A stretch of 64,000 nt of DNA from Streptococcus sp. LPB0220. Its GTDB lineage: Bacteria; Bacillota; Bacilli; Lactobacillales; Streptococcaceae. The stretch spans positions 1,968,001-2,032,000 of the forward strand of contig NZ_CP044230.1 in the NCBI RefSeq assembly GCF_008727815.1, read 5' to 3'. Each line of letters starts with the position of its first letter. Within the stretch, counting starts at the first letter, position 1. Under the pieces are notes generated by a model, which saw nothing but the letters and a program-made list of their open reading frames with translations, did no database searches and was not told the DNA's origin. The position numbers and the translations under genes were made by a program. This document shows, piece after piece, positions 1-64,000 of this stretch.

Positions 1-362
1 AAAGCTTTCCCATACTTCTTTACGACCTCTTCGATAGACATCGCATCCTCTTTGTCATCGTAGGTAGCGAATTTCAAGTCTCCGAGATTTGAAATATCCC
101 AATCAAATGCTGTCTCTTTTGGGTCTATATAGCGAGAAGATATATCGCGTTTTGAGACTGTACTATCTGCAGTGGTATGTAAACGGGGATAAGCTTTCTT
201 GGTTACGGCATTCACACCAAAAGAATGGCCAATAATAAGACCAATCACTAATCCTAAAACAATTGACCCAATCACACATCCAATGAACAAGCCCTTTCCG
301 CTTTTTTGAGGGCCAGGATTTACTGGTACACCAAAGGGTACCTGTGTTTGATTTATACTCAT
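1..362 (-). CDS. membrane-anchored protein of unknown function (partial, type B paralogue)
   Basis: The 5' 120 codons of a minus-strand gene that runs off the left edge of the window. The start is the ATG at 362, preceded by a good GAGGAGG ribosome site. The protein has a Pro/Gly-rich cytoplasmic start, one membrane segment at about residues 24-46 ending in a GHSFGVN stretch, then an outside region with TKKAYP and a SIEEVVKKYGKA motif. It is clearly related to the gene at 2498-3298 (GYSKGVN, TKKAYP, FLEKYGKA). It lies 18 bp behind the 381-1322 gene, so the two are probably co-transcribed. Function is unknown; no enzyme motif is visible. Confidence 0.7.
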   Translation of the reverse strand, partial: MSINQTQVPFGVPVNPGPQKSGKGLFIGCVIGSIVLGLVIGLIIGHSFGVNAVTKKAYPRLHTTADSTVSKRDISSRYIDPKETAFDWDISNLGDLKFATYDDKEDAMSIEEVVKKYGKA

Positions 363-380
363 CTCTCTTCTATCCTCCTC

Positions 381-1322
381 TTAATTTAGTTCCGCACCAA
401 TATAGCGAAATTCTCCATCAGGCTGTGCTAAAAATTTCAAAACTTTAAAATCCCCATCAACCTCACAGAGTACTGTAGCCACTACACGTGTAGACTTAAA
501 TGTTTCCCCATTGGCAGTTAGTTTGCGCTCTGTCCCAATTTCGACGGTTTTTCGATGTTTTTTCAAAAACTCAGATAATCTTGTCCCACCTTGCCCTGTC
601 TGCTTGTTTCCTTTTTTCAGACTTCGAAATTCCTTTTCAGTCAAGGCGCGATTGCTCGAGGCATCATCGCTATCATCATCATCCTCTGGATTTTTATGCT
701 CATACAATTCATCTAATTCCGTCACGGACACACTTTTTAAATAATAATTGCCATCGACTTCGTCAAATCTCATTCTCAAATTCTGATGTTCAGTAGCCTT
801 TGAGTCATTCCAAGTAAACTCCATTGCATTCTTTTTATATTCAACACTGGATGCTAACCCATAGACTTCTACAATCTGATCTGCTGTCAAACCATAACCT
901 TCCCGATTGGTGTAACTCAACAAGCCAAGATCCTTGAAAGTCCATGTGAAAATGACCTTTTCTTTATCCGTTACAAAACCTGCTTTTGTTTCATTTGCTT
1001 CGGTCTTTGCACGTTCTAAACGTTTAAATCGTTGCGACTCCTTACTTGTTTGAGAGGATTGTCCCCAAATATATCCGCTCACACCACCGAAAAGCCCACC
1101 AATCACAAGCGCTAAAAGTGAAAATAGTACTAATTTTTTCCACTTGTGCTTTGGCTTAGTTGGATAGGACCACTGAGGCGGAAGCATTTGTGGATTTGTT
1201 TCTTCAAATGGATAAGCAGGGCCCTGCATTTGAACTCCTCTCACCTGTCCTTCTCCTTGTGGTGTCTCTTGCATCTGTGGCTCTTCCGGCACTGAAAAAG
1301 GCTGTTTATCTTCTGTAGTCAT
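381..1322 (-). CDS. membrane-anchored protein of unknown function (type A paralogue)
   Basis: 313 residues. I start it at ATG 1322 (MTTEDKQPFS) because AAAGGAGAGAGT precedes it and the paralogue at 4220 starts at the same place. The upstream open frame to 1502 only reads through a duplicated terminator/promoter block. Residues 1-60 are polar and rich in Pro, Gln and Glu; residues 62-86 form one membrane helix; the rest is predicted outside. Two similar half-domains follow, one with LTADQIVEVYGLAS and one with GQGGTRLSEFLKKH, separated by an acidic DDDDSDD linker. The two-repeat layout recalls small BLIP/SmpA-like folds, but this is only an impression. Function unknown. Confidence 0.75.
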   Translation of the reverse strand: MTTEDKQPFSVPEEPQMQETPQGEGQVRGVQMQGPAYPFEETNPQMLPPQWSYPTKPKHKWKKLVLFSLLALVIGGLFGGVSGYIWGQSSQTSKESQRFKRLERAKTEANETKAGFVTDKEKVIFTWTFKDLGLLSYTNREGYGLTADQIVEVYGLASSVEYKKNAMEFTWNDSKATEHQNLRMRFDEVDGNYYLKSVSVTELDELYEHKNPEDDDDSDDASSNRALTEKEFRSLKKGNKQTGQGGTRLSEFLKKHRKTVEIGTERKLTANGETFKSTRVVATVLCEVDGDFKVLKFLAQPDGEFRYIGAELN

Positions 1323-1500
1323 ACTCTCTCCTTTTGATTCTCTTTGTCTCATTTGATGATCACAGTGAGTGAAAATCATTTGATGAACAAAGTATAAAAA
1401 TGCTCCTTCTACTATATCATAAATCTCCTGATGGCGCCAATTCATCACTAAATGGGGAAATAGGCACAAAAAAACGACCTCTTGCGAGATCGTTTTATCC
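1323..1500 (-). repeat. duplicated terminator-promoter block, copy 1
   Basis: About 178 bp nearly identical to 4221-4400. It contains, in minus-strand order, a terminator hairpin (1468-1496), a possible -10 TATAGT, and two 11-bp repeats TCATTTGATGA (plus-strand reading) at 1349-1359 and 1376-1386, spaced 27 bp. The ribosome site of the next gene follows. The paired 11-mers are conserved in both copies and look like an operator, but no regulator is known to me. The block shows that the type A genes were duplicated with their control region. Confidence 0.75.
1468..1496 (-). terminator. Rho-independent terminator behind the 1574-2386 gene
   Basis: On the minus strand the sequence reads AACGATCTC-GCAA-GAGGTCGTT followed by a T run: a 9-bp stem with one wobble pair and a GCAA loop. 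It overlaps the stop codon (1495-1497) that the upstream gene would use if its frameshift were repaired. Confidence 0.8.
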
Positions 1501-1573
1501 AAATGCTGTTACATTCTCAAGTCGGTATTCCCCTTGCTGATTCTTTTTAAATGATAAGGTTATTTTTCTTTGA

Positions 1574-2386
1574 TCAGTTGTAAAGTATAGGATATATATA
1601 ACTATTTTCCCCTTCATACAGGTTGTTACTGTAACTGTTCTTAGGGATTCCAAACTGGCTTATAGCCTCCATTAACCCAATCCCTTCCTGACCACTTTTA
1701 GGCAAATAAGAACGATATTCTTCTAAAGTTTTATTCGCCTTGCCCGCTTGAGCTTTAGTAACTTCAAGATAGACACGCTCGACACGACTTTTTCCTTCAA
1801 ACTCATTAATAATAATTTTGAAAAAACCCTGTTGGTCAGAAAGCTTATAATAAAAGGTTACCCGTTCTTTCCCCGAGGAATCATAATCAAGTAAACCTGC
1901 AAACGCCTTTCCATATTTCTCAATTATTTCTGAAGGCGTTAGCGTTTGCTTCTTTGTAGCATCCATTAGCTCAAAGACTTCATCAACTGAAAAAACTCTT
2001 ACTTGAGACGGATCAACCCACTCAGAATTTTCTTTTTTCAATATCTGTCCAATTTTTTTATTCTCACTTTTGCTCGCTTGAATATTCGAGGAGCTGGTAG
2101 AAGATTTCTTTTTTTGATATCTTTCCGAAGATCTTATGATCTTATTTTCGGGTCTATGAACGACTGTTTTTTTATAATACCAGACTCCTATCAGAAAAAA
2201 TACGAATACAACGATCACTGACAAGAGTACTCGGATTATGTTACGTGAAATCCGAAATCCTATTTGTTTCTTTTGATCTTCAAAAATCGCCCCTTGAGGT
2301 CCTTCATCCGAAAATGCACTCGGAAAAGAGTACAGATTCCCATGATTCTTAGACCATTCACGTTGTACTTTTCTTCCTCTTGACAT
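1574..2386 (-). CDS. membrane-anchored protein of unknown function (type C), frameshifted near the C-terminus
   Basis: 270 residues from ATG 2386. A basic N-terminal tail is followed by a membrane helix at about residues 50-71 and an outside region with LTPSEIIEKYGKAF and a second half-domain (GQEGIGLMEAISQF), matching the neighbouring paralogues. The reading frame stops at 1574 right after an alternating TA run (about 1594-1602). If one TA unit is added, the frame continues for about 25 more codons through KITLSFKKNQQGEYRLENV to a stop at 1495-1497. That tail is homologous to the ends of the paralogues (YKLTFYKQENGDYCLA; LKFLAQPDGEFRYIG). The gene is therefore frameshifted at a slippage-prone tract, either decayed or phase-variable. 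Confidence 0.75.
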   Translation of the reverse strand: MSRGRKVQREWSKNHGNLYSFPSAFSDEGPQGAIFEDQKKQIGFRISRNIIRVLLSVIVVFVFFLIGVWYYKKTVVHRPENKIIRSSERYQKKKSSTSSSNIQASKSENKKIGQILKKENSEWVDPSQVRVFSVDEVFELMDATKKQTLTPSEIIEKYGKAFAGLLDYDSSGKERVTFYYKLSDQQGFFKIIINEFEGKSRVERVYLEVTKAQAGKANKTLEEYRSYLPKSGQEGIGLMEAISQFGIPKNSYSNNLYEGENSYIYPILYN

Positions 2387-2497
2387 GTCGTACTCCTTAA
2401 CTTTATTATCTTACCCTACTATAGCATTAAAAACTGTATCACAGTATATATATGTCTTCCCCATTCTAGTCACCAAGTATTTCATGAAATGAATGTT

Positions 2498-3298
2498 CTA
2501 TTTACTTTCCTCTTTTGTCGCCAAACAGTAATCTCCGTTTTCTTGTTTATAGAATGTTAGTTTATATATTTTTTTATATGATATTTTTTTAAATTCAATT
2601 ACCATTTTCGTTTTATTTTCATGAGTGATTTTATCTTGGTCTGCCGACATCATGATAGACCCTGAATGATTATTTTTAAGTACTTCTGAATATGAAACTC
2701 CACCTTTCCCGGTTTCTGGATTCCCTACTTTCAGACCGTTATATTTATCGGCAGGCATCTGATCTTTCTCTAAATCATTAGAATTTCTGTCATAATTAAT
2801 GCTTTTAAGGTAATACCTTCCCTCTGCTTTCTCAAAATAAGCAAATATCATCTCATTAGAACTATTCTCATTAACGTCAGATTTATCAAGGTTTTGCCAT
2901 ATTAACTCAATTTTATCATCATGAATTAATGCCTCTTGAGCTTTTCCATATTTCTCTAAGAAATCATCAATCATGACACCTTGTTTAGGGTTTTCTCGAC
3001 TCCCAAACTTCAATTCTAAAAGCTGGGATATGTTCCAAGAAAAAGCAGAATCTTTTGGAGCTATAATCTTTTTAGATTGATCACGTATGGAGCGACTATT
3101 TTTTGTACGTGTTTTTAGCACAGGATAGGCTTTTTTAGTAATCATATTAACACCTTTAGAATAACCGATAGCCAGCCCTATAATCATTCCTAGCAAAATG
3201 TACCCAATAGAAGAAGCAATCCAAAAATCTTTTCCAACTCTTCTAAGTTTATCATTCCACCAACTATTATTTGATTTCATAAGTCGATTTATTTTCAT
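2498..3298 (-). CDS. membrane-anchored protein of unknown function (type B paralogue)
   Basis: 266 residues. The start at 3298 follows a GGGAG ribosome site about 11 bases upstream. One membrane helix lies at residues 27-47, then GYSKGVN and TKKAYP as in the partial gene at the left edge. The outside region carries FLEKYGKAQ and GKGGVSYSEVLKNN, the two repeat motifs of this local family. It starts 16 bp after the type A' pseudogene, so the A-B pair here mirrors the A-B pair at 381-1322 / 1-362. No catalytic motif is visible; function is unknown. Confidence 0.75.
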   Translation of the reverse strand: MKINRLMKSNNSWWNDKLRRVGKDFWIASSIGYILLGMIIGLAIGYSKGVNMITKKAYPVLKTRTKNSRSIRDQSKKIIAPKDSAFSWNISQLLELKFGSRENPKQGVMIDDFLEKYGKAQEALIHDDKIELIWQNLDKSDVNENSSNEMIFAYFEKAEGRYYLKSINYDRNSNDLEKDQMPADKYNGLKVGNPETGKGGVSYSEVLKNNHSGSIMMSADQDKITHENKTKMVIEFKKISYKKIYKLTFYKQENGDYCLATKEESK

Positions 3299-3314
3299 TT
3301 TTCATTAATCTCCC

Positions 3315-4220
3315 TTAGAAGCGTTTCGATCCAATGTAAAGAAATTCTCCATCTGGCTGCGCCACAAATAGAAGTGTTTTATAATCACCATCTACTTGAT
3401 AGGTTACATTCGCAAGCACTCTATTAGATTTATATTCTTCTCCTTCACTTGTTATTTTTTTCTCGGTCTCTATTTCAACGGATGCCCGATGTTTTTTCAA
3501 GATTTCTGACAATGGAGTCCCGCCTTTTCCAGTGTTTTTATCTCCTTTCATCAGATTTTGATACTCTTCTGTCGTCAAACGAAATTCATATGCACTATCG
3601 TCACTATTTTCTTTTTGTTCTTTAGATATCTTTTGGGAAGATAAGCCATACAAGTCTCGAATGGATACACTCTTTAAATAATAGTTATTATTATATTTTT
3701 CAAATTCAAAACTTAAGTCTTGCTGGTTTGAACCGATCAAATTAGTCCAACTTAGACTTAATCCATCTTGATTATATCTAGCTTATGAAGCTAAACCATA
3801 ATTTTCTACAATCTGATCCGCTGTTAATCCAAGTTTAGATGAATTATTATAACTTAACAAACCTAAATCCTTAAGTGTCCATAAAAAGATGACGTCATTT
3901 TTTTTGGATACGAAACCAGTTTTTGTTTTTTTCGCCTCCTCTTTCACTCGAGTTAAGAGTTCGAAACGTTGGGATTCTTTGACTGTCTGAGCAGACTTCC
4001 CCCATGCATAACCAGCAATTTTACCAAATAATAAACTAATCACTCCGCATAACATGATGATTAAAGCCAACATTGATAATAAAATTATTTTTTTCCAATT
4101 ACGTTTGGATCGCATCTCAACAGTTGCCTCTAACTGATCTTTTTGAAGTTCATTGGGAAAAGATTCCTTTATTTGCTCCTCTTCCGGCACTGCAAAAGAC
4201 TGTTTATCTTCTCTTGTCAT
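3315..4220 (-). pseudogene. type A paralogue interrupted by an in-frame ochre codon
   Basis: The two open segments 3783-4220 (145 codons, MTREDKQSFA start) and 3315-3740 are in the same frame. They are separated only by TAA at 3783-3785 and a stretch that still reads as family sequence. Before the stop it reads IVENYGLAS; after it ARYNQDGLSLSWTN, matching YGLASSVEYKKNAMEFTWN of the intact paralogue at 381-1322. The rest (GKGGTPLSEILKKH, LLFVAQPDGEFLYIG) is well conserved, so the stop is probably recent, or a sequencing error. The N-terminal fragment keeps the single membrane helix. RBS and start match the 1322 gene. Confidence 0.85.
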
Positions 4221-4400
4221 ACTCTCTCCTTTTTGATTCTCTTTGTCTCATTTGATGATCATAGTGAGTGAAAATCATTTGATGAACAAAGTATAAAAAT
4301 GCTCCTTCTACTATATCATAAATCACCTGAAGGCACCAATTCATCACTAAATGGGGAAATAGATACAAAAAAACGACCTCTTACGAAGCCGTTTTGTCTA
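4221..4400 (-). repeat. duplicated terminator-promoter block, copy 2
   Basis: Near-identical partner of 1323-1500. It holds the terminator of pgi (4367-4396), a possible promoter, and two copies of TCATTTGATGA at 4248-4258 and 4275-4285 with the same 27-bp spacing as in copy 1. Differences are scattered substitutions, so the duplication is not very recent. Confidence 0.75.
4367..4396 (-). terminator. pgi terminator
   Basis: Minus-strand hairpin AACGGCTTC-GTAA-GAGGTCGTT with wobble pairs, followed by seven T, starting eight bases after the pgi stop codon. Confidence 0.8.
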
Positions 4401-4404
4401 TTGA

Positions 4405-5754
4405 TTAAAGACGAGCGTTGAGTTCTGCTCCAAGTTCTTCAAATCCTGGTTTACCAAGAAGGGCAAACATATTTTTCTTGTAAGCTTCAACACCTGGTTG
4501 GTCAAATGGGTTGATAGCGTTCAAGTAACCTGAAAGGGCGATGGCCAATTCGAAGAAGTAGATGGCATAACCAAGAGTGAAGGCATCTTGCTCAGGAAGA
4601 GTTACGTACATGTTTGGTACATCACCGTCTGTGTGGGCAAGAAGAACACCGTCAGTTGCTTTTTTGTTTACGAAGTCAACGTCTTTTCCTTGAAGGTATC
4701 CAAGTCCGTCAAGGTCTTCTTCCAAAGTAGGGATAATCAAGTTCTTACGAGGTTTGTCAACGCGGACAACTGTTTCAAACATGATACGAGTTCCTTCTTG
4801 GATAAATTGACCCAATGAGTGCAAGTCTGTTGAGAAGTTAGCTGAAGTTGGGTAAATTCCTTTTTGATCTTTCCCTTCTGACTCACCAGCCAATTGTTTC
4901 CACCATTCTGAGAAGTATTGAAGAGATGGCTCGTAGTTTACCAAGATTTCAGTTGCATAGCCTTTACGGTAAAGGATATTACGAACAGCTGCATATTGGT
5001 AAGCCTCGTTTTCAGAAAGTTTATCTGAAGTGTAGTCTTTACGAGCTGCGTTAGCACCTTCCATAAGGGCTTTGATATCTGCACCTGATGCAGCGATTGG
5101 AAGCAATCCAACTGCTGTCAATACTGAGAAGCGTCCACCGATATCGTCTGGAACTACAAATGTTTCCCAACCGTTCGCATCTGCTTCAACCTTCACAGCA
5201 CCTTTTTGGCGGTCAGTTGTTGCGTAGATCCGTTTGTTAGCTTCTTCTTGACCGTATTTCTTCACCAAGAGTTCTTTGAAGACACGGAAAGCGATGGCTG
5301 GTTCAGTTGTTGTACCTGATTTAGAAATCACGTTGACTGAGAAATCTTTATCTGAAACATACTCTACCAAGTCAGCAAGGTAAGTAGATGAGATGGAGTT
5401 TCCAGCGTAAAGGATTTGTGGCGCTTTGCGTTCTTCTTTTGTTTGCAAGTTTGCAAAGTGGTGGTTCAAGAAGTCAATGGCAGCTTTCGCTCCAAGGTAT
5501 GATCCACCGATACCGATCACGACCAAAACATCGCTGTCTGATTTGATTTGTTCAGCAACTTTCAAGATGCGGTCAAATTCTTCACGGTCATAATTTTCAG
5601 GAAGGTCCAACCAACCTAGGAAGTCACTACCAGCACCTGTTCCTTTACGGATCAATTCATCAGCTGCAGTCACTTGTGGTTGCATGTATTCCACTTCATG
5701 TGGGGCAACAAATTTACCCAAAACTTTTGAGTAGTCAAATTTAATATGAGACAT
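4405..5754 (-). CDS. pgi: glucose-6-phosphate isomerase
   Basis: 449 residues, the usual length for streptococcal Pgi. It interconverts glucose-6-phosphate and fructose-6-phosphate in glycolysis, in the cytoplasm. Visible family signatures include [13 protein letters not shown] (about residues 80-92), [13 protein letters not shown] (sugar-phosphate SIS loop, about 140-152), [14 protein letters not shown] (about 203-216), and a C-terminal [13 protein letters not shown]. The start is ATG 5754 behind GGAGGAATAAC. It is a single-gene unit with its own promoter (-35 TTGATT, 17 bp, -10 TATCAT) and terminator. A cre-like site upstream suggests carbon control. Confidence 0.97.
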
Positions 5755-5761
5755 GTTATTC

Positions 5762-5838
5762 CTCCAAATTTTGTTCTTCTATATGATATCGCTTTACACG
5801 GATTAAATCAAGGGAAACCAATCTATAAAACGTTTTCA
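5762..5838 (-). promoter_or_regulatory. pgi promoter with upstream cre-like site
   Basis: On the minus strand TTGATT and TATCAT are spaced by 17 bp upstream of the pgi leader. Just upstream, 5825-5838 reads TGAAAACGTTTTAT, one base off the CcpA cre consensus TGWAARCGYTWWCW. A site upstream of -35 would fit activation by CcpA; this is inferred. Confidence 0.55.
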
Positions 5839-5840
5839 TT

Positions 5841-6174
5841 TGCTAATTTTTTTATTTTCACAAATCAAGCAACGACGCAATAGCAATCGTTTGCATATTT
5901 GTACTATTTTTGACTAGAAAATCCAAAAAAAGAAGCTTCTCACGAAACTCTATTTTTTCTCTTTTATTCTTTGAATATAAACATGACTCTGGTAAGTGAT
6001 AGCCCTCACGTCGCTTCACTCCTCAGGATCAATATCTCTAAGTTCGGTTGTGCCTTCCAGTCTTGATTCGTTAAGAGCTTTTATCGGTTTACAGCTTTTT
6101 CCCTAACGGGAAAAACTGCATCCATTGCTCTAAGATTCGTCTGCGTCCCTTGGACTTGACTCATCAAGAGCAAT
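5841..6174 (-). other. non-coding stretch downstream of the SRP RNA
   Basis: No credible gene. Read on the minus strand from the SRP RNA it contains possible hairpins. A TTGCTCT / AGAGCAA pair (6125-6173) could close a roughly 45-nt element. A CAGTTTTTCCC-GTTA-GGGAAAAAGCTG stem lies at about 6092-6118. The remainder down to about 5990 is GC-richer than the AT-rich flank next to pgi. It could be a 3' extension of the SRP transcript, a separate small RNA or a gene remnant; I do not recognise it. Confidence 0.35.
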
Positions 6175-6252
6175 AGAAAAGAGCACACAGTTCACTTCGC
6201 TTAGGGCTGCTGGATTCCTCCCCTGACCCGCTTCACGCAGAACTGTTGCTCC
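6175..6252 (-). ncRNA. ffs: signal recognition particle RNA (small bacterial type)
   Basis: The minus strand carries the diagnostic domain IV loops: GTCAGG on one arm and GGAATCCAGCAGCC on the other, as in 4.5S RNA. These are the Ffh-binding symmetric and asymmetric loops. The 5' GAGCAACAGTTC pairs with the 3' GAACTGTGTGCTC to close a rod of about 78 nt, followed by a short T stretch. The promoter is -35 TTGCAA, 16 bp, -10 TATAAT (6260-6265). It directs co-translational membrane targeting together with Ffh. Position right behind tadA matches Firmicutes, where scr follows tadA. Ends are placed by pairing and may be off by a few bases. Confidence 0.9.
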
Positions 6253-6298
6253 GATAGGTATTATATCATAATTTGTTCGATTTGCAAAGGTCCGGTTT

Positions 6299-6808
6299 TT
6301 ATTCTTGTGTTTCGGCCTTGGCTGCGAGTTTGGCTTGTTTTTTTCGTTCTCGACCTTGGCGGAAGAAGGTCTGCATGATGGCTGCACATTCTGCTTCCAA
6401 GATTCCTGTTTCTACTTCGACTCGGTGATTGAGGCGTTCATCTGCCAAAATGTCGTAGAGACTACCTGCTCCACCGAACTTCTGATTGGTCGCCCCGTAA
6501 ATCACCTGGGGAATCCGAGCTAGACCAATGGCACCACTACACATGACACAGGGCTCAATCGTGACAAAAAGCGTCGTATCCAGCAGGCGCCAGCTATTTT
6601 CACGCTGATTGGCCTCCTCGATCGCCATGATTTCCGCATGCATGACCGCCCGCTGCAGCTCCTCACGCGCATTATGTCCACGCCCGATAATCTGACCATC
6701 CTTGACCAAGACACAGCCAATCGGTATTTCATCATTGGCGAGGGCAATCTCCGCCTCCTTCAGGGCTTCCCTCATAAACATCGCTTTTTCCTCTATCGTG
6801 TAGTCCAT
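6299..6808 (-). CDS. tadA: tRNA-specific adenosine deaminase
   Basis: 169 residues. It deaminates A34 to inosine in tRNA-Arg(ACG), in the cytoplasm. The zinc/catalytic motifs are complete: HAEIMA (His ligand and general-acid Glu) at about residue 58, and PCVMCSGAI (two Cys ligands) at about residue 88. I start at ATG 6808 (MDYTIEEKAM) with AGGAAGAAGGAAGAG upstream. The earlier in-frame ATG at 6841 overlaps the likely -10 box TATAAT (6840-6845) and would leave no room for a leader. The basic, Lys-rich C-terminus (RERKKQAKLAAKAE) is common in streptococcal TadA. The SRP RNA follows. Confidence 0.95.
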   Translation of the reverse strand: MDYTIEEKAMFMREALKEAEIALANDEIPIGCVLVKDGQIIGRGHNAREELQRAVMHAEIMAIEEANQRENSWRLLDTTLFVTIEPCVMCSGAIGLARIPQVIYGATNQKFGGAGSLYDILADERLNHRVEVETGILEAECAAIMQTFFRQGRERKKQAKLAAKAETQE

Positions 6809-6867
6809 CTCTTCCTTCTTCCTTTTAGTTTCTTTGTTCATTATACCATAGGCAGCTTACGACTCAC

Positions 6868-6957
6868 AAAAAAAGCCGCCGATTGGGCGACTCTTATGGG
6901 AGATTATTATGAAAAAGTTTAGGAGGTTTAAACAAAGTTAGGAGGTCTTTGTTTATG
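6868..6957 (-). ncRNA. CiaR-dependent small RNA (csRNA)
   Basis: A minus-strand transcript of about 90 nt starting near 6957 after -10 TATACT (6963-6968) and ending in a terminator hairpin AGTCGCC-CAAT-GGCGGCT plus seven T (6868-6896). It shows the csRNA hallmark of several unpaired anti-Shine-Dalgarno stretches (ACCTCCTAAC, AACCTCCTAAAC, TAATCTCCC) next to a CAT that can pair with a start codon. That is why the plus strand shows false ribosome sites and tiny ORFs here. A stem (AAACAAAG / CTTTGTTT, about 6928-6954) folds the 5' part. The csRNA family (ccn genes) acts by pairing with translation starts; targets here are not known. Ends are estimates. Confidence 0.85.
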
Positions 6958-6962
6958 CTTCT

Positions 6963-6995
6963 AGTATAGCTGGCCTATCTTAAATAAAGCTTAAG
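6963..6995 (-). promoter_or_regulatory. CiaR-controlled promoter of the csRNA
   Basis: On the minus strand CTTAAG, five bases, TTTAAG (6979-6995) matches the CiaR direct repeat NTTAAG-N5-WTTAAG. It is followed by 10 bp and the -10 TATACT (6963-6968). This arrangement is typical of csRNA promoters activated by the CiaRH two-component system. Confidence 0.85.
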
Positions 6996-7110
6996 TTCTC
7001 TGAGTATTGATGATTTTGGAAATATCACCACTTAGAATCTCAAAAATATCTGACAAATTGCTGGCTTACTACTATCCGCTTTGTCGCAGAACCAACTATT
7101 GTGGCATCGC
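6996..7110 (-). other. spacer between the RiPP exporter and the csRNA
   Basis: No gene and no clear terminator. One minus-strand frame (stop at 6991-6993, open back to 7065) reads like protein sequence (LSDIFEILSGDISKI) but lacks a start and ribosome site, so at most a remnant. The csRNA terminator may also stop transcripts of the RiPP operon. Confidence 0.3.
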
Positions 7111-8697
7111 TCATCCTTTACGTAACTCAAGGATTTGGTCATAGCGCTCTTCTTCATCAATATGATGGGCTATTTCTAGTACCGTGATCGGCAAAGAAAA
7201 GATTAGGTCTCTAACCAGACGACTATTTTTTTCGTCCAAAGCTGATGTCACTTCGTCCGCTAATAAAATATCCTTCTCGCGTAAGAGAAAACGAGCCAAC
7301 TCTAATCTGACACGCTGACCTCCTGAAATGTTTTCACCATTATTATGAATTTCTACATTCAAAATATCCTGAAATTCATCTATTAAGCCAACTCGGTCCA
7401 ATACCTCCAATAATTCATGGTCCTGAAAAGGCTGACCAAAAGTTAGATTATAGCGGATAGTATCGTTAAACAGGAAGGGATGCTGGCTAATTAAACCGAT
7501 ATTCCCTTGGAAATGACTCGTTATTTGATTTCCATCATACTGAACGAAAATGTCACCCTCATCACATACTTCTTCTCCTAAAATCAAGCGAAAAAGAGTC
7601 GTCTTTCCAGACCCGCTCGGTCCTTTGATTAAGACCTTCTGACCTACTGAAATCGTCGCCGTCAAATCAGAAAAAAGCTGACGTTCAGCAAAACTTTTTG
7701 AAATATGATTTAAGCGCAACGATTCGAGATTTTCAACAAATTGATCCTTTGTCTCTTCGAAATCAGGTTCTTCCTCGATAATCTTAAACAGGCGGTTCGC
7801 AGTCGGCAAGGCACCTTGGAGATTGGCTGCACTGTACATCAGAGTTTGGATCGGTTCTACCAGCATCCCCGCAGCAACATACATAGAGATGAGGCTTGTA
7901 ATAGAAATAGAATTTCCCTGTAAACTCAAATAAAAGCCTAAAGCAAGAGGAACAACCTGACTAAAAAAGACCATAAATCCATTAAAGAAAAAAATAATAT
8001 TATGTGTGAAACAAAATCTTTGGATGGCTTTTTGATATTCTCCGTTTAAATCATTCACGCGCTCTTCATTCAGCCTCATGGCCTGATTAATCCGTAAGGT
8101 TTGGCTGCCTTGCATACTATCCGAGACAAACCCATGTAATTTCGTTCTAAGCTTGGACCAGCTGTCTCCCGAATCTTGTAAACGACGATTCATGATGAAC
8201 TGAGGAATAGGTCTCATAATCGTAAAAATGACAAAAATAAGTCCTAAGAGAAAATTTTGTGAAACAATATAAATGGCTGTAACAAGGGCGACAAATCCCC
8301 AACTCACCATAACATTTATATTTTCCAAATAATTATCGCCCACATATTCCATATCTTGAGTTAGCAGACTAACTTTTTCATCATTGGAAAATTTAGGATT
8401 CAATATGACTTTCTTAAATAAAAGGGCACGGACACTTTTGTTGATTTCTCTTCGGAATATATTGTGCGAATGGTTTGAAAACAGCATCAGACTATAAATA
8501 ACAAGATAGACAGACAAACCAAATAAAACAAAATTGAGAATTTTTCCATAAGAAAGGCCGTCTTGATCTAACTTCAAGGCCTTCGTTAAAATCAGAGGTT
8601 GCGCCAACACCAAACCACTATTCACAATACGCCCTAAAAAAATAGGAAAAAGATACTTCTTATCAATGTACTTATAAATATTTCTCATAATTATCAT
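7111..8697 (-). CDS. ABC exporter of the RiPP operon (fused membrane and ATPase domains)
   Basis: 528 residues: a six-helix type I exporter domain (about 15-300) joined to an ATPase domain (about 330-528). Walker A GPSGSGKTT (about 357), signature ISGGQRVRLELAR (about 455), Walker B ILLADEVTSALD (about 475) and the switch His (IAHHID) are all present, so it should be active. As a half-transporter it would dimerise. There is no N-terminal C39 peptidase, so leader removal, if any, needs another protease. It follows the precursor gene after a hairpin and probably exports the matured peptide or gives self-protection. The start is uncertain: ATG 8697 or 8688, both with weak ribosome sites. Confidence 0.85.
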   Translation of the reverse strand: MIIMRNIYKYIDKKYLFPIFLGRIVNSGLVLAQPLILTKALKLDQDGLSYGKILNFVLFGLSVYLVIYSLMLFSNHSHNIFRREINKSVRALLFKKVILNPKFSNDEKVSLLTQDMEYVGDNYLENINVMVSWGFVALVTAIYIVSQNFLLGLIFVIFTIMRPIPQFIMNRRLQDSGDSWSKLRTKLHGFVSDSMQGSQTLRINQAMRLNEERVNDLNGEYQKAIQRFCFTHNIIFFFNGFMVFFSQVVPLALGFYLSLQGNSISITSLISMYVAAGMLVEPIQTLMYSAANLQGALPTANRLFKIIEEEPDFEETKDQFVENLESLRLNHISKSFAERQLFSDLTATISVGQKVLIKGPSGSGKTTLFRLILGEEVCDEGDIFVQYDGNQITSHFQGNIGLISQHPFLFNDTIRYNLTFGQPFQDHELLEVLDRVGLIDEFQDILNVEIHNNGENISGGQRVRLELARFLLREKDILLADEVTSALDEKNSRLVRDLIFSLPITVLEIAHHIDEEERYDQILELRKG

Positions 8698-8704
8698 CCA
8701 TCAA

Positions 8705-8728
8705 AATAGAGGGCTAGCACAACCCTCT
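8705..8728 (-). terminator. hairpin between precursor peptide and exporter
   Basis: On the minus strand AGAGGG-TTGTGCTAG-CCCTCT is followed by ATTTT. The short U run suggests partial termination, which would make the precursor mRNA more abundant than the exporter mRNA, a common arrangement in peptide operons. The effect on expression is inferred. Confidence 0.55.
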
Positions 8729-8752
8729 TCTCTAATTTATTTAAAATCGTGA

Positions 8753-8836
8753 TTATTTACAATCACAATTATAGTTAAATACTCTAGGTTTAGCATTCAT
8801 TTTGTCATCGAATTTGTTATTCACTTTAACCTTCAT
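8753..8836 (-). CDS. candidate RiPP precursor peptide, 27 residues
   Basis: A small gene lying 13 bp after the radical SAM gene, with a strong ribosome site (GAAAGGAAG, six bases before ATG 8836). The product starts MKVKVNNKFDDK and ends FNYNCDCK before TAA at 8753-8755. The first part is polar and leader-like. The last seven residues hold both cysteines of the peptide. N21 and C24, and N23 and C26, form two interleaved Asn-x-x-Cys pairs. A streptococcal radical SAM peptide class with an NxxC motif, in which an Asn beta-carbon is joined to Cys sulphur, is known from the literature as I recall it. Membership here is inferred. The peptide is too short for default gene callers and easily missed. 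Confidence 0.85.
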   Translation of the reverse strand: MKVKVNNKFDDKMNAKPRVFNYNCDCK

Positions 8837-8849
8837 GATATCTTCCTTT

Positions 8850-10145
8850 CTAGTCCACATCTAAAATGTCATTATAAGATTTTGACAAAGCGAAAAGTGC
8901 TAAATTTTTACGAATTTTTTCCTTCACACTTTTACATAGATAGCGTGAATTTGTCTTCGTAATTCGCTTGGCCATCGGACAATAGCCAGATTTACAGATT
9001 AAAACAAATTGGCACTCTTTGCAACTTGCATCAAGCCGAATAACCCAATCATTCAGTTTACTGTAATTCACAAAGCCTTTATTAATGTTACCGAAAATAT
9101 TTTGAGGTTCATATAAAGCAACTGTACATGATTGAACAATTCCTCTTACATTAAACATAAAATGATTTTTTCGATTAGAATAGCAGGTATAATTATTATT
9201 CACTACAACTTCTGGGGAAGAGATATGATATCCTGAAGTTACAGCTAACTTAGATAATTCAAAACTTGCATCTTTATCCAGTAAAGTAACGCAGTAATTT
9301 ATATCTCTATCTCCTTTGCCCCAATTTCCAATAGTATGATAAGAAATCTTAAATCTGGAATCATCTTTGAAATAGATACCATCATGTGTTAAAAACTCTT
9401 TAACATTTTGATAGTTATCTTTACTTACATTAAAGCGAATCACACAAATAAAATCAAATTTACTTTCTTGCATTGCTTTCAAATTATCGAATATACGATT
9501 ATACGACAACCCACCGTTTTGCAATACTCTCTGATTATTATGACTTTCTTCATCTCCATCCAAAGTTATCTGGTAACTAGTCACTTTAAATTTTTCATTC
9601 AAATATCGAAACTTATTCTTAGTCAATAAATAACCATTCGTAGTGATTGCACTTTGATAATGAATCTGATATTTCTCACATAAATCTATAAAAACAGGAG
9701 ACAACCGCTTGATAGTTTTATATCCCAACAGTGGTTCTCCTCCAAACCAGCCTACTGACAAATACTTATACTTCCCGGACTGAAGTTTTTCTTTCAAAAA
9801 TTGGACAATGGCATCTTCTGTCTCTGTTGACATAGCAATATTTTCAAATTTTTCATAACAATACTTACACCGAAAATTACAATCTCCATGTGTCAAAATT
9901 GTTAGTTCCAATAATTCAGCATCTGTATCGCTTATTTTAGATAGATACTTTTCGACCTCATACTCACCCTCACTTAAATATTTATTTTTATCAAGATAAG
10001 CATGAAACTCTTTCCTAATCACATCATTGCTGTCGACTACTCTATTCAATTCATTCGTAAGAAAAAATGAATGATTGGTTTTAGTATTAAAATACAACGT
10101 ACCATCATCAGTACTATATTTTAATATATATCGTGACAAATTCAT
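8850..10145 (-). CDS. radical SAM/SPASM peptide maturase
   Basis: 431 residues. The N-terminal 80 residues resemble the precursor-binding region seen in other peptide maturases (RYILKYSTDDGTLYFNT). The radical SAM cluster motif is C89-NFR-C93-KY-C96, and GGEP at 135-138 fits SAM binding. The C-terminal SPASM part carries C321, C340, then C375-x2-C378-x5-C384-x3-C389 and C404, enough ligands for two auxiliary Fe-S clusters. Such enzymes install thioether or C-C crosslinks in short peptides, in the cytoplasm. The start is ATG 10145 behind AGAGGTGAT. It is first in an operon with the precursor and exporter. Confidence 0.93.
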   Translation of the reverse strand: MNLSRYILKYSTDDGTLYFNTKTNHSFFLTNELNRVVDSNDVIRKEFHAYLDKNKYLSEGEYEVEKYLSKISDTDAELLELTILTHGDCNFRCKYCYEKFENIAMSTETEDAIVQFLKEKLQSGKYKYLSVGWFGGEPLLGYKTIKRLSPVFIDLCEKYQIHYQSAITTNGYLLTKNKFRYLNEKFKVTSYQITLDGDEESHNNQRVLQNGGLSYNRIFDNLKAMQESKFDFICVIRFNVSKDNYQNVKEFLTHDGIYFKDDSRFKISYHTIGNWGKGDRDINYCVTLLDKDASFELSKLAVTSGYHISSPEVVVNNNYTCYSNRKNHFMFNVRGIVQSCTVALYEPQNIFGNINKGFVNYSKLNDWVIRLDASCKECQFVLICKSGYCPMAKRITKTNSRYLCKSVKEKIRKNLALFALSKSYNDILDVD

Positions 10146-10183
10146 ATTATCACCTCTTAATCTGTGTGACTTAACCTGCAGTA

Positions 10184-10212
10184 AGTGTACACCGATAGAA
10201 ATATTAAATCAA
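10184..10212 (-). promoter_or_regulatory. promoter of the RiPP operon
   Basis: Minus-strand -35 TTGATT (10207-10212), 17 bp, -10 TACACT (10184-10189), about 38 bp before the radical SAM start codon. I see no Rgg/SHP gene pair and no clear operator, unlike most known streptococcal radical SAM peptide clusters. Confidence 0.6.
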
Positions 10213-10263
10213 GCAATATTCAGCAGATTAGAAAAGTTCCAACTTTTAATATTTTGGAAAAGG

Positions 10264-10908
10264 TTATCCTATAAAAGCTGCAATTTCGCCAACTTCTTGA
10301 GCAATATAGGTGGCGCCGGCTTCTTCCAATTCTTCCCTGCTTCCAAAGCCATAAAGGACACCGATAGAATCAAGCTTTTGCGCTTGAGCGCCAAGCACAT
10401 CGTGCTCCCTGTCTCCAATCATGATGGTATGCGCCAAATCTGTAATCCCATTTTGCTCCAAGGCATACTGGATAACATCGCTTTTTTTACTACGTTTTCT
10501 ATCCATGGTCGCACCAGCGACAAAGTCAAAATAATCATACAAACCAAAGTGTTTGAGAATTTGAATGGAAAATTCTTCAGGCTTTGACGTAGCTACAATC
10601 AACTGTTTGCCAGCCTGCTTGAGAGAAGCCAGCAAGTCAGGAACGCCTAGATAGACCTCATTTTCATAAAGGCCTTTTTCGGAAAAATACTCATGATAGT
10701 AGTCAATGGCCTTTAAACATTCTTCCTTAGAAAATCCATAAAAGCGCTCAAAAGACTCCTGCAAGGGCGGACCGATGAAAACTCTCAATGCTTTCTTGTC
10801 TGGCACTTGAATCCCATATTTTCCTAAGGCATAGGCCACCGAGTTGGTAATCCCTAGTTCTGAATTGGTCAAGGTGCCGTCTAGGTCAAATAAAATCGTT
10901 TGATACAT
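10264..10908 (-). CDS. HAD-family hydrolase (phosphoglycolate phosphatase-like)
   Basis: 214 residues. Motif I is FDLDGTLTNSE (residues 7-17, nucleophile Asp and acid Asp), motif II VATSKP (about 104), motif III a Lys near 138, and motif IV IMIGDREHD (about 164). The alpha-helical cap after motif I makes it a subfamily I phosphatase acting on small phosphorylated metabolites. The substrate cannot be told from sequence; relatives are called Gph, PpaX or 5'-nucleotidase. It sits between the RiPP operon and a dispersed repeat that ends the purA transcript. Confidence 0.88.
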   Translation of the reverse strand: MYQTILFDLDGTLTNSELGITNSVAYALGKYGIQVPDKKALRVFIGPPLQESFERFYGFSKEECLKAIDYYHEYFSEKGLYENEVYLGVPDLLASLKQAGKQLIVATSKPEEFSIQILKHFGLYDYFDFVAGATMDRKRSKKSDVIQYALEQNGITDLAHTIMIGDREHDVLGAQAQKLDSIGVLYGFGSREELEEAGATYIAQEVGEIAAFIG

Positions 10909-10933
10909 TTTTTCCTCTTTCTGCTTTCAAAAA

Positions 10934-11107
10934 GAGGCTGGGACAAAAGTCCTAGCCTCTCAATTGTCTTTGGATTGTCGAGCAAGACGCAGTGGTTGAG
11001 TGGCTCTACTACGCTGATTTCATCAGCTTTTACAGCCCTACTCAACTGTGCGGAGGTGGGACGATGAAATCGAATTCTAACGAATGACCGATTTCTGTCC
11101 CACTCTC
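10934..11107. repeat. dispersed repeat family A, copy 1 (MITE-like)
   Basis: 174 bp, the inverted copy of 14584-14758. The ends are imperfect inverted repeats (GAGGCTGGGACAAAA and GAGAGTGGGACAGAAA). One end is itself a strong hairpin GAGGCTGGGAC-AAAA-GTCCTAGCCTC that serves as terminator for purA on the minus strand (T run 10931-10933 and beyond). Internal palindromes include GCTGATTTCATCAGC. No protein is encoded. Confidence 0.8.
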
Positions 11108-11121
11108 TTATCTTCATTTGC

Positions 11122-12535
<1,414 letters not shown>

Positions 12536-12733
12536 GATCCACTCGGCTATCGTTTATTTTTCTCCTTTCTTTTTAAACCAACTTCTCTATGAAACTCGTC
12601 TTTTACTTGGAAATTGCTTCTTTCTAGAAATAACGTTCGGAATTTTCTTTTCTTCTCGTCCTTCTTCTGAAACGACTGATTTTCGGAATTCTCCTTGTCC
12701 CCACTTTGCTTGATTTGTGCTAAAATAGTAGGT

Positions 12734-13606
12734 ATGGACAAAATTATTAAAACTATCTCAGAAAGTGGTGCTTTTCGTGCTTATGTACTAGACAGTACAG
12801 AAACTGTACGAACAGCCCAAGAAAAACATCATACACAAGCTAGCTCCACGGTCGCACTTGGCCGTACCCTCATTGCCAGCCAAATCTTGGCGGCAAACGA
12901 GAAAGGAGAAACTAAAATTACGGTCAAAGTCCTTGGGACTAGCTCACTCGGAGCTATCATCACCGTGGCAGATACCAAGGGAAATGTGAAAGGCTACGTG
13001 CAGAATCCTGGAGTGGATATCAAGAAAACCGCGACCGGTGAAGTTCTGGTCGGACCATTTGTCGGAAACGGAGAATTCTTGGTCATCACAGATTATGGTA
13101 CGGGAAATCCTTATAACTCCATGACCCCTCTTGTAACCGGTGAAATCGGAGAAGACCTGGCCTTTTATCTGACAGAAAGCCAACAAACACCATCTGCAGT
13201 TGGACTCAATGTTCTGTTGGATGACGAAGATAAGGTTAAAGTGGCGGGTGGCTTCTTGCTCCAGGTCTTGCCAAATGCCAAGGAAGAAGAAATCGCGCGC
13301 TTTGAAAAACGCATCCAAGAAATGCCTGCCATCTCCACACTTTTGGAATCTGAAGACCATATTGAAGCTCTTCTTGCCGCTATCTATGGGGATGAACCTT
13401 TCAAACGCCTCTCTGAAGAAGGACTTCGCTTCCAGTGCGACTGCAGCCGTGAGCGTTTCTTGAACGCTTTAGCAAGTCTGCCAGCTAGTGATCTAAAAGA
13501 GATGAAAGACGAAGATCACGGTGCAGAGATTACCTGCCAATTTTGCCAAACCCACTACCACTTTGACGAAAATGACTTGGAGGAACTCATTCGTGACAAA
13601 TCTTAA
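12734..13606 (+). CDS. hslO: Hsp33 redox-regulated chaperone
   Basis: 290 residues. A cytoplasmic holdase chaperone switched on by oxidation. The C-terminal redox zinc site is visible as CDC (about residue 236) and CQFC (about 268). The N-terminal domain has [10 protein letters not shown] and [10 protein letters not shown] start at ATG 12734 ([11 protein letters not shown]); the longer frame from 12695 reads through the promoter. The -10 TAAAAT lies only about 7 bp upstream, so the mRNA may be leaderless. The stop overlaps the dusB start, making a two-gene operon. Confidence 0.95.
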
Positions 13607-14570
13607 TACGCCATTTATGATCGGGGATGTCGAAATCCCTAACCGTACTGTCCTAGCCCCAATGGCTGGAGTGACCAACTCGGCTTTCCGGACCATTGCC
13701 AAAGAACTGGGAGCAGGGCTCGTTGTGATGGAAATGGTCTCTGACAAGGGAATCCAGTACAACAATGAAAAGACGCTTCACATGCTCCATATCGATGAAG
13801 GAGAAAATCCTGTATCGATCCAACTCTTTGGAAGTGACGAAGATAGCCTCGCACGCGCAGCTGAATTTATCCAAGAAAATACCAAGACCGATATCGTCGA
13901 TATCAACATGGGTTGCCCGGTGAATAAGATCGTGAAAAACGAAGCGGGTGCCATGTGGCTCAAGGACCCCGACAAGATCTACTCCATCATCAATAAGGTT
14001 CAATCCGTCCTTGATATCCCCCTCACTGTTAAAATGCGGACGGGTTGGTCGGACCCTTCTCTAGCAGTTGAAAATGCGCTCGCTGCTGAAGCCGCGGGTG
14101 TCTCTGCCCTCGCCATGCATGGACGAACTCGGGAGCAAATGTATACGGGTCATGCGGACCTTGAGACCCTTCACAAGGTTGCACAGGCCCTAACTAAGAT
14201 TCCATTTATCGCAAACGGAGATATCCGTACGGTTCAAGACGCCAAACAACGGATCGAAGAAGTCGGTGCTGATGCGGTCATGATTGGTCGCGCTGCTATG
14301 GGCAATCCTTATCTCTTCAACCAAATCAATCACTACTTTGAAACAGGAGAAATCCTGCCTGATTTGACTTTTGAAGACAAGATGAAGATTGCTTACGAAC
14401 ACTTGAAACGCTTGATCGATCTCAAAGGTGAGCACATTGCCGTTCGTGAATTCCGTGGCCTCGCTCCTCACTACCTCCGTGGTACCTCAGGTGCAGCCAA
14501 ACTCCGCGGAGCCATCTCTCAAGCCAGTACCCTTGCTGAAATTGAAGAACTCTTACAATTAAAAGCATAG
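13593..14570 (+). CDS. dusB: tRNA-dihydrouridine synthase
   Basis: 325 residues. An FMN enzyme that reduces specific uridines in tRNA to dihydrouridine. Signatures include [13 protein letters not shown] (about residues 20-32), the catalytic-Cys region [18 protein letters not shown] (about 98-115), [12 protein letters not shown], and ANGDI / [14 protein letters not shown] for FMN phosphate binding. The likely start is GTG 13593 with GGAGGA eight bases upstream, inside the end of hslO (14-bp overlap, translational coupling). An hslO-dusB pair is usual in streptococci. Transcription ends in the repeat at 14584-14758. Confidence 0.94.
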
Positions 14571-14583
14571 AAATACAAAAAGC

Positions 14584-14758
14584 GAGAGTGGGACAGAAAT
14601 CGGTAATTCGTTAGAATTCGATTTCGTCGTCCCACCTCCGCACAGTTGAGTAGGGCTGTAAAAGCTGATGAAATCAGCGTAGTAGAGCCCACGCAACCAC
14701 TGCGTCTTGCTCGACAATCCAAAAATAATTGAGAGGCTAGGACTTTTGTCCCAGCCTC
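14584..14758. repeat. dispersed repeat family A, copy 2 (MITE-like)
   Basis: 175 bp, inverted relative to copy 1 and highly similar over the whole length. It lies between the convergent dusB and YoaK-like genes. The right end GAGGCTAGGAC-TTTT-GTCCCAGCCTC followed by TTTTT is a terminator for dusB; the complementary strand can also fold for the opposite gene. Confidence 0.8.
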
Positions 14759-14761
14759 TTT

Positions 14762-15448
14762 TTATAGATTGTCTGTTTGCAGGCCGAGTTGTTTGACTCT
14801 GGCGGTGTAGTAGGTCATGATCAAAAAGAGGTTCACTGTGATCAGCCAGATGGCCCATTGGTGAATGAAATGCATGAGAATGGCTACGCTAATAGCTCCC
14901 GCAATAAAGCTTCCAACGACAATCCCGTAATTCATCGCTTGTCTGCGATACTCGTCCAAATCTCCCTTTCCTCGAGTGATTCGGTACAAGGCCGTCAGCA
15001 TCTTGCGGTAATTTCCGGAAGTCATAAAGATCACGTAAGGATGGGTTTCAATCAAGCTCCCTGTAAAGGTCAACATCATCATCCCTGTTCCAAAAGCAAT
15101 AAAGGGAACTTCTACAGGTGGTATGACAGACACCAAGGGAATCAGGAGTGTTACCACAAACAAAGGAATCAACATCTTGGTCCGCCAAAAGGCTGTCTTG
15201 CGATACTCTTTGATATGGAGTGCAACCAAAAAGCCGATCGAGAAAAATAGAATAGATGAAAAACGCATGATGGTATTTTCGACACGGGGATCGTGCCAAT
15301 CAGCGATGAGAAGCAGGAGGTTCCCCGTTTGGGTCGCGACCAAACTCCGGTAGTGCATGTGGCAAAAAACATCGAGGCCCCCTCCGATAAAACCAAGCAG
15401 AGCCCCCATCAGTCGTGTATTTTGTGGTAAAATTATTTTTTCTTCCAT
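14762..15448 (-). CDS. YoaK/DUF1275-family membrane protein
   Basis: 228 residues with about six hydrophobic helices. Family marks are GALLGFIGGGLDVFCHMHYRSL and ATQTGNLLLL near the N-terminus and GIVVGSFIAGAI later on. Function of the family is not established; some members are linked to transport. Start ATG 15448 (MEEKIILPQN) with AAAAGAGA upstream. A -10 TATAAT at 15480-15485 rules out the longer frame from 15496. Single-gene unit convergent with dusB. Confidence 0.85.
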   Translation of the reverse strand: MEEKIILPQNTRLMGALLGFIGGGLDVFCHMHYRSLVATQTGNLLLLIADWHDPRVENTIMRFSSILFFSIGFLVALHIKEYRKTAFWRTKMLIPLFVVTLLIPLVSVIPPVEVPFIAFGTGMMMLTFTGSLIETHPYVIFMTSGNYRKMLTALYRITRGKGDLDEYRRQAMNYGIVVGSFIAGAISVAILMHFIHQWAIWLITVNLFLIMTYYTARVKQLGLQTDNL

Positions 15449-15577
15449 AGTCTTGTCTCTTTTGATTTCAATTATGATTATTATACCACTTTGCACACAA
15501 GTGGAGCAGGAAAAATCAGAAAAAGCCCTTCCGTTACTAAAAGTAAGGGAGGGCTGGTAGAATGAACCCCGCTCGAT

Positions 15578-16354
15578 CTACTGTTTTAAGCGATAGGTCT
15601 TGCGTGGTTTTTTCTTAGGAACCCGCTTGACACCCACTTCCTCCACGAATTCTCCGAATTTTACGAGGAAGTTATTGCTAACGATGGGGCGTCCAGGATT
15701 GATCAGATTGACCAACTCGGTTGCTTCATAAACGGTGAAAGGCTCCTCTAACAGATAGAGGAAGGTTGGATTCCAGTCTAGACGACCCTGAATCCGCTTG
15801 ATCGATTCTTGAATAATCTGATAGTGGTCAAAGGCAAAATCAGAAGCAGCTAAGGATTCTCCATCGAGCAAGCACTGGGACTTTTTGAAGTCGACATCGA
15901 GAAAAACGACTTCCTTGGCATCGTCACCTGCATGAGCTAAGTCTACTGCTTCTGCTGGCAGATAGACCAGATGGGCAATGGTAATGACCCAGCCTCTGGG
16001 GTCCCGCCCAGGGGTGGAAACTGTCATGAGTTGTTCCACCTTATTCACTGGAAGATCGAGCCCAACTTCTTCTTTGACTTCTCGGATACAGGCATGAGTC
16101 GCATCTTCATCCTTGTTCACAAAGCCCCCCACCAAGGCGAGGCGGTGTTGATAAGGGTGGGCCTTGCGGCGAATGGCTAAGAGCTTGAGCTGGCCTTCAA
16201 CAAAACAGTAAGCTACCATGTCCGCTGTGACACTTGGAGTTTCATAAGTCGGCAGGTCTTGCTCCTTGTACCACTTGAGAAAGTCTGCTTCACTAGCGGC
16301 CGTCTCAAAATACTCTTTCTCCGTCATTCCTGCTGGAATTGAGAGACTTGCCAT
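15578..16354 (-). CDS. nrtR: Nudix-domain protein with winged-helix tail, NrtR-type NAD regulator
   Basis: 258 residues. The Nudix box GGFVNKDEDATHACIREV then KEEVGL (about residues 97-120) is complete, so hydrolase activity is possible. The last 60 residues (FTVYEATELVNLIN ... KTYRLKQ) resemble the winged-helix part of NrtR, which senses ADP-ribose and represses NAD genes. Context supports this: it directly follows pnuC (TAG then ATG with no gap, ribosome site AAGGAGG inside pnuC) in a nadR-pnuC operon. The alternative is a plain ADP-ribose pyrophosphatase. Confidence 0.82.
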   Translation of the reverse strand: MASLSIPAGMTEKEYFETAASEADFLKWYKEQDLPTYETPSVTADMVAYCFVEGQLKLLAIRRKAHPYQHRLALVGGFVNKDEDATHACIREVKEEVGLDLPVNKVEQLMTVSTPGRDPRGWVITIAHLVYLPAEAVDLAHAGDDAKEVVFLDVDFKKSQCLLDGESLAASDFAFDHYQIIQESIKRIQGRLDWNPTFLYLLEEPFTVYEATELVNLINPGRPIVSNNFLVKFGEFVEEVGVKRVPKKKPRKTYRLKQ

Positions 16355-17137
16355 CTAAGCCACCTCCTTCTTGAGGGCTTTGGTCCATTGGTACCAGCCC
16401 ACTAGGCTATTCAGCGTGTAGACCCAGTACATCCCTTGGATGTGAAGGCTCTGATCCCACCAGAGATAGATACTAAAGACGTTGGTCGCAATCCAGAAGA
16501 TCCATTGCTCCCGGTAAAGGCGAGTCATTAGGAGCTGACCGACCCCATTGGTCGCATCGGTGATACTATCGCGGAAAGGGCGAGCGCTATGGATGCTCTG
16601 ATACGCAAAGCCCATACCAATCCAAATAACAGCACACAAGGCCAAGTAGCGCATCCACTCAATCAAGTTCAATTTCTTGGCTTCAAAGTGAGATTCTTCG
16701 ACCTTACCTTGATCATTGATCCGATTAGAGAGCCAAACATAGAGACCGATCGGTTGCATGATGAAGAAATAAAGAGTTGTCAGAACTTCCCCGTAGAAGT
16801 TCTTATTGAGGGCTAAAACGAGGTAGATCGCTGAATTCACTGCTCCAAAAAGGTAGTTACTAGCACGCCCTTCTGCAACCAGGATGACGCAGACAATGCC
16901 TGTCCAAGAGGCAAACAGTCCCAGCCAATCATGCTGTCCTGTCCGATTGGTCCATTCTAAGAAGAAGGGAACACTAGAAAGAAGGAGGAGATAAATCCAT
17001 TGAAAGGCTGTGCGTCCTACAAAAAGGTCCTTCCATAGAAGTTTCATAATATTGACAAAGCCTTGCTTTTTCGCTTCTCGGTGAACATTTCTAAAGTCTT
17101 GGCTAAAAGTTGCGAATTTTTCAGATAGGTTTTTCAT
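16355..17137 (-). CDS. pnuC: nicotinamide riboside transporter
   Basis: 260 residues, about seven membrane helices. Family sequence includes GRASNYLFGAVNSAIYLVLA, YGEVLTTLYFFIMQPIGLYVW (substrate-channel region) and DATNGVGQLLMTRLYREQWIFW. It imports nicotinamide riboside, which NadR then phosphorylates and adenylates. The start is ATG 17137, whose ribosome site AAGGAG overlaps the nadR stop. The upstream ATG 17170 inside nadR has no such site. Confidence 0.92.
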   Translation of the reverse strand: MKNLSEKFATFSQDFRNVHREAKKQGFVNIMKLLWKDLFVGRTAFQWIYLLLLSSVPFFLEWTNRTGQHDWLGLFASWTGIVCVILVAEGRASNYLFGAVNSAIYLVLALNKNFYGEVLTTLYFFIMQPIGLYVWLSNRINDQGKVEESHFEAKKLNLIEWMRYLALCAVIWIGMGFAYQSIHSARPFRDSITDATNGVGQLLMTRLYREQWIFWIATNVFSIYLWWDQSLHIQGMYWVYTLNSLVGWYQWTKALKKEVA

Positions 17138-17147
17138 AAGCTGCTCC

Positions 17148-18209
17148 TTAGTCGGCTTGGTAAATGGCATCGATCACCTTCTTGGCTTCTTCGTAGTTGC
17201 CGAGGTAGTCTGATGCGAGGAAAGTGGTCGGAATGTTTCCTAGGTATTGCTGGCGCAATTGGTCCAGGTAATTTGAAAAGCTGGTGCGGATCTCTTCGTC
17301 AGCCATGGTCATGTCTCGGAAACCATCATTGACATAGGAACCGATCGGCTGGACAAAGAGGATCAAATCCCATTTTTCTTTGGAGAGAATACTGACAAAG
17401 AGGTTGTCAAAGGTATCAGTCATGCTGGTATCCTGACCTTCGACTTCCATGTAGTAGTCGTAATAACCCTTGGTTACCAGGGAATTGGTATCGGCGATGA
17501 CAAGGCCTCGATTGGCACTACTATCGATGAGCTTAGAGGTTTGATCATACTGTCCTAAGAGTAGGTAATAGTAATCTTTTGGCGTGAGTTCATCATCCCG
17601 CACATTGTTCTTGATCTGGTATTCACGGGCATACTCAAGACTAACAGGTGCATCGTAAAAGCGAGCCAAGTCCTTTGCAAGGGTCGTTTTCCCGTTGCTG
17701 GCGCTCCCCATGATCAAGACTTTTTTCGTGAACTGGCGACGGAAGGGCTGGGCAATGTATTTCCAGTATTTGCTGGGATTTTCCCGGATCATGGTAGCAG
17801 AGATCCCGAAGCGACGCTCTTCTAAGTGAACTTCAAACCCTCTAGCTTCCAACTCTTCCTTGTAGGCTTTCTCCCCTACATAAAAGATCAACTCTTCTGT
17901 CTCTGTTTGATACTGGATGGTGTTTAGGGCTGTCTGTAACCAAGGCTCCCAGCCCAAGGGATAACGAGGAAGTTCTGTCTCATCTAACTTATAGACTTGG
18001 GTCAACTCATCATTTGAGAAGGCTTCACGGATATAACGGAAGCGTTTTTGTAAGGTCAGTCCCACTTCTTCACCACGATCCCCTTCATAACCAGATACAA
18101 TGACACGAACGCGATCACACTGACGCTTGGCCCGCTGGATCAGGTCAATATGCCCTTGATGAAGAGGCGCAAAGGTTCCAAAAACCAGGGCAATTCTTTC
18201 TTTTTTCAT
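17148..18209 (-). CDS. nadR: bifunctional NMN adenylyltransferase / ribosylnicotinamide kinase
   Basis: 353 residues, without the DNA-binding domain of enteric NadR. The N-terminal nucleotidyltransferase has GTFAPLHQGHIDLI (HxGH) at residues 11-24 and the second motif GISATMIRENP near 134. The kinase domain has Walker A GSASNGKTTLAKDLA at about 168. It converts nicotinamide riboside to NMN and then to NAD in the cytoplasm. First gene of nadR-pnuC-nrtR. The promoter reads CTGACA, 16 bp, TATAAT. The leader is very AT-rich with TTTATAAAAAA-type palindromes that could be an operator. Confidence 0.94.
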   Translation of the reverse strand: MKKERIALVFGTFAPLHQGHIDLIQRAKRQCDRVRVIVSGYEGDRGEEVGLTLQKRFRYIREAFSNDELTQVYKLDETELPRYPLGWEPWLQTALNTIQYQTETEELIFYVGEKAYKEELEARGFEVHLEERRFGISATMIRENPSKYWKYIAQPFRRQFTKKVLIMGSASNGKTTLAKDLARFYDAPVSLEYAREYQIKNNVRDDELTPKDYYYLLLGQYDQTSKLIDSSANRGLVIADTNSLVTKGYYDYYMEVEGQDTSMTDTFDNLFVSILSKEKWDLILFVQPIGSYVNDGFRDMTMADEEIRTSFSNYLDQLRQQYLGNIPTTFLASDYLGNYEEAKKVIDAIYQAD

Positions 18210-18325
18210 ATGAACTCCTTTTTATAATTTTTTATAAATAGATTTCCTTTATATTTTTATTATAAACTATATTTTCTATCTGTCAGTAGTTTTTTATAAA
18301 AAAATATATTTTTCTTCAAATCAAC

Positions 18326-18367
18326 AAAAAAAGATCTGAAAAGAGAAGCTTATCCTTTCAGATCTTT
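18326..18367 (-). terminator. terminator of the 18374-19099 lipoprotein gene
   Basis: A 12-bp stem AAAGATCTGAAA / TTTCAGATCTTT with an 18-nt loop and a T run on the minus strand. The flanking 18210-18325 holds only the AT-rich nadR promoter region. Confidence 0.8.
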
Positions 18368-18373
18368 CGAATT

Positions 18374-19099
18374 TTATTCACGAGTGAGGGAGTGGCTAAC
18401 ACCGTCTTTAAGAACCGTCACACTAGATACAGAGCCATCTTTTCCAACTACGATATCTAGAGTCGCCGCAGACCCATCGCCTGCTGAGAGATTAGCATGG
18501 TAATGACCATCATCCAAGGTATAGTTATAAGCGCTGATACCATAGGCTACGGGTTGGCCCCCAGGAAGTTGGATGGTCACTTGACCACCTTGGCCAATAG
18601 TGACTCCAGTGTCGCGTTTGTCAGACCAATTCCCAGCTGCTGCAGAGAAATCCCCTGCTGCCACAGAATAGACTCCCTTGTATTGGGCATTCTCCGTCGC
18701 AGAAGCTTGCTTCTTAGCCTGGGCATGGCCGTCTTCTAGACTTGGCAATTTTGCTTTCGCTGGTGTTGCTGGAGTGGCTACTTCTTTTGTTTCTTTTGTT
18801 ACGGGTGCTGCTGGTGTCGCTTCTTTAGCTGGAGCAGGTGTTTGACTAGCTGCTGCTTGGTTATTTTTGCTACCAACAGTATGACTTTCTTCTGATTTGC
18901 TATCAGAGGATGAAGAGGCAATCGGATCTTTACTAGTGATCACTTTTTTCTTAGAAGAAGAGCTGGTTTGTTTAACCAGACTGGTCTTTGAACTGCTTGC
19001 TTCTGAAGTTTTTTCTTCTTTATTCCCGCCACAAGCTCCTAGGAAAAGACTAGCTGTCAAAGCTAGGGCTGCTAGGGAAATGATTTTTTTGTTTTTCAT
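18374..19099 (-). CDS. lipoprotein with Ser/Ala-Pro linker, unknown function
   Basis: 241 residues. The start is ATG 19099 (MKNKKIISLA) behind AGAGG. The signal peptide ends in the lipobox LFLGACGG (lipidated Cys about 23), so the protein is anchored to the outer face of the membrane. Residues 25-125 are a low-complexity Ser/Lys then Ala/Pro/Thr linker. The C-terminal 110 residues form a compact Gly-rich beta domain (GVYSVAAGDFSAAAGNWSDKR, IQLPGGQPVAYGISAYNY) that recalls streptococcal DUF6287-type domains; I am not certain. Its promoter is consensus (TTGACA, 17 bp, TACAAT) and overlaps a set of TGTAACA repeats. Confidence 0.8.
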   Translation of the reverse strand: MKNKKIISLAALALTASLFLGACGGNKEEKTSEASSSKTSLVKQTSSSSKKKVITSKDPIASSSSDSKSEESHTVGSKNNQAAASQTPAPAKEATPAAPVTKETKEVATPATPAKAKLPSLEDGHAQAKKQASATENAQYKGVYSVAAGDFSAAAGNWSDKRDTGVTIGQGGQVTIQLPGGQPVAYGISAYNYTLDDGHYHANLSAGDGSAATLDIVVGKDGSVSSVTVLKDGVSHSLTRE

Positions 19100-19115
19100 G
19101 ACAGAACCTCTTTTT

Positions 19116-19172
19116 TGTAACATTTGTAATATTTTGTAACATTATTGTAACACTGTTATATGAGGCTGTCAA
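19116..19172 (-). promoter_or_regulatory. strong promoter overlapped by four TGTAACA heptads
   Basis: -35 TTGACA (19167-19172), 17 bp, -10 TACAAT (19144-19149) on the minus strand. Plus-strand heptads TGTAACA lie at 19116, 19135 and 19146, with TGTAATA at 19125. On the minus strand one pair reads TGTTAC-AATAA-TGTTAC, which fits the WalR/VicR consensus TGTWAH-N5-TGTWAH. Control by WalR is inferred. Confidence 0.6.
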
Positions 19173-19231
19173 TAGTTTCTCAAATATTTTTCTAATTTGA
19201 AAGAAATTTTAGGTAAGTTCCTAAACTTTGC

Positions 19232-19262
19232 AAAAAAAAGCCGGACATACTGTCCAGCTTTT
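19232..19262 (-). terminator. terminator of the ctsR-clpC-ECF-DUF4430 operon
   Basis: Minus-strand AAGCTGGACA-GTA-TGTCCGGCTT followed by eight T, directly after the DUF4430 gene. Confidence 0.85.
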
Positions 19263-19263
19263 C

Positions 19264-19671
19264 TTATTTATACACTTCTTGATAGAATTCGATCTTGTCC
19301 CCTTTTTTAACGGTGGTTTCAGCAGCACCTTTTGGAGCCATTTCGCCATTGATCTTGTACATCCAGTAAAGACCTTTTGCTTCATCTTGGCTGTGACCGT
19401 CAATCGAGGTGATCATGCCATTTTTTTCTTCAATCTTGTAGTTGGCTTTGAGCACTTTCATGAGGTTGCTCTCTTCTGCTACTTTCAAGGTTTTCGATTG
19501 CGCTTTTTGACCTTCTGGCGTCACGCTAATCGTAATCGAAATTTCGTTTTTCTTGGCAACTTCTGTGCTAGAAGCTGTTGTTTGATGGTTTGTGCTATGA
19601 GACGAAGCGCAACTCGCTAAAAGAAGAGCTGCAAGTAAGGTCATCAAGCTAGAAATGGTTTTTTTCAACAT
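19264..19671 (-). CDS. DUF4430-domain lipoprotein, likely vitamin-binding partner of the ECF S component
   Basis: 135 residues from ATG 19671 (MLKKTISSLM). Lipobox LLLASCAS gives a lipidated Cys at about 20. The mature part matches the beta-grasp-like DUF4430 domain: LKVAEESNLMKVLKANY, then GLYWMYKINGEMAPKGAAETTVKKGDKIEF. The same fold occurs in the cobalamin-binding tail of transcobalamin. It overlaps the end of the upstream ECF S-component gene by 23 bp, so the two are translationally coupled. A role in capturing the vitamin or cofactor for the ECF transporter is inferred from that pairing. Confidence 0.8.
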   Translation of the reverse strand: MLKKTISSLMTLLAALLLASCASSHSTNHQTTASSTEVAKKNEISITISVTPEGQKAQSKTLKVAEESNLMKVLKANYKIEEKNGMITSIDGHSQDEAKGLYWMYKINGEMAPKGAAETTVKKGDKIEFYQEVYK

Positions 19672-20137
19672 AAAATCTCCTAAAGATTTGATAGATAATG
19701 GGATAGAAAATGATCGTCGACAGAGCATGGGCAAGGTTAAAACTAAAACCATTGACCAAAGCATAGGTCCACCAAGGAATATGGTATATCAAGGCATAAA
19801 CACTATCGATCAAGACCCCATAAGCAAAGGACAGTAGGCCCACAAAAAGGATCTGAAGGACAAAGGGCAACCACTTGTAACTGATGCGCCAAATGAGCAT
19901 CAAACAGCCAAAGGCGACAATCTGAAAGAACACAATCAGGCTCATCCCCAGGAAAAAGACGGAGACAAACATGGTGATCATCATCACAAGAAAAGCAAAG
20001 CTATACCCTTCAAATATCACCAAGAGAAAAAAGATGGCAGAAATAGGTTGGACATTTGGGAAAGGGGCAAAAGCCTGACGTAGAGCGACACAAAGGGCCG
20101 CCAAAAGCGAAATACGGGTTAATCGCTGAAGCGTCAT
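19649..20137 (-). CDS. ECF-type transporter substrate-binding (S) membrane component
   Basis: 162 residues with five or six helices. The N-terminus (TRISLLAALCVALRQAFAPFPNVQPISAIFF) has the small-residue helix by which S components dock to EcfT, and the length fits. Specificity is not visible; pairing with a DUF4430 lipoprotein points to a cobamide- or other vitamin-like ligand. The shared EcfA/A'/T module must be elsewhere. Start ATG 20137 behind AGGAGGATGTC, nine bases after clpC, so it is expected to be co-transcribed with ctsR-clpC. Confidence 0.8.
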   Translation of the reverse strand: MTLQRLTRISLLAALCVALRQAFAPFPNVQPISAIFFLLVIFEGYSFAFLVMMITMFVSVFFLGMSLIVFFQIVAFGCLMLIWRISYKWLPFVLQILFVGLLSFAYGVLIDSVYALIYHIPWWTYALVNGFSFNLAHALSTIIFYPIIYQIFRRFYVEKNHF

Positions 20138-20146
20138 GACATCCTC

Positions 20147-22576
20147 CTAGACAATCTCAAACTTGATCGTTCCGGCTGTCGTTCCAACCTTGATCGTTTG
20201 TCCTTCTTGGGCTTGGCCTTTCAGCAATAGCTCTGCTAGTTGATCTTCCACTTCGGTCTGCAAGACACGACGCAGTGGGCGAGCTCCCATTTCTGGATCG
20301 TAGCCTTTGGTTGCTAGCAACTTGAGCGCTGAAGGCTGGAATTTGAGGGTCATGCCTTGTTCGGCCAAGGTCGCGATGAGCGGTTTGACCATGACTTTCA
20401 CTACCTGCTGCATGTCCTCGCTTGAGAGACTATGGAAGACCACCTTTTCATCAATCCGGTTGATAAACTCTGGACGATAGGTCTTCTTCAACTCTTCAAA
20501 CATGCGTTTTTCCATATTGGCTTGGTCAAAGCGGATATCTTTGGCACCAAAGCCAACGGTCTTATCATCCCGAAGGGCTGTAGCTCCCAGGTTTGAGGTC
20601 ATGATGATAATGGTATTGGAGAAGTCGATCTTCCGGCCTTTGCTATCGGTTAAGACTCCGTCATCCAAGACTTGCAAAAGGACATTGAAAATATCTGGAT
20701 GGGCTTTTTCCACCTCATCAAATAAGAGAACTGAATATGGTTTGTTGCGGACTTTCTCGGTCAACTCGCCTCCTTCTTCGTAGCCCACATAGCCTGGAGG
20801 GGCTCCGTTGAGGCGGCTGGCCGCGAATTTTTCCATGTACTCACTCATATCAAAACGGATGAGGGCCGATTCATCATCAAACAAAACTTCCGCCAAAGCT
20901 TTGGCTAGCTCTGTTTTTCCGACACCGGTAGGTCCTAAGAACATGAAAGAACCGATCGGACGCTTGTTGCTACGGATCCCCGATTGATTGCGTCGAATAG
21001 CCCGACTGATACTCGAAACGGCTTGGTCTTGACCAATCACGCGCTTATGCAATTCTGCTTCTAAGTTTAGGTACTTCTTGGCATCGGTTTGGGTCAGTTT
21101 TTGAGTTGGAATACCGGATAATTGGCTCAAGGTCACCAAGACATCTTGGTCAGTGACTTCTTTTTTGTAGACAATGGGAGCGGCCTCTACTTCTAAGAGC
21201 TGGGCTGCTTTCTTCCACTTGCCATCCATCAAGGCCCGATCCAAGGCGGTCAACTCTTCTTTTACGTGACCGTTGGAATCGCGGTTTTGTACGGTAGCTG
21301 CCGCTTCATCCAAGAGATCAATGGCTGAATCTGGCAATTGACGACTAGTCAAATAGCGGTGGGCATATTTGACAGCTGTTTCGATCGCTTCATCGGTAAT
21401 GGTCACATGATGGTGGTCCTGATAAGTCTCTTTCAAGCCTTGGAGAATTTGGATGCTATCTGCAACACTTGGCTCTTCAATGGTGACTTTCGCAAAACGC
21501 CGAGAGAGGGCTGCATCTTTTTCGATATGCTTTTGGTACTCATCTTGGGTCGTTGCCCCAACTGTACGCAAGGTTCCCCGTGCCAGGGCTGGTTTTAGAA
21601 TATTGGCTGCGTCTAAGGTCGAATCAATACCGGATCCTGACCCCATAATAGTATGCAGTTCATCGATAAAGAGAATCACGTGACCGTCTTCTTCGATGTC
21701 CTGGATGATATTGTTCATCCGTTCTTCGAAGTCCCCACGGAAGCGCGTCCCTGCAACGACATTCATGAGATCCAATTCTAAGACACGCATTTGCGCGATT
21801 TCAGCTGGAACATTGCCACTAGCGACCCGCTGGGCCAGACCTAATGCAAGAGCGGTTTTTCCGACCCCTGCTTCTCCCACCAATACAGGATTGTTCTTCG
21901 TCTTGCGGCTGAGGATTTGGATCATGCGTGAAATCTCTGCATCCCGGCCAATCACAGGCTCAAGCTGGCCTGCACGCGCCATTTCTGTCAGATCACGGGT
22001 ATAATCTTCAAGACCTCCACTGGTGCTTGGGGGCATGCCCATCATATTTCCCATGGTTTGGCGGTTGGGGTTTTGGGCCCGATAGAGACTCCGAATGGCT
22101 TTGATATCATTCTTGTCCCAGCCTGCTTTGTCTTCTAAATTCTTGCGAAGGGAGGCAATAGGAACTCCCTTGTCTTGCTCTGTAAAGGCAAAGCCGGCAA
22201 ACTCCATGACTTGGCTCGCCAAGGTTCCACGGTCTGCTAGAAGAGAGAGGAGCACATGCTCTGTTCCCAAGGTCTTGGCATGAAGAACCTGGGCAATCTC
22301 TCTTGCGTGTTTCATAATGGCTTCCATCCGATAAGAAAATGGGAAGATTTCATACCGATTGTCGCTTTGAAAAGCTTGGCCTGTAATATGCTCCGCTGCA
22401 TCCTGAAACTCATCGATCTGCATAGGATAATCGTTCAGTACAGAACCTGCCACGCTATAGGGATTATTGGCCATAGCCGTCAGGAGATGCCAAGTATCTA
22501 AGGTATGCCCCTGATAGTGGCCTGCTAGTATTTGGGCCGCTTCTATACTTTCTAACAGTGCTGTTGAATAGTTCAT
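20147..22576 (-). CDS. clpC: Clp protease ATPase subunit ClpC
   Basis: 809 residues, HSP100 class with two AAA+ modules. The Clp_N repeats are at about 1-140. The first Walker A is GEAGVGKTALALGLA (about 235) with Walker B FIDELH. The middle M-domain is at about 410-480. The second Walker A is GPTGVGKTELAKALAE (about 548), followed by EYMEKFAASRLNGAPPGYVGYEEGG and the C-terminal D2-small domain. It unfolds proteins for ClpP. The ATG at 22576 follows the ctsR stop with no gap. Order ctsR-clpC without mcsA/mcsB is normal for streptococci. Controlled by CtsR. Confidence 0.95.
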   Translation of the reverse strand: MNYSTALLESIEAAQILAGHYQGHTLDTWHLLTAMANNPYSVAGSVLNDYPMQIDEFQDAAEHITGQAFQSDNRYEIFPFSYRMEAIMKHAREIAQVLHAKTLGTEHVLLSLLADRGTLASQVMEFAGFAFTEQDKGVPIASLRKNLEDKAGWDKNDIKAIRSLYRAQNPNRQTMGNMMGMPPSTSGGLEDYTRDLTEMARAGQLEPVIGRDAEISRMIQILSRKTKNNPVLVGEAGVGKTALALGLAQRVASGNVPAEIAQMRVLELDLMNVVAGTRFRGDFEERMNNIIQDIEEDGHVILFIDELHTIMGSGSGIDSTLDAANILKPALARGTLRTVGATTQDEYQKHIEKDAALSRRFAKVTIEEPSVADSIQILQGLKETYQDHHHVTITDEAIETAVKYAHRYLTSRQLPDSAIDLLDEAAATVQNRDSNGHVKEELTALDRALMDGKWKKAAQLLEVEAAPIVYKKEVTDQDVLVTLSQLSGIPTQKLTQTDAKKYLNLEAELHKRVIGQDQAVSSISRAIRRNQSGIRSNKRPIGSFMFLGPTGVGKTELAKALAEVLFDDESALIRFDMSEYMEKFAASRLNGAPPGYVGYEEGGELTEKVRNKPYSVLLFDEVEKAHPDIFNVLLQVLDDGVLTDSKGRKIDFSNTIIIMTSNLGATALRDDKTVGFGAKDIRFDQANMEKRMFEELKKTYRPEFINRIDEKVVFHSLSSEDMQQVVKVMVKPLIATLAEQGMTLKFQPSALKLLATKGYDPEMGARPLRRVLQTEVEDQLAELLLKGQAQEGQTIKVGTTAGTIKFEIV

Positions 22577-23041
22577 CTAGTCGGTATTTCCTTTTCTATC
22601 TACTTGTTGAATGATTTTTTTCAGCATCGTTGCTCGTAGGATGAGAGCATCTCGACCTAGGACCTCATCGGAGGTCGTCGCAAGCAACAGCTGCGTTTCA
22701 CGTTTTGTCAATAATTTTTCTTCATAGAGCATCTGGAGGATATCATTAAAGACCTGCTGGCTGATGGTCTCTCCAATATTGGCTGCCAAGTCTTGGAGCA
22801 TCTGATGGTGATCTGAAAACTGGACCTTGCCAATGCGGATATAGCCCCCACCACCGCGCTTGCTCTCTACAATATAGCCTCGACTCTCGGTAAAGCGAGT
22901 CTTAATGACATAGTTAATCTGACTGGGTACAACCTGAAAGACATCGGCTAACTCACTTCTTTTGAGCTCTGCCATGCCAGCTTGAGCCAGCAAGGCCTTG
23001 ATATAAGCTTCAATGCTATCAGATGTGTTCTTATTTGCCAT
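22577..23041 (-). CDS. ctsR: CtsR heat-shock repressor
   Basis: 154 residues. Start ATG 23041 (MANKNTSDSIEAYIK) with AAAGGAG upstream; the longer frame would read across the promoter and operator. The N-terminal winged-helix domain has the wing RGGGGYIRIG (about residues 62-71), known to sense heat through its Gly-rich tip. The C-terminal dimerisation domain carries LLTKRETQLLLAT. It represses clp genes at normal temperature and itself through the operator at 23127-23143. Confidence 0.95.
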   Translation of the reverse strand: MANKNTSDSIEAYIKALLAQAGMAELKRSELADVFQVVPSQINYVIKTRFTESRGYIVESKRGGGGYIRIGKVQFSDHHQMLQDLAANIGETISQQVFNDILQMLYEEKLLTKRETQLLLATTSDEVLGRDALILRATMLKKIIQQVDRKGNTD

Positions 23042-23126
23042 GATGCTCCTTTCTGGCTTGTTTTTTTCTAGATGGATGCTCTGTTCTTCGCCCATAAAAA
23101 ATGGTCTTGGAGTGTTCCTTCTCATC

Positions 23127-23149
23127 ATTGACCTTATTTGACTATTATA
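23127..23149 (-). promoter_or_regulatory. CtsR operator and ctsR promoter
   Basis: Minus strand AGTCAAA-TAA-GGTCAAT (23127-23143) is the CtsR heptad repeat RGTCAAA-N3-RGTCAAA with one mismatch. It directly abuts the -10 TATAAT at 23144-23149. This gives autoregulation of ctsR-clpC and the two genes behind them. Confidence 0.85.
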
Positions 23150-23215
23150 CAATTTTTACGGCTGTAAATAAAGCAAAGACTCCATGGAAATAGGAATCTC
23201 TTAAGAAGGCAAAAC

Positions 23216-23244
23216 AAAAGAGGCTAGTGAGAACTAACCTCTTA
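23216..23244 (-). terminator. terminator of the fucosidase gene
   Basis: Minus-strand AAGAGGTTAGT-TCTC-ACTAGCCTCTTTT, 10-bp stem with one mismatch and a T-rich tail. Confidence 0.75.
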
Positions 23245-23257
23245 TGCGAAGAAGGAG

Positions 23258-26200
23258 CTACTCTTTGCGACGAGCGAATTTGGCGCCTCCGCCCAAGAAT
23301 CCTAGACCAAGAAGACCTAACCAAGCAAACAATCCACTTTGTTTTGTACCGGTTTGAGGAAGTTTTCCTTCCGATTGTAGAGAAGGACTTTTAACCACTT
23401 CTTTTTCCGGATGGTCTGAAGTCGAAACAGAAACTGCTTCTGGGGTTTTCGGTTGCAAGAGAACAGGTCTTCCTTTTTCTTTTTTGTCTTCAGCTTGAGA
23501 AAGAGTCATAACTTCTGGTTGCACCTTACTTGGGGTGACAGGAGTGGTTGGAGTCGGCATATCAGCTATCAACGGACTTTTTTCCGCTTCCTTCGTTCCG
23601 ACTTCTGTGATCTGGTCCTGGGCCTCCACTTCGACAAAGGCATCGACTTCTGTCCGAATTTCTTTGCCTTCTTCTTGTCGAACCTCGATTAATTTCAAGC
23701 GGCGTCCGACCTTCCCTGCTTGAAGGATTCGGCTTTCTCCCTTGGCCAAGTCCTTGTTCTCACGCGTTTGACTCTCAAATGGAATCTCCTCTGCTTCGAT
23801 GAGAAGTTCTGGCTTTTCAAGAATCAAATCCCGAACACCTTCTTCTGGGCGTATCTGCGTCAGCGGTTCATAATTGCGAGCATCTTCTAAGATGGTTTCA
23901 AGGGCTTCGACTTGATTAGCTACAGCAACCAAATCTGGTCGCTCTTGATCCAGCAACTGAGTCAAGACCGTCAATTGTCCTTGAACCGTCGGTTTGAGGT
24001 CTGCTTTCAAGCGATCGAGAGAAGCAGCCTTGATCTTTTCTACTCCTTCTCTGATGATCTGTTGCAGCTCTTCTTGACTGAGCAACTGACTATCTTTCCC
24101 TGAGAGGACAAATCGGTCCACCTGGATGGCTCTGGATGACTGAGGGTCATTGAGGGCTGGATCCAGATGCAAGCGTAGCTGGTGGTAGCCTTTTGCTAGG
24201 CCTTGCAGATTGACCAAACTCTGGTCGAGCTTGCGTTGATCTCCGTAGCCACTGAAATAATGATCGCCGTCGATCTCATAATCATGGCCACGCCCTTCTT
24301 CGAAGGCCATTTCTTTCCCATCCAAAGTGACGCTGTAGAGACCATGACTTGGAACAACCACTCCTCGGACCTCCACGCCTGTGCCCTTAAAGGTAATGGT
24401 CACTTCAATGTGTTTCTTGCCTTCCTCATCGGACACTTGGTTAAAGCTGGACCAAGATTCTGTGCCATTTGAGAAGTCTTTGTTGTCTGTCTCATGATGC
24501 CAGCCTTGGTTATAGTGCAGTTTTGGATCTTGGTCATCCACTTCTTTGCGATTTTCTGGCAACTGGTCTTCATTCATCACTTGAACTGTCAGTTCTGGAA
24601 TAAAGCCGACCAAGCTTCCTTGATCCGGATGCAACAATTTGACCTTAAAGTCATAGACATCGGTCGCTTTTCCTGCAAAATCAAGGGTTGGAACTTGGAC
24701 TGTTTTTTCCGTCTCTCCATCTGCGAACTCAAGGGTGACGTTGGTATCTTTGTAGACCTTGCCATGAACCCCTGTTCCTGGTTCTGTGATCAATTTCAGA
24801 CTGGCACTTCCTTTAGAGCCACCTTTTCTCTTGACGACGACTTGCGCTGGGTCGCCTTTCTTAACAGCTAGGGTTGGCTGAGCAAATTCAAAGAGACCCT
24901 TTTCTTGGTTATTGAGAGCATAAATCCCTTCCGTTGCGATCGCATCTCCCTTGCTATTGACCAAGGTCAAGGTGTGAGATCCTGCTGTCAAATCCGGTGT
25001 TTCATAGACCTTTTGGCTACGTTTGCGGCTTGGGCTTTGGGTATTGATGGTCGCTAGCTTTTGGCCATCGACATAGACATCCATTTCCCCATGACCAGGG
25101 TCGACAGTTGCGATCACATAGGCCTTAGTGCCTTCAAACTGATAGGTCACCGAAGCTCCCTTTTCTTTGGTCCACATAGAGGTGCCTCGAACGCCTTCTC
25201 CCTCTTCATTCCATTGGCCATTGGCCCGCTCTGCTGTCCGGTCAGAATGATAAGTCAAACCAAGCGGATATCCATCGGTTTCTTCAATGCTAGCTGGCGT
25301 CTTATAGACAGAGACTCCGTTCAAGATTGGAGTAGCTTGGGCATCGGTGATGGACACCCGGATATAGCGACTATCAACTGGTTGCCCTTTGATCAATCGG
25401 CGGTATCCTACGGTTGAGCCAGCACCATATGGAACCCATTGGCCATTCACTGCCACATCAATGGTGAAGCCAGAAATCCGTTGGCCTTTCTCGATGGTTT
25501 CTTTAAGCTCTACCACATCAAAATGCTGTTCTTTTCCAAGATCGAGAACAAAAGAGCCGGTCTTGGCATCATCTGCAGGTGCCCAACTGGTCTTTTCATC
25601 ACCATCTGTCAAATGGCTGGCCTTGTAGAGCGGATTGCGTCGTGTCGAGTCAGCTTCTACCAAAGCTCCTGCCGCATAGTTCACACTGTAGAGTTGGTCC
25701 AAGGTCTGACGGAATTCTTTCAAACGGGCCACATCGGCATCCGCAAATTTTCCGTCTTGGTTGGGTGGAATATTGAGCAAGAGTGGAGTTCCACGGCCGA
25801 CCGATTTGAAGTAAATGTCCATCAATTCGCGCAAGGACTTAGGCTCTTGATTGTCATGGTAGAACCAGCCGGAGCGAATAGAGACATCGGCTTCTCCCAC
25901 TGAGTATTGCTTCCCTTCCGGATCCCCGTGATTGAGGTAGCTGTTGGATGGATTGTTGCGGATCTTATCTGGATTGACCTTTTGCCAAACCGGATCTCCG
26001 GCAATCCCCTTTTCATTTCCAATCCAACGAACATTGGTCGGCTCAGCTGAGAAGATAGCAATATCCCCTTGGGCCTTACGAATGGCTTCAAACCACTTGT
26101 CGAAAGTATAGGTGACCTTTTGAGCCCCATCGCCACGCGCTCCATCCATCCAGACTTCTACGAACTTGCCCTTGTTCCCATATTTTGGATCTTCAAGGAT

Positions 26201-26968
26201 TTCCTTAAGCTGGTTGAGATAGTATTCATTATATTGGTCCTCTGTATCCACATGGTAGAGCGGACTGTGAGCATCCCAAGGTGAGAGGTAGACCCCCATG
26301 TCCATGTCATACTTGCTGGCAGAAGCAGAAACCTCGGCTAGGACATCGCCTTTCCCATCCTTCCAACCGCTTTTAGCAATGGTATGGTCGGTATATTTGG
26401 AAGGGTACAAGAGGAAGCCATCGTGGTGCTTAACGACCATGATCGTCCGTTTAAAGCCAGCATCTTTCAGGGTTTTGATCCACTGATCGGTATCCAGATG
26501 CTCTGGATAGAAATAATAAGGATCTTCTTGCCCATCTCCCCACTCACGATCATAGTAAGTATTCATCCCAAAGTGGATGAAAGCTGCTAGCTCTTCGCGG
26601 TGGTATTGCATCTGAGCCTTGCTTGGAAGTGGTCCGTAATCCGCAATCTCAGTCTCCTCGTTTAGAGAAGTGGCTGGTTGGCTTGCTTCTGTCCCTTGAC
26701 TGACTGTGCGATTTTCTTTCTCACTAGTAGCTGCTGAGGGTTGTTCTGATGCTTCTTGGTGCTCGTTCACAGTTTTCTCCTCCTTTCCTTGATCTCCTGC
26801 ATTGCTTGTTTCAACCCGTTCTTCACGCGGTTCATTATTCTCAGCTTGTTCCTCTGCGTAACTGGTAGTAGTTCCTAAAAAACAAGTCGCTACGACTACC
26901 GAGCAGACACCTACTGAGAGTTTACGAATGCCAAATCGATTTCTCTGATCAACTAATCTTTTTCCCAT
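23258..26968 (-). CDS. LPXTG-anchored GH29 alpha-L-fucosidase
   Basis: 1236 residues. YSIRK-type signal (FGIRKLSVGVCSVV, cleavage after TSYAEE about 40) and a sortase signal LPQTG near 1202 followed by a membrane helix and RRKE. The catalytic GH29 domain spans about 110-440 with HFGMNTYYDREWG, KHHDGF and VWMDGARG (nucleophile Asp about 274). Next come an F5/8C-like sugar-binding domain (about 440-560), a region with a second binding or NPCBM-like module, a Calx-beta-like domain (about 690-800) and a G5 domain (about 1040-1130). It removes fucose from host glycans at the cell surface. It lies 104 bp behind the bgaA-like gene and may share its transcript. Confidence 0.92.
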   Translation of the reverse strand: MGKRLVDQRNRFGIRKLSVGVCSVVVATCFLGTTTSYAEEQAENNEPREERVETSNAGDQGKEEKTVNEHQEASEQPSAATSEKENRTVSQGTEASQPATSLNEETEIADYGPLPSKAQMQYHREELAAFIHFGMNTYYDREWGDGQEDPYYFYPEHLDTDQWIKTLKDAGFKRTIMVVKHHDGFLLYPSKYTDHTIAKSGWKDGKGDVLAEVSASASKYDMDMGVYLSPWDAHSPLYHVDTEDQYNEYYLNQLKEILEDPKYGNKGKFVEVWMDGARGDGAQKVTYTFDKWFEAIRKAQGDIAIFSAEPTNVRWIGNEKGIAGDPVWQKVNPDKIRNNPSNSYLNHGDPEGKQYSVGEADVSIRSGWFYHDNQEPKSLRELMDIYFKSVGRGTPLLLNIPPNQDGKFADADVARLKEFRQTLDQLYSVNYAAGALVEADSTRRNPLYKASHLTDGDEKTSWAPADDAKTGSFVLDLGKEQHFDVVELKETIEKGQRISGFTIDVAVNGQWVPYGAGSTVGYRRLIKGQPVDSRYIRVSITDAQATPILNGVSVYKTPASIEETDGYPLGLTYHSDRTAERANGQWNEEGEGVRGTSMWTKEKGASVTYQFEGTKAYVIATVDPGHGEMDVYVDGQKLATINTQSPSRKRSQKVYETPDLTAGSHTLTLVNSKGDAIATEGIYALNNQEKGLFEFAQPTLAVKKGDPAQVVVKRKGGSKGSASLKLITEPGTGVHGKVYKDTNVTLEFADGETEKTVQVPTLDFAGKATDVYDFKVKLLHPDQGSLVGFIPELTVQVMNEDQLPENRKEVDDQDPKLHYNQGWHHETDNKDFSNGTESWSSFNQVSDEEGKKHIEVTITFKGTGVEVRGVVVPSHGLYSVTLDGKEMAFEEGRGHDYEIDGDHYFSGYGDQRKLDQSLVNLQGLAKGYHQLRLHLDPALNDPQSSRAIQVDRFVLSGKDSQLLSQEELQQIIREGVEKIKAASLDRLKADLKPTVQGQLTVLTQLLDQERPDLVAVANQVEALETILEDARNYEPLTQIRPEEGVRDLILEKPELLIEAEEIPFESQTRENKDLAKGESRILQAGKVGRRLKLIEVRQEEGKEIRTEVDAFVEVEAQDQITEVGTKEAEKSPLIADMPTPTTPVTPSKVQPEVMTLSQAEDKKEKGRPVLLQPKTPEAVSVSTSDHPEKEVVKSPSLQSEGKLPQTGTKQSGLFAWLGLLGLGFLGGGAKFARRKE

Positions 26969-26984
26969 ATTCTATTCCTTTATG

Positions 26985-27030
26985 TCACCAGGTAAAGAGG
27001 GTGGGGCTTCCCCATCCTCCTTCTTTTTAC
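26985..27030 (-). other. hairpin between beta-galactosidase and fucosidase genes
   Basis: The minus strand can fold GGTAAA...GAGGATGGGG-AAG-CCCCACCCTC...TTTACC, a long imperfect stem with no T run after it. More likely an mRNA-stabilising or partial-termination element than a full terminator. Confidence 0.5.
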
Positions 27031-27072
27031 CTGTGAACTTTTCACCATTTTTTACTAGTTTCTCTAGCTGTT

Positions 27073-30000
27073 TTACTTGGCCTTATTGGCTCTTTTTTTC
27101 TGATCGTCCAGCACAGCACTGGCAAGGCCTGCCGCTAAGATTCCAGCAACGAGGCTTGCGACGCTTTCTTCCGTTCCTGTATTTGGTAATGTACCTTCGG
27201 AAACTGGAGCCGCTGAAACTGCTGGTGTTTGAGTGTCTTTCTCGACTTCCTTCTCTATTGCATCTGTCCCTTCCTGGCGCACCGCTTTGACCTCAAGAGA
27301 TGCTTGAGGAGTTGCGGTAGCTACTGGTCCTTCTGAGACATGAGGACCTTCTGGGTTCGGAAGCGGTTGTGACTGTGGCTGTGGCTGCGGTTGCGGCTGT
27401 GGTCCTGGCTGTGGCTCTGGTTCTGGCTGTGGCTCTGGTTGTGGTTCTGGCTGCGGTTGTGGCTGTGGCTCTGGTTGTGGAGTGTCTGGAAGTACTTCTT
27501 TTGTGCCCACCTCTGTAATTTCTGCCACTGGATCTAGCTCTACAAAGGCATCTAGTTCCTTCCGGCTTTCCACACCATTTTCTTGAGAAACTTCCACCAA
27601 GCGCAATTTGCGGCCTTTTTGACCTTCTTGAATCACACGTTTCTCACCTTTTGGAAGATCCGCATTTGGACGTTCTAGGCGTTCAAAGTCCATCTCTTCT
27701 GGCTCAATCACCAACTCTGGCTTGGTATGGACCAGATTCTTAACCCCTTCTTCAGGAATGGCTGAGCCTGTAGGTGCTTTTGCGGAGAGAGAAAGTTGAT
27801 ATACTTTTTCGAGCTTGCCATCTTCTGAGACAACCTTGACAAGCACAGGGGCATTGGCACTTTTAGCATCCACGACCGTAACGGCTGTTCCATTCTTACC
27901 TTGTGCCGAAACGATTGGACGGTCTCCCTCATACTCTAGATGATAATCTGTCACATCTGGGTTAAAGCCTTCTAGGTCTTTGCCATTCACTTGGATGGTG
28001 ACATCAGTTGTTGCCTGAGCCTCTTCTGTTGGGGCATAGGCGCTCAATTCAATGATTCCGATCCCTTTTAGATGTTCATCACGGACCATTCTTAAACGGA
28101 TGGCTTTGGTTCTAGTTTCATTGAAGCTGAGGTTAGAAATATAACCAGCTTCAAAGTCATAATCCAAGCTATAAGGGATCTCTTCCCAGTTAGAGGCTTG
28201 GTTAAATGGGTGATCTGGAAGATTTTTCAGATTGCCATAGTCATCTGGGACATCAAAGTCTGGACCAATATAGCGTTCAAGAACCGTCTTAGTTGGCAGA
28301 CCTGTTTCCTGATCTGCAAAGAAGTCGACCGCTACTTTATTGACCAAACGCTCTGTTACTTGACCATTTTTCTTGAAAATGAGACCAGCAAAGGCTTCGG
28401 TTTGATCCGGTTCTCTCTTCCAGTTGGTCCAGCGATAGTATTCGTTGTAGCCACCATCGTTGATGTAATCGATATAGTCGATTTGGTTTGGATCGAGATC
28501 ATTGGTTTCACTGGCAAATGCTCTGGTATCTTCTGCATTGTAGTCACGGTTCACAGAGAGATTTTCTCCTGTCTTTTCGGACACCCGGACGGTCAGCTGA
28601 GCTGTCAGATCATAGCCAAGGACTTTTCCTTCCAGCGTGAAGCTGCCTTCATGAGAAAGTGCATCAGCTGGTACAGCCTGCCAGTCCACCGTAAGTTCCT
28701 TGCGTTCATAGCCTGTATCCCCTTGGAAGTAGACACCTACGGTAGATGGTAGAACCAGATCTTGACCGACTTTCACAAAACGGCTGCCTGCTTCTACTGC
28801 TACTGGAGTAGCTTGTTTCAGTTTTTCTGCATCACTTGTGAGATGGAGGCGGTATTCTTGTAAGATGGTACCATCTTCCGCTTTATGGATGACACGGATT
28901 GGCTCCCCTTCATGGACGCTTGGCACAACCGTTGCAAGGCCGTGATGGCTAGCTGTCGCTTCCACTTGTGGATAAGCCCGATCACGCGCATCGATGTAGT
29001 AATCGGTCACACTTGGGTTGACACCTGGCAATACATCGCCATTGACGCGAATGGTCAACTGGCTCTTTTCTTCTGCCGCCACCTTATTGGCAAAGATCTG
29101 AATCTCTGAAATAGAGCTTCCACGTTTGCCTTCTGGTGTCTTCATGCGGATCCGAACGGCATAGGTGTCGACTTTATCAAAACTGAAATGATTCATCTTA
29201 CCAGCTGCTACCGGTTCTTCAACGGTTAGGTTGCTGACTTCTTTCCAGTTAGCTGGATTGTTAAATGGATGGTCTGTTTCGTCTTTGACGCGATTTGGAT
29301 TGCTTGGAACTGTTGGGATTTGTTCCCCTGTATAGTACTCAATCACATATTCACTTGGAGCGCCAACGCCGTGGTCTTCATGGAAACCAACATGGAGGTT
29401 GTCCACTGCTCGCTTGGTCAAGATACCAGAATCCCCAAACAAGATACCAACCGAATCTTCCGCATTGTCACGGCCCCAGTTGGTCCAACGGTTAGCTGGA
29501 GCATCGGTAAAGGAGATGACCTTATCATTGACCTTAGCAACTGGATCTGCATCGTTAGAGTCACTTGCAAAAGCGAGTGGCAAGACAGATCCTGTCCATT
29601 GCTCTGCTACGTTGGCCCCCTTGACTGTGTTTGCGGAAACACGAATATGAAGACGTGTTGGAAGATCCGTTCCTTCTACACGACCAGCTAGGACAACTTC
29701 TCCTTCTTTGGCCAAGAGTTGCGGATCGACCGCATCCCAGGCCACCTTAGCTGTATAGGTCTTACCATTAGAGTGATAGGTCCGCACGCTTTCTGGAAGA
29801 GCTGGTTTCTCGCCGACTGGAGTGGTGGTGCTGACTTCTTCTACAGCAATAATGCCTTCAACCGTCACTTGAGCTTGGGCTTCTTTTTCCACACCCTCTA
29901 CATGACCTGTGACTTTAAAGCTATGGTAATCCTTGACTTGATCTGCGGTTACAGCATCCCAGGTCACGCGTTTTTCTTTCGGGAATCCCTTATCATACTC

Positions 30001-33000
30001 GACCAAGACGGTTTCTGGAAGAGCTGGCAAAACGTTTCGATCGGTGCTGATCCGTACAGGACGCACCTTCACAACCGTTTTTTCTTCTAGATTTGGCGTG
30101 ATGGTAAAGCTGACTTCTCCCGTTTGTCCTTGGTAGTTGGCTTCTAAATGAACCAATCCTGCTTCTCGCAATTCCAAACCTTTATTGGTTGCGACGGCTT
30201 TTCCTTGGCTACCAGCTCTTGTTTTCACATCGATTTGATCTGCTTTGAGACTTGCCTGGCTACCATCTTGGTAATGGGCAATGACTTCAAGTGGTACCGT
30301 TTGGTCTTCCTTGAGTTCCTGTCCTTCTGGCAGACGCAATTCTAGGCGCTCGATCTGTGGACTTTCTTCTTGGAATTGGACCACATAGGTCTGTACAGCT
30401 CCCGTATCCTTAGCAGTCACAAAGATTTGGGCTTTCAAACCATTTTCGCGATTAGCTTGTAGGACCGTCACTTGAGCATTTTCTGCACTTGCTGTGACTT
30501 GACCTGGTTCTTGACCATAAGCCAGCGGACGGAAAATAGTATGGTTGCCACTACCAAATTTTGGAAGGGCTACCCCATCTATCTGAACCGTTGGTTTCTT
30601 AGCCTTGGCTACATCTCCTCCTGCAACCACTAGTGTCGCTTGGACCGTTTCCCCATTGCCTAGGAGTCCTGTCGCCTTCAAGCGTGCTCCCGGTGTAGAC
30701 AATTGATCTTCTTGACCAGCTTCCAAGGTCCATTGATCGACCTCATAGTGGGCAGTGGTCCCATCAGTGAAGACTAATTGCACAGCCTTATCCACTGTTG
30801 CTAGATCTGCTCCCTGTGGGATTTGTTTGATGACTGGAAGGACTTGTTCCACGCCGATCACATCGACCAGAGCTTCGACCGTGCGTCCTTGAACATGACC
30901 TGTCACACGGACTTGGCCAGCACGGCTATAGTCTGCCGCATCCCATTCAACGGCTTCTTCTTGGGCCTTGCCATCACTATAGACCACATTGACCTTACTT
31001 GGTAAGGTTGGTTTTTCTCCTAGATAAGCACTTTGTCGAACAGGTTCCACACCTAATACAGTGCGTTCTGCTTGGTCCTTCTTACCTGTAAAGAGGCTGA
31101 CTTGGTCTGATTGCAAGCGATCTGAGTCTGCATACAGGGTAAAGGCACCTGCTTGCTCAGTTGATTTGACAATCACAACCCCTTTGCCGTTAAAGGCCCG
31201 ACGTTGCCATGAGCCATCTTCCTGCGCTTTGTAGCGTTCACGGCTGGCTTGTTCCCCATTATCGACACCGACAATTTGGCCTTGTCCATGCAAATGGAAA
31301 TGCACCAAATTATTGGCAGTTGGTACAACACGACCTTCTTCATCGACGATTTCATAGGTAATATAGGTCAAATCCTTACCGTCCGCTGCAATCGCGTGTT
31401 CTTCTTTCAACAAACGGACACCTGCAGGCTTGCCGGCTGTTTCGACTTGATCTTTCGCGATCACTTCGCCTGCTTCGTTGCGCGCAATAGCTTCTACTTT
31501 ACCTGGTACATAAGGAACCAACCACTCTAGATAGAGTTCATCCGGATTTGCCCCTTCTTGGTAGGTCCGGCCATCAGCTGTGGTCTTCTTGGTAAAGGTC
31601 TTCACTCCTTGTGATTCCCCATTGACAATCAATTCCACACTGTGGGCATTGGAGAAGGTCCGAACAGGGATCCGTCCTTCTTCATCCATGACACGATTGG
31701 CTAATTCTGGATTGTCCCAGTTCCAATGTGGCAAGAGATGCACCATCGGATGTTTCTCGGCCGATACCCATTGACTTTGGTAAAGGTAAAAATCATTCTT
31801 TGGAAGGCCGGCCGTATCGACAATACCGAAGTAAGAACTTTTCACAGGTGTGTCATTTTGGTTGTGCCATGGGGTTGGCTCACCGATATAGTCGGTACCA
31901 GTCCAGATAAATTGCCCTGCATAGCCAGCATGATCACGGTCAAAGGTCCAAGAGGCTGTCGCTGTCCGACCCCAACCAACCCGGTCATTGCCGTAGTCTG
32001 ATTGTTCATAGTAGCGGTCTTCTTGGTTGCTTCCTACCCATTCTCTTTCAGGGTGGTAGTAAGAGCCCCGTGTCCGCGTCGCAGAAGAGGTTTCAGAACC
32101 ATAAATGAGCCAGTTTGGATGTTTCGCCCTTAAGCTTTCATAGTTGGCTTCTGAATAGTTAAAGCCAACCGCATCGAGCTCTGCCGCTACTTTTTCATGG
32201 CCTCCTGAGCCATCGCCAAAGCGGAATTTATCAGCTCCCATGGTGACATAGCGGGTTGCATCCACGTTCTTGATGGTCTTGACCAACCGACGAACAGTTG
32301 CGACAGATTTGTCTGAACCATCTGCTTCACCGACTTCGTTACCGATCGACCACATGACAATGGCTGGATTATTCTTGCCCCGCTCTACCATGGTCCGTAG
32401 ATCGTAATCTGACCAAGTATCCCCTTTCCGAGCTTCTGGGTGAGTAGCATCTTTTTCAAAGAAACGACCGTAATCGTATTGTTTCTTGCCACCATACCAG
32501 GTATCAAAAGCTTCTTCTTGGACCATCAAGCCCAACTCAGCCGCAATGTTTAAGGTTTGTTCACTCGCTGGGTTGTGGGTCGTCCGGATCGCATTGACTC
32601 CCATGTCCTTCATCTGTTTGAGACGACGGTATTCAGCCTTGTAATTTTCCTCAGCTCCAAGAGCCCCGTGGTCATGGTGAAGGGATACCCCGTGGAATTT
32701 CGTCGCCACCCCATTCAGGAAGAAGCCACCTTCTGGCGTCCAGTTGAGATAGCGATAACCAAAGCGTTCCTTTTGCACATCCACTAACTGCGAATCCCGA
32801 TAAACCCGCGTATACAAGGTATAGAGAGCTGGATGATCCGTTTTCACATCCCAGAGGGTTGGTTTTTCAACATGGAGGGTTTGAGATAGGTTGATCTCTT
32901 GACCTGCTAGAACAGCTTGTGCTTCACTGCGCGTTTTTTCGCTCACCACTTGGCCATTTTGATCGACAATTTCATATTCCGCATAAATACTATGGGCTTG

Positions 33001-33951
33001 ATCATCCTGGTTGACAATGCGGCTCTTCACCACTGTATCTACTGCCCCATTTTGCTGTTTTTCCAACTGAGGGGTCGTAATCGTAGTCCCATACTGCGCT
33101 AAATGAACCTTGTCCGTTACACTCAGCTTAACATCCCGATAAATCCCGCTACCAGAATACCAACGGCTACTTGGTTGTTGATTGACCACATGAACGGCGA
33201 TGGTATTCTCGCTTCCATCCGCATTCAAATAAGGAGTAATATCATAAGAAAAGGCATTGTAGCCATTTGGATAATGACCAACGAATTGTCCGTTTACATA
33301 GACTTTGGAATCCATATAAACCCCGCCAAATTCCAAGCGGACCTTCTTATCTAGATCCTTGTCGTCCAAACGGAAAGTCTTACGATACCAAGCATCCCCT
33401 CCGTTTAATTGTCCCCCTTCATTTTGAGCAGGAGAGTTGTGATCGAAATCAAAGAAAATAGACCAGTCATGAGGAAGATCTAATTTTTTCCAATCCTTGA
33501 CATCCACTTCACGCCCTTCTGCACCAGGAGCCGCATTTAATTTAAAATACCAATCTTTATTAAAATCACGTTCTCGATCTTGCACAATATCCTCCGCTGC
33601 ACGATTTTGATCTGGAGCAGCTGTTTCTTCCGTTCCTGTAGCACGCTCAGATGAAGCTGAAACGGGCTGGCCTTCGCCTTGAGGCGCTGGCTTTTCCTCA
33701 ACTCTGGTAGGGGTGATGACAGCTGGAGCTTCTGAAACCCTTGCACCAGCTTCAGGAACTTCTGCTTCTGAATTTTCCGTCACAACACTTGGTGTCTCCA
33801 TCGAAGTCGGTTCACTTTCGAGGGCTGGCTTTTCTTCCGCATGGACCCTTGAAAGACCCAAGGCAGAAAGCCCAATCACAACAGAACAAGCTCCAACTGA
33901 GAGCTTACGAATACTAAAAACAGGACGCTTTTCAAAAAAAGACTTTCCCAT
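27073..33951 (-). CDS. bgaA: LPXTG-anchored GH2 beta-galactosidase, BgaA-like
   Basis: 2292 residues, close to pneumococcal BgaA. YSIRK signal FSIRKLSVGACSVV at the N-terminus. The GH2 core (about 125-850) has the sugar-binding jelly roll, Ig-like domain and TIM barrel with acid/base Glu in GNEVGEADGS (about 538) and nucleophile Glu in YGSETSSATR (about 619). Then come several bacterial Ig-like modules (LPSKVNVVYSDGK and repeats), two discoidin/CBM-like regions (about 1440-1560 and 1770-1900), a G5 domain, a Pro/Gln/Glu repeat spacer and LPNTG near 2253. It trims galactose from host N-glycans and aids adhesion. A cre site and leader hairpin lie upstream. Confidence 0.94.
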   Translation of the reverse strand: MGKSFFEKRPVFSIRKLSVGACSVVIGLSALGLSRVHAEEKPALESEPTSMETPSVVTENSEAEVPEAGARVSEAPAVITPTRVEEKPAPQGEGQPVSASSERATGTEETAAPDQNRAAEDIVQDRERDFNKDWYFKLNAAPGAEGREVDVKDWKKLDLPHDWSIFFDFDHNSPAQNEGGQLNGGDAWYRKTFRLDDKDLDKKVRLEFGGVYMDSKVYVNGQFVGHYPNGYNAFSYDITPYLNADGSENTIAVHVVNQQPSSRWYSGSGIYRDVKLSVTDKVHLAQYGTTITTPQLEKQQNGAVDTVVKSRIVNQDDQAHSIYAEYEIVDQNGQVVSEKTRSEAQAVLAGQEINLSQTLHVEKPTLWDVKTDHPALYTLYTRVYRDSQLVDVQKERFGYRYLNWTPEGGFFLNGVATKFHGVSLHHDHGALGAEENYKAEYRRLKQMKDMGVNAIRTTHNPASEQTLNIAAELGLMVQEEAFDTWYGGKKQYDYGRFFEKDATHPEARKGDTWSDYDLRTMVERGKNNPAIVMWSIGNEVGEADGSDKSVATVRRLVKTIKNVDATRYVTMGADKFRFGDGSGGHEKVAAELDAVGFNYSEANYESLRAKHPNWLIYGSETSSATRTRGSYYHPEREWVGSNQEDRYYEQSDYGNDRVGWGRTATASWTFDRDHAGYAGQFIWTGTDYIGEPTPWHNQNDTPVKSSYFGIVDTAGLPKNDFYLYQSQWVSAEKHPMVHLLPHWNWDNPELANRVMDEEGRIPVRTFSNAHSVELIVNGESQGVKTFTKKTTADGRTYQEGANPDELYLEWLVPYVPGKVEAIARNEAGEVIAKDQVETAGKPAGVRLLKEEHAIAADGKDLTYITYEIVDEEGRVVPTANNLVHFHLHGQGQIVGVDNGEQASRERYKAQEDGSWQRRAFNGKGVVIVKSTEQAGAFTLYADSDRLQSDQVSLFTGKKDQAERTVLGVEPVRQSAYLGEKPTLPSKVNVVYSDGKAQEEAVEWDAADYSRAGQVRVTGHVQGRTVEALVDVIGVEQVLPVIKQIPQGADLATVDKAVQLVFTDGTTAHYEVDQWTLEAGQEDQLSTPGARLKATGLLGNGETVQATLVVAGGDVAKAKKPTVQIDGVALPKFGSGNHTIFRPLAYGQEPGQVTASAENAQVTVLQANRENGLKAQIFVTAKDTGAVQTYVVQFQEESPQIERLELRLPEGQELKEDQTVPLEVIAHYQDGSQASLKADQIDVKTRAGSQGKAVATNKGLELREAGLVHLEANYQGQTGEVSFTITPNLEEKTVVKVRPVRISTDRNVLPALPETVLVEYDKGFPKEKRVTWDAVTADQVKDYHSFKVTGHVEGVEKEAQAQVTVEGIIAVEEVSTTTPVGEKPALPESVRTYHSNGKTYTAKVAWDAVDPQLLAKEGEVVLAGRVEGTDLPTRLHIRVSANTVKGANVAEQWTGSVLPLAFASDSNDADPVAKVNDKVISFTDAPANRWTNWGRDNAEDSVGILFGDSGILTKRAVDNLHVGFHEDHGVGAPSEYVIEYYTGEQIPTVPSNPNRVKDETDHPFNNPANWKEVSNLTVEEPVAAGKMNHFSFDKVDTYAVRIRMKTPEGKRGSSISEIQIFANKVAAEEKSQLTIRVNGDVLPGVNPSVTDYYIDARDRAYPQVEATASHHGLATVVPSVHEGEPIRVIHKAEDGTILQEYRLHLTSDAEKLKQATPVAVEAGSRFVKVGQDLVLPSTVGVYFQGDTGYERKELTVDWQAVPADALSHEGSFTLEGKVLGYDLTAQLTVRVSEKTGENLSVNRDYNAEDTRAFASETNDLDPNQIDYIDYINDGGYNEYYRWTNWKREPDQTEAFAGLIFKKNGQVTERLVNKVAVDFFADQETGLPTKTVLERYIGPDFDVPDDYGNLKNLPDHPFNQASNWEEIPYSLDYDFEAGYISNLSFNETRTKAIRLRMVRDEHLKGIGIIELSAYAPTEEAQATTDVTIQVNGKDLEGFNPDVTDYHLEYEGDRPIVSAQGKNGTAVTVVDAKSANAPVLVKVVSEDGKLEKVYQLSLSAKAPTGSAIPEEGVKNLVHTKPELVIEPEEMDFERLERPNADLPKGEKRVIQEGQKGRKLRLVEVSQENGVESRKELDAFVELDPVAEITEVGTKEVLPDTPQPEPQPQPQPEPQPEPQPEPEPQPGPQPQPQPQPQSQPLPNPEGPHVSEGPVATATPQASLEVKAVRQEGTDAIEKEVEKDTQTPAVSAAPVSEGTLPNTGTEESVASLVAGILAAGLASAVLDDQKKRANKAK
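27360..27482 (-). repeat. Pro-Gln/Pro-Glu codon repeats in the BgaA wall spacer
   Basis: About 40 codons of alternating PQ/PE dipeptides in imperfect tandem DNA repeats (tggctgtggctc type on the plus strand). They form the rigid wall-spanning spacer before LPNTG. The length is probably variable between strains by slippage. Confidence 0.8.
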
Positions 33952-33983
33952 AAAAACCTCCTCTTAGGATTAACAATTAAATT

Positions 33984-34075
33984 TGTAAGCGCTTTCTTAT
34001 ACCTGCGAACGCTTCCAGAAAATCACATATTAACTATACCAAAAAAAGAGGAGCGATAGGCCTCGATTTCGCTCC
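33984..34075 (-). promoter_or_regulatory. bgaA control region: cre sites and leader terminator
   Basis: 33984-33997 reads TGTAAGCGCTTTCT, a full match to the CcpA cre consensus. A weaker cre-like TGCGAACGCTTCCA lies at 34004-34017. A minus-strand hairpin GGAGCGA/TCGCTCC with a T run is at 34041-34075, with a possible -10 TATAGT just after it. No minus-strand gene lies directly upstream, so the hairpin looks like an attenuator or an insulator. Catabolite repression of bgaA is expected. Confidence 0.65.
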
Positions 34076-34190
34076 AACTATAGTTAGATTAAGAATTCCT
34101 TTAATTAGTACAAACAAGCTTTATTTGTTACCTACCCGTAATAAAAATATGATAAAATGATTCAACTAATATAAAAAATGAGGTTTCCCT

Positions 34191-34808
34191 ATGAGTGAAA
34201 AAATAGAATATAAAAAAGAAAAAATTTCTTATTCCTATTCTATCGTTCCTATAATCGTGATGATTTTAATTTTTCTATTTCAAGCAATCCAATCAGGTTC
34301 TCAAGTAAAATCAACTCCCCAAGGGACCTTCTCTAGTTCAAGGCAAGAACTTCACTACTCTTCAACCCAGAATCAAATCACGTCCGCAAGGAATACCGAA
34401 GCCTCTCAGCTTTCAAGTTCAAGAAATAATGATGATTTTCTTTTTCTTTTTCTTGTATTCACCGGATTTTCTATCGCTTCCTTCTTACTTATCGCCTGCT
34501 ACAATGGGATGACAGCAATTGAGCCTCCCCTCCTCACTATCACTGATGATGCTATCTATACTATTGGAAATGCATATCAAAACCAGTTACAGATGAAATA
34601 TAGCGACATCCATAAAATAGAATACAAAATAAAGACTAGCTCTGCTAACGATGTTACTTATACAGATCGCTTTCTTTATTTTTATGATAAGAAGGACAAA
34701 CTACTCGACAAGGTGAATTTTTCAAATGCAGAAGGAGCCGATTTTAATACAATACAAAAGCAAATTAAAGAACGCGCACCTCACATCGAATGGATTTATC
34801 CTTCCTAA
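34191..34808 (+). CDS. two-helix membrane protein of unknown function
   Basis: 205 residues. Ribosome site GAGG before ATG 34191. One helix at about 18-38 (IVPIIVMILIFLF), then a Ser/Gln/Thr-rich stretch of 45 residues, a second helix at about 82-105, then a soluble region (LLTITDDAIYTIGN, YSDIHKIEYKIK) resembling the small PH-like domain found after membrane helices in many Firmicutes proteins. Single gene between bgaA and dpr, ended by the terminator at 34847-34881. I do not recognise it further. Confidence 0.7.
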   Translation: MSEKIEYKKEKISYSYSIVPIIVMILIFLFQAIQSGSQVKSTPQGTFSSSRQELHYSSTQNQITSARNTEASQLSSSRNNDDFLFLFLVFTGFSIASFLLIACYNGMTAIEPPLLTITDDAIYTIGNAYQNQLQMKYSDIHKIEYKIKTSSANDVTYTDRFLYFYDKKDKLLDKVNFSNAEGADFNTIQKQIKERAPHIEWIYPS

Positions 34809-34846
34809 ATAAATTTCTACTAATTTTTCCCACCAGAAAAAACACC

Positions 34847-34881
34847 AAAAAAATAGAAGCCAATGGCTTCTATTTTTTTTT
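34847..34881. terminator. bidirectional terminator between 34191 gene and dpr
   Basis: ATAGAAGCC-AAT-GGCTTCTAT with A run on one side and T run on the other, so it can serve both convergent genes. Confidence 0.9.
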
Positions 34882-34887
34882 ATGATC

Positions 34888-35409
34888 TTATAATCCTGGT
34901 TCTTGACCAAGTTCAGCAGCCACCATCCAAATGTTCTTTTCAAGTTCTGCTTTAGCCCCAACAAAGATATCGTTGGTTACATCATCTCCTTCAGCGTCAG
35001 TAACATCCAAAGCTTTTTGGTAAAGGCCATCAAGGTAATGGAAGATTTCAAGAACACGTGTCAAGCTTTCTTCTACATTTTTTGTAAATGTTCCACGGCG
35101 TTCTTCAATATTGCTGTGTTCCAAAAATTCAGTCATGCTAGAATATGGCGCACCACCAAGAGTGATCAAGCGTTCGCTCACTTCATCTAAGGTTGCATCC
35201 AAGCTGTCCATGTATTCGTCCATTTTTGGATGCCAAACCATAAAGCCACGTCCACGCATATACCAGTGTACTTGGTGAAGGGCAATGTGAGCCACGTAGA
35301 GATCTGCTACGACTTGGTTCAAGAGAGCTTTTGTTTCTGGAAGAGTTTCTTTATTTGAAGGTGCAAAAGTTGCTACATCAGTAGCTGCTTCATGTTTCAT
35401 AGTTGTCAT
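34888..35409 (-). CDS. dpr: Dps-like peroxide resistance protein (Dpr)
   Basis: 173 residues. A ferritin-like dodecamer that stores iron and protects DNA from peroxide. The ferroxidase site residues lie in HIALHQVHWYMRG (His) and MDEYMDSLDATLDEVSERL (Asp/Glu), with AEGDDVTNDIFVGAKAELEKNIWM at the C-terminal helix. The start is ATG 35409, AAAGGAG seven bases upstream. The promoter is TTGACT, 17 bp, TATAAT. A PerR box lies in the leader. Streptococci lack catalase, so this is a main peroxide defence. Confidence 0.95.
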   Translation of the reverse strand: MTTMKHEAATDVATFAPSNKETLPETKALLNQVVADLYVAHIALHQVHWYMRGRGFMVWHPKMDEYMDSLDATLDEVSERLITLGGAPYSSMTEFLEHSNIEERRGTFTKNVEESLTRVLEIFHYLDGLYQKALDVTDAEGDDVTNDIFVGAKAELEKNIWMVAAELGQEPGL

Positions 35410-35424
35410 GTCATTTCTCCTTTT

Positions 35425-35482
35425 TTATAATGATTCTAATTAACTATGTCTTTATTATATGCTTCCTCCACCAGAAAGTCAA
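35425..35482 (-). promoter_or_regulatory. dpr promoter with PerR box
   Basis: -35 TTGACT (35477-35482), -10 TATAAT (35454-35459). At 35425-35439 the sequence TTAGAATCATTATAA differs by one base from the PerR consensus TTATAATNATTATAA and lies just downstream of the transcription start, where PerR would repress. Confidence 0.8.
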
Positions 35483-35564
35483 GATAAAAGATTAAAAAAG
35501 ATCATAGTTGTCAATTGAGAAAAGATACGATAGAATGAAGAAGACTAATCGAAAGGCTTGACTA

Positions 35565-36035
35565 ATGAAATATATCTTTACCTTCCTGATCTCCATGGTG
35601 CCCCTTGTTGAATTGCGCGGGGCCATCCCTTTTGCCATTGCAAATGGTATTCCATTATGGACAGCGCTCCTGATCGGAGTGATCGGAAATCTTCTCCCTG
35701 TCCCTCTGATCTTCTTTTTCGCCCGCCATATTCTTACTTGGGGGGCAAAAAAACCAATTATCGGAGGCTTTTTTAGCTGGTGTCTCAATAAGGGCCATAG
35801 AGGCGGACAGAAATTAGAAAAAGCTGCAGGAGACAAGGGAATCTTCTGGGCCTTATTGCTCTTTGTGGGAATTCCTCTTCCGGGAACTGGTGCCTGGACC
35901 GGTGCCCTTGCAGCTTCTATCCTTGACTGGGACTTCAAACGCAGTAGCCTCGCAGTCATGCTCGGAGTGATTCTAGCTGGCCTCATCATGGGAACCCTGT
36001 CCCTGCTTCTAGGAATCGATACCTTCGCACATTAA
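35565..36035 (+). CDS. small multidrug export family membrane protein
   Basis: 156 residues with four or five helices. It matches the Sm_multidrug_ex family by the N-terminal MVPLVELRGAIPFAIANG, FFARHIL, and VGIPLPGTGAWTGALAASIL motifs. Transport function in the family is poorly supported; the fold is DedA-related. Promoter TTGTCA (35508-35513), 17 bp, TAGAAT (35531-35536). Divergent from dpr. Confidence 0.85.
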   Translation: MKYIFTFLISMVPLVELRGAIPFAIANGIPLWTALLIGVIGNLLPVPLIFFFARHILTWGAKKPIIGGFFSWCLNKGHRGGQKLEKAAGDKGIFWALLLFVGIPLPGTGAWTGALAASILDWDFKRSSLAVMLGVILAGLIMGTLSLLLGIDTFAH

Positions 36036-36084
36036 GCAAATGAATGAGCCCATGATATCAGTTCACATAATATCTTCTCTGAAT

Positions 36085-36214
36085 CTTTCCTTAGGTGAGT
36101 ACGGACGTCAGCGAACTTCTATGAAGTTCCATGACTTAGTTTTGAACCTAAAGTTTCAAAACTCCCGAGTGCTTGAAACTTCATTGTTTCAAGCACTTTT
36201 CTCACGGTGGAAAG
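36085..36214. repeat. dispersed repeat family B, copy 1 (BOX-like/MITE-like)
   Basis: 130 bp, inverted copy of 43405-43534. The ends are inverted repeats (CTTTCCTTAGGTGAG and CTTTCCACCGTGAG). Internal hairpins include GAACTTC-TAT-GAAGTTC and GTGCTTGAAAC...GTTTCAAGCAC. It encodes no protein; lies between the small exporter and the IS element. Confidence 0.8.
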
Positions 36215-36395
36215 TTTCAGAAAGTATATCGATGAATCTTCGGTAACGTCTGTTATTTTTTGAAAACAAACTTTGTTAATATTTTAAAACAGCTTAAACA
36301 ATGATATAAGATATTTTCCACACAAAAAAGAGGTTTCCTTGAACCGCACCCCAAAAGTTAGACAGAAAAAATCTAACTTTTGGGGTGTATTTATT

Positions 36396-36914
36396 ATGAA
36401 ATTGACATATAAGGATAAGGTTCAGATCTATGAACTTAGAAAACAAGGGCGAAGCTTCAAAGAGCTTTCAAATATATTCGGGATAAATATTCCTAATCTT
36501 AGGTACATGATTAAATTGATTGATCGTTACGGTATAGAGTTCGTCAAAAAGGGGAAGAACCGTTATTATTCTCCTAAATTAAAACGAGAAATTATTGATA
36601 AAGTTCTGCTTGAAGGTCGTTCTCAAATAAGGGTGTCTCTAGATTATGCTCTCCCAAACCAAGGAATGCTTCCAAATTGGCTGGCACAATACAAGAAAAA
36701 TGGGTATACTATTGTTGAGAAAACAAGAGGGAGAGCACCTAAAATGGGACGCAAGCCAAAGAAGAAACCTGAAGAAATGACAGAGTTAGAACGTCTTCAA
36801 GCAGAAAATGAATACCTGAGAGCGGAGAATGCTGTTCTAAAAAAGTTGAGAGAACTCCGATTGAAGGAGGAAAAAGAGCAAGAAGAAAAGCGGAAATTGT
36901 TCAAGGATTGGTAA
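36396..36914 (+). CDS. IS150-type transposase OrfA
   Basis: 172 residues from ATG 36396 ([16 protein letters not shown]). It contains a helix-turn-helix ([25 protein letters not shown]) and a second one, then a Leu-zipper coiled coil ([22 protein letters not shown], about 125-150). It binds the IS ends and regulates orfB. The frame upstream of 36396 reads through the IS end and is not coding. A-rich codons near the end (AAAAAG, GAAAAG) are candidate slip sites for the -1 frameshift to OrfAB. Confidence 0.9.
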
Positions 36915-37744
36915 CAGAGTTTTCTTTAGATATCCTTCTAAAGATTATTAAGCTTGCCCGTTCAACTTATTATTATCACTTAAAACAGCTGGATCAAAGC
37001 GATAAGGATGAGCAAGTTAAAGCTGAAATTCAGTCAATTTATACTGAGCATAAAGGAAATTACGGCTATCGTCGCATGACTCTAGAATTACGAAATCGTG
37101 GCTTTGTAGTGAACCATAAGAAGGTGCAGCGTCTTATGAAAGTACTTGGTTTAACGGCTCGAATTCGCCGTAAACGGAAGTATTCTTCATACCAAGGAGA
37201 GGTTGGCAAGAAAGCAGATAACCTTATTCAACGTCAATTTGAAGCAACCAAACCAATGCAAAAGTGCTACACAGATGTGACAGAATTTGCCATTCCAGCA
37301 AGCAGTCAAAAGCTTTATTTATCACCAGTTTTAGATGGCTTTAACAGCGAAATTATCTCCTACAATCTTTCTACTTCGCCTAACTTACAACAAATGAAAG
37401 CTATGCTAGAACAAGCCTTTACAGCGAACCATTACGAAAATACAATTCTCCATAGTGACCAAGGATGGCAATACCAACACGATTTCTATCATCATTTTTT
37501 AAAGAATAAGGGAATCCAACCATCTATGTCACGTAAGGGAAATAGCCCAGATAACGGTATGATGGAATCTTTCTTTGGCATTCTTAAGTCTGAAATGTTT
37601 TATGGTTATGAGAATACGTTTCAGTCACTTGAGCACTTGGAACAAGCTATTGTCGACTATATTGATTATTACAACAACAAACGAATTAAGGTAAAACTAA
37701 AAGGACTTAGTCCTGTACAATACAGAACTAAATCCTTTGCTTAA
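36908..37744 (+). CDS. IS150-type transposase OrfB (DDE integrase)
   Basis: 278 residues, probably made as OrfAB by -1 frameshift; the TTG at 36908 is the first possible independent start. The HTH_21-like region [16 protein letters not shown] precedes the rve catalytic core with Asp in CYTDVTEF (about 120), Asp in LHSDQGWQY (about 180) and Glu in [13 protein letters not shown] (about 215), spaced D-D-35-E as expected. The C-terminus [12 protein letters not shown] is typical. Complete and apparently functional. Confidence 0.93.
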
Positions 37745-37778
37745 ATTAATTGTCTAACTTTTTGGGGTCAGTACACCT

Positions 37779-37798
37779 TCGAAACCTCTTTTTGTTTA
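37779..37798 (-). terminator. half of the tsf terminator, split by the IS
   Basis: The tsf transcript reads AAAAAGAGGTTTC here; the pairing arm with its T run is at 36323-36336, 1.4 kb away across the IS. The hairpin can no longer form in the normal way. Confidence 0.8.
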
Positions 37799-37801
37799 TT
37801 C

Positions 37802-38842
37802 TTAGTTGTTAAGAGCTGCTGCCATTGTAGCTGCAACTTCTGCTTCAAAGTCATTTGAAGCTTTTTCAATACCTTCACCAACTTCAAAGCGAACGAATTC
37901 AACAACTGAAGCATTTACTGATTCAAGGTAAGCTTCCACTGTCTTGCTGTCGTCCATAATGTAGACTTGTGCAAGAAGTGTGTAAGCTTGGTCAACTTTC
38001 GTGTTGTCCAAGAAGAAGCGATCCATTTTACCTGGGATGATTTTATCCCAGATTTTTTCTGGTTTACCTTCTGCTGCCAATTCAGCTTTGATATCTTCTT
38101 CAGCTTGAGCGACAACTTCGTCAGTCAATTGAGCTTTAGAACCATACTTCAAGTGTGGAAGAGCTGGTTTACCAACCATTGCACGGCTTTCGTTGTCTTG
38201 GTCGATCACGTGGTTCAATTGTGCCAACTCATCTTTCACGAATTGCTCATCCAATTCTTTGTAAGAAAGAACGGTTGGTTTCATTGCAGCGATGTGCATT
38301 GAAATTTGTTTAGCAAGTGCTTCGTCTCCACCTTCGATCACAGAGATAACACCGATACGTCCACCGTTGTGTTGGTAAGCACCGAAGTGTTGTGCATCTG
38401 TTTTTTCAAGCAAAGCAAAACGACGGAATGAAATCTTTTCACCGATTGTAGCTGTTGCAGATACATATGCAGCTTCAAGAGTTTCACCTGAAGGCATTGT
38501 CAAAGCAAGAGCTTCTTCGTTGTTAGCTGGTTTACCTTCAGCGATCACTTTCGCTGTTGCGTTTACCAATTCAACGAATTGAGCGTTTTTCGCAACGAAG
38601 TCAGTTTCAGCATTTACTTCAACTACTGCTGCAACGTTACCATTGACATAAACACCAGTCAAACCTTCAGCGGCAACACGGTCAGCTTTCTTAGCTGCTT
38701 TAGCCATACCTTTTTCGCGAAGCAATTCGATCGCTTTTTCGATATCACCTTCAACTTCAACCAATGCTTTTTTAGCGTCCATGACACCAGCACCAGATTT
38801 TTCACGCAATTCTTTTACAAGCTTAGCTGTAATTTCTGCCAT
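37802..38842 (-). CDS. tsf: translation elongation factor Ts
   Basis: 346 residues, streptococcal length. It recharges EF-Tu by GDP/GTP exchange. The N-terminal UBA-like part ([22 protein letters not shown]), the TDFVAKN signature (about 80-86) and the MHIAAMKPT region are clear. Behind rpsB in the usual rpsB-tsf operon (82-bp gap with a small GGGCTGAGCCC palindrome). Its terminator is interrupted by the IS. Confidence 0.97.
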
Positions 38843-38924
38843 TTTTGTTCTCCTATATTTTTTTAATAAAATAAGAGGGTCGGGCTGAGCCCTGCCCTCT
38901 TAGGTTCGTTACTTATTGAATGAA

Positions 38925-39707
38925 TTAAGCGTTGTCGCCTTCTACAACTTCAACGATTTCTTCGATTGAATCAGCTTGACCTTCAGTAGCTGCCAATTCA
39001 GCTTCTACTGTAGCAACACTGTCTTCACCTTGACGTCCTTCGATAACAGCGTCAGCCATTTTCGCAGTGATCAATTTAACAGCGCGGATAACGTCATCGT
39101 TCGCTGGGATGATAACATCGATATCATCTGGGTCAGTGTTTGTGTCGACCATCGCTACAACTGGGATACCCAATTTCTTAGCTTCTTTAACAGCGATTTG
39201 TTCTTTATGTGGATCCACAACGTACATTACGTCTGGGATACGAGGCATGTCTTCGATACCGCCCAAGAATTTTTCAAGACGAGCGCGTTGTTTGTTCAAC
39301 AATGCAACTTCTTTCTTAGGAAGAACTTCAAAAGTTCCATCTTCTTCCATGCGTTTGATTTCCTTCAAACGAGCGATACGTTTTTGGATTGTTCCCCAGT
39401 TAGTAAGAGTTCCACCCAACCAACGGTGGTTGATGAAGTATTGACCTGAACGAACAGCTTCTTCAGCAACAGCATCAGCAGCTTGTTTCTTAGTACCTAC
39501 GAACAAGATCACTGCATCATTTGCAGCTGCATCACGCATGAAGTCGTATGCTTGGTCAGCGTATTTTACAGTTTGTTGCAAGTCGATAACGTGGATTCCG
39601 TTACGTTCTGTGAAGATGTACTTAGCCATCTTAGGGTTCCAGCGACGAGTTTGGTGACCGAAGTGTACACCAGCCTCAAGAAGTTGTTTCATTGAAATTA
39701 CTGCCAT
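38925..39707 (-). CDS. rpsB: 30S ribosomal protein S2
   Basis: 260 residues. S2 signatures [20 protein letters not shown] (about residues 13-32) and the second signature around [25 protein letters not shown] are complete. The acidic C-terminal tail ([14 protein letters not shown]) is normal for streptococci. Start ATG 39707 with AAAAGGAG upstream. The leader of about 115 nt may regulate it. Confidence 0.98.
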
Positions 39708-39858
39708 GAGTAGTTTCTCCTTTTTTGTTTTTTTCTCCTCTCTCAGACGTCAACTTGCAGCACGACCACAAGGGCAACGGTGCCACAATGGATCCGAGAT
39801 GAGTATTTGCTGTCTTAGACAACTCTATAAGTATAGCAAAAATCCCTAGAATTCGCAA
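39708..39858 (-). promoter_or_regulatory. rpsB promoter and long leader
   Basis: -35 TTGCGA (39853-39858), 17 bp, -10 TATACT (39830-39835), giving a leader of about 115 nt. Short stems are visible: TGTC-TAA-GACA, GGCA-CCGT-TGCC and a weak outer CTCAT/GAG pairing. A ribosomal-protein autoregulatory leader is plausible, but I do not recognise a named motif. Confidence 0.55.
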
Positions 39859-39919
39859 GCTATTTGAGAGATTTTTTCAGCATTCTTCATCTGTAATGAT
39901 TTGAAGGAAAAAGTTTTTC

Positions 39920-39948
39920 TTGACCTATCTTGTTTTTTAGGTTACAAT
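39920..39948 (+). promoter_or_regulatory. tRNA-Cys promoter
   Basis: TTGACC (39920-39925), 17 bp, TACAAT (39943-39948), 12 bp before the mature tRNA. Confidence 0.8.
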
Positions 39949-39960
39949 ATTATATGTTAC

Positions 39961-40031
39961 GGCGGTATAGCCAAGTGGTAAGGCACGGCTCTGCAAAAGC
40001 TTGATCGTCGGTTCAAATCCGTCTACCGCCT
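39961..40031 (+). tRNA. tRNA-Cys (GCA)
   Basis: 71 nt. The acceptor arms GGCGGTA / TACCGCC pair fully, the D loop has AGTGGTAAGGC, anticodon GCA sits in CTGCAAA, and TTCAAAT is the T loop. CCA is not encoded. By my pairing the anticodon stem has a C-T outer pair and the T stem a T-T pair. These need checking by a covariance model but do not change the identity. Single-gene transcript. Confidence 0.95.
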
Positions 40032-40068
40032 TGATAATAAATTTTTTTATCATCTTTTATCTTTTAAA

Positions 40069-40095
40069 AATTCCCCTAGCAATAGGGGGTTTTTT
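40069..40095 (+). terminator. tRNA-Cys terminator
   Basis: CCCCTA-GCAA-TAGGGG followed by a GTTTTTT run, 38 bp after the tRNA. Confidence 0.9.
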
Positions 40096-40174
40096 GTTGC
40101 CATTTGCTCCATTCCTTGATTATTGATATAATAAAACCTCGCCTAATCGGCGAAGCACATTAGAAAGGGTATTT

Positions 40175-40933
40175 ATGAAAAACATTCGTTTCTTTACGAT
40201 CGGCCTTCTTTCACTAGTAACACTAGCAGCTTGCTCACCTGCCAATTCTGGGCAACAAGCAAAAACAGCTTCTAGTTCTAGAAAACCGATCAAACAATCT
40301 TCAACCAAAAAATCATCTAGTAAACCGTCGAGCACTTCTTCAGACAGCACTAGCTCAGATGATTTTTCAGATCGCTTCAGCTTGGATCCAGATGATGGCG
40401 CATCTCTCCAATATGTGCCAGGAGCTGCATCTATTCCTGAGATCGAAAAGCTTAAGAACCTCCACCCTACCACTGGTTTTGTATTAAGAACCGAAGATGG
40501 ACAAGAGGTTGGTGGGCCAAAAGAAAGAAGCAGTTACGATGACGTAGTTGCAGCCTTTGGTCAACCCGTAAGTAGTACAGACAGTGCGAATCCTGGCGAT
40601 GGGGTCAATGTTTGGGCAACAGACAATGGCGATATCATGGCTTTCTTCCGTAATAATGTGTTAACAGATATCACCTTCCGACTAAGAGGGGGCGATGCCA
40701 ACCACCAGTCTACTAGCAGCATTTCCAAATCCGATACACCAAAAACGGCCCTCGAACGTCTCGGAAAACCCTATACCATTATGCGTTCAGAAAATGGGAC
40801 CAGCTATGTCTATAAAGATAGCAACGGAGATGAATCTAGCTTCTCTACACAAGGAAATAAGATCTTCAATGTTACGTCTGCTGCAGAAACCAAGCAGTTA
40901 AAAAAGATCACAGGTCTAGATAAAAATCAATAA
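40175..40933 (+). CDS. lipoprotein with two SmpA/BLIP-like repeats
   Basis: 252 residues. Signal peptide with lipobox TLAACSPA (Cys about 20), a Ser/Lys/Thr-rich linker to about 75, then two related segments: SYDDVVAAFGQPVSS ... VWATDNGDIMAFFRNNVLTDITFRLRG and PKTALERLGKPYTIM ... TSYVYKDSNGDESSF. This pattern (short helix, Gly-Pro turn, beta hairpins) fits BLIP/SmpA-type folds such as DUF3862. Surface-exposed; partner unknown. Ribosome site GAAAGGG before ATG 40175. Promoter TATAAT near 40130. Confidence 0.8.
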   Translation: MKNIRFFTIGLLSLVTLAACSPANSGQQAKTASSSRKPIKQSSTKKSSSKPSSTSSDSTSSDDFSDRFSLDPDDGASLQYVPGAASIPEIEKLKNLHPTTGFVLRTEDGQEVGGPKERSSYDDVVAAFGQPVSSTDSANPGDGVNVWATDNGDIMAFFRNNVLTDITFRLRGGDANHQSTSSISKSDTPKTALERLGKPYTIMRSENGTSYVYKDSNGDESSFSTQGNKIFNVTSAAETKQLKKITGLDKNQ

Positions 40934-40946
40934 CGATCCATACAAA

Positions 40947-41157
40947 GAGGCTGGGACAAAAGTCCTAGCCTCTTAATTGTTTTTGGATTGTCGAGCAAGA
41001 CGCAGTGGTTGAGTGCTCAAAGCACTGCTTTGAGGTGGCGGATAGAACTTGCGAAGCAAGTATCCTAAGTCTTTGTTCGCTTTTTAAGCTTCAAAGATGC
41101 CCTATGTTGACGGAAACTACGTTTCCTTTATCTGCAACCTTCAACAGTCTCTCTTTC
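40947..41157. repeat. family A repeat fused to BOX-like hairpin modules
   Basis: 40947-41015 is the same as the first 68 bp of family A, including the GAGGCTGGGAC-AAAA-GTCCTAGCCTC terminator stem that serves both convergent genes. From 41016 the sequence changes to BOX-like modules: CTCAAAGCACTGCTTTGAG, GATAGAACTTGCGAAGCAAGTATCC and GGAAACTACGTTTCC-TTTATCTGCAACCT. These resemble boxB of pneumococcal BOX elements. No gene. Confidence 0.65.
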
Positions 41158-41694
41158 TTACAATTCAGCAATTTGGTTCAAATTCACTTCTGCAACCGTA
41201 TCGTTACCGAACATAGAAATGACCATTTTGACCTTGTTGTTATCAATTTCAGTGATCTTACCAGTATAGTCTGTGAAGGCACCGTCGATGATACGAACTG
41301 TATCACCTACCTTGACATCCAAATCAAACTCTTGAACAGTTTGACCCATAGAGAGCAAGATACTGCGGATTTCTTCTTCCAACAATGGAGTTGGTTTTGA
41401 ACGGTTCCCGTGGGATCCGACGAAACCAGTAACGTTCGGTGTATTCCGAACAACAAACCAAGCTTCATCTGTCATGACCATTTCGACCAAGACATAACCT
41501 GGGAAGCGGTTTTCTTCGATTTCTTTTGTTTTACCGTTTTTCTCAACTTGTACGGTTTGAGTTGGAATCTCTACGCGCAAGATGTTTTCTAACATATTAT
41601 AAGTTTGCGCACGTTGCAAAAGATTCTCTTTTACCTTGTTTTCATATCCTGAGTAGGTTTGTAGTACAAACCAGCCTTTATCAAAACTGTCCAT
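41158..41694 (-). CDS. nusG: transcription antitermination factor NusG
   Basis: 178 residues. NGN domain at 1-110 (WFVLQTYSGYENKVKENLL; GYVLVEMVMTDEAWFVVRNTPNVTGFVG) and KOW domain (VKVGDTVRIIDGAFTDYTGKITEID, about 125-150). It binds RNA polymerase and affects pausing and termination. Start ATG 41694 with AAAGGA upstream. It has its own promoter and a short leader with a terminator-like hairpin, separate from rpmG-secE. Confidence 0.97.
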   Translation of the reverse strand: MDSFDKGWFVLQTYSGYENKVKENLLQRAQTYNMLENILRVEIPTQTVQVEKNGKTKEIEENRFPGYVLVEMVMTDEAWFVVRNTPNVTGFVGSHGNRSKPTPLLEEEIRSILLSMGQTVQEFDLDVKVGDTVRIIDGAFTDYTGKITEIDNNKVKMVISMFGNDTVAEVNLNQIAEL

Positions 41695-41745
41695 TTGGGC
41701 ATCCTTTCTTTCTGTTTAGCCTGCTCGAGCTTTTGTGAACATACT

Positions 41746-41786
41746 AAAAAAAGCCTCTTGGCTTTCCTTTTCCTAGCTTCATTATA
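41746..41786 (-). promoter_or_regulatory. nusG promoter -10 and leader hairpin (possible attenuator)
   Basis: -10 TATAAT at 41781-41786. About 10 bases into the RNA the hairpin AAAGCC-AAGA-GGCTTT with seven T (41746-41765) forms a small Rho-independent terminator about 50 bases before the nusG start codon. Part of the RNA would end here. Confidence 0.6.
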
Positions 41787-41821
41787 CCACATTTTGCCAG
41801 AATGCAAAGAGGTTTGCTGAT

Positions 41822-41881
41822 TTATTTTTAAGAAAAGACCATAAAAAGCAGGACCCTTGGGATCCCGCCTGGCTTCTTTTC
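41822..41881 (-). terminator. probable terminator behind secE
   Basis: Minus-strand AAGCCAGGCGGGATCC-CAA-GGGTCCTGCTT followed by TTT (about 41844-41876). An imperfect stem, so rpmG-secE may read partly into nusG. Confidence 0.6.
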
Positions 41882-42058
41882 TTAAAAGAAATTGATCATG
41901 TGCAATAGGCCACGTGCAATGACTTTGTCAAACAAATAAATCAATGCAACAAAGAAAGCGGTGTACTCAATCACTGAGATAAAGTTTTTCCATCTTTCCT
42001 TGCGATTTGGCCAAGTTGTATCTTTTAGTAAGACGAAAATATCTTTAATGAATTTCAC
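41882..42058 (-). CDS. secE: preprotein translocase subunit SecE
   Basis: 58 residues, too short for default ORF lists. It starts at GTG 42058 behind AGGAGAGAGTT. The amphipathic part FVLLKDTTWPNRKERWKNF (signature TWP) is followed by one helix (SVIEYTAFFVALIYLFDKVI). Part of the SecYEG channel. Placed nine bases after rpmG and before nusG, the standard order. Confidence 0.95.
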   Translation of the reverse strand: MKFIKDIFVLLKDTTWPNRKERWKNFISVIEYTAFFVALIYLFDKVIARGLLHMINFF

Positions 42059-42067
42059 AACTCTCTC

Positions 42068-42220
42068 CTATCGTGTTTCTTTATGGATGGTATACTTGCT
42101 GCAATGTTTGCAGAATTTATTGACTTCTAGACGTGTTGGTTTTGGCGTCCCACTCAACTTAATGGAGTAATTGCGTGACCCACAAACCGTACACGCTAGA
42201 CTTGCTTTTTTTAATGCCAT
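42068..42220 (-). CDS. rpmG: 50S ribosomal protein L33
   Basis: 50 residues. ATG 42220 behind GGAGGCGTT. Two zinc-type Cys pairs are present (CTVC near 11-14 and CKHC near 37-40), so this is the zinc-binding paralogue. Promoter TTGTCA, 17 bp, TATAAT gives a very short leader. Confidence 0.95.
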
Positions 42221-42364
42221 AACGCCTCCGTTCACCCCATTATAGCAAGTTTTCCACGTTTTGACAAGGACAGAAAATCTCCTGTCAATAAAAAAGCAAA
42301 TCTAAAGCGTTATCACTCTAGTTTTTTCCTCATTTTTGGTAAAATAAAACAAAAGGAGACGAAT

Positions 42365-43273
42365 ATGAAAAGTGATAACTTAAAAGAAAGTAGAAATATC
42401 GAAGACCGTCGAGGGCAAAGCTACTCCCAGTCTTCAGGCAACAGTAACCTTGGCGGAGGCATTTTACAAATTTTGCTATCGCCTGGTAGCTTCAAGAGTA
42501 AGATCATCATCATCCTTCTCATGGTCCTTCTAGGAGGGGGAGCTAGCCTTGGGGGCCTCTTTGGAAATGGGACTTCTCAACCTTACCAGTCCACCCAAGT
42601 CACGCGCACCAATAAGACCCATGTCGACGATGCAGATGCTGAGTTCGTCAGCAAGGTCCTTGCCACAACAGAAGATCATTGGCACAAGGTCTTTCAGGCC
42701 GAAGGACGGACCTACCAGGAGCCCAAACTAGTCTTCTATACCGGACGGACAAAGACAGGCTGTGGTGTTGGGCAAGCATCAGCTGGTCCCTTCTACTGTC
42801 CAACTGATAAGAAAATTTATTTGGATATGAGTTTCTACAAGGAATTGACCACCAAATACAAAGCTAGCGGGGACTTTGCCATGGCCTACGTCATCGCCCA
42901 CGAAGTCGGCCACCACGTACAAAATGAGCTGGGAATCCTTGGCAAATACCACCGTATGCAGCAAGGACTTTCTGAAAAGGAACGAAATGCCATCAGCGTC
43001 CGCATCGAGCTGCAAGCAGATTACCTAGCCGGTGTCTGGGCCCGCTCCATTCAAGACCGAAACCTTTTGGATATCGGTGATATCGAAGAAGCCATGAATG
43101 CGGCCCATGCAGTCGGTGACGATACTCTCCAAGAGCAAGCTTACGGCTACTCGGTGCCAGATAGCTTTACCCACGGGACTTCAGAGCAACGCATGCGCTG
43201 GTTCAAACGGGGCTACCAGTACGGGGACTTGCAACACGGCGATACCTTTAGCTTGTCAGATAGTGAACTTTAA
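42365..43273 (+). CDS. membrane-anchored neutral zinc metallopeptidase (YpfJ family)
   Basis: 302 residues. An N-terminal cytoplasmic segment, one helix at about 40-62 (IIIILLMVLLGGGASLGGLFG), then the peptidase domain with AYVIAHEVGHHVQ (zinc-binding HExxH about 180), the distal ELQADYLAGVWA and EQAYGYSVPDSFTHGTSEQRMRWFKRG. Substrate is unknown for this family. Start ATG 42365 with AAAAGGAGA. Divergent from rpmG and convergent with pbp2a. Confidence 0.9.
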   Translation: MKSDNLKESRNIEDRRGQSYSQSSGNSNLGGGILQILLSPGSFKSKIIIILLMVLLGGGASLGGLFGNGTSQPYQSTQVTRTNKTHVDDADAEFVSKVLATTEDHWHKVFQAEGRTYQEPKLVFYTGRTKTGCGVGQASAGPFYCPTDKKIYLDMSFYKELTTKYKASGDFAMAYVIAHEVGHHVQNELGILGKYHRMQQGLSEKERNAISVRIELQADYLAGVWARSIQDRNLLDIGDIEEAMNAAHAVGDDTLQEQAYGYSVPDSFTHGTSEQRMRWFKRGYQYGDLQHGDTFSLSDSEL

Positions 43274-43275
43274 AC

Positions 43276-43313
43276 AAAGATCTATTCAGAAATACTTCTG
43301 AATAGATCTTTTA
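43276..43313. terminator. terminator behind the zinc peptidase
   Basis: AAAGATCTATTCAGAA-ATAC-TTCTGAATAGATCTTTT, a 15-bp perfect stem with T run. Confidence 0.9.
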
Positions 43314-43404
43314 GAATATAGACAAATTGCATTTTACATAAAACAACCTAAGTGACGTTGAAAAATTAAAATAATTAATACTATTAGGATCATTTCAACA
43401 GAAA

Positions 43405-43534
43405 CTTTCCGCCGTGAGAAAAGTGCTAGAAACACTATTGTTTCTAGCACTCGGGAGTTTTGGAACCTTAGGTCCAAAACTAAGTCATGGAACTTCTTCG
43501 AAGTTCGCTGACGTCCGTACTCACCTAAGGAAAG
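43405..43534. repeat. dispersed repeat family B, copy 2 (BOX-like/MITE-like)
   Basis: 130 bp, reverse-complement partner of 36085-36214 with the same CTTTCC ends and the same internal hairpins (AGTGCTAGAAAC...GTTTCTAGCACT, GGAACTTCTTCGAAGTTC). Lies between convergent genes with separate terminators on both sides. Confidence 0.8.
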
Positions 43535-43563
43535 TTGCTAAGATGACTTTATCTTCAATCTGC

Positions 43564-43600
43564 AAAAAACGATTCAGAAGAATTTCTGAATCGTTTTTTT
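43564..43600. terminator. pbp2a terminator
   Basis: AAAAAACGATTCAGAA-GAAT-TTCTGAATCGTTTTTT, perfect 16-bp stem working in both directions. Confidence 0.9.
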
Positions 43601-43602
43601 GA

Positions 43603-45837
43603 TTAGAAACCAAGCCAACCTTTAAAGGTATCCCAAGCATTTTTCGCTTTTCCTGGGATATCGGCCTCGTCGATTGCTTTTTTCGCATCATCGACCATAT
43701 TCGACGCCTTTTCTTTGACATCCTCAAAGAAACCTTTGTCTTCTTTGCTGTCTGTTTCTGTCGTTTCTTCTCCGACTGGCGCAATGCCATTTTCAGCATA
43801 AGAGTTCTTCACCGAATCAAACTGGGTACCGTCTGTATAAGGCAGGACACTGTTGGCAACATTACGGAAAATCTCTGACGCCGTTCCGGCACTACTATCG
43901 GTCAGGTAATGACCTTCATCGGTCGTTGGGAAACCAAGCCATTGACTGATGACCACATCTGGCGTGTAGCCGATCACCCATTGGTCTCCAGAGAGGTCCT
44001 TGTTAAAGCTGGTCTCTGTCGTACCGGTTTTCCCTGCCATAGTATAGCCATAAGGCGCAGCGTTGACCCCTGTACCATTACTGAAGGTTCCCAGCATCAT
44101 ATTGGTCATCTTATCCGTTGTGGATCCACTAAGCACCCGGGTTGATTTCTGACTGTGGCTCTTGACCACTTGGCCACTGGCATTTTCGATCTTGGTAATG
44201 AGGTGGGCATCATTCATGACCCCGTCATTGGCAAAGGTTCCATAGGCTTGGGCCATCTGCATCGGATTGGTTGTCACACCAGCTCCCAAGGCAACGGCAA
44301 GCGACTTGTCCACCTTGTCCATGTTGAGTCCGAATTTTTTCCCGTATTCAAAGACCGTATCGAGACCCAAATCATTAGCGGTCGCTACGGCTGGAAGGTT
44401 AAGGGACTCTGCCAAGGCCTGGTACATCGGTACCGTTGGGCTAGACTGGATTCCCGCATAGTTATTAACCTCATAGCTTCCATATTGGGTGGTACTATTG
44501 TCCAATTCCTTATTGGTCGACCAACCCTCAGCAACAGCTGGGCTATAGACAACCAAAGGTTTGATGGTTGATCCTGGACTTCGAGCAGCCTGGGTAGCGT
44601 AGTTGTAGGTACGGAATCCTGGATTTTGATCACTGCCGACACGCCCTACGAGAGCCCGAACTCCTCCGGTCTTAGGATCGAGGGCGACACTACCAGACTC
44701 CGCGCGCGTGCCGTCTTCCGCTACCGGGAAGAGGGCTGTATTATCATAGATTACCTGCATGCTTGCTTGGTAATTTTGATCCAGCTCGGTGTAGATCCGG
44801 TAGCCATTTTTGACAATATCTTCTTCGGTGAGACCGTATTCGTTGACCGCTTCATTGATGACCGCATCAAAATAGGATGGGTAGCGGTAGTCCTCTGACT
44901 TGCCTTCATAGGCATCGACTAGCTGGCCATGGATATCAACAGCAGCAGATTGATCGGCTGTTGCCTGGTCAATATAGCCGGCCGCTACCATATTTTGAAG
45001 GACCGTATTGCGACGGTTGGTCGCATTCTCTACTGAATAGAGCGGGTTATAGATCTCCGGTCCCTTGAGCATGCCTGCGAGAACCGCTGACTGATCTAGG
45101 CTTAATTGACTGGCTGAAACCCCAAAATACTTCTTGGAAGCATCCTCAATTCCCCAAACCCCATTTCCAAAATAGGCATTGTTGAGGTACATGGTGAGGA
45201 TTTCTTTTTTACTGTATTTCTTATTGATTTCAAGCGCTAGGAAAAATTCCTTGGCCTTACGCTCCACCGTCTGGTCCTGAGACAGGTAAGCATTCTTGGC
45301 TAACTGCTGGGTGATGGTTGACCCACCACCTGAGCGACCCAGGGTCAAAATCGCTAAGAAGAAGCGACCATAGTTGATCCCGCTATTCTTGTAAAAGCTC
45401 CGGTCCTCTGTTGCGACCACGGCATTTTGCAGATTCTCACTAATGGCATCGAGTTCGACATAGGTTCCTTTTTGCCCGGTCAAACTTCCCGCCTGGTCCC
45501 CATTCTTATCATAGATAATGGTAGTCGCCTTCAGTGCATTCTGCAAATCCTTGACGTTGGTCGTCTTTGCGAGGTAGAAGAGATAACCCCCTGTCAAGAG
45601 GCTAAAGCCTAGCCCAATGATCAGGAGAATCTTGGTCAAATGGAATCGGCGCCAGAAACGACGGAAGGGATGCTGAGAGAGAGGCTTGCTTCTGTGCTTG
45701 CCTGAGCGACTATAGGTCGGCTCTACTGTCTCTTCCGGTAGTTCCGTGTCTGGCACTTCTTCTGCCACCGCTTTGGGCGGATGATCCTTTCTAAAAAAAG
45801 TGATCAGGTTTTCAAATAATTCTTTTATTCTATTCAT
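43603..45837 (-). CDS. pbp2a: class A penicillin-binding protein 2A
   Basis: 744 residues. Cytoplasmic tail, one helix at about 70-93, then the glycosyltransferase domain (VVATEDRSFYKNSGINYGRF with the catalytic Glu about 143; GGSTITQQLAKNAYLS) and the transpeptidase with SPGSTIKP (active Ser about 420), SLN (about 479) and KTGTTE (about 603). It polymerises and crosslinks peptidoglycan. The C-terminal tail after 690 is acidic and Lys-rich. Located beside rpmG-secE-nusG as in pneumococcus. Confidence 0.96.
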   Translation of the reverse strand: MNRIKELFENLITFFRKDHPPKAVAEEVPDTELPEETVEPTYSRSGKHRSKPLSQHPFRRFWRRFHLTKILLIIGLGFSLLTGGYLFYLAKTTNVKDLQNALKATTIIYDKNGDQAGSLTGQKGTYVELDAISENLQNAVVATEDRSFYKNSGINYGRFFLAILTLGRSGGGSTITQQLAKNAYLSQDQTVERKAKEFFLALEINKKYSKKEILTMYLNNAYFGNGVWGIEDASKKYFGVSASQLSLDQSAVLAGMLKGPEIYNPLYSVENATNRRNTVLQNMVAAGYIDQATADQSAAVDIHGQLVDAYEGKSEDYRYPSYFDAVINEAVNEYGLTEEDIVKNGYRIYTELDQNYQASMQVIYDNTALFPVAEDGTRAESGSVALDPKTGGVRALVGRVGSDQNPGFRTYNYATQAARSPGSTIKPLVVYSPAVAEGWSTNKELDNSTTQYGSYEVNNYAGIQSSPTVPMYQALAESLNLPAVATANDLGLDTVFEYGKKFGLNMDKVDKSLAVALGAGVTTNPMQMAQAYGTFANDGVMNDAHLITKIENASGQVVKSHSQKSTRVLSGSTTDKMTNMMLGTFSNGTGVNAAPYGYTMAGKTGTTETSFNKDLSGDQWVIGYTPDVVISQWLGFPTTDEGHYLTDSSAGTASEIFRNVANSVLPYTDGTQFDSVKNSYAENGIAPVGEETTETDSKEDKGFFEDVKEKASNMVDDAKKAIDEADIPGKAKNAWDTFKGWLGF

Positions 45838-45940
45838 ACCTGTTATTGTAACACCTTATCCTTGTCCTAGCAAGAAAAGATAGCTCATCCCCTTCTCCCA
45901 TTTAGTTTTCTTTAAGCTTAGATTTTGCTACAATAAGGTC

Positions 45941-46804
45941 ATGAACTATCAATTTACCATTCCACAATCCTTTCCCCAGATGACTGTGAAAGAGTTGCTT
46001 GAGGACTACTTCCTCATTCCCCGTAAGATCCGGCATTTTTTACGAACCAAGAAGCACGTCTTGGTCAATGGCGAGACCATCAACTGGCAGAGCCCCGTTC
46101 AAAAAGGAGACCAGATCCAGCTGATCTTTGACGCGGACGATTACCCTGAAAAAGAGCTCCCAGCCGGAGACCCGAGTCTGGTCGAAGAACTCTATCAGGA
46201 TGAGCATGTCATCATCGTCAATAAGCCTGAAGGTATGAAAACCCATGCCAATGAGCCGACAGAAATTGCTCTTCTCAACCATGTTTCCAGCTATGTTGGA
46301 TCTACCTGCTACGTCGTGCACCGGTTAGATAAGGAAACCAGCGGAGCTATTTTATTTGCCAAGAATCCTTTTATTCTGCCTATACTCAACCGCATTTTAG
46401 AAGATAAAAACATCCAACGCGAGTACTGGGCCTTGATCCAAGGAAGTTTAGCGCAAAAGACCATCGTCTACAAGGATAAAATCGGGCGCGATCGCCACGA
46501 TCGACGCAAGCGCCTGGTCGATCCACGCAAGGGACAGTATGCAGAAACCCAGGTGACGCAACTGAAAAAAATCGGGCGAAACAGCCTGGTCAAATGCCAA
46601 CTCAAGACCGGTCGTACCCATCAGATCCGGGTTCATCTCTCCCATCATGGGCACCCGATTGTCGGGGATCCTCTCTATAACCCTGAACGCGGAGAGCGAC
46701 TCATGCTCCATGCCCATCGCTTGACCTTCACCAATCCATTAACGCTTGAAACCATCCAAGTCGAGGCCCCTTCCAAGAGTTTTGAAGAAGGGTTGAGAGA
46801 CTAA
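45941..46804 (+). CDS. RluA-family 23S rRNA pseudouridine synthase
   Basis: 287 residues. An N-terminal S4-like segment (TVKELLEDYFLIPRKIRHFLRTKKHVLVNG), the catalytic motif HRLDKETSGAILFAK (Asp about 131), and GRTHQIRVHLSHHGHPIVGDPLYN near 228. It isomerises specific uridines in rRNA. Target positions are not deducible; annotated as RluD or RluE in relatives. Divergent from pbp2a. Confidence 0.9.
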   Translation: MNYQFTIPQSFPQMTVKELLEDYFLIPRKIRHFLRTKKHVLVNGETINWQSPVQKGDQIQLIFDADDYPEKELPAGDPSLVEELYQDEHVIIVNKPEGMKTHANEPTEIALLNHVSSYVGSTCYVVHRLDKETSGAILFAKNPFILPILNRILEDKNIQREYWALIQGSLAQKTIVYKDKIGRDRHDRRKRLVDPRKGQYAETQVTQLKKIGRNSLVKCQLKTGRTHQIRVHLSHHGHPIVGDPLYNPERGERLMLHAHRLTFTNPLTLETIQVEAPSKSFEEGLRD

Positions 46805-46831
46805 AAAAAGAAGCCACAGGCTTCTTTTTTT
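46804..46831. terminator. bidirectional terminator between pseudouridine synthase and CHAP protein
   Basis: AAAAAAAGAAGCC-ACA-GGCTTCTTTTTTT overlaps the synthase stop codon. Confidence 0.9.
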
Positions 46832-49598
46832 ATTGATAGCGAGGAGTTGCAAATCCACGGATATTGCCATGACCGATCCGATAGGTATTGCGACGGACTT
46901 GGTTGTTGGAGTTTCCTTCAATGGTATGAATAATCCCATTTGAGACGCTCTCAACAATTCCGATGTGATCCGCAAATCCATTATTTTGCTGGCTATTTTG
47001 ATCCCAGTTAAAGGTGATGATGTCTCCTGCTTTTGGTGTAGTGGTCCCATCTTCATTCCAAATACCCAAACGTTTGAAGATCTGAATGTGACGTTCGACT
47101 CCACATTCACGACCAATCAAACCACTCAAGCCCTCACGCTGGAAGACCGTTGTGACAAAGATATCACACCAATCATCGGTCGTCTTCACGGTATAACCAA
47201 CCGGAAGTGGTTTAACACTGTTGTAATCGTTGACCAATTGATGATGGGCTGCGGTTCCCCCACGAACACCAACTAAATTGGCTGCAGCCCGTAAGACACG
47301 GTCCCGTTGTCCATTCGTAACACGAGGAGTAAAAGCCGTTTGATCAACTGTCGCACGAGGTGAAAGAGCTGTTTGCCCCAGGTTAAAGCCTTCAACGCCG
47401 CCATCCACATAGTCCACATAGACGTGAGTGGTGTAGTTTCCTTTCTGGTACTGGTGATTCGCTGCAGAGACTTGCACTTCTGTATGCGTACCAGAAGGTG
47501 CTGTAGAATACCAGAAGAGGTTTTCCTGATGTGCTTGAGACCAGGCTGCAACACGGATGTTCTTGATCCGACGACCCTGAGGTGCTTGGTCCACCGTTAC
47601 CGTAAAGGTTCCCGCACCAGAATTAACATTCTTGATCCCTGTTTGGGTCTTGGTCGTCAGATTTCGAAATTCTACGTCTGTGGTTGCCGTACCAACCCCT
47701 ACACGAGAACCATCATTTTGGATGTAATAAAGGTGAACATGGTATTTGCCAGTAGAGTTCTTGTGATCGCTAGCCTTGACAGAAACCTTGTAGTCTCCGT
47801 TCGCTTGACGAGTCGCTTCATACCAGCGGATATCATCTTGTCCGTCCTTATCCGACCAAGTTGGAACTTGCACAGTTCGCACACCTTTAGGATTGTAGAC
47901 ATCCTTAATGATGATATCAAAGGTACCTGTATCCTTGTTGTTGTTTTGGATTAAGATTGTACCAGAACGGCGGGCTTGACGCACCTCTGTCGTTGTTTCT
48001 GTGATGTAATTTCGTTGATTATTTTGATCTACATAATAAACATGGACATTGTACTTACCATCCTCATTTTTATGATCTGAGGCTTTGATGGTCGCACGGT
48101 AGCTGCCATCACTTTGACGCACTGCTTTATGCCAGACTAGATCATCAGGCCCGTTTGAATCTGACCATGTTGGGATAAGAACTTCTTTCAAACCTTTTGC
48201 TGCAACAACATTACGAATGACTGCGTCAAATGTACCTGTTACAGTATTGTTGTTCTCAATTGTTACAGTGCCACTTGGTTTAACTTCACGTACTTCTGTC
48301 GTTGTTTTTGTGATGTAGGCTTTTTGATTATTTTGATCTACGTAGTAAATATGAACATTAAATTCACCTGTGTCATTCTTATGATCAGATGCTTTAATGG
48401 TTGCACGGTAGCTGCCATCACTTTGACGCACTGCCTTGTGCCAAATCAAATCGTCCTGACCATTTTTGTTAGACCAAGTAGGGACTAAAACTTCTTTCAA
48501 GCCAGTTGGAGCGACTACATTCCGAATAACCGCATCAAAGGTAGTGGAATCTTGATTGTGCTCAATCGATAGCGTCCCACTTGGTTTGAGTTGACGAACT
48601 TCTACTACTTTTTCAGTCAAATAGAATCGATTGTTTGATTCATCTACAAGATAAGCATCAGCACGATATTTCCCTGTAGAGTTCTTATGATCTGTTGCCT
48701 TAATCGTCACCCGATAAGAACCATCGGCTTGACGAGTAGCCTTATGCCAGATGAGGTCGTCCTGACCATTTTCAAGACTCCATGATGGAACCAAAATTTC
48801 TTTAATGCCATTTGGAGCGACAATGTCACGAACAACTGCATCAAATGTCCCTGCTGTAGTATCGTTGTTTTCAATCGTAAGGACGCCACTTGGTCTTGTG
48901 TAATCAACAGCTACTACTTTTTCAGCAATGTAGTGACGATTATTCGAGTTATCAACAATATAAGCATCTGCTCGGTAGTTTCCTTTGTTTCCTTTATGTT
49001 CGGTCGCCTTAATGGTGACACGATAGCTACCATCAGTTTGCTTAGTCGCCTTATGCCAGATAAGGTCATCTTGACCATTCTCCAAACTCCATGATGGAAC
49101 TAAAACTTCTTTTAAACCGGTTGGAGCAACAATGTCACGAACGACGGCATCAAAGGTGCCAGATACTGGATTATTATTTTCAATTGAGAAAGTCCCACTC
49201 GGCTCCTTCACTTCTTCAACTGGCAAACTATTATTTTCTTCTACCACTCGTGCACGTGCGCCGTACGGAGCGCGACTAGCTACCACAGTAGGTACTGGAT
49301 TCTCTGATACAACCTTGTCGCTAGTATCCTTGTCCAAAGACTGGTTATTGCCAACAGTCGGTGTGACAGGTGCTGCTTCTGTTGCAATAGGTTTTTCTGT
49401 CTGAACTACTTGATCTGTTTTCACCCCATCGGTTGCACTATTCTGAACCTCTGCTACCGTTGTTGTTTTCAAAACGACAGCTGAAGTATTTTCTGAGGTT
49501 TGATCAGATACAACTTGCTCATCTGCCTGGACCTGTTGTGTCGAAAAGGCTAATAAAACCGCTGTCCCAGCATAAAAAATAAGATCTTTCTTTTTCAT
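46830..49598 (-). CDS. secreted CHAP-domain wall hydrolase with GBS Bsp-like repeats
   Basis: 922 residues. Signal peptide (MKKKDLIFYAGTAVLLAFST...VQADE), a Thr/Val-rich linker to about 130, then six tandem modules of about 95-100 residues, each with an ENNN-type start and QDDLIWHKA or a variant (GBS Bsp-like repeats, about 130-740). The C-terminal catalytic domain has Cys in TTDDWCDIFV (about 810), GDIITF, and His in FADHIGIVE (about 877), as in CHAP/NlpC amidases that cut peptidoglycan peptides. No LPXTG; release or wall binding through the repeats is likely. Paralogue of the next gene. Confidence 0.9.
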   Translation of the reverse strand: MKKKDLIFYAGTAVLLAFSTQQVQADEQVVSDQTSENTSAVVLKTTTVAEVQNSATDGVKTDQVVQTEKPIATEAAPVTPTVGNNQSLDKDTSDKVVSENPVPTVVASRAPYGARARVVEENNSLPVEEVKEPSGTFSIENNNPVSGTFDAVVRDIVAPTGLKEVLVPSWSLENGQDDLIWHKATKQTDGSYRVTIKATEHKGNKGNYRADAYIVDNSNNRHYIAEKVVAVDYTRPSGVLTIENNDTTAGTFDAVVRDIVAPNGIKEILVPSWSLENGQDDLIWHKATRQADGSYRVTIKATDHKNSTGKYRADAYLVDESNNRFYLTEKVVEVRQLKPSGTLSIEHNQDSTTFDAVIRNVVAPTGLKEVLVPTWSNKNGQDDLIWHKAVRQSDGSYRATIKASDHKNDTGEFNVHIYYVDQNNQKAYITKTTTEVREVKPSGTVTIENNNTVTGTFDAVIRNVVAAKGLKEVLIPTWSDSNGPDDLVWHKAVRQSDGSYRATIKASDHKNEDGKYNVHVYYVDQNNQRNYITETTTEVRQARRSGTILIQNNNKDTGTFDIIIKDVYNPKGVRTVQVPTWSDKDGQDDIRWYEATRQANGDYKVSVKASDHKNSTGKYHVHLYYIQNDGSRVGVGTATTDVEFRNLTTKTQTGIKNVNSGAGTFTVTVDQAPQGRRIKNIRVAAWSQAHQENLFWYSTAPSGTHTEVQVSAANHQYQKGNYTTHVYVDYVDGGVEGFNLGQTALSPRATVDQTAFTPRVTNGQRDRVLRAAANLVGVRGGTAAHHQLVNDYNSVKPLPVGYTVKTTDDWCDIFVTTVFQREGLSGLIGRECGVERHIQIFKRLGIWNEDGTTTPKAGDIITFNWDQNSQQNNGFADHIGIVESVSNGIIHTIEGNSNNQVRRNTYRIGHGNIRGFATPRYQ

Positions 49599-49705
49599 TT
49601 ATCTTCCCTTACATTTTTTTATACGGATTCTACCCACATAGTAGTATTATAGCACAAACCGCTGGATCAAGAAACAATATCATTAGAAGATTTTATCCTG
49701 TTTTT

Positions 49706-49736
49706 AAAGAAAACAGAAGGCCAATTTGGCCTTCTG
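49706..49736 (-). terminator. terminator of the GH25 gene
   Basis: CAGAAGGCC-AAATT-GGCCTTCTG then TTTTCTTT on the minus strand. Confidence 0.88.
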
Positions 49737-49742
49737 ATTAGC

Positions 49743-52700
49743 TTATGCAAAAATTGAGAAGAAAGGTGCTCCAAGCTTGTTATCCATCGGATCCTTACTC
49801 TTAATAGAGTGAAGATAATTGATGGAGTACCAACCGTTGTTGCCGCTATTATATGGATCGCGTACATAGGTTCTACCATTATCATAGCCATGCAAGACCA
49901 ACTCATGGGTATAAGGATCGCTAGTAAATTGGCTATTGCCTACCGCAGCAAGTACATGCTTGCCAGCCATGAGGGCTTCTGCAATGCCTCCAGCTCCGTT
50001 AACCAATTGACTCTTCAAGCCCCAGTTACGAGTAGCAGATACAATCCCTTCTGCATCCGTTCCTGCTTCACCTTTGTTAAATGAATCAGTATTGTTGTAA
50101 AGATAATCAGCCACTGTTGTTGGCAAAATCGTTCTGCCAAGGATATCTGTGAAGGTCATAGCAAGAGAGGTTGGCACACAACCTGACTGATCGACATTGC
50201 TCACACCATACCACTTCCCAGCCCAACGAGGGTCTCGTTGAGAATAATAGGCTGTTTGTGGATTCACTTTTTGATTCCGTGGAGACAAGGCTGTTTGACC
50301 CAGGTTAAAACCTTCAACTCCTCCATCTTTGTAGTCCACATAGACGTGAGTCGTATAGTTGCCTGCTTCATTACCGTGATTATTGGCAGAGACTGTGATC
50401 TCTGTGTGCATACCTGTCGGTGTTGCGGAATACCAGTAAAGATTTTCTTGATGAGCTTTAGACCAAGCGGCGACACGGATGTTCTTAATCTGACGACCTT
50501 GAGGTGCTTGATCCACCGCTACCGTATAAGTACCATTCGTTGCATTGACATTCTTGATAGATGCTTGAGTCTTGGTCGTTAGATTTCGAAATTCCACGTC
50601 TGTGGTTGCCGTACCAACACCTACACGAGAACCATCATTTTGGATGTAATAAAGGTGAACATGGTATTTGCCAGTAGAGTTCTTGTGATCGCTAGCCTTG
50701 ACCGATACCTTGTAGTCTCCGTTCGCTTGGCGAGTTGCTTCGTACCAGCGGAGATCATCCTGTCCGTCCTTTTCCGACCAAGTTGGGACTTGAACAGTTC
50801 GTACACCTTTAGGACTGTAGACATCCTTGATAATGACGTCAAAGGTACCTGTGTCTTTGTTGTTATTGACAACCGAAATGATTCCCGTTGGTTTATCATG
50901 CTTAACGGTTACAACTGTTTCAGTAACAAAATGACGGTTGTTATCATTATCAACAATATAAAGGTCTGCACGATAGTTCCCTAGTGAGTTTTTATGATCA
51001 CTCGCTTTAATAGTCACTCGATAACTACCATCAGATTGACGATTTGCCTTGTGCCAGACAAGATCATCCTGTCCATTTTCAAGACTCCATGATGGAACTA
51101 AGATTTCCTTTACACCAGTCGGTGCCACTACATTACGAATAACCGCATCAAAAATACCAGTTGAAACATTATTGTTTTCGATCGTTAATGAAGCAGTTGG
51201 GCGTGATTGACGAACGTCAACTACTTTTTCAGAAATATAATGACGATTGTTGGAATCATCTACAATGTAGGCATCAGCTCGGTAATTACCAGTTGAATCC
51301 TTATGATCCGTTGCTTTGATAGTCACACGATAAGAACCATCTGCTTGACGCGTTGCCTTGTGCCAAATGAGGTCATCTTGGCCACCAACTAAACTCCATG
51401 ATGGAACTAGAACTTCTTTTAGACCAGTCGGTGCAACAATATTACTAACAACCGCATCAAAGGTACCTGCTACTGGGTTATTGTTTTCAATCGTCAGAAC
51501 TCCACTTGATCGAACGTAATCAACCGAAACTACTTTTTCAGAAATATAATGACGATTGTTAGAGTTGTCGACGATGTAAGCATCGGCACGATAGTTTCCT
51601 TTATCGCCCTTATGCTCACTTGCCTTAATCGTTACGCGATAGCTACCATCAGTTTGCTTAGTTGCCTTGTGCCAGATAAGATCATCTTGTCCATTTTCTA
51701 AACTCCATGATGGGACTAAAACTTCCTTAACACCTAGTGGTGCTGTGATATTAGTAATCACAGCGTCGAAAGTCCCTGATTTAGCATTATTGTTTTCAAT
51801 AGTAAAACTTGCTTTAGGTTTTAACTGATCAGGTGTCTTACCAATGAATACTTGAGTCGAAGTTCCGCCAACACCTGTCAATTGCCCATTGTTTTGAACA
51901 TAGTAAAGGTGGACATTGTAAAGACCGGTTGAGTTTTTATGGTCCGCTGATTTTACATTGACGGTATAGGTCCCATTTGCTTGACGATTGGCTGTGTACC
52001 AAACAAGGTCATCTTGACCACCTGTTTCTGACCAGATTGGTACAGAAACGGTTCGAACTCCATTTGGCGCCTTGACATTTGAGATGACAACGTCAAAGCG
52101 GCCCGTCATAGTATCGTTATTGACAATGTCAATCTTCCCACTTAAACTGCCTTCTGTCGGGTCTGCTGCAGGTTTTGCGTTCGCTGTGAAGCGACCTGTA
52201 TAGTCCACACTGTGGTCAAAGAGGTGTTTTCCTGGAAGCAATTCCGCTTGAGAAGTGAACTGCCATGCTCCCGCTTTTCCATTGTAACGCAAGCTCTTCG
52301 CATCATTTACAGATAGTTTTGGAGAAGGGTATTGGGCAACCCAGAAATTTTGAAGGCCAAATTGAGCGGTGTTGACTGGACCTTTCTTGCGAAGATTGTT
52401 TTCATCCAACCAGCTAGCACTGGTGTAGAACATCAAATTGGTGTAGCCGTTTTTACGCATTTCATCTGCCCAAGCTTGGGTGGTGCGGTTGATGTTTGGC
52501 TGCATCTTAGCATCCTCAAAGTCATTGACCATGAGGGTGTTCTTTGGAAGATTCAAGCGTTGCGCCGCTGCGATATAGAACCGTGCTTCTGCACGCGCTG
52601 CTTCCTCAGAAGTGTAGCGAGAGAAGTGGTAGGTCGATACTTGCAGACCAGCTGCTTGCGCATTGCGAATTTGGTTCTCCGCATTCGGGTTCTTGTACCA

Positions 52701-53213
52701 AGTATCTTCTGTCAATTTGACAACGACACCGCCCACACCCTTATTAGCTAGGGTACGGTAGTCACCAATACTAATATCTCCGTTGTGGCTACTCACATCA
52801 ACGAATGATTTTGGCTGAAACGCCACATCCGTCGAGCGACCAGCAGGAGCGTGAGCACCTGTGTTAAAGAAGGTCGTCCTTCCTGTATCAGACGGAAGAG
52901 GAGTTTCATCTTTCTCAATAGTCGATGCTTCCGTAGTCTTCTCTACAGATGGGGTCACACTTTCTGAAGCAGTGGTCTTGCTTACAGGTACTACAGCTGG
53001 TTTGGTCACATTTGCTGGTGCTGCGTAGTTGTTTGCGACTGGTACGACTGACTTTTCAGTAGTTGCTACTTCTGGCGCTGTTTCAGCTTGGACTTGGTTG
53101 CCTTCAGTAGTAGCGACTTCTTTTGAAACCAGCTCATCTGCACTGACTCCCTGAGCAGATACAGCCATCAAGACTGCCGCTCCGGCATAAAAAATAAGAT
53201 CTTTCTTTTTCAT
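49743..53213 (-). CDS. secreted GH25 muramidase with Bsp-like repeats and C39-like peptidase domain
   Basis: 1156 residues. The signal peptide is almost the same as in the neighbouring gene. The GH25 domain (about 132-345) has DVSSHNGDI (catalytic Asp about 139), YHFSRYTSEEAARAEARFY and MVNDFED (about 231). Six GBS Bsp-like modules follow (about 355-960). The C-terminal domain has the active Cys in DQSGCVPTSLAMTF (about 1011) and His in THELVLHGYD (about 1105), matching the peptidase C39-like_2 family. It would cut glycan strands and peptide stems. Placed between the CHAP gene and the polysaccharide locus. Confidence 0.9.
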   Translation of the reverse strand: MKKKDLIFYAGAAVLMAVSAQGVSADELVSKEVATTEGNQVQAETAPEVATTEKSVVPVANNYAAPANVTKPAVVPVSKTTASESVTPSVEKTTEASTIEKDETPLPSDTGRTTFFNTGAHAPAGRSTDVAFQPKSFVDVSSHNGDISIGDYRTLANKGVGGVVVKLTEDTWYKNPNAENQIRNAQAAGLQVSTYHFSRYTSEEAARAEARFYIAAAQRLNLPKNTLMVNDFEDAKMQPNINRTTQAWADEMRKNGYTNLMFYTSASWLDENNLRKKGPVNTAQFGLQNFWVAQYPSPKLSVNDAKSLRYNGKAGAWQFTSQAELLPGKHLFDHSVDYTGRFTANAKPAADPTEGSLSGKIDIVNNDTMTGRFDVVISNVKAPNGVRTVSVPIWSETGGQDDLVWYTANRQANGTYTVNVKSADHKNSTGLYNVHLYYVQNNGQLTGVGGTSTQVFIGKTPDQLKPKASFTIENNNAKSGTFDAVITNITAPLGVKEVLVPSWSLENGQDDLIWHKATKQTDGSYRVTIKASEHKGDKGNYRADAYIVDNSNNRHYISEKVVSVDYVRSSGVLTIENNNPVAGTFDAVVSNIVAPTGLKEVLVPSWSLVGGQDDLIWHKATRQADGSYRVTIKATDHKDSTGNYRADAYIVDDSNNRHYISEKVVDVRQSRPTASLTIENNNVSTGIFDAVIRNVVAPTGVKEILVPSWSLENGQDDLVWHKANRQSDGSYRVTIKASDHKNSLGNYRADLYIVDNDNNRHFVTETVVTVKHDKPTGIISVVNNNKDTGTFDVIIKDVYSPKGVRTVQVPTWSEKDGQDDLRWYEATRQANGDYKVSVKASDHKNSTGKYHVHLYYIQNDGSRVGVGTATTDVEFRNLTTKTQASIKNVNATNGTYTVAVDQAPQGRQIKNIRVAAWSKAHQENLYWYSATPTGMHTEITVSANNHGNEAGNYTTHVYVDYKDGGVEGFNLGQTALSPRNQKVNPQTAYYSQRDPRWAGKWYGVSNVDQSGCVPTSLAMTFTDILGRTILPTTVADYLYNNTDSFNKGEAGTDAEGIVSATRNWGLKSQLVNGAGGIAEALMAGKHVLAAVGNSQFTSDPYTHELVLHGYDNGRTYVRDPYNSGNNGWYSINYLHSIKSKDPMDNKLGAPFFSIFA

Positions 53214-53326
53214 ATAAACTTCCCTTTATACAAATTTTATACGTTAATCATTTTACCACACGGTTTCAGCGATGAAAAGTTTTATGAGGCAAATTTTTAA
53301 AATTAGTGATATTTTTTTGAAAAACT

Positions 53327-53354
53327 AAAAAAAGAAGTCCGTCTGACTTCTTTT
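53327..53354 (-). terminator. terminator of the polysaccharide locus
   Basis: Minus-strand AAGAAGTC-AGAC-GGACTTCTT with seven T, just after the last sugar transferase gene. Confidence 0.88.
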
Positions 53355-53358
53355 GATC

Positions 53359-54411
53359 TTATGCCAAATGTTTTAAGGCCGTCTTTAGATAGTGACCCTC
53401 TCGGATTTCCTGACCAACACGCTTGGCATTGTCCACCAAGTCTTGGTAATCAGCATCTGAAAGATTGTCGATTGTCTCCTTCAAATCATGGAGAGACTCT
53501 ACTACAATCCCGCAGCCCTTCTCAAGCACAAAGTGAGACAAGGCTGACTGTTTCCAAACGACAAGCGGGAAGCCCGATGCTAGATAAAGTGACGCCTTGT
53601 GAGAGTTGTTGTAACGGAGGTATTCTCCAAAAAAGCCACTACACGTCTCAACGCTATCTCCATCCCAGACCAGACCAAAACCGCCCTCAAGGGCTGCAGG
53701 AAGTTCATCCGGTAGGAAGGAACCAAAGTAGGTTTCATTTGCAAGCGCTCTACTCTCATCAAAACCAACACCATAAAGGTTATAAGACGGTGCTTCTGGA
53801 AGAGTATAAAGATAACCAGCCTTTTCCTTGGCCAAATTACCTGCCACAATTATCGGCTGGTCTTTTGTTTGGCCACTCTTTTCTTGAAAATCTGGAATCA
53901 AATAGTCAAAAATACCAAGGCTGACAATCTTATCTTCTACAACCCCCTTATCCACTAAAACAGATTTCATAACCGGGTTGTGAGCAATAATTCCTGTAAC
54001 ACTACGGAACGTATCACTTTCAGTTAGTTTCATCCGTAACTTCATTCTAAATGGTAAGGTTTTATCATTCACAAAACGCAGTGTTTCCAAATCATGAACT
54101 AAAAAATAGACATCCGTACCCCTGTTTTTAAGTTTTTTTAGTAAATGGTTAAGAAATAAAGAATGATGTAACAAAGGAAATTGAATTATGATCTCATCAT
54201 TTTTCTTTAGGTCTTTGAAAGCTCTAAAGAGAGCTCTATATTTATGAATCTGTGCCCTAAGAACATTCATTTGATACCAGTCATCCACCAAAACTTTCAA
54301 AGGAGAATAACCTAATTTATTTAAAATTGCTTCAACGTCATTACGTGCTTTATTGCCCGCATTTTTAGCATTATTGTCGTGTAAAAATTCTTCTTTTAAA
54401 TAGTATTTCAT
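53359..54411 (-). CDS. galactofuranosyltransferase-like sugar transferase
   Basis: 350 residues. GT-B-like protein (HNPVMKSVLVDKGV, GLVWDGDSVETCSGFFGEYLRYNNSHKASLYLASGFPLVVW) of the kind annotated as beta-1,6-galactofuranosyltransferase in streptococcal receptor polysaccharide loci. Pairing with glf two genes upstream supports use of UDP-galactofuranose. It starts 10 bp after the Stealth gene. Cytoplasmic face of the membrane. Donor and linkage are inferred. Confidence 0.8.
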   Translation of the reverse strand: MKYYLKEEFLHDNNAKNAGNKARNDVEAILNKLGYSPLKVLVDDWYQMNVLRAQIHKYRALFRAFKDLKKNDEIIIQFPLLHHSLFLNHLLKKLKNRGTDVYFLVHDLETLRFVNDKTLPFRMKLRMKLTESDTFRSVTGIIAHNPVMKSVLVDKGVVEDKIVSLGIFDYLIPDFQEKSGQTKDQPIIVAGNLAKEKAGYLYTLPEAPSYNLYGVGFDESRALANETYFGSFLPDELPAALEGGFGLVWDGDSVETCSGFFGEYLRYNNSHKASLYLASGFPLVVWKQSALSHFVLEKGCGIVVESLHDLKETIDNLSDADYQDLVDNAKRVGQEIREGHYLKTALKHLA

Positions 54412-54421
54412 CTTTTACTTC

Positions 54422-55414
54422 TCATTTTTCATACGCTGATTTTTTAGGATAATATTCATTTAAAATTTGCTTGAAATGAATGATGTTTTCTTCCCTAAAG
54501 TCCCCATCATCATTGACACAAAGCAGTTTTTTACGTCTATCTTTAAAGATAGATTCCAGCTTATCCACTTGATTTAAACCAATTGTTTCTCCGAAATTTT
54601 TAGACATAGGATAAAACTGATTACTTTCAATTTGCCAGTTAGAACAAACGTATTGATTGACATCTACCCCATAATCTCTAATCTTATTTCTGGATGTTCT
54701 ATCCAAAGTTTCACCTTCGATGTCCCACAAATGTGACAAAGTACTCTTCTTCATCGGTACAGGCAAATGCTGATTCACATAGCCCGTCGGTCCCCATGGT
54801 AAGAGTAGCAAGTTTTTCAAAACCAAGGAACCATAACGGAAATTAAAGAATTTCCAAGGTGAAGATTTCATAGCCTTCTTATTAGGAAAATGGCGATAAA
54901 TTAATTCAACATTATTGTGATAAGTATTTGTAAATGGTGACCAAGGAACCAAAGCATCGTAAACTGCTAAAAGCTTGGGTTGCCCATTTTTATAAAAATC
55001 GGAAGGTTGAGTATCCTTTATCATGAACATATCATCATTGAAGTAGATAAAATGTTCTGATAAGCCCTCAATACGATGAAGATTTAGCTCAATTGCTGCT
55101 GAATTATATGAAGGAAGGTAAGCTTCAGGCATAAATTCCCCATGAGTGATCAACTTAAGTTTTGGATGCTCCAAATTTAACCAGTCAGGCTTTTGTCCGT
55201 TGGTAATTAGATAAACATTATTCACCCAAGGAGCATGCTTTTCAATCATTCGAAACCAGTAATTAAAAATACCGTAATCACGATAACGTTGCTCTCCGTC
55301 GATTTCTTGGTCTATTTTTGACATTTGACCTGTCACGGCTTGTTTCTCGCGGATAAACTCAGTATCACTTCCGTCGACCCAAAGAACCACGATATCAATT
55401 TTTTCTTGTGTCAT
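54422..55414 (-). CDS. Stealth-family hexose-1-phosphate transferase
   Basis: 330 residues. The four Stealth conserved regions are visible: IDIVVLWVDGSD (CR1, residues 6-17), RDYGIFNYWFRMIEKHAPWVNNVYLITNGQ (CR2), HFIYFNDDMFM (CR3) and the later HLWDIEGETLDR region. In streptococcal receptor polysaccharides such enzymes (WefC-like) move sugar-1-phosphate to make phosphodiester links. Start ATG 55414 overlaps the glf stop by 4 bp. Confidence 0.88.
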   Translation of the reverse strand: MTQEKIDIVVLWVDGSDTEFIREKQAVTGQMSKIDQEIDGEQRYRDYGIFNYWFRMIEKHAPWVNNVYLITNGQKPDWLNLEHPKLKLITHGEFMPEAYLPSYNSAAIELNLHRIEGLSEHFIYFNDDMFMIKDTQPSDFYKNGQPKLLAVYDALVPWSPFTNTYHNNVELIYRHFPNKKAMKSSPWKFFNFRYGSLVLKNLLLLPWGPTGYVNQHLPVPMKKSTLSHLWDIEGETLDRTSRNKIRDYGVDVNQYVCSNWQIESNQFYPMSKNFGETIGLNQVDKLESIFKDRRKKLLCVNDDGDFREENIIHFKQILNEYYPKKSAYEK

Positions 55415-56511
55415 TTAATAAATTCTTTCTCAACGACTTCTAGAGCACGCTCAATAACCACGTGCATGTCGTAGTATTTATAGTCTGCCAGGCGTCCACA
55501 GAAGATGACCTTGTCATTTTTAGCTGCTTCTTCTTGGTACTTGGCAAACATAGCGTTGTTCTTTTCATCATTGATTGGGTAGTAGGGTTCATCTCCCCGT
55601 TTCCAGTCAGCTGGGTACTCTCGGGTGATAACTGTCTTCAGTTGAGTTCCATACTCGAAGTGCTTGTGCTCGATGATCCGAGTGTATGGAATCTCACGCT
55701 CGGTATAGTTGACGACCGCATTCCCTTGATGGTTTTCCTCATCCAAGACTTCGTGTTCAAAACGAAGACTACGGTACTCCAACTCCCCATGTTTGTAGTC
55801 AAAATACTGGTCAATCATCCCTGTAAAGACAACTTTTTCAGCTGAGCTTTCTAGCTCTTCACGATTGGCAAAGAAGTCAACTCCAAGCTCTACTTCTACA
55901 TCGCCTAGCATGTTTTCAATGATGACGTTGTATCCACCGATTGGAATCCCTTGGTAACGGTCATTAAAGTAATTATTATCAAAGGTCAAACGAACTGGAA
56001 GACGCTTGATGATAAATGGTGGAAGGTCTGTTGCAGAGCGTCCCCATTGTTTTTCTGTATAGCCCTTGATCAATTTTTCGTAGATATCTGGACCAATCAA
56101 CTTGATGGCTTGTTCTTCCAAGTTCTTCGGTTCAACATCCTTCATGTCAGCCGTTTGCTCGGAAATCTTGTCCTTGACTTCTTGAGGAGTCTTAGTGCCC
56201 CACATAGCGTAGAAGGTATTCATGTTGAAGGGAAGATTGTAGAGGCTCCCCTTATAGTTAGCTACTGGTGAGTTGATATAGTTGTTGAATTCAGCGAACT
56301 GGTTGACATAGTCCCACACTTTTTTGTTAGACGTATGGAAAATGTGGGCACCATATTTGTGAACATTGATGTCTTCAACTTCTTCACAATAGATATTCCC
56401 ACCAATGTGGTCCCGTTTATCAATGACTTTTACTTTTTTGCCACGCTTGGTTGCCTCATGAGCAAAAATTGCTCCCGATAAACCAGCACCAACGATCAGA
56501 TAATCGTACAT
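55411..56511 (-). CDS. glf: UDP-galactopyranose mutase
   Basis: 366 residues. FAD-binding GAGLSGAIFAHEA (residues 7-19) and DKRDHIGGN, HKYGAHIFHTS, and the active-site region GYTEKQWG are typical. It converts UDP-Galp to UDP-Galf for polysaccharide synthesis, in the cytoplasm. I start at ATG 56511 with GGAG six bases upstream; the earlier in-frame ATG at 56523 lies inside that ribosome site and overlaps the wzx stop. Codon use and GC look more conserved than in the neighbouring wzy/GT genes. Confidence 0.95.
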   Translation of the reverse strand: MYDYLIVGAGLSGAIFAHEATKRGKKVKVIDKRDHIGGNIYCEEVEDINVHKYGAHIFHTSNKKVWDYVNQFAEFNNYINSPVANYKGSLYNLPFNMNTFYAMWGTKTPQEVKDKISEQTADMKDVEPKNLEEQAIKLIGPDIYEKLIKGYTEKQWGRSATDLPPFIIKRLPVRLTFDNNYFNDRYQGIPIGGYNVIIENMLGDVEVELGVDFFANREELESSAEKVVFTGMIDQYFDYKHGELEYRSLRFEHEVLDEENHQGNAVVNYTEREIPYTRIIEHKHFEYGTQLKTVITREYPADWKRGDEPYYPINDEKNNAMFAKYQEEAAKNDKVIFCGRLADYKYYDMHVVIERALEVVEKEFIK

Positions 56512-56522
56512 AATTAACTCCA

Positions 56523-57941
56523 TTATTTCTTAAATATTTGTTTTAATTCTTTCACATCTATCACTTTCAGAACTAGAATAGCAAGCAGGTAAATGATCCC
56601 ACCAAGCACTGCATACACAAGAACATTTAAAGTAGGTGAAAAATGCAAGAATGGTTTTACACTTAGCAACAAACCATACATTATAGCAGATGCACATACA
56701 ATTTTTGCCATAGCCCCAATAATCGGGACTTCCTTGAGGTAATGACGGGTATAGTACAATTGAATTCCCCAGACCAAGGATTCTGTTAAAACCGAAACAA
56801 TGGCTGCACCGATAAAACCAAAATGAGGCAAGAAGAGCAAATTCAACCCGACACTGACAATAGCAGGAACAGTGGTCGAAATCATAAATTCTTTGTTTTT
56901 ATCATGCGGGATGAGGATTTGAATCCCCATGATATTGGTCCAGCCGATAAAGAACATTCTGAAAATCATGATGGCAATGGCATAACGCGCATCCTGGAAA
57001 TCCTTCCCCAGGAAGAACTGAACAAAGTCATCATTGACAATCAGCATGCCGGCAATAATTGGGAAAATGACCAAATTATAAATCAAAAAGGACATTTGGT
57101 GCATCTTATTGACAGCCTTGTGATCCCCTGAGGATAAGAGGCTCGATACCCGAGGCAACATGACACTCCCCAGTGAGGTCACCAAGGTCAACAAAATATT
57201 GACCAGTTTTAAGGCCTGGTCGTAAATCCCTACATCCTTTGTAGAGGCGAGAGCCCCCAGCATGGTCCGGTCAAGGGTGACATAGAGGGAAATGGCAATC
57301 TGCGGTAAAAAGAGCAAAATAACCGGTTTTAAATGCACCCGTGCATAAGCCATATCAAAATGTGCTTTCCCAATAAATTCACGGGCAGGTAGCCACATAC
57401 TGAGCTGACCTAACAGCTCAAAAATCGTTAGTAAAAACACATATAGATAAAGATCATTAGCAGACTTAACAAACAAGAAGATGGAGATGACTCCAACCAG
57501 TTTGACCGTGATATTCCGAATCGTAATCTTGCGAAAGTCCTCTAAGCCCTGAAAGAGCCAGGAAATATCGAGCCCTTTTGATACTAAGCTAAGGCCCAAG
57601 ATATAGGCAACAGGATTTTGCATGGAAGGAAGCGCCAAGCAAAGCAAGACATAGAGTAAAATGGAGACAAAGGTCGCGCCTAACTGGAGAGTATAAATCC
57701 CCCAGAAATTCTTTTGGATGTCCTTGCGGTGTCCTGAGATCTCCTTGGTTCCATAATTGGCTACTCCTAGGGTCGCTAAAAGGATAAAGTAGGTGACAAT
57801 GGAGTTGAAATAGCCGTAAGTCCCTAAGTCATCTGAACTAAAAACCCGTGTCACATAAGGGGTGGTGATAATCGGTAGAATAATCACCAGCAGCTGGTAG
57901 GAAAGATTATAGGCGTAATTTTTTAAAACTTTCATGTTCAT
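56523..57941 (-). CDS. wzx: polysaccharide repeat-unit flippase
   Basis: 472 residues with about 12-14 helices, MATE/MVF-like O-antigen flippase. The N-terminus LSYQLLVIILPIITTPYVTRVFSSDDLGTYGYFNSIV is a family signature. It moves lipid-linked repeat units across the membrane to Wzy. The start ATGA overlaps the wzy stop by 4 bp. An in-frame ATG at 57935 is an alternative. Confidence 0.92.
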   Translation of the reverse strand: MNMKVLKNYAYNLSYQLLVIILPIITTPYVTRVFSSDDLGTYGYFNSIVTYFILLATLGVANYGTKEISGHRKDIQKNFWGIYTLQLGATFVSILLYVLLCLALPSMQNPVAYILGLSLVSKGLDISWLFQGLEDFRKITIRNITVKLVGVISIFLFVKSANDLYLYVFLLTIFELLGQLSMWLPAREFIGKAHFDMAYARVHLKPVILLFLPQIAISLYVTLDRTMLGALASTKDVGIYDQALKLVNILLTLVTSLGSVMLPRVSSLLSSGDHKAVNKMHQMSFLIYNLVIFPIIAGMLIVNDDFVQFFLGKDFQDARYAIAIMIFRMFFIGWTNIMGIQILIPHDKNKEFMISTTVPAIVSVGLNLLFLPHFGFIGAAIVSVLTESLVWGIQLYYTRHYLKEVPIIGAMAKIVCASAIMYGLLLSVKPFLHFSPTLNVLVYAVLGGIIYLLAILVLKVIDVKELKQIFKK

Positions 57942-59086
57942 TCAACTCTATCTATCATTTTATTTTGAACTGGTAAAAGGTTGGCAAAAAGTGTGAATAT
58001 AAAAATATTATATCCTGGTCTTACCCAAAATGCTTCAATCATACAGTTTATTGTAATAAGTGATAATAGAGCTAGAAATAAAAACATTCCTTGTTTATAA
58101 AGTCTCTTCGATGCAAGTACATATATCAATACCAGTAATACGACAGGAACAACTCCGTAGTAAAATAACATTTGAATATAAGAGGAATCTACATAGTTAT
58201 AACTGTATACCGATTCTGTTGTGCCACCATATCCTATAAACTTAACCCCGGTTGCTCCAAACAAATGTAAGCCATAGGTCTCTATTGCATTCTTCCCTAA
58301 AAATAACCTCATACTGAATAAGTTGTTCAAATTCACAAATAATGAAGAAGACCAGGTAAAGAAATACGATAAGTAAAACATTAAGAAAGAAAATATAGCT
58401 GCAAAATAAGGTAGGATCCCATAAATTTTAAATTTTCTTTCTTTAGTAACATACATGACAATAAAAATGACAGTTGCTACAAGTACAGAAAGGGCATTTA
58501 ACCTAGCATCACAAAATTTGATGATAAAAAATGCTAAACTAATGCCTACCAAGGTTCGTAGTATAATGAACCGTTTCCGTAGTACATATCCCCAAGCAAT
58601 AAATAAATAAAAACAGTGAGACGCAAAGTCAGTTGGATAAATGAAACCAAAGGAATTTCTAATCACAAAGCCAGACGAACGGACCTGAGCAAATTGTAAA
58701 TTAGGAATAACTCCCAGAATTGAAAGTAAGAAAACTCCGAACACTATCGTTCCTGACACAATAACGTATGTTTTTAAGATAACATCAATATCTGCATCAT
58801 ATAATAACAAAATCAACAATGAATAAAGTAGGAAATTAGTCCCACCCGTATGCATGAATACGATAGAACTTGTTAGTAGTAATAAAATAGCGGTTAAGAT
58901 ATAAAAGAACGTGAATTTTTTTATATACAAAAATCTAAAACATAATAATAATGAAAAACTGATTAATAAAATAACCGGAAGGTTTGGGATTATTCTGTTT
59001 AACATTGTTGTCATAAGAGTATCGTACCCAACAATGAGAGTCAATACTAGAATAACCAAAAGGTTCTCAAACTTAATTTTTAACAT
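57938..59086 (-). CDS. wzy: polysaccharide polymerase
   Basis: 382 residues with about 10-11 hydrophobic helices and a large loop near the C-terminal third (SYNYVDSSYIQMLFYYGVVPV), the layout of Wzy O-antigen polymerases. Position between flippase and glycosyltransferases supports this. It joins repeat units outside the membrane. Sequence is visibly AT-richer than glf, as usual for type-specific genes. Confidence 0.85.
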   Translation of the reverse strand: MLKIKFENLLVILVLTLIVGYDTLMTTMLNRIIPNLPVILLISFSLLLCFRFLYIKKFTFFYILTAILLLLTSSIVFMHTGGTNFLLYSLLILLLYDADIDVILKTYVIVSGTIVFGVFLLSILGVIPNLQFAQVRSSGFVIRNSFGFIYPTDFASHCFYLFIAWGYVLRKRFIILRTLVGISLAFFIIKFCDARLNALSVLVATVIFIVMYVTKERKFKIYGILPYFAAIFSFLMFYLSYFFTWSSSLFVNLNNLFSMRLFLGKNAIETYGLHLFGATGVKFIGYGGTTESVYSYNYVDSSYIQMLFYYGVVPVVLLVLIYVLASKRLYKQGMFLFLALLSLITINCMIEAFWVRPGYNIFIFTLFANLLPVQNKMIDRVE

Positions 59087-59119
59087 AATACCTTTTTACT
59101 CTTAATAAAATAGCTACAC

Positions 59120-60190
59120 CTATTTAAAAGCAATTTTACGTAAAATTGGATTCATTTTCATTTTTTCAATAAAGATGACTGTCCGAAATTTTTTTTTGGC
59201 GAGAAGATCAATACTCAATCTTCTAAGAAAAGAAGAAATATCTCGCTGTCTTAATAAGGTCTTATAAGACCCTATCATTTGATTCCTATTTCCTGAAAAA
59301 ATATTATCAAAAGCTTTATTAGTAATTATAGATTGCAGTAATTCTATCTTTTCTCTCCTTCTCGCATTTAAATTAGAAATTTGAAAGGCTGCACTTACAA
59401 TGATTTTTGTCTTAATTTCTTGAATTAATGTGGCATCTTCTATTTGGAACTTCTCAAGTAATTTTTGCAATGCTTGAAGTTCATCTAATTGTATTTCGAT
59501 TCTTCTAGGATGAAAACTGGTCAATGCTGAACCGCTTCTACCAGCAATATAATTATAAAGAGTCGATTCAATAAAAAGGATGTTATCTAAATATCGATAA
59601 ACTTGAAAATTGAATGAAGTATCCTCTCCTATTGGTTTACTAGGAAACTTAATATCGTGTTTTAAAATAAATGACTTGTTATAGATTCTTGACCAAACAT
59701 TATACATCATATCAGTTTTGAATAACTCTATAAATTCATTTCTAAATTCATTCTTTCCAAGAAGACCACAATGCGTATACAAATGAGGGCGACAAGACAA
59801 AATAGTGTCCTTATTTTCTTTAATTTCATTGTAGCCAAAACAAAGAACATCCCATTTATCATTGAGGTTAGGAAAAATTTTTTCAAAGAAATCCTCAGAT
59901 ACAAAGTCGTCTGGATCCATAAAAAATAAATAATTACCCCTTGATAAAGAAATACCTAGGTTCCTGGCTTCTGATACTCCGTTATTTTCAATATGCCTAA
60001 CACAAACATTAGAAAAATTATTTTGGTACTCATCGCAAATCGCACCACTATTATCACTTGAACCGTCATCAATTAACACAATTTCATAATTGATTGATGA
60101 CGATTGCTTAAGTATGGAATCTAGGGCTCTTTTTAAATAACCTTCAACATTAAATACTGGAACAATAATACTCAAATCTATATTATTCAT
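59120..60190 (-). CDS. glycosyltransferase family 2
   Basis: 356 residues. GT-A fold start LSIIVPVFNVEGYLKRALDSIL, nucleotide-binding IDDGSSDNSGAICDEY (about 41-56), and DxD-like FMDPDDFVSEDF (about 95). It adds one sugar to the lipid-linked repeat unit. The donor cannot be told. Overlaps the upstream gene by 8 bp and lies 33 bp before wzy. AT-rich. Confidence 0.9.
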   Translation of the reverse strand: MNNIDLSIIVPVFNVEGYLKRALDSILKQSSSINYEIVLIDDGSSDNSGAICDEYQNNFSNVCVRHIENNGVSEARNLGISLSRGNYLFFMDPDDFVSEDFFEKIFPNLNDKWDVLCFGYNEIKENKDTILSCRPHLYTHCGLLGKNEFRNEFIELFKTDMMYNVWSRIYNKSFILKHDIKFPSKPIGEDTSFNFQVYRYLDNILFIESTLYNYIAGRSGSALTSFHPRRIEIQLDELQALQKLLEKFQIEDATLIQEIKTKIIVSAAFQISNLNARRREKIELLQSIITNKAFDNIFSGNRNQMIGSYKTLLRQRDISSFLRRLSIDLLAKKKFRTVIFIEKMKMNPILRKIAFK

Positions 60191-61154
60191 TACTCTTCAT
60201 CCTTAATTTATGACGAATAAATTCTAGTGTCCATTTTTCTTTTTTTAATTTCTTTAACATTGTTGATTTAATATATTCCCAATAGAATTTATTTCTTGTC
60301 ACCTCTACTAGCTCTTGCTTAGAAATTTTCTCTCCAATAACTAATTGATTTGGTATAACATAAAATGAATCGACTAATTTAAACTCAGGACATTTAATCA
60401 TCCTCTTTTGGAAATGTGCATACAGAGGACGTTTAACCACTATATCACCATCGATTAAATTTATCGATTCCAAACCATTTTCCTCTGACCAAAAATAATA
60501 GCGTTTCGGTTCATTTTCGCCATATTCCCGAAATGAGAAATGACTAATATCAATATCATCAAATAACTTATCTTGCAGTTGTTTGAACTGACATTTTTCA
60601 AAAAGCTTTTGGATACCTTCTGCCTCATCAAAAATAAAATTTTGTTCACTCGTATAGACATTGTGATAATCTAATCGATAGTTTAAACCTTGACCAGACA
60701 TAAAAACACGATTAACTTCACTTGAATTCTTAAAAATTTGCAGATGACCTAAAAGACCATATCTAGCATAGTCATTCTCAAAAAAGCTATGCTCTTCAAA
60801 AAATTGATAAATATCACCTAGTAAGACATCTGTGTCACAAAAACCCCAGTAATCATAACCCTTTAACTCTTCTTCAAAGATAAGCCCATAAGCAACTTTA
60901 TAGTCACATAATTTATAAGGTGTTTTAAGAGAGATTTTAAAATCAAACTTAGACTGAACTCTCTCTCTTAACTCATCAAAAGAAAGAGTTACAAATTCTA
61001 TATTTTTTGCATTTAAAATTTCAAATTGGTCAATCTTTTGATCCGTATAAATTAAGAAATCAATTTTTTGATTACGTTTAGCGGTCAACAAAAAATATGG
61101 GAAAAATTTTGGAAGTCTTCCGAAATATGGAATAATAAGTCTTATTCTTTTCAT
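60183..61154 (-). CDS. DUF6625-type putative glycosyltransferase
   Basis: 323 residues. IRLIIPYFGRLPKFFPYFLLTAKRN at the start and YDYWGFCDTDVLLGDIYQFF (DTD near 107) suggest a GT-A enzyme; streptococcal loci carry this family as WefB-like or unnamed transferases. 4-bp overlap with the upstream DUF1919 gene. Cytoplasmic. Sugar unknown. Confidence 0.75.
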   Translation of the reverse strand: MKRIRLIIPYFGRLPKFFPYFLLTAKRNQKIDFLIYTDQKIDQFEILNAKNIEFVTLSFDELRERVQSKFDFKISLKTPYKLCDYKVAYGLIFEEELKGYDYWGFCDTDVLLGDIYQFFEEHSFFENDYARYGLLGHLQIFKNSSEVNRVFMSGQGLNYRLDYHNVYTSEQNFIFDEAEGIQKLFEKCQFKQLQDKLFDDIDISHFSFREYGENEPKRYYFWSEENGLESINLIDGDIVVKRPLYAHFQKRMIKCPEFKLVDSFYVIPNQLVIGEKISKQELVEVTRNKFYWEYIKSTMLKKLKKEKWTLEFIRHKLRMKSNE

Positions 61155-61792
61155 TTAGTTAGATCCTCTCCACCCTTATTCAGCCAAGTGACAGCATCAA
61201 AATAGCGGTGGTACGTTTTCAGATCAATGCCAACGTGTCCTTGCTTTTCAGCTGATTTAAAATGAACTAATGAAGGCAAGTCGCTATAATTCTTTGAAGA
61301 GAAAATTACTTTTCCTTTGTATGGGAGTTCCTCAAACTCTTTCATCAATTCATAAGTACAAGCATCATTGTCATTGAACTTGAAATACAAATTATTCCAA
61401 TGAATTCTTTCCAAACGGCGTTGCCATTTCTGAGAAGCTTCTTTTTCATCTGCATAATGCAAGAAATGAAGTTCAATATCATCAAGAAGTGCTAGAGGAT
61501 AGGCATTATCAAAGTCTTTGATATATTTTGATTCCTGAACAAATTTCAAAGGGATATTTCCGCTCAAATAATATTTTAAATTCTTGAGCATCTTGATATA
61601 ATCAGGCGAAAAGACAAACATCCCTACAAAAGGAGTTTGGTAAGGTAAACCTAACTCCTGATAAACCTTTCCCGCCCAACAATTATCACAAATAATCGTG
61701 AAATTCTTATTCTTGAGTCTTCGTCTAGGAATAAAGTTAATAATTGGATAAACGATCGGTTTTAATTTGTTCTTAATTGTTTCAGTATTCAT
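61151..61792 (-). CDS. DUF1919 exopolysaccharide biosynthesis protein
   Basis: 213 residues from ATG 61792 (MNTETIKNKLKP), one base after the upstream stop. The longer frame from 61882 lies inside the upstream gene. Family sequence: NFTIICDNCWAGKVYQELGLPYQTPFVGMF, then HFLHYADEKEASQKWQRRLERI. DUF1919 proteins occur in capsule loci and are taken as sugar or phosphate transferases; the activity is not established here. Confidence 0.82.
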   Translation of the reverse strand: MNTETIKNKLKPIVYPIINFIPRRRLKNKNFTIICDNCWAGKVYQELGLPYQTPFVGMFVFSPDYIKMLKNLKYYLSGNIPLKFVQESKYIKDFDNAYPLALLDDIELHFLHYADEKEASQKWQRRLERIHWNNLYFKFNDNDACTYELMKEFEELPYKGKVIFSSKNYSDLPSLVHFKSAEKQGHVGIDLKTYHRYFDAVTWLNKGGEDLTK

Positions 61793-61793
61793 C

Positions 61794-62942
61794 TTAATAT
61801 TTCTTATACAACTCCGAGAAATTCCGAATATAACTTTGTAATGAGAAGAGTTCTTTTTGGCGTTTGACAGAGGCCTTGCCAAATTGTTCTCTCTTCTCAG
61901 TATTCTCTGCTAATTCTTGGATATCTTTAGACAATTCTGTTGGTTCATTTGGCGTGGCAAGAAGGCCGTTCTCGCCTTCCTTGACCATCTCACAGACACC
62001 GCCATGACGGTAACCGACTATAGGTTTACCACAAGCCATAGCTTCTAGTACGACTGTTGGTAATGGATCTGGATTGGTACTTGGCAAGACAAAGATATCA
62101 AACATATTATAGAGTTCGGTTGTCTTGCTATAATAATCGATTCGTTTGATTTGTCCAGCTACTGGTGAGTCTGATATAGCCTTTTCCAACTCATCCACGC
62201 GCCATTCTTCACCTTCAAAAGCACTCCCTGCTAAAAAGGCTACTGCTTTTGGATTAGCCTGTAAGATTGGCGTCACAGCTTCTAAGAAGTCGCCTTGCCC
62301 TTTCCAAGCATTCACTCGACCAACCATTCCGATAATCAAAGCATCCTGGGCGATACCAAACTGATCACGGACCGCACTAGCATCCATCACCTGATAAACA
62401 GCATTGTCAACACCATTATAGATGACCTGAACTTGGTCATTTTTTACAAAGCGAGACTGCTTCACGTGGTTGGCCACAGCATTTGAAACTGTCACAATCG
62501 TATCAGCATAACGTCCCATCAAAAAGTTGATGAAATCAGAAATCGCTTTAGGTTTAACGATGATTTCATGCACATGCCAAATCAGAGGAAGTTTCAACTT
62601 CCGTTTGAGGTAAATTCCTTCAAGAACCGCTGTGGTGTTGTTGTGAATGAGGGTAATGCCATTCTCCTTAGCGTATTGAGCAATTTGTTTGGAGTAACGG
62701 TTATAAGAGCCAAAGTACTCAAGGATTCCTTTTGGATTAAAATATTTCCGGCGCAAGATTGGGTAATCAATGACTTTAACCTTAGCACCGACCTCTTCCA
62801 ATGCACCAACTAAGACACCATCATTGGGTAAGATAACGTGTGCCTCAAAAGCATCTTTATCCAAACCCTTAATAAGCTCCAACAAAACCTTATCAGCACC
62901 ATACATTTCGGCACCAGCATGGAGATATAATATTTTCTGCAT
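61794..62942 (-). CDS. glycosyltransferase family 4
   Basis: 382 residues, GT-B fold. HNNTTAVLEG and HVHEI in the N-terminal domain; IGMVGRVNAWKGQGDFLEA and FVLPSTNPDPLPTVVLEAMACGKPIVG (donor-phosphate E-x7-E motif) in the C-terminal domain. Retaining transferase of the kind called WefA in receptor polysaccharide loci. It lies right after wchF. Specific sugar inferred only by locus order. Confidence 0.88.
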   Translation of the reverse strand: MQKILYLHAGAEMYGADKVLLELIKGLDKDAFEAHVILPNDGVLVGALEEVGAKVKVIDYPILRRKYFNPKGILEYFGSYNRYSKQIAQYAKENGITLIHNNTTAVLEGIYLKRKLKLPLIWHVHEIIVKPKAISDFINFLMGRYADTIVTVSNAVANHVKQSRFVKNDQVQVIYNGVDNAVYQVMDASAVRDQFGIAQDALIIGMVGRVNAWKGQGDFLEAVTPILQANPKAVAFLAGSAFEGEEWRVDELEKAISDSPVAGQIKRIDYYSKTTELYNMFDIFVLPSTNPDPLPTVVLEAMACGKPIVGYRHGGVCEMVKEGENGLLATPNEPTELSKDIQELAENTEKREQFGKASVKRQKELFSLQSYIRNFSELYKKY

Positions 62943-62944
62943 TT

Positions 62945-64000
62945 CTAACCTTTAAATACTTTCTCGTAGTCTGTGACAATCTTTTCCCAAGTGAAGGCTT
63001 CTGCGATCCGTCGACTTGATTTCTCATTGAGGTCTGCGATGGCTTGAGCGTCCAATTGTTCAGCCTGATCAATGACATGTGCCAATTGATCTTTCTTCCA
63101 ATAAAGAGCCCCCTCTTCACCGACTTCTCGGTTGAAACCAACATCTAACAAGAGGTTGAGTTTAGTAGACTCTAGCGCCTCAAGAAGGGATGGATTGGTC
63201 CCGCCTACCTCATGACCATGGAAATAAGCAAAAGCATTCTCACGAATGTATTTAAGTAATTCTTGATCATAGACAGTCCCCACAAACTTCACTCGAGGAT
63301 CTTGATCAAATCCTGTATCCTTGCGTAACTGTTCATAGAACTTGTTTTGCTCTACATTAGTAATCAGGACAAAATCTTTTTTGGAATTGGACTGCATAAA
63401 GCCACGAATCATGGCCTCATAGTTATTTTCAGGTACAAAACGTCCCACGACAAGATAGTAATCTCCTTCGGAGACTTGCTTATCCGCAAACCAAGTCCCT
63501 ACTTTATCGTCTTCTTTACTCAGGATAGACTTGCTTGTATCGGTTCCATAAGCAATATAGATCGTCTGTGGCTGATACTTAGCATAGTCCTTCTGAATAT
63601 AAGCTTCGATATTCTTGCTATCACAGATCAAAAGATCAGCGTGTTTAACCATGAGTTGCTCAGAAAACTTCCAGTACTTACGGACTGGGAGACTCCATTT
63701 CGCGCGAAGCCATTCATGACCATCTGGATTGACCATGAGGGTCCCACCGATCGCCTTGATTTTCTTTTTAATTTTTGAGATAAAAGGACCAATCCGGCAA
63801 GCCAAGACATAGAAGATCGGAGCTTGATCCTTATTTTCTTTAGCCATTTCAATAGCCTTATTGAGGGCCGCAATGTCATAAGCAATGGCACGCGCAGGAC
63901 CGATATTGGGAACATCAATGTTATAACAGATAGCTCCATTATGCTCAAAAGTATCTGCAGTAATCCCTGATTTTGCAGAATTCTCCCGCATACAAGCTAC
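62945..64000 (-). CDS. wchF: WchF-type rhamnosyltransferase (5' end outside window)
   Basis: The frame stays open to the right edge: codons GTA GCT TGT precede the first internal Met at 63991, so the true start is beyond 64000. About 352 residues are seen of an expected near 390. Family sequence: CMRENSAKSGITADTFEHNGAICYN, APIFYVLACRIGPF, VNPDGHEWLRAKWSLP, and YFHGHEVGGTNPSLLEALEST. WchF adds rhamnose as the second sugar in many streptococcal polysaccharides. It marks the 5' conserved side of the locus, so wzg-wzh-wzd-wze-wchA should lie just outside. Confidence 0.9.
   Translation of the reverse strand, partial: VACMRENSAKSGITADTFEHNGAICYNIDVPNIGPARAIAYDIAALNKAIEMAKENKDQAPIFYVLACRIGPFISKIKKKIKAIGGTLMVNPDGHEWLRAKWSLPVRKYWKFSEQLMVKHADLLICDSKNIEAYIQKDYAKYQPQTIYIAYGTDTSKSILSKEDDKVGTWFADKQVSEGDYYLVVGRFVPENNYEAMIRGFMQSNSKKDFVLITNVEQNKFYEQLRKDTGFDQDPRVKFVGTVYDQELLKYIRENAFAYFHGHEVGGTNPSLLEALESTKLNLLLDVGFNREVGEEGALYWKKDQLAHVIDQAEQLDAQAIADLNEKSSRRIAEAFTWEKIVTDYEKVFKG

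Follow-up and report, generated by a model that had tools for sequence, protein, structure and literature searches.

Streptococcal RaS-RiPP subfamilies are tied to Rgg regulators in the accessible passages of a review of the field (PMC13361665). In one of them, NxxC, the chemistry is given as a beta-thioether in the sections available (PMC13361665, PMC8326336), and for its precursor NxxcA those sections name N20 and C23 as the pair and report one bridge (PMC8326336). Suisactin carries two 9-membered sactionine rings, according to a paper title and the passages available, and the streptosactin core appears as NASCGPSHSCGGGR in an excerpt of a further paper (PMC12445099). For tryglysin, a relative, attempts to detect induced immunity did not reveal any, as stated in part of the source (PMC8092268). 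In the pneumococcal blp system, close to 70% of strains carry a disrupted blpA and secrete no bacteriocin while keeping immunity, by the passages available (PMC4739721). A literature search, which covered its sources in part, found no published description of the operon analysed here.

A three-gene operon of the NxxC/QMP group

On the minus strand of the 64-kb stretch of DNA that was analysed (the window) lie a maturase gene, a peptide gene and an ABC exporter gene, in that order, with the following features:

10227–10247, minus strand: palindromic element AAAAGTTGGAACTTTTCTAAT, a possible operator
10184–10212, minus strand: likely promoter, TTGATT, 17-base spacer, TACACT, recognized by eye
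8850–10145, minus strand: radical SAM/SPASM maturase, 431 amino acids, with an N-terminal RRE-like domain at residues ~1–76
8753–8836, minus strand: precursor peptide gene, 27 amino acids, ATG at 8836 and stop ending at 8753
8708–8728, minus strand: terminator-like hairpin in the gap between precursor and exporter, with a proposed attenuator role
7111–8697, minus strand: ABC exporter with fused membrane and ATPase domains, 528 amino acids, with proposed roles in export and self-immunity
6991–7056, minus strand: displaced 3′-terminal part of the upstream HAD gene, the right edge of an inserted cassette, defined against six empty sites

The initial annotation had proposed a radical SAM/SPASM enzyme, a small gene 13 bp downstream and an intact exporter on the same strand, and these parts all hold: the 27-codon peptide gene starts 13 bases past the maturase stop and has the ribosome site AAAGGAAG. 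Comparative evidence supports its reading of the three genes as a RiPP operon. Its claim that one promoter serves them all is not demonstrated, as promoter-like sites in 6800–10400 occur at chance number (15 found versus 13.6 expected). That earlier sequence-only reading had overlooked the related NxxC/QMP families, the frequent loss of the maturase and the hairpin that divides the operon.

Judged from its sequence, the locus is a RaS-RiPP operon of the NxxC/QMP group and differs from that group in three respects: its NxxC units overlap, no adjacent Rgg was detected, and it comes from S. parasanguinis, a species with no QMP or NxxC member in the subfamily listing of the review, as far as the accessible text goes (PMC13361665).

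The maturase

The maturase matches PF04055 (Pfam). Beyond the CxxxCxxC motif (C89-x3-C93-x2-C96) it has seven further Cys (C321, C340, C375, C378, C384, C389 and C404), and in a 62-row alignment all ten are invariant or nearly so, the pattern of a radical SAM motif joined to a Cys-rich SPASM region. Its best NCBIfam match, TIGR04463, scores 135.9 bits against a cut-off of 525, which places the enzyme outside that family. Over the whole length of the predicted model the closest solved fold is that of the thioether-forming CteB, to which residues 4–422 align; the anSME fold is also matched. Residues 7–76 are predicted, from the fold and with no family model, to form a domain of three strands and three helices. 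We take this order to be the arrangement of a RiPP recognition element (RRE), and on the predicted structure the N terminus is of this kind.

In the maturase tree, the enzyme falls in a group with the S. suis QMP-type enzymes, the basal branch of which is weak (90/93). Six NxxC maturases form a clade of their own (100/100), outside which the enzyme lies. We also considered a viral or plasmid origin and rejected it, as the maturase matches, 29 in phage records and 82 in plasmid records, all stay below 60% identity; no Streptococcus source is present among the 8 matches listed for each, and no mobile carrier was found in them.

The precursor and its Asn–Cys spacing

The precursor, present in 17 of 284 genomes of the genus, ends in FNYNCDCK and thus contains two overlapping NxxC units, N21-C24 and N23-C26. 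With Asn at −3 and no QMP ending, this core is not that of the QMP subfamily (Asn-x-Cys plus QMP). In other streptococci with a maturase at least ~50% identical, a small Cys-containing ORF again lies 3′ of the maturase gene, which argues for more than chance. Conservation beside orthologous maturases was the test that the initial annotation had set for itself, and the ORFs are indeed conserved, with Asn-x(1–2)-Cys units. In 16 listed precursors, Asn occurs at −2 or −3 of 30 of the 31 Cys, and none of 5,000 core shuffles matched this figure (mean 9.3), bearing in mind that the precursors are related and not independent. Each two-Cys precursor has a single Asn offset that fits both of its Cys.

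That the small ORF is something other than the substrate, with the maturase acting on a peptide encoded elsewhere, is very improbable. An ORF of 27 amino acids is by itself weak evidence, and a search of the same genome with the peptide found this one copy and no second; against this, the ORF is co-conserved together with the Asn–Cys rule, and NxxcA offers a precedent.

The exporter and the loss of the maturase

The exporter contains PF00664 and PF00005, both above Pfam cut-offs, and no peptidase domain was found in it. Its best NCBIfam match is the streptosactin exporter GggC (NF050039), at 186.1 bits against a cut-off of 750, so it does not belong to that family. All 21 full-length maturases with at least 50% identity adjoin an exporter of this type, which makes the pump part of the biosynthetic unit. 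Orphan exporters are scattered over several unrelated sites, and they may serve another purpose such as general efflux; ten of them, with no maturase or precursor found nearby, have pairwise dN/dS values of 0.03–0.20.

We took as home sites the 28 genomes whose HAD gene is 84% identical or more, which left out 37 weaker HAD matches, including locus L179. At this site the maturase has been lost in 18 of the 22 operon-bearing genomes by seven different deletions, every one of which ends before the exporter start. The chance that seven deletions would all spare the exporter is 0.036 if they are placed freely and 0.00035 if the upstream gene is uncuttable. Retention is not absolute, because four of these 18 operons (in genomes G032, G234, G144 and G150) have a broken exporter. 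The home-site discordant count is 14 versus 0 and is less exposed to bias from the exporter search, because both flanking genes were searched too. The 13 full-length exporters that were compared within the recent home-site group differ from the one in the window by 1–3 non-synonymous and 0–2 synonymous changes, too few to show selection and by themselves no sign of constraint.

Genus-wide, 58 loci have an exporter with at least 52% identity, of which 15 have an intact maturase ORF and 43 do not. The exporter is full length at all 15 of the former and at 37 of the latter; the difference in broken exporters (0/15 versus 6/43) does not reach significance alone (Fisher p 0.32). The discordant counts, 37 versus 0, are significant, but the genomes are related and the loci were found through the exporter. 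The public protein set, too, is rich in truncated maturases: its clusters hold 430 members for the intact form, 259 for a 92-amino-acid form and 54 for a 96-amino-acid form, and we count this in favour of a costly antimicrobial.

Maturases have been lost, then, and exporters mostly kept. From this pattern we take the product to be a likely antimicrobial, to which the pump would give immunity. An improbable alternative has the exporter acting as a general efflux pump, useful in its own right, beside which the RiPP genes decay neutrally. The low dN/dS of orphan exporters at several unrelated sites would fit such a pump; its constant presence beside the 21 full-length maturases would not, nor would the finding of broken exporters solely where the maturase has gone.

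Somewhat more plausible, although still unlikely, is that the modified peptide serves as a signal or as a metal- or redox-binding factor, that the exporter only secretes it and that the maturase is lost where some niches relax the need for it. The CDCK ending could presumably form a metal site. Precursors survive without an intact maturase outside the home site, in genomes G004, G280, G076 and G191, and several RaS-RiPP families are without known activity in the available part of the review (PMC13361665). However, a pump that serves secretion alone would have no evident reason to be under purifying selection where precursor and maturase were not found. We regard a costly peptide antimicrobial, with an exporter that doubles as immunity and many immune non-producers, as the best reading. 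Repeated loss of the maturase fits any costly product, antimicrobial or other.

Control elements

Terminator-like sites in 6800–10400 are near chance (3 versus 2.0 expected), so the credibility of the hairpin comes from its conservation in related operons and from its RNA fold (33 bases, −12.2 kcal/mol, z −3.5). Conservation was judged by eye, and the stem in the window is one base out of register with the others in the alignment. The hairpin is missing at the four second-site orphan exporters shown (L115, L117, L121 and L129). No Rfam family covers it; the sole match in 6200–13000 is csRNA1, downstream of the operon. The likely promoter at 10212–10184 scores below threshold and lies where the locus is most polymorphic.

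An element like the palindrome AAAAGTTGGAACTTTTCTAAT is seen by eye 5′ of the related operon G144b. A wider regulon was considered and rejected, as the genome holds a single exact copy and matches allowing three mismatches do not exceed control level.

Neither of the two Rgg proteins of this genome has a match (E ≤ 1e-3) in the window or in 21 home-site loci, and both of their genes are more than 300 kb from the operon, which is thus not Rgg/SHP-linked. Nor was an Rgg found in the loci of G144b, G215b, G014, G196, G036 and G034, although a very divergent regulator could escape such a search.

Proposed mechanism and implications

The enzyme probably makes Asn–Cys thioethers in the last seven residues of the peptide, to give a likely antimicrobial; the exporter would carry it out of the cell and also confer protection from it. 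The RRE-like N-terminal domain of the maturase would bind the peptide leader, and the enzyme would link Cys24 to Asn21 and possibly Cys26 to Asn23, producing overlapping four-residue rings. Attack could be at either the alpha or the beta carbon of Asn, as the spacing is that of NxxC and the maturase groups with QMP-type enzymes. The second ring is doubtful because NxxcA also has two NxxC units and, in the excerpts, a single reported bridge. Through the hairpin, the cell would keep more mRNA for the peptide than for the exporter. Secretion would fall to the exporter; as no peptidase domain was detected in it, another protease would cut the leader. The product would then inhibit related streptococci, the exporter clearing it from the cell or membrane, and costly production may have allowed strains that lack the maturase and keep the exporter to spread as immune non-producers.

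A fuller scenario, which we offer tentatively, is an Rgg-free S. parasanguinis RaS-RiPP with two interleaved Asn–Cys rings and exporter immunity, in which producers coexist with recurrent immune cheaters. Cheaters would carry a maturase deletion and a weakened promoter and retain the pump, and producers would weaken the hairpin and so raise expression of the pump. Natural alleles exist on which such tuning could act: the hairpin variants of G146, G141 and G143 would then permit more read-through, and the promoter variants TTTATT, TACACT and TATGCT would be weaker than TTGATT/TATACT.

The host is a human-associated, oral Streptococcus. Surveys based on Rgg could overlook this branch, which lacks an adjacent Rgg, and a new ring topology is predicted from its seven-residue core. 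With several different losses of the maturase next to an exporter that is mostly retained, the locus amounts to a natural experiment on exporter immunity and bears on whether RiPP cheaters arise among human commensals.

Comparison with known systems

The NxxC system of Streptococcus orisratti (NxxcA/NxxcB) resembles the operon in its 52% identical maturase, in the precursor directly downstream (with N20 and C23), in the ABC exporters that follow and in the two NxxC units of its core. Its units are separate, whereas those described here overlap, and it differs further in its separate, supported maturase clade, adjacent Rgg and two exporter genes.

Three S. suis loci (L006–L008) with peptides ending in CQMP have maturases 56.5–57.9% and exporters 56.9–58.1% identical to those of the window, the same gene order, a similar hairpin (L168) and a maturase in the same tree group. 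Their Asn–Cys spacing is −2 rather than −3, the QMP ending is present and an Rgg is adjacent. From the subfamily name and the motif, as given in part of the source, we read these loci as the suisactin (QmpA/QmpB) type. The streptosactin exporter family, GggC, is the best NCBIfam match of the exporter, far under cut-off, and the streptosactin core NASCGPSHSCGGGR is unlike the one found here.

The blp cheaters are likewise non-producers that keep immunity. They lose the exporter and keep separate immunity proteins, whereas the system described here loses its maturase and mostly keeps its exporter.

Operon anatomy and insertion site

The 2.13-Mb, single-contig Streptococcus chromosome that contains the window carries an operon whose nearest named loci are from S. 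parasanguinis, described in part of one source as an early colonizing commensal of the oral biofilm (PMC6284299). The initial annotation had placed a maturase, a precursor and an exporter here, and its coordinates, cysteine spacing, 13-base gap and strand are all correct.

10264–10908, HAD phosphatase gene, one flank of the operon
8850–10145, minus strand, radical SAM/SPASM maturase, 431 amino acids
8753–8836, minus strand, precursor peptide gene, 27 amino acids
7111–8697, minus strand, ABC exporter, 528 amino acids
6991–7056, minus strand, end similar to a HAD 3′ end, displaced behind the exporter
6299–6841, tadA, the other flank

This anatomy fits a RaS-RiPP, with presumed ring formation. 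Maturase and exporter have GC contents of 0.31 and 0.37, respectively, versus 0.42 for the window.

We searched 284 genomes of the genus, including our own, for the position between the HAD gene and tadA (the home site). Twenty-eight have a HAD gene that is 84% or more identical, all with tadA next on the same contig; the site holds operon material in 22 and is empty in six (G021, G022, G023, G024, G026 and G241), in which 167–169 bases separate the HAD and tadA matches. Because HAD products at empty sites terminate in A-K-I-I-N-T-Q or nearly so, and a similar end lies displaced behind our exporter, the cassette was inserted at the HAD 3′ end. The insertion left the HAD gene with a new end. 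Directly downstream of the exporter lies csRNA1, of the Cia-dependent small RNA family (6869–6957, minus strand; RF02379, 92.6 bits).

The exporter gene also contains, in another frame (8487–8549, minus strand), a 20-codon ORF, starting with ATG, whose very hydrophobic product resembles a short hydrophobic peptide; this ORF may be due to chance. Elsewhere in the window, 381–4220 (minus strand) encodes, as judged by eye, a series of predicted proteins that resemble one another and each have a single hydrophobic stretch; one member is apparently split into ORFs 3315–3740 and 3783–4220. A likely cell-wall protein of 1,236 amino acids with an LPQTG end (23258–26968, minus strand) has an N-terminal part that we take to be fucosidase-like.

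Precursors and related maturases

A small Cys-containing ORF lies next downstream of maturases that are at least about 50% identical. Among more distant relatives, the small ORF is upstream of the maturase in the S. orisratti CGG type, loci L016 and L018 and Paenibacillus, and no small Cys ORF was seen beside the L036 maturase. Across 16 listed precursors, three from our own lineage and several others close kin, 30 of the 31 cysteines carry Asn at −2 or −3, the sole exception being in the NEF precursor; shuffled cores averaged 9.3 such cysteines and never reached 30 in 5,000 shuffles. A single offset fits both cysteines of each two-Cys precursor: −2 in the S. suis and G144b/G196/G004/G280 types, and −3 in our own, G036, S. 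acidominimus and NxxC types. In the G019 precursor, one cysteine has Asn at both positions. Overlapping Asn–Cys units occur, within this list, only in our own lineage. The S. orisratti precursor contains N20 and C23, which are reported to be joined in NxxcA, plus a second NxxC unit; despite the two units, the available text names a single bridge (PMC8326336). In the portion of a review that we consulted, 16 subfamilies are named, with NxxC, QMP and NEF assigned to other species, and S. parasanguinis occurs twice, under GGG and SSH (PMC13361665).

A maximum-likelihood tree built from 31 maturases (own-group node drawn open) places our enzyme with those of G144b/G014/G196, G036 and S. suis/S. 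acidominimus (90/93), and the NxxC and NEF enzymes outside this group. With both Rgg proteins of our genome as queries, Rgg-like genes were found adjoining the S. suis, S. acidominimus, NxxC and NEF loci, and the S. ovuberis and S. orisratti CGG loci gave weaker adjacent matches, as did the S. suis-type orphan exporters L116 and L145 and one other (L125). Neither query matched in the window, at the 21 other home-site loci or at the G144b, G215b, G014, G196, G036 and G034 loci; the two Rgg genes of our genome each lie more than 300 kb from the operon.

Repeated loss of the maturase

Only 4 of the 22 home-site operons are complete (our own, G146, G141 and G143). The other 18 lack an intact maturase through seven distinct deletions, shared by nine, three and two genomes or found singly (G019, G147, G142 and G204). 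We mapped the junctions in 11 of these 18 genomes and assigned the other seven to the nine-genome type by an identical 92-residue end and equal distance to the peptide gene. All seven deletions stop short of the exporter start (8697), the closest ending at 8705; given the observed lengths, freely placed deletions would all do so with a probability of 0.036, or of 0.00035 when cuts into the HAD gene are disallowed. Of the 18 operons, 14 retain a full-length exporter and four have a broken one (G032, G234, G144 and G150). Each broken exporter shares its deletion with genomes that have a full-length one, and thus broke after the maturase was lost; no home-site operon combines a broken exporter with a complete maturase.

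Truncated forms are also common among public proteins. The 90% cluster of the intact maturase has 430 members, compared with 259 for the 92-residue deletion form, 54 for a 96-residue form and 27 for a 56-residue form that looks frameshifted. Querying with maturase residues 1–92 returned 28 short proteins; the 26 that were read include further junctions and five in-frame fusions of the maturase N terminus to the peptide (P0134, P0137, P0145, P0148 and P0149). Several singletons may be assembly errors.

Probable recent spread and expression signals

In 17 home-site genomes, the HAD gene, maturase remains, precursor and hairpin, exporter and 3′ region are 98.7–100% identical to ours, versus 77.7–96.4% for pgi; for purA the range is 91.7–99.9%, with 4 of the 16 genomes read at 98.9% or more. 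This combination points to recent spread of the haplotype by recombination, with repeated maturase loss then or meanwhile; 14 of the 17 have lost the maturase, via five of the seven deletions. Full-length exporters in 13 home-site genomes differ from ours by 0–2 synonymous and 1–3 non-synonymous changes, so few that they are too young for a selection test.

Within the haplotype group, 12 sites segregate in the 118 bases before the maturase, versus 5 across 269 bases downstream of the exporter (P = 0.0006) and 23 in 3,528 coding bases (P = 3 × 10⁻¹⁰). Three of the 12 lie within the likely −35 and −10 boxes; an altered −35 never occurs together with an altered −10 in the same genome. Of the four complete operons, three have an altered stem in the terminator-like hairpin between precursor and exporter (8728–8708): G146, G141 and G143, each in a different way; ours is unaltered. 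None of the 13 maturase-less operons that retain the hairpin has a changed stem (Fisher P = 0.006). The predicted energy changes from −12.2 to −9.5, −9.2 and −5.6 kcal/mol. These variants, small in number and non-independent, may reflect tuning of expression, with more read-through into the exporter in producers.

Retention and possible role of the exporter

An exporter search (E ≤ 1 × 10⁻¹⁰⁰) matched 65 of the 284 genomes. At the 58 places with at least 52% identity (57 fetched, plus our own; 26 weaker places fall outside this set), the exporter is full length at all 15 loci with an intact maturase ORF and at 37 of the 43 without one. Counted from the maturase side, every full-length enzyme with 50% identity or more (21 of 21) is encoded next to an exporter. 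An intact maturase ORF need not mean a working enzyme, because G014 (L124), one of the 15, has intact maturase and exporter ORFs and a frameshifted precursor, and G196 (L133) has an intact precursor and a full-length maturase without the otherwise nearly invariant SPASM Cys389 (our numbering).

For ten exporters near which neither a maturase nor a precursor was found, pairwise dN/dS values are 0.03–0.20 (dS up to 0.66), suggesting that they are maintained in their own right. Orphan exporters L115, L117, L118, L129, L131 and L135 occupy a common second site, with no maturase; the gene upstream at L115 is presumably PepX.

The exporter may be a general efflux pump. We propose instead, because the maturase is the part that is lost and the exporter the part that is mostly kept, that it confers immunity to a product with inferred antimicrobial action. 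Counting against immunity, the tryglysin study, in the text available, did not see induced immunity (PMC8092268). The closest population-genetic parallel that we found is the pneumococcal blp locus, in which, according to the part of the source consulted, blpA is disrupted in nearly 70% of strains and immunity is kept (PMC4739721); there the disrupted gene is blpA, whereas here the maturase is lost and the exporter mostly kept.
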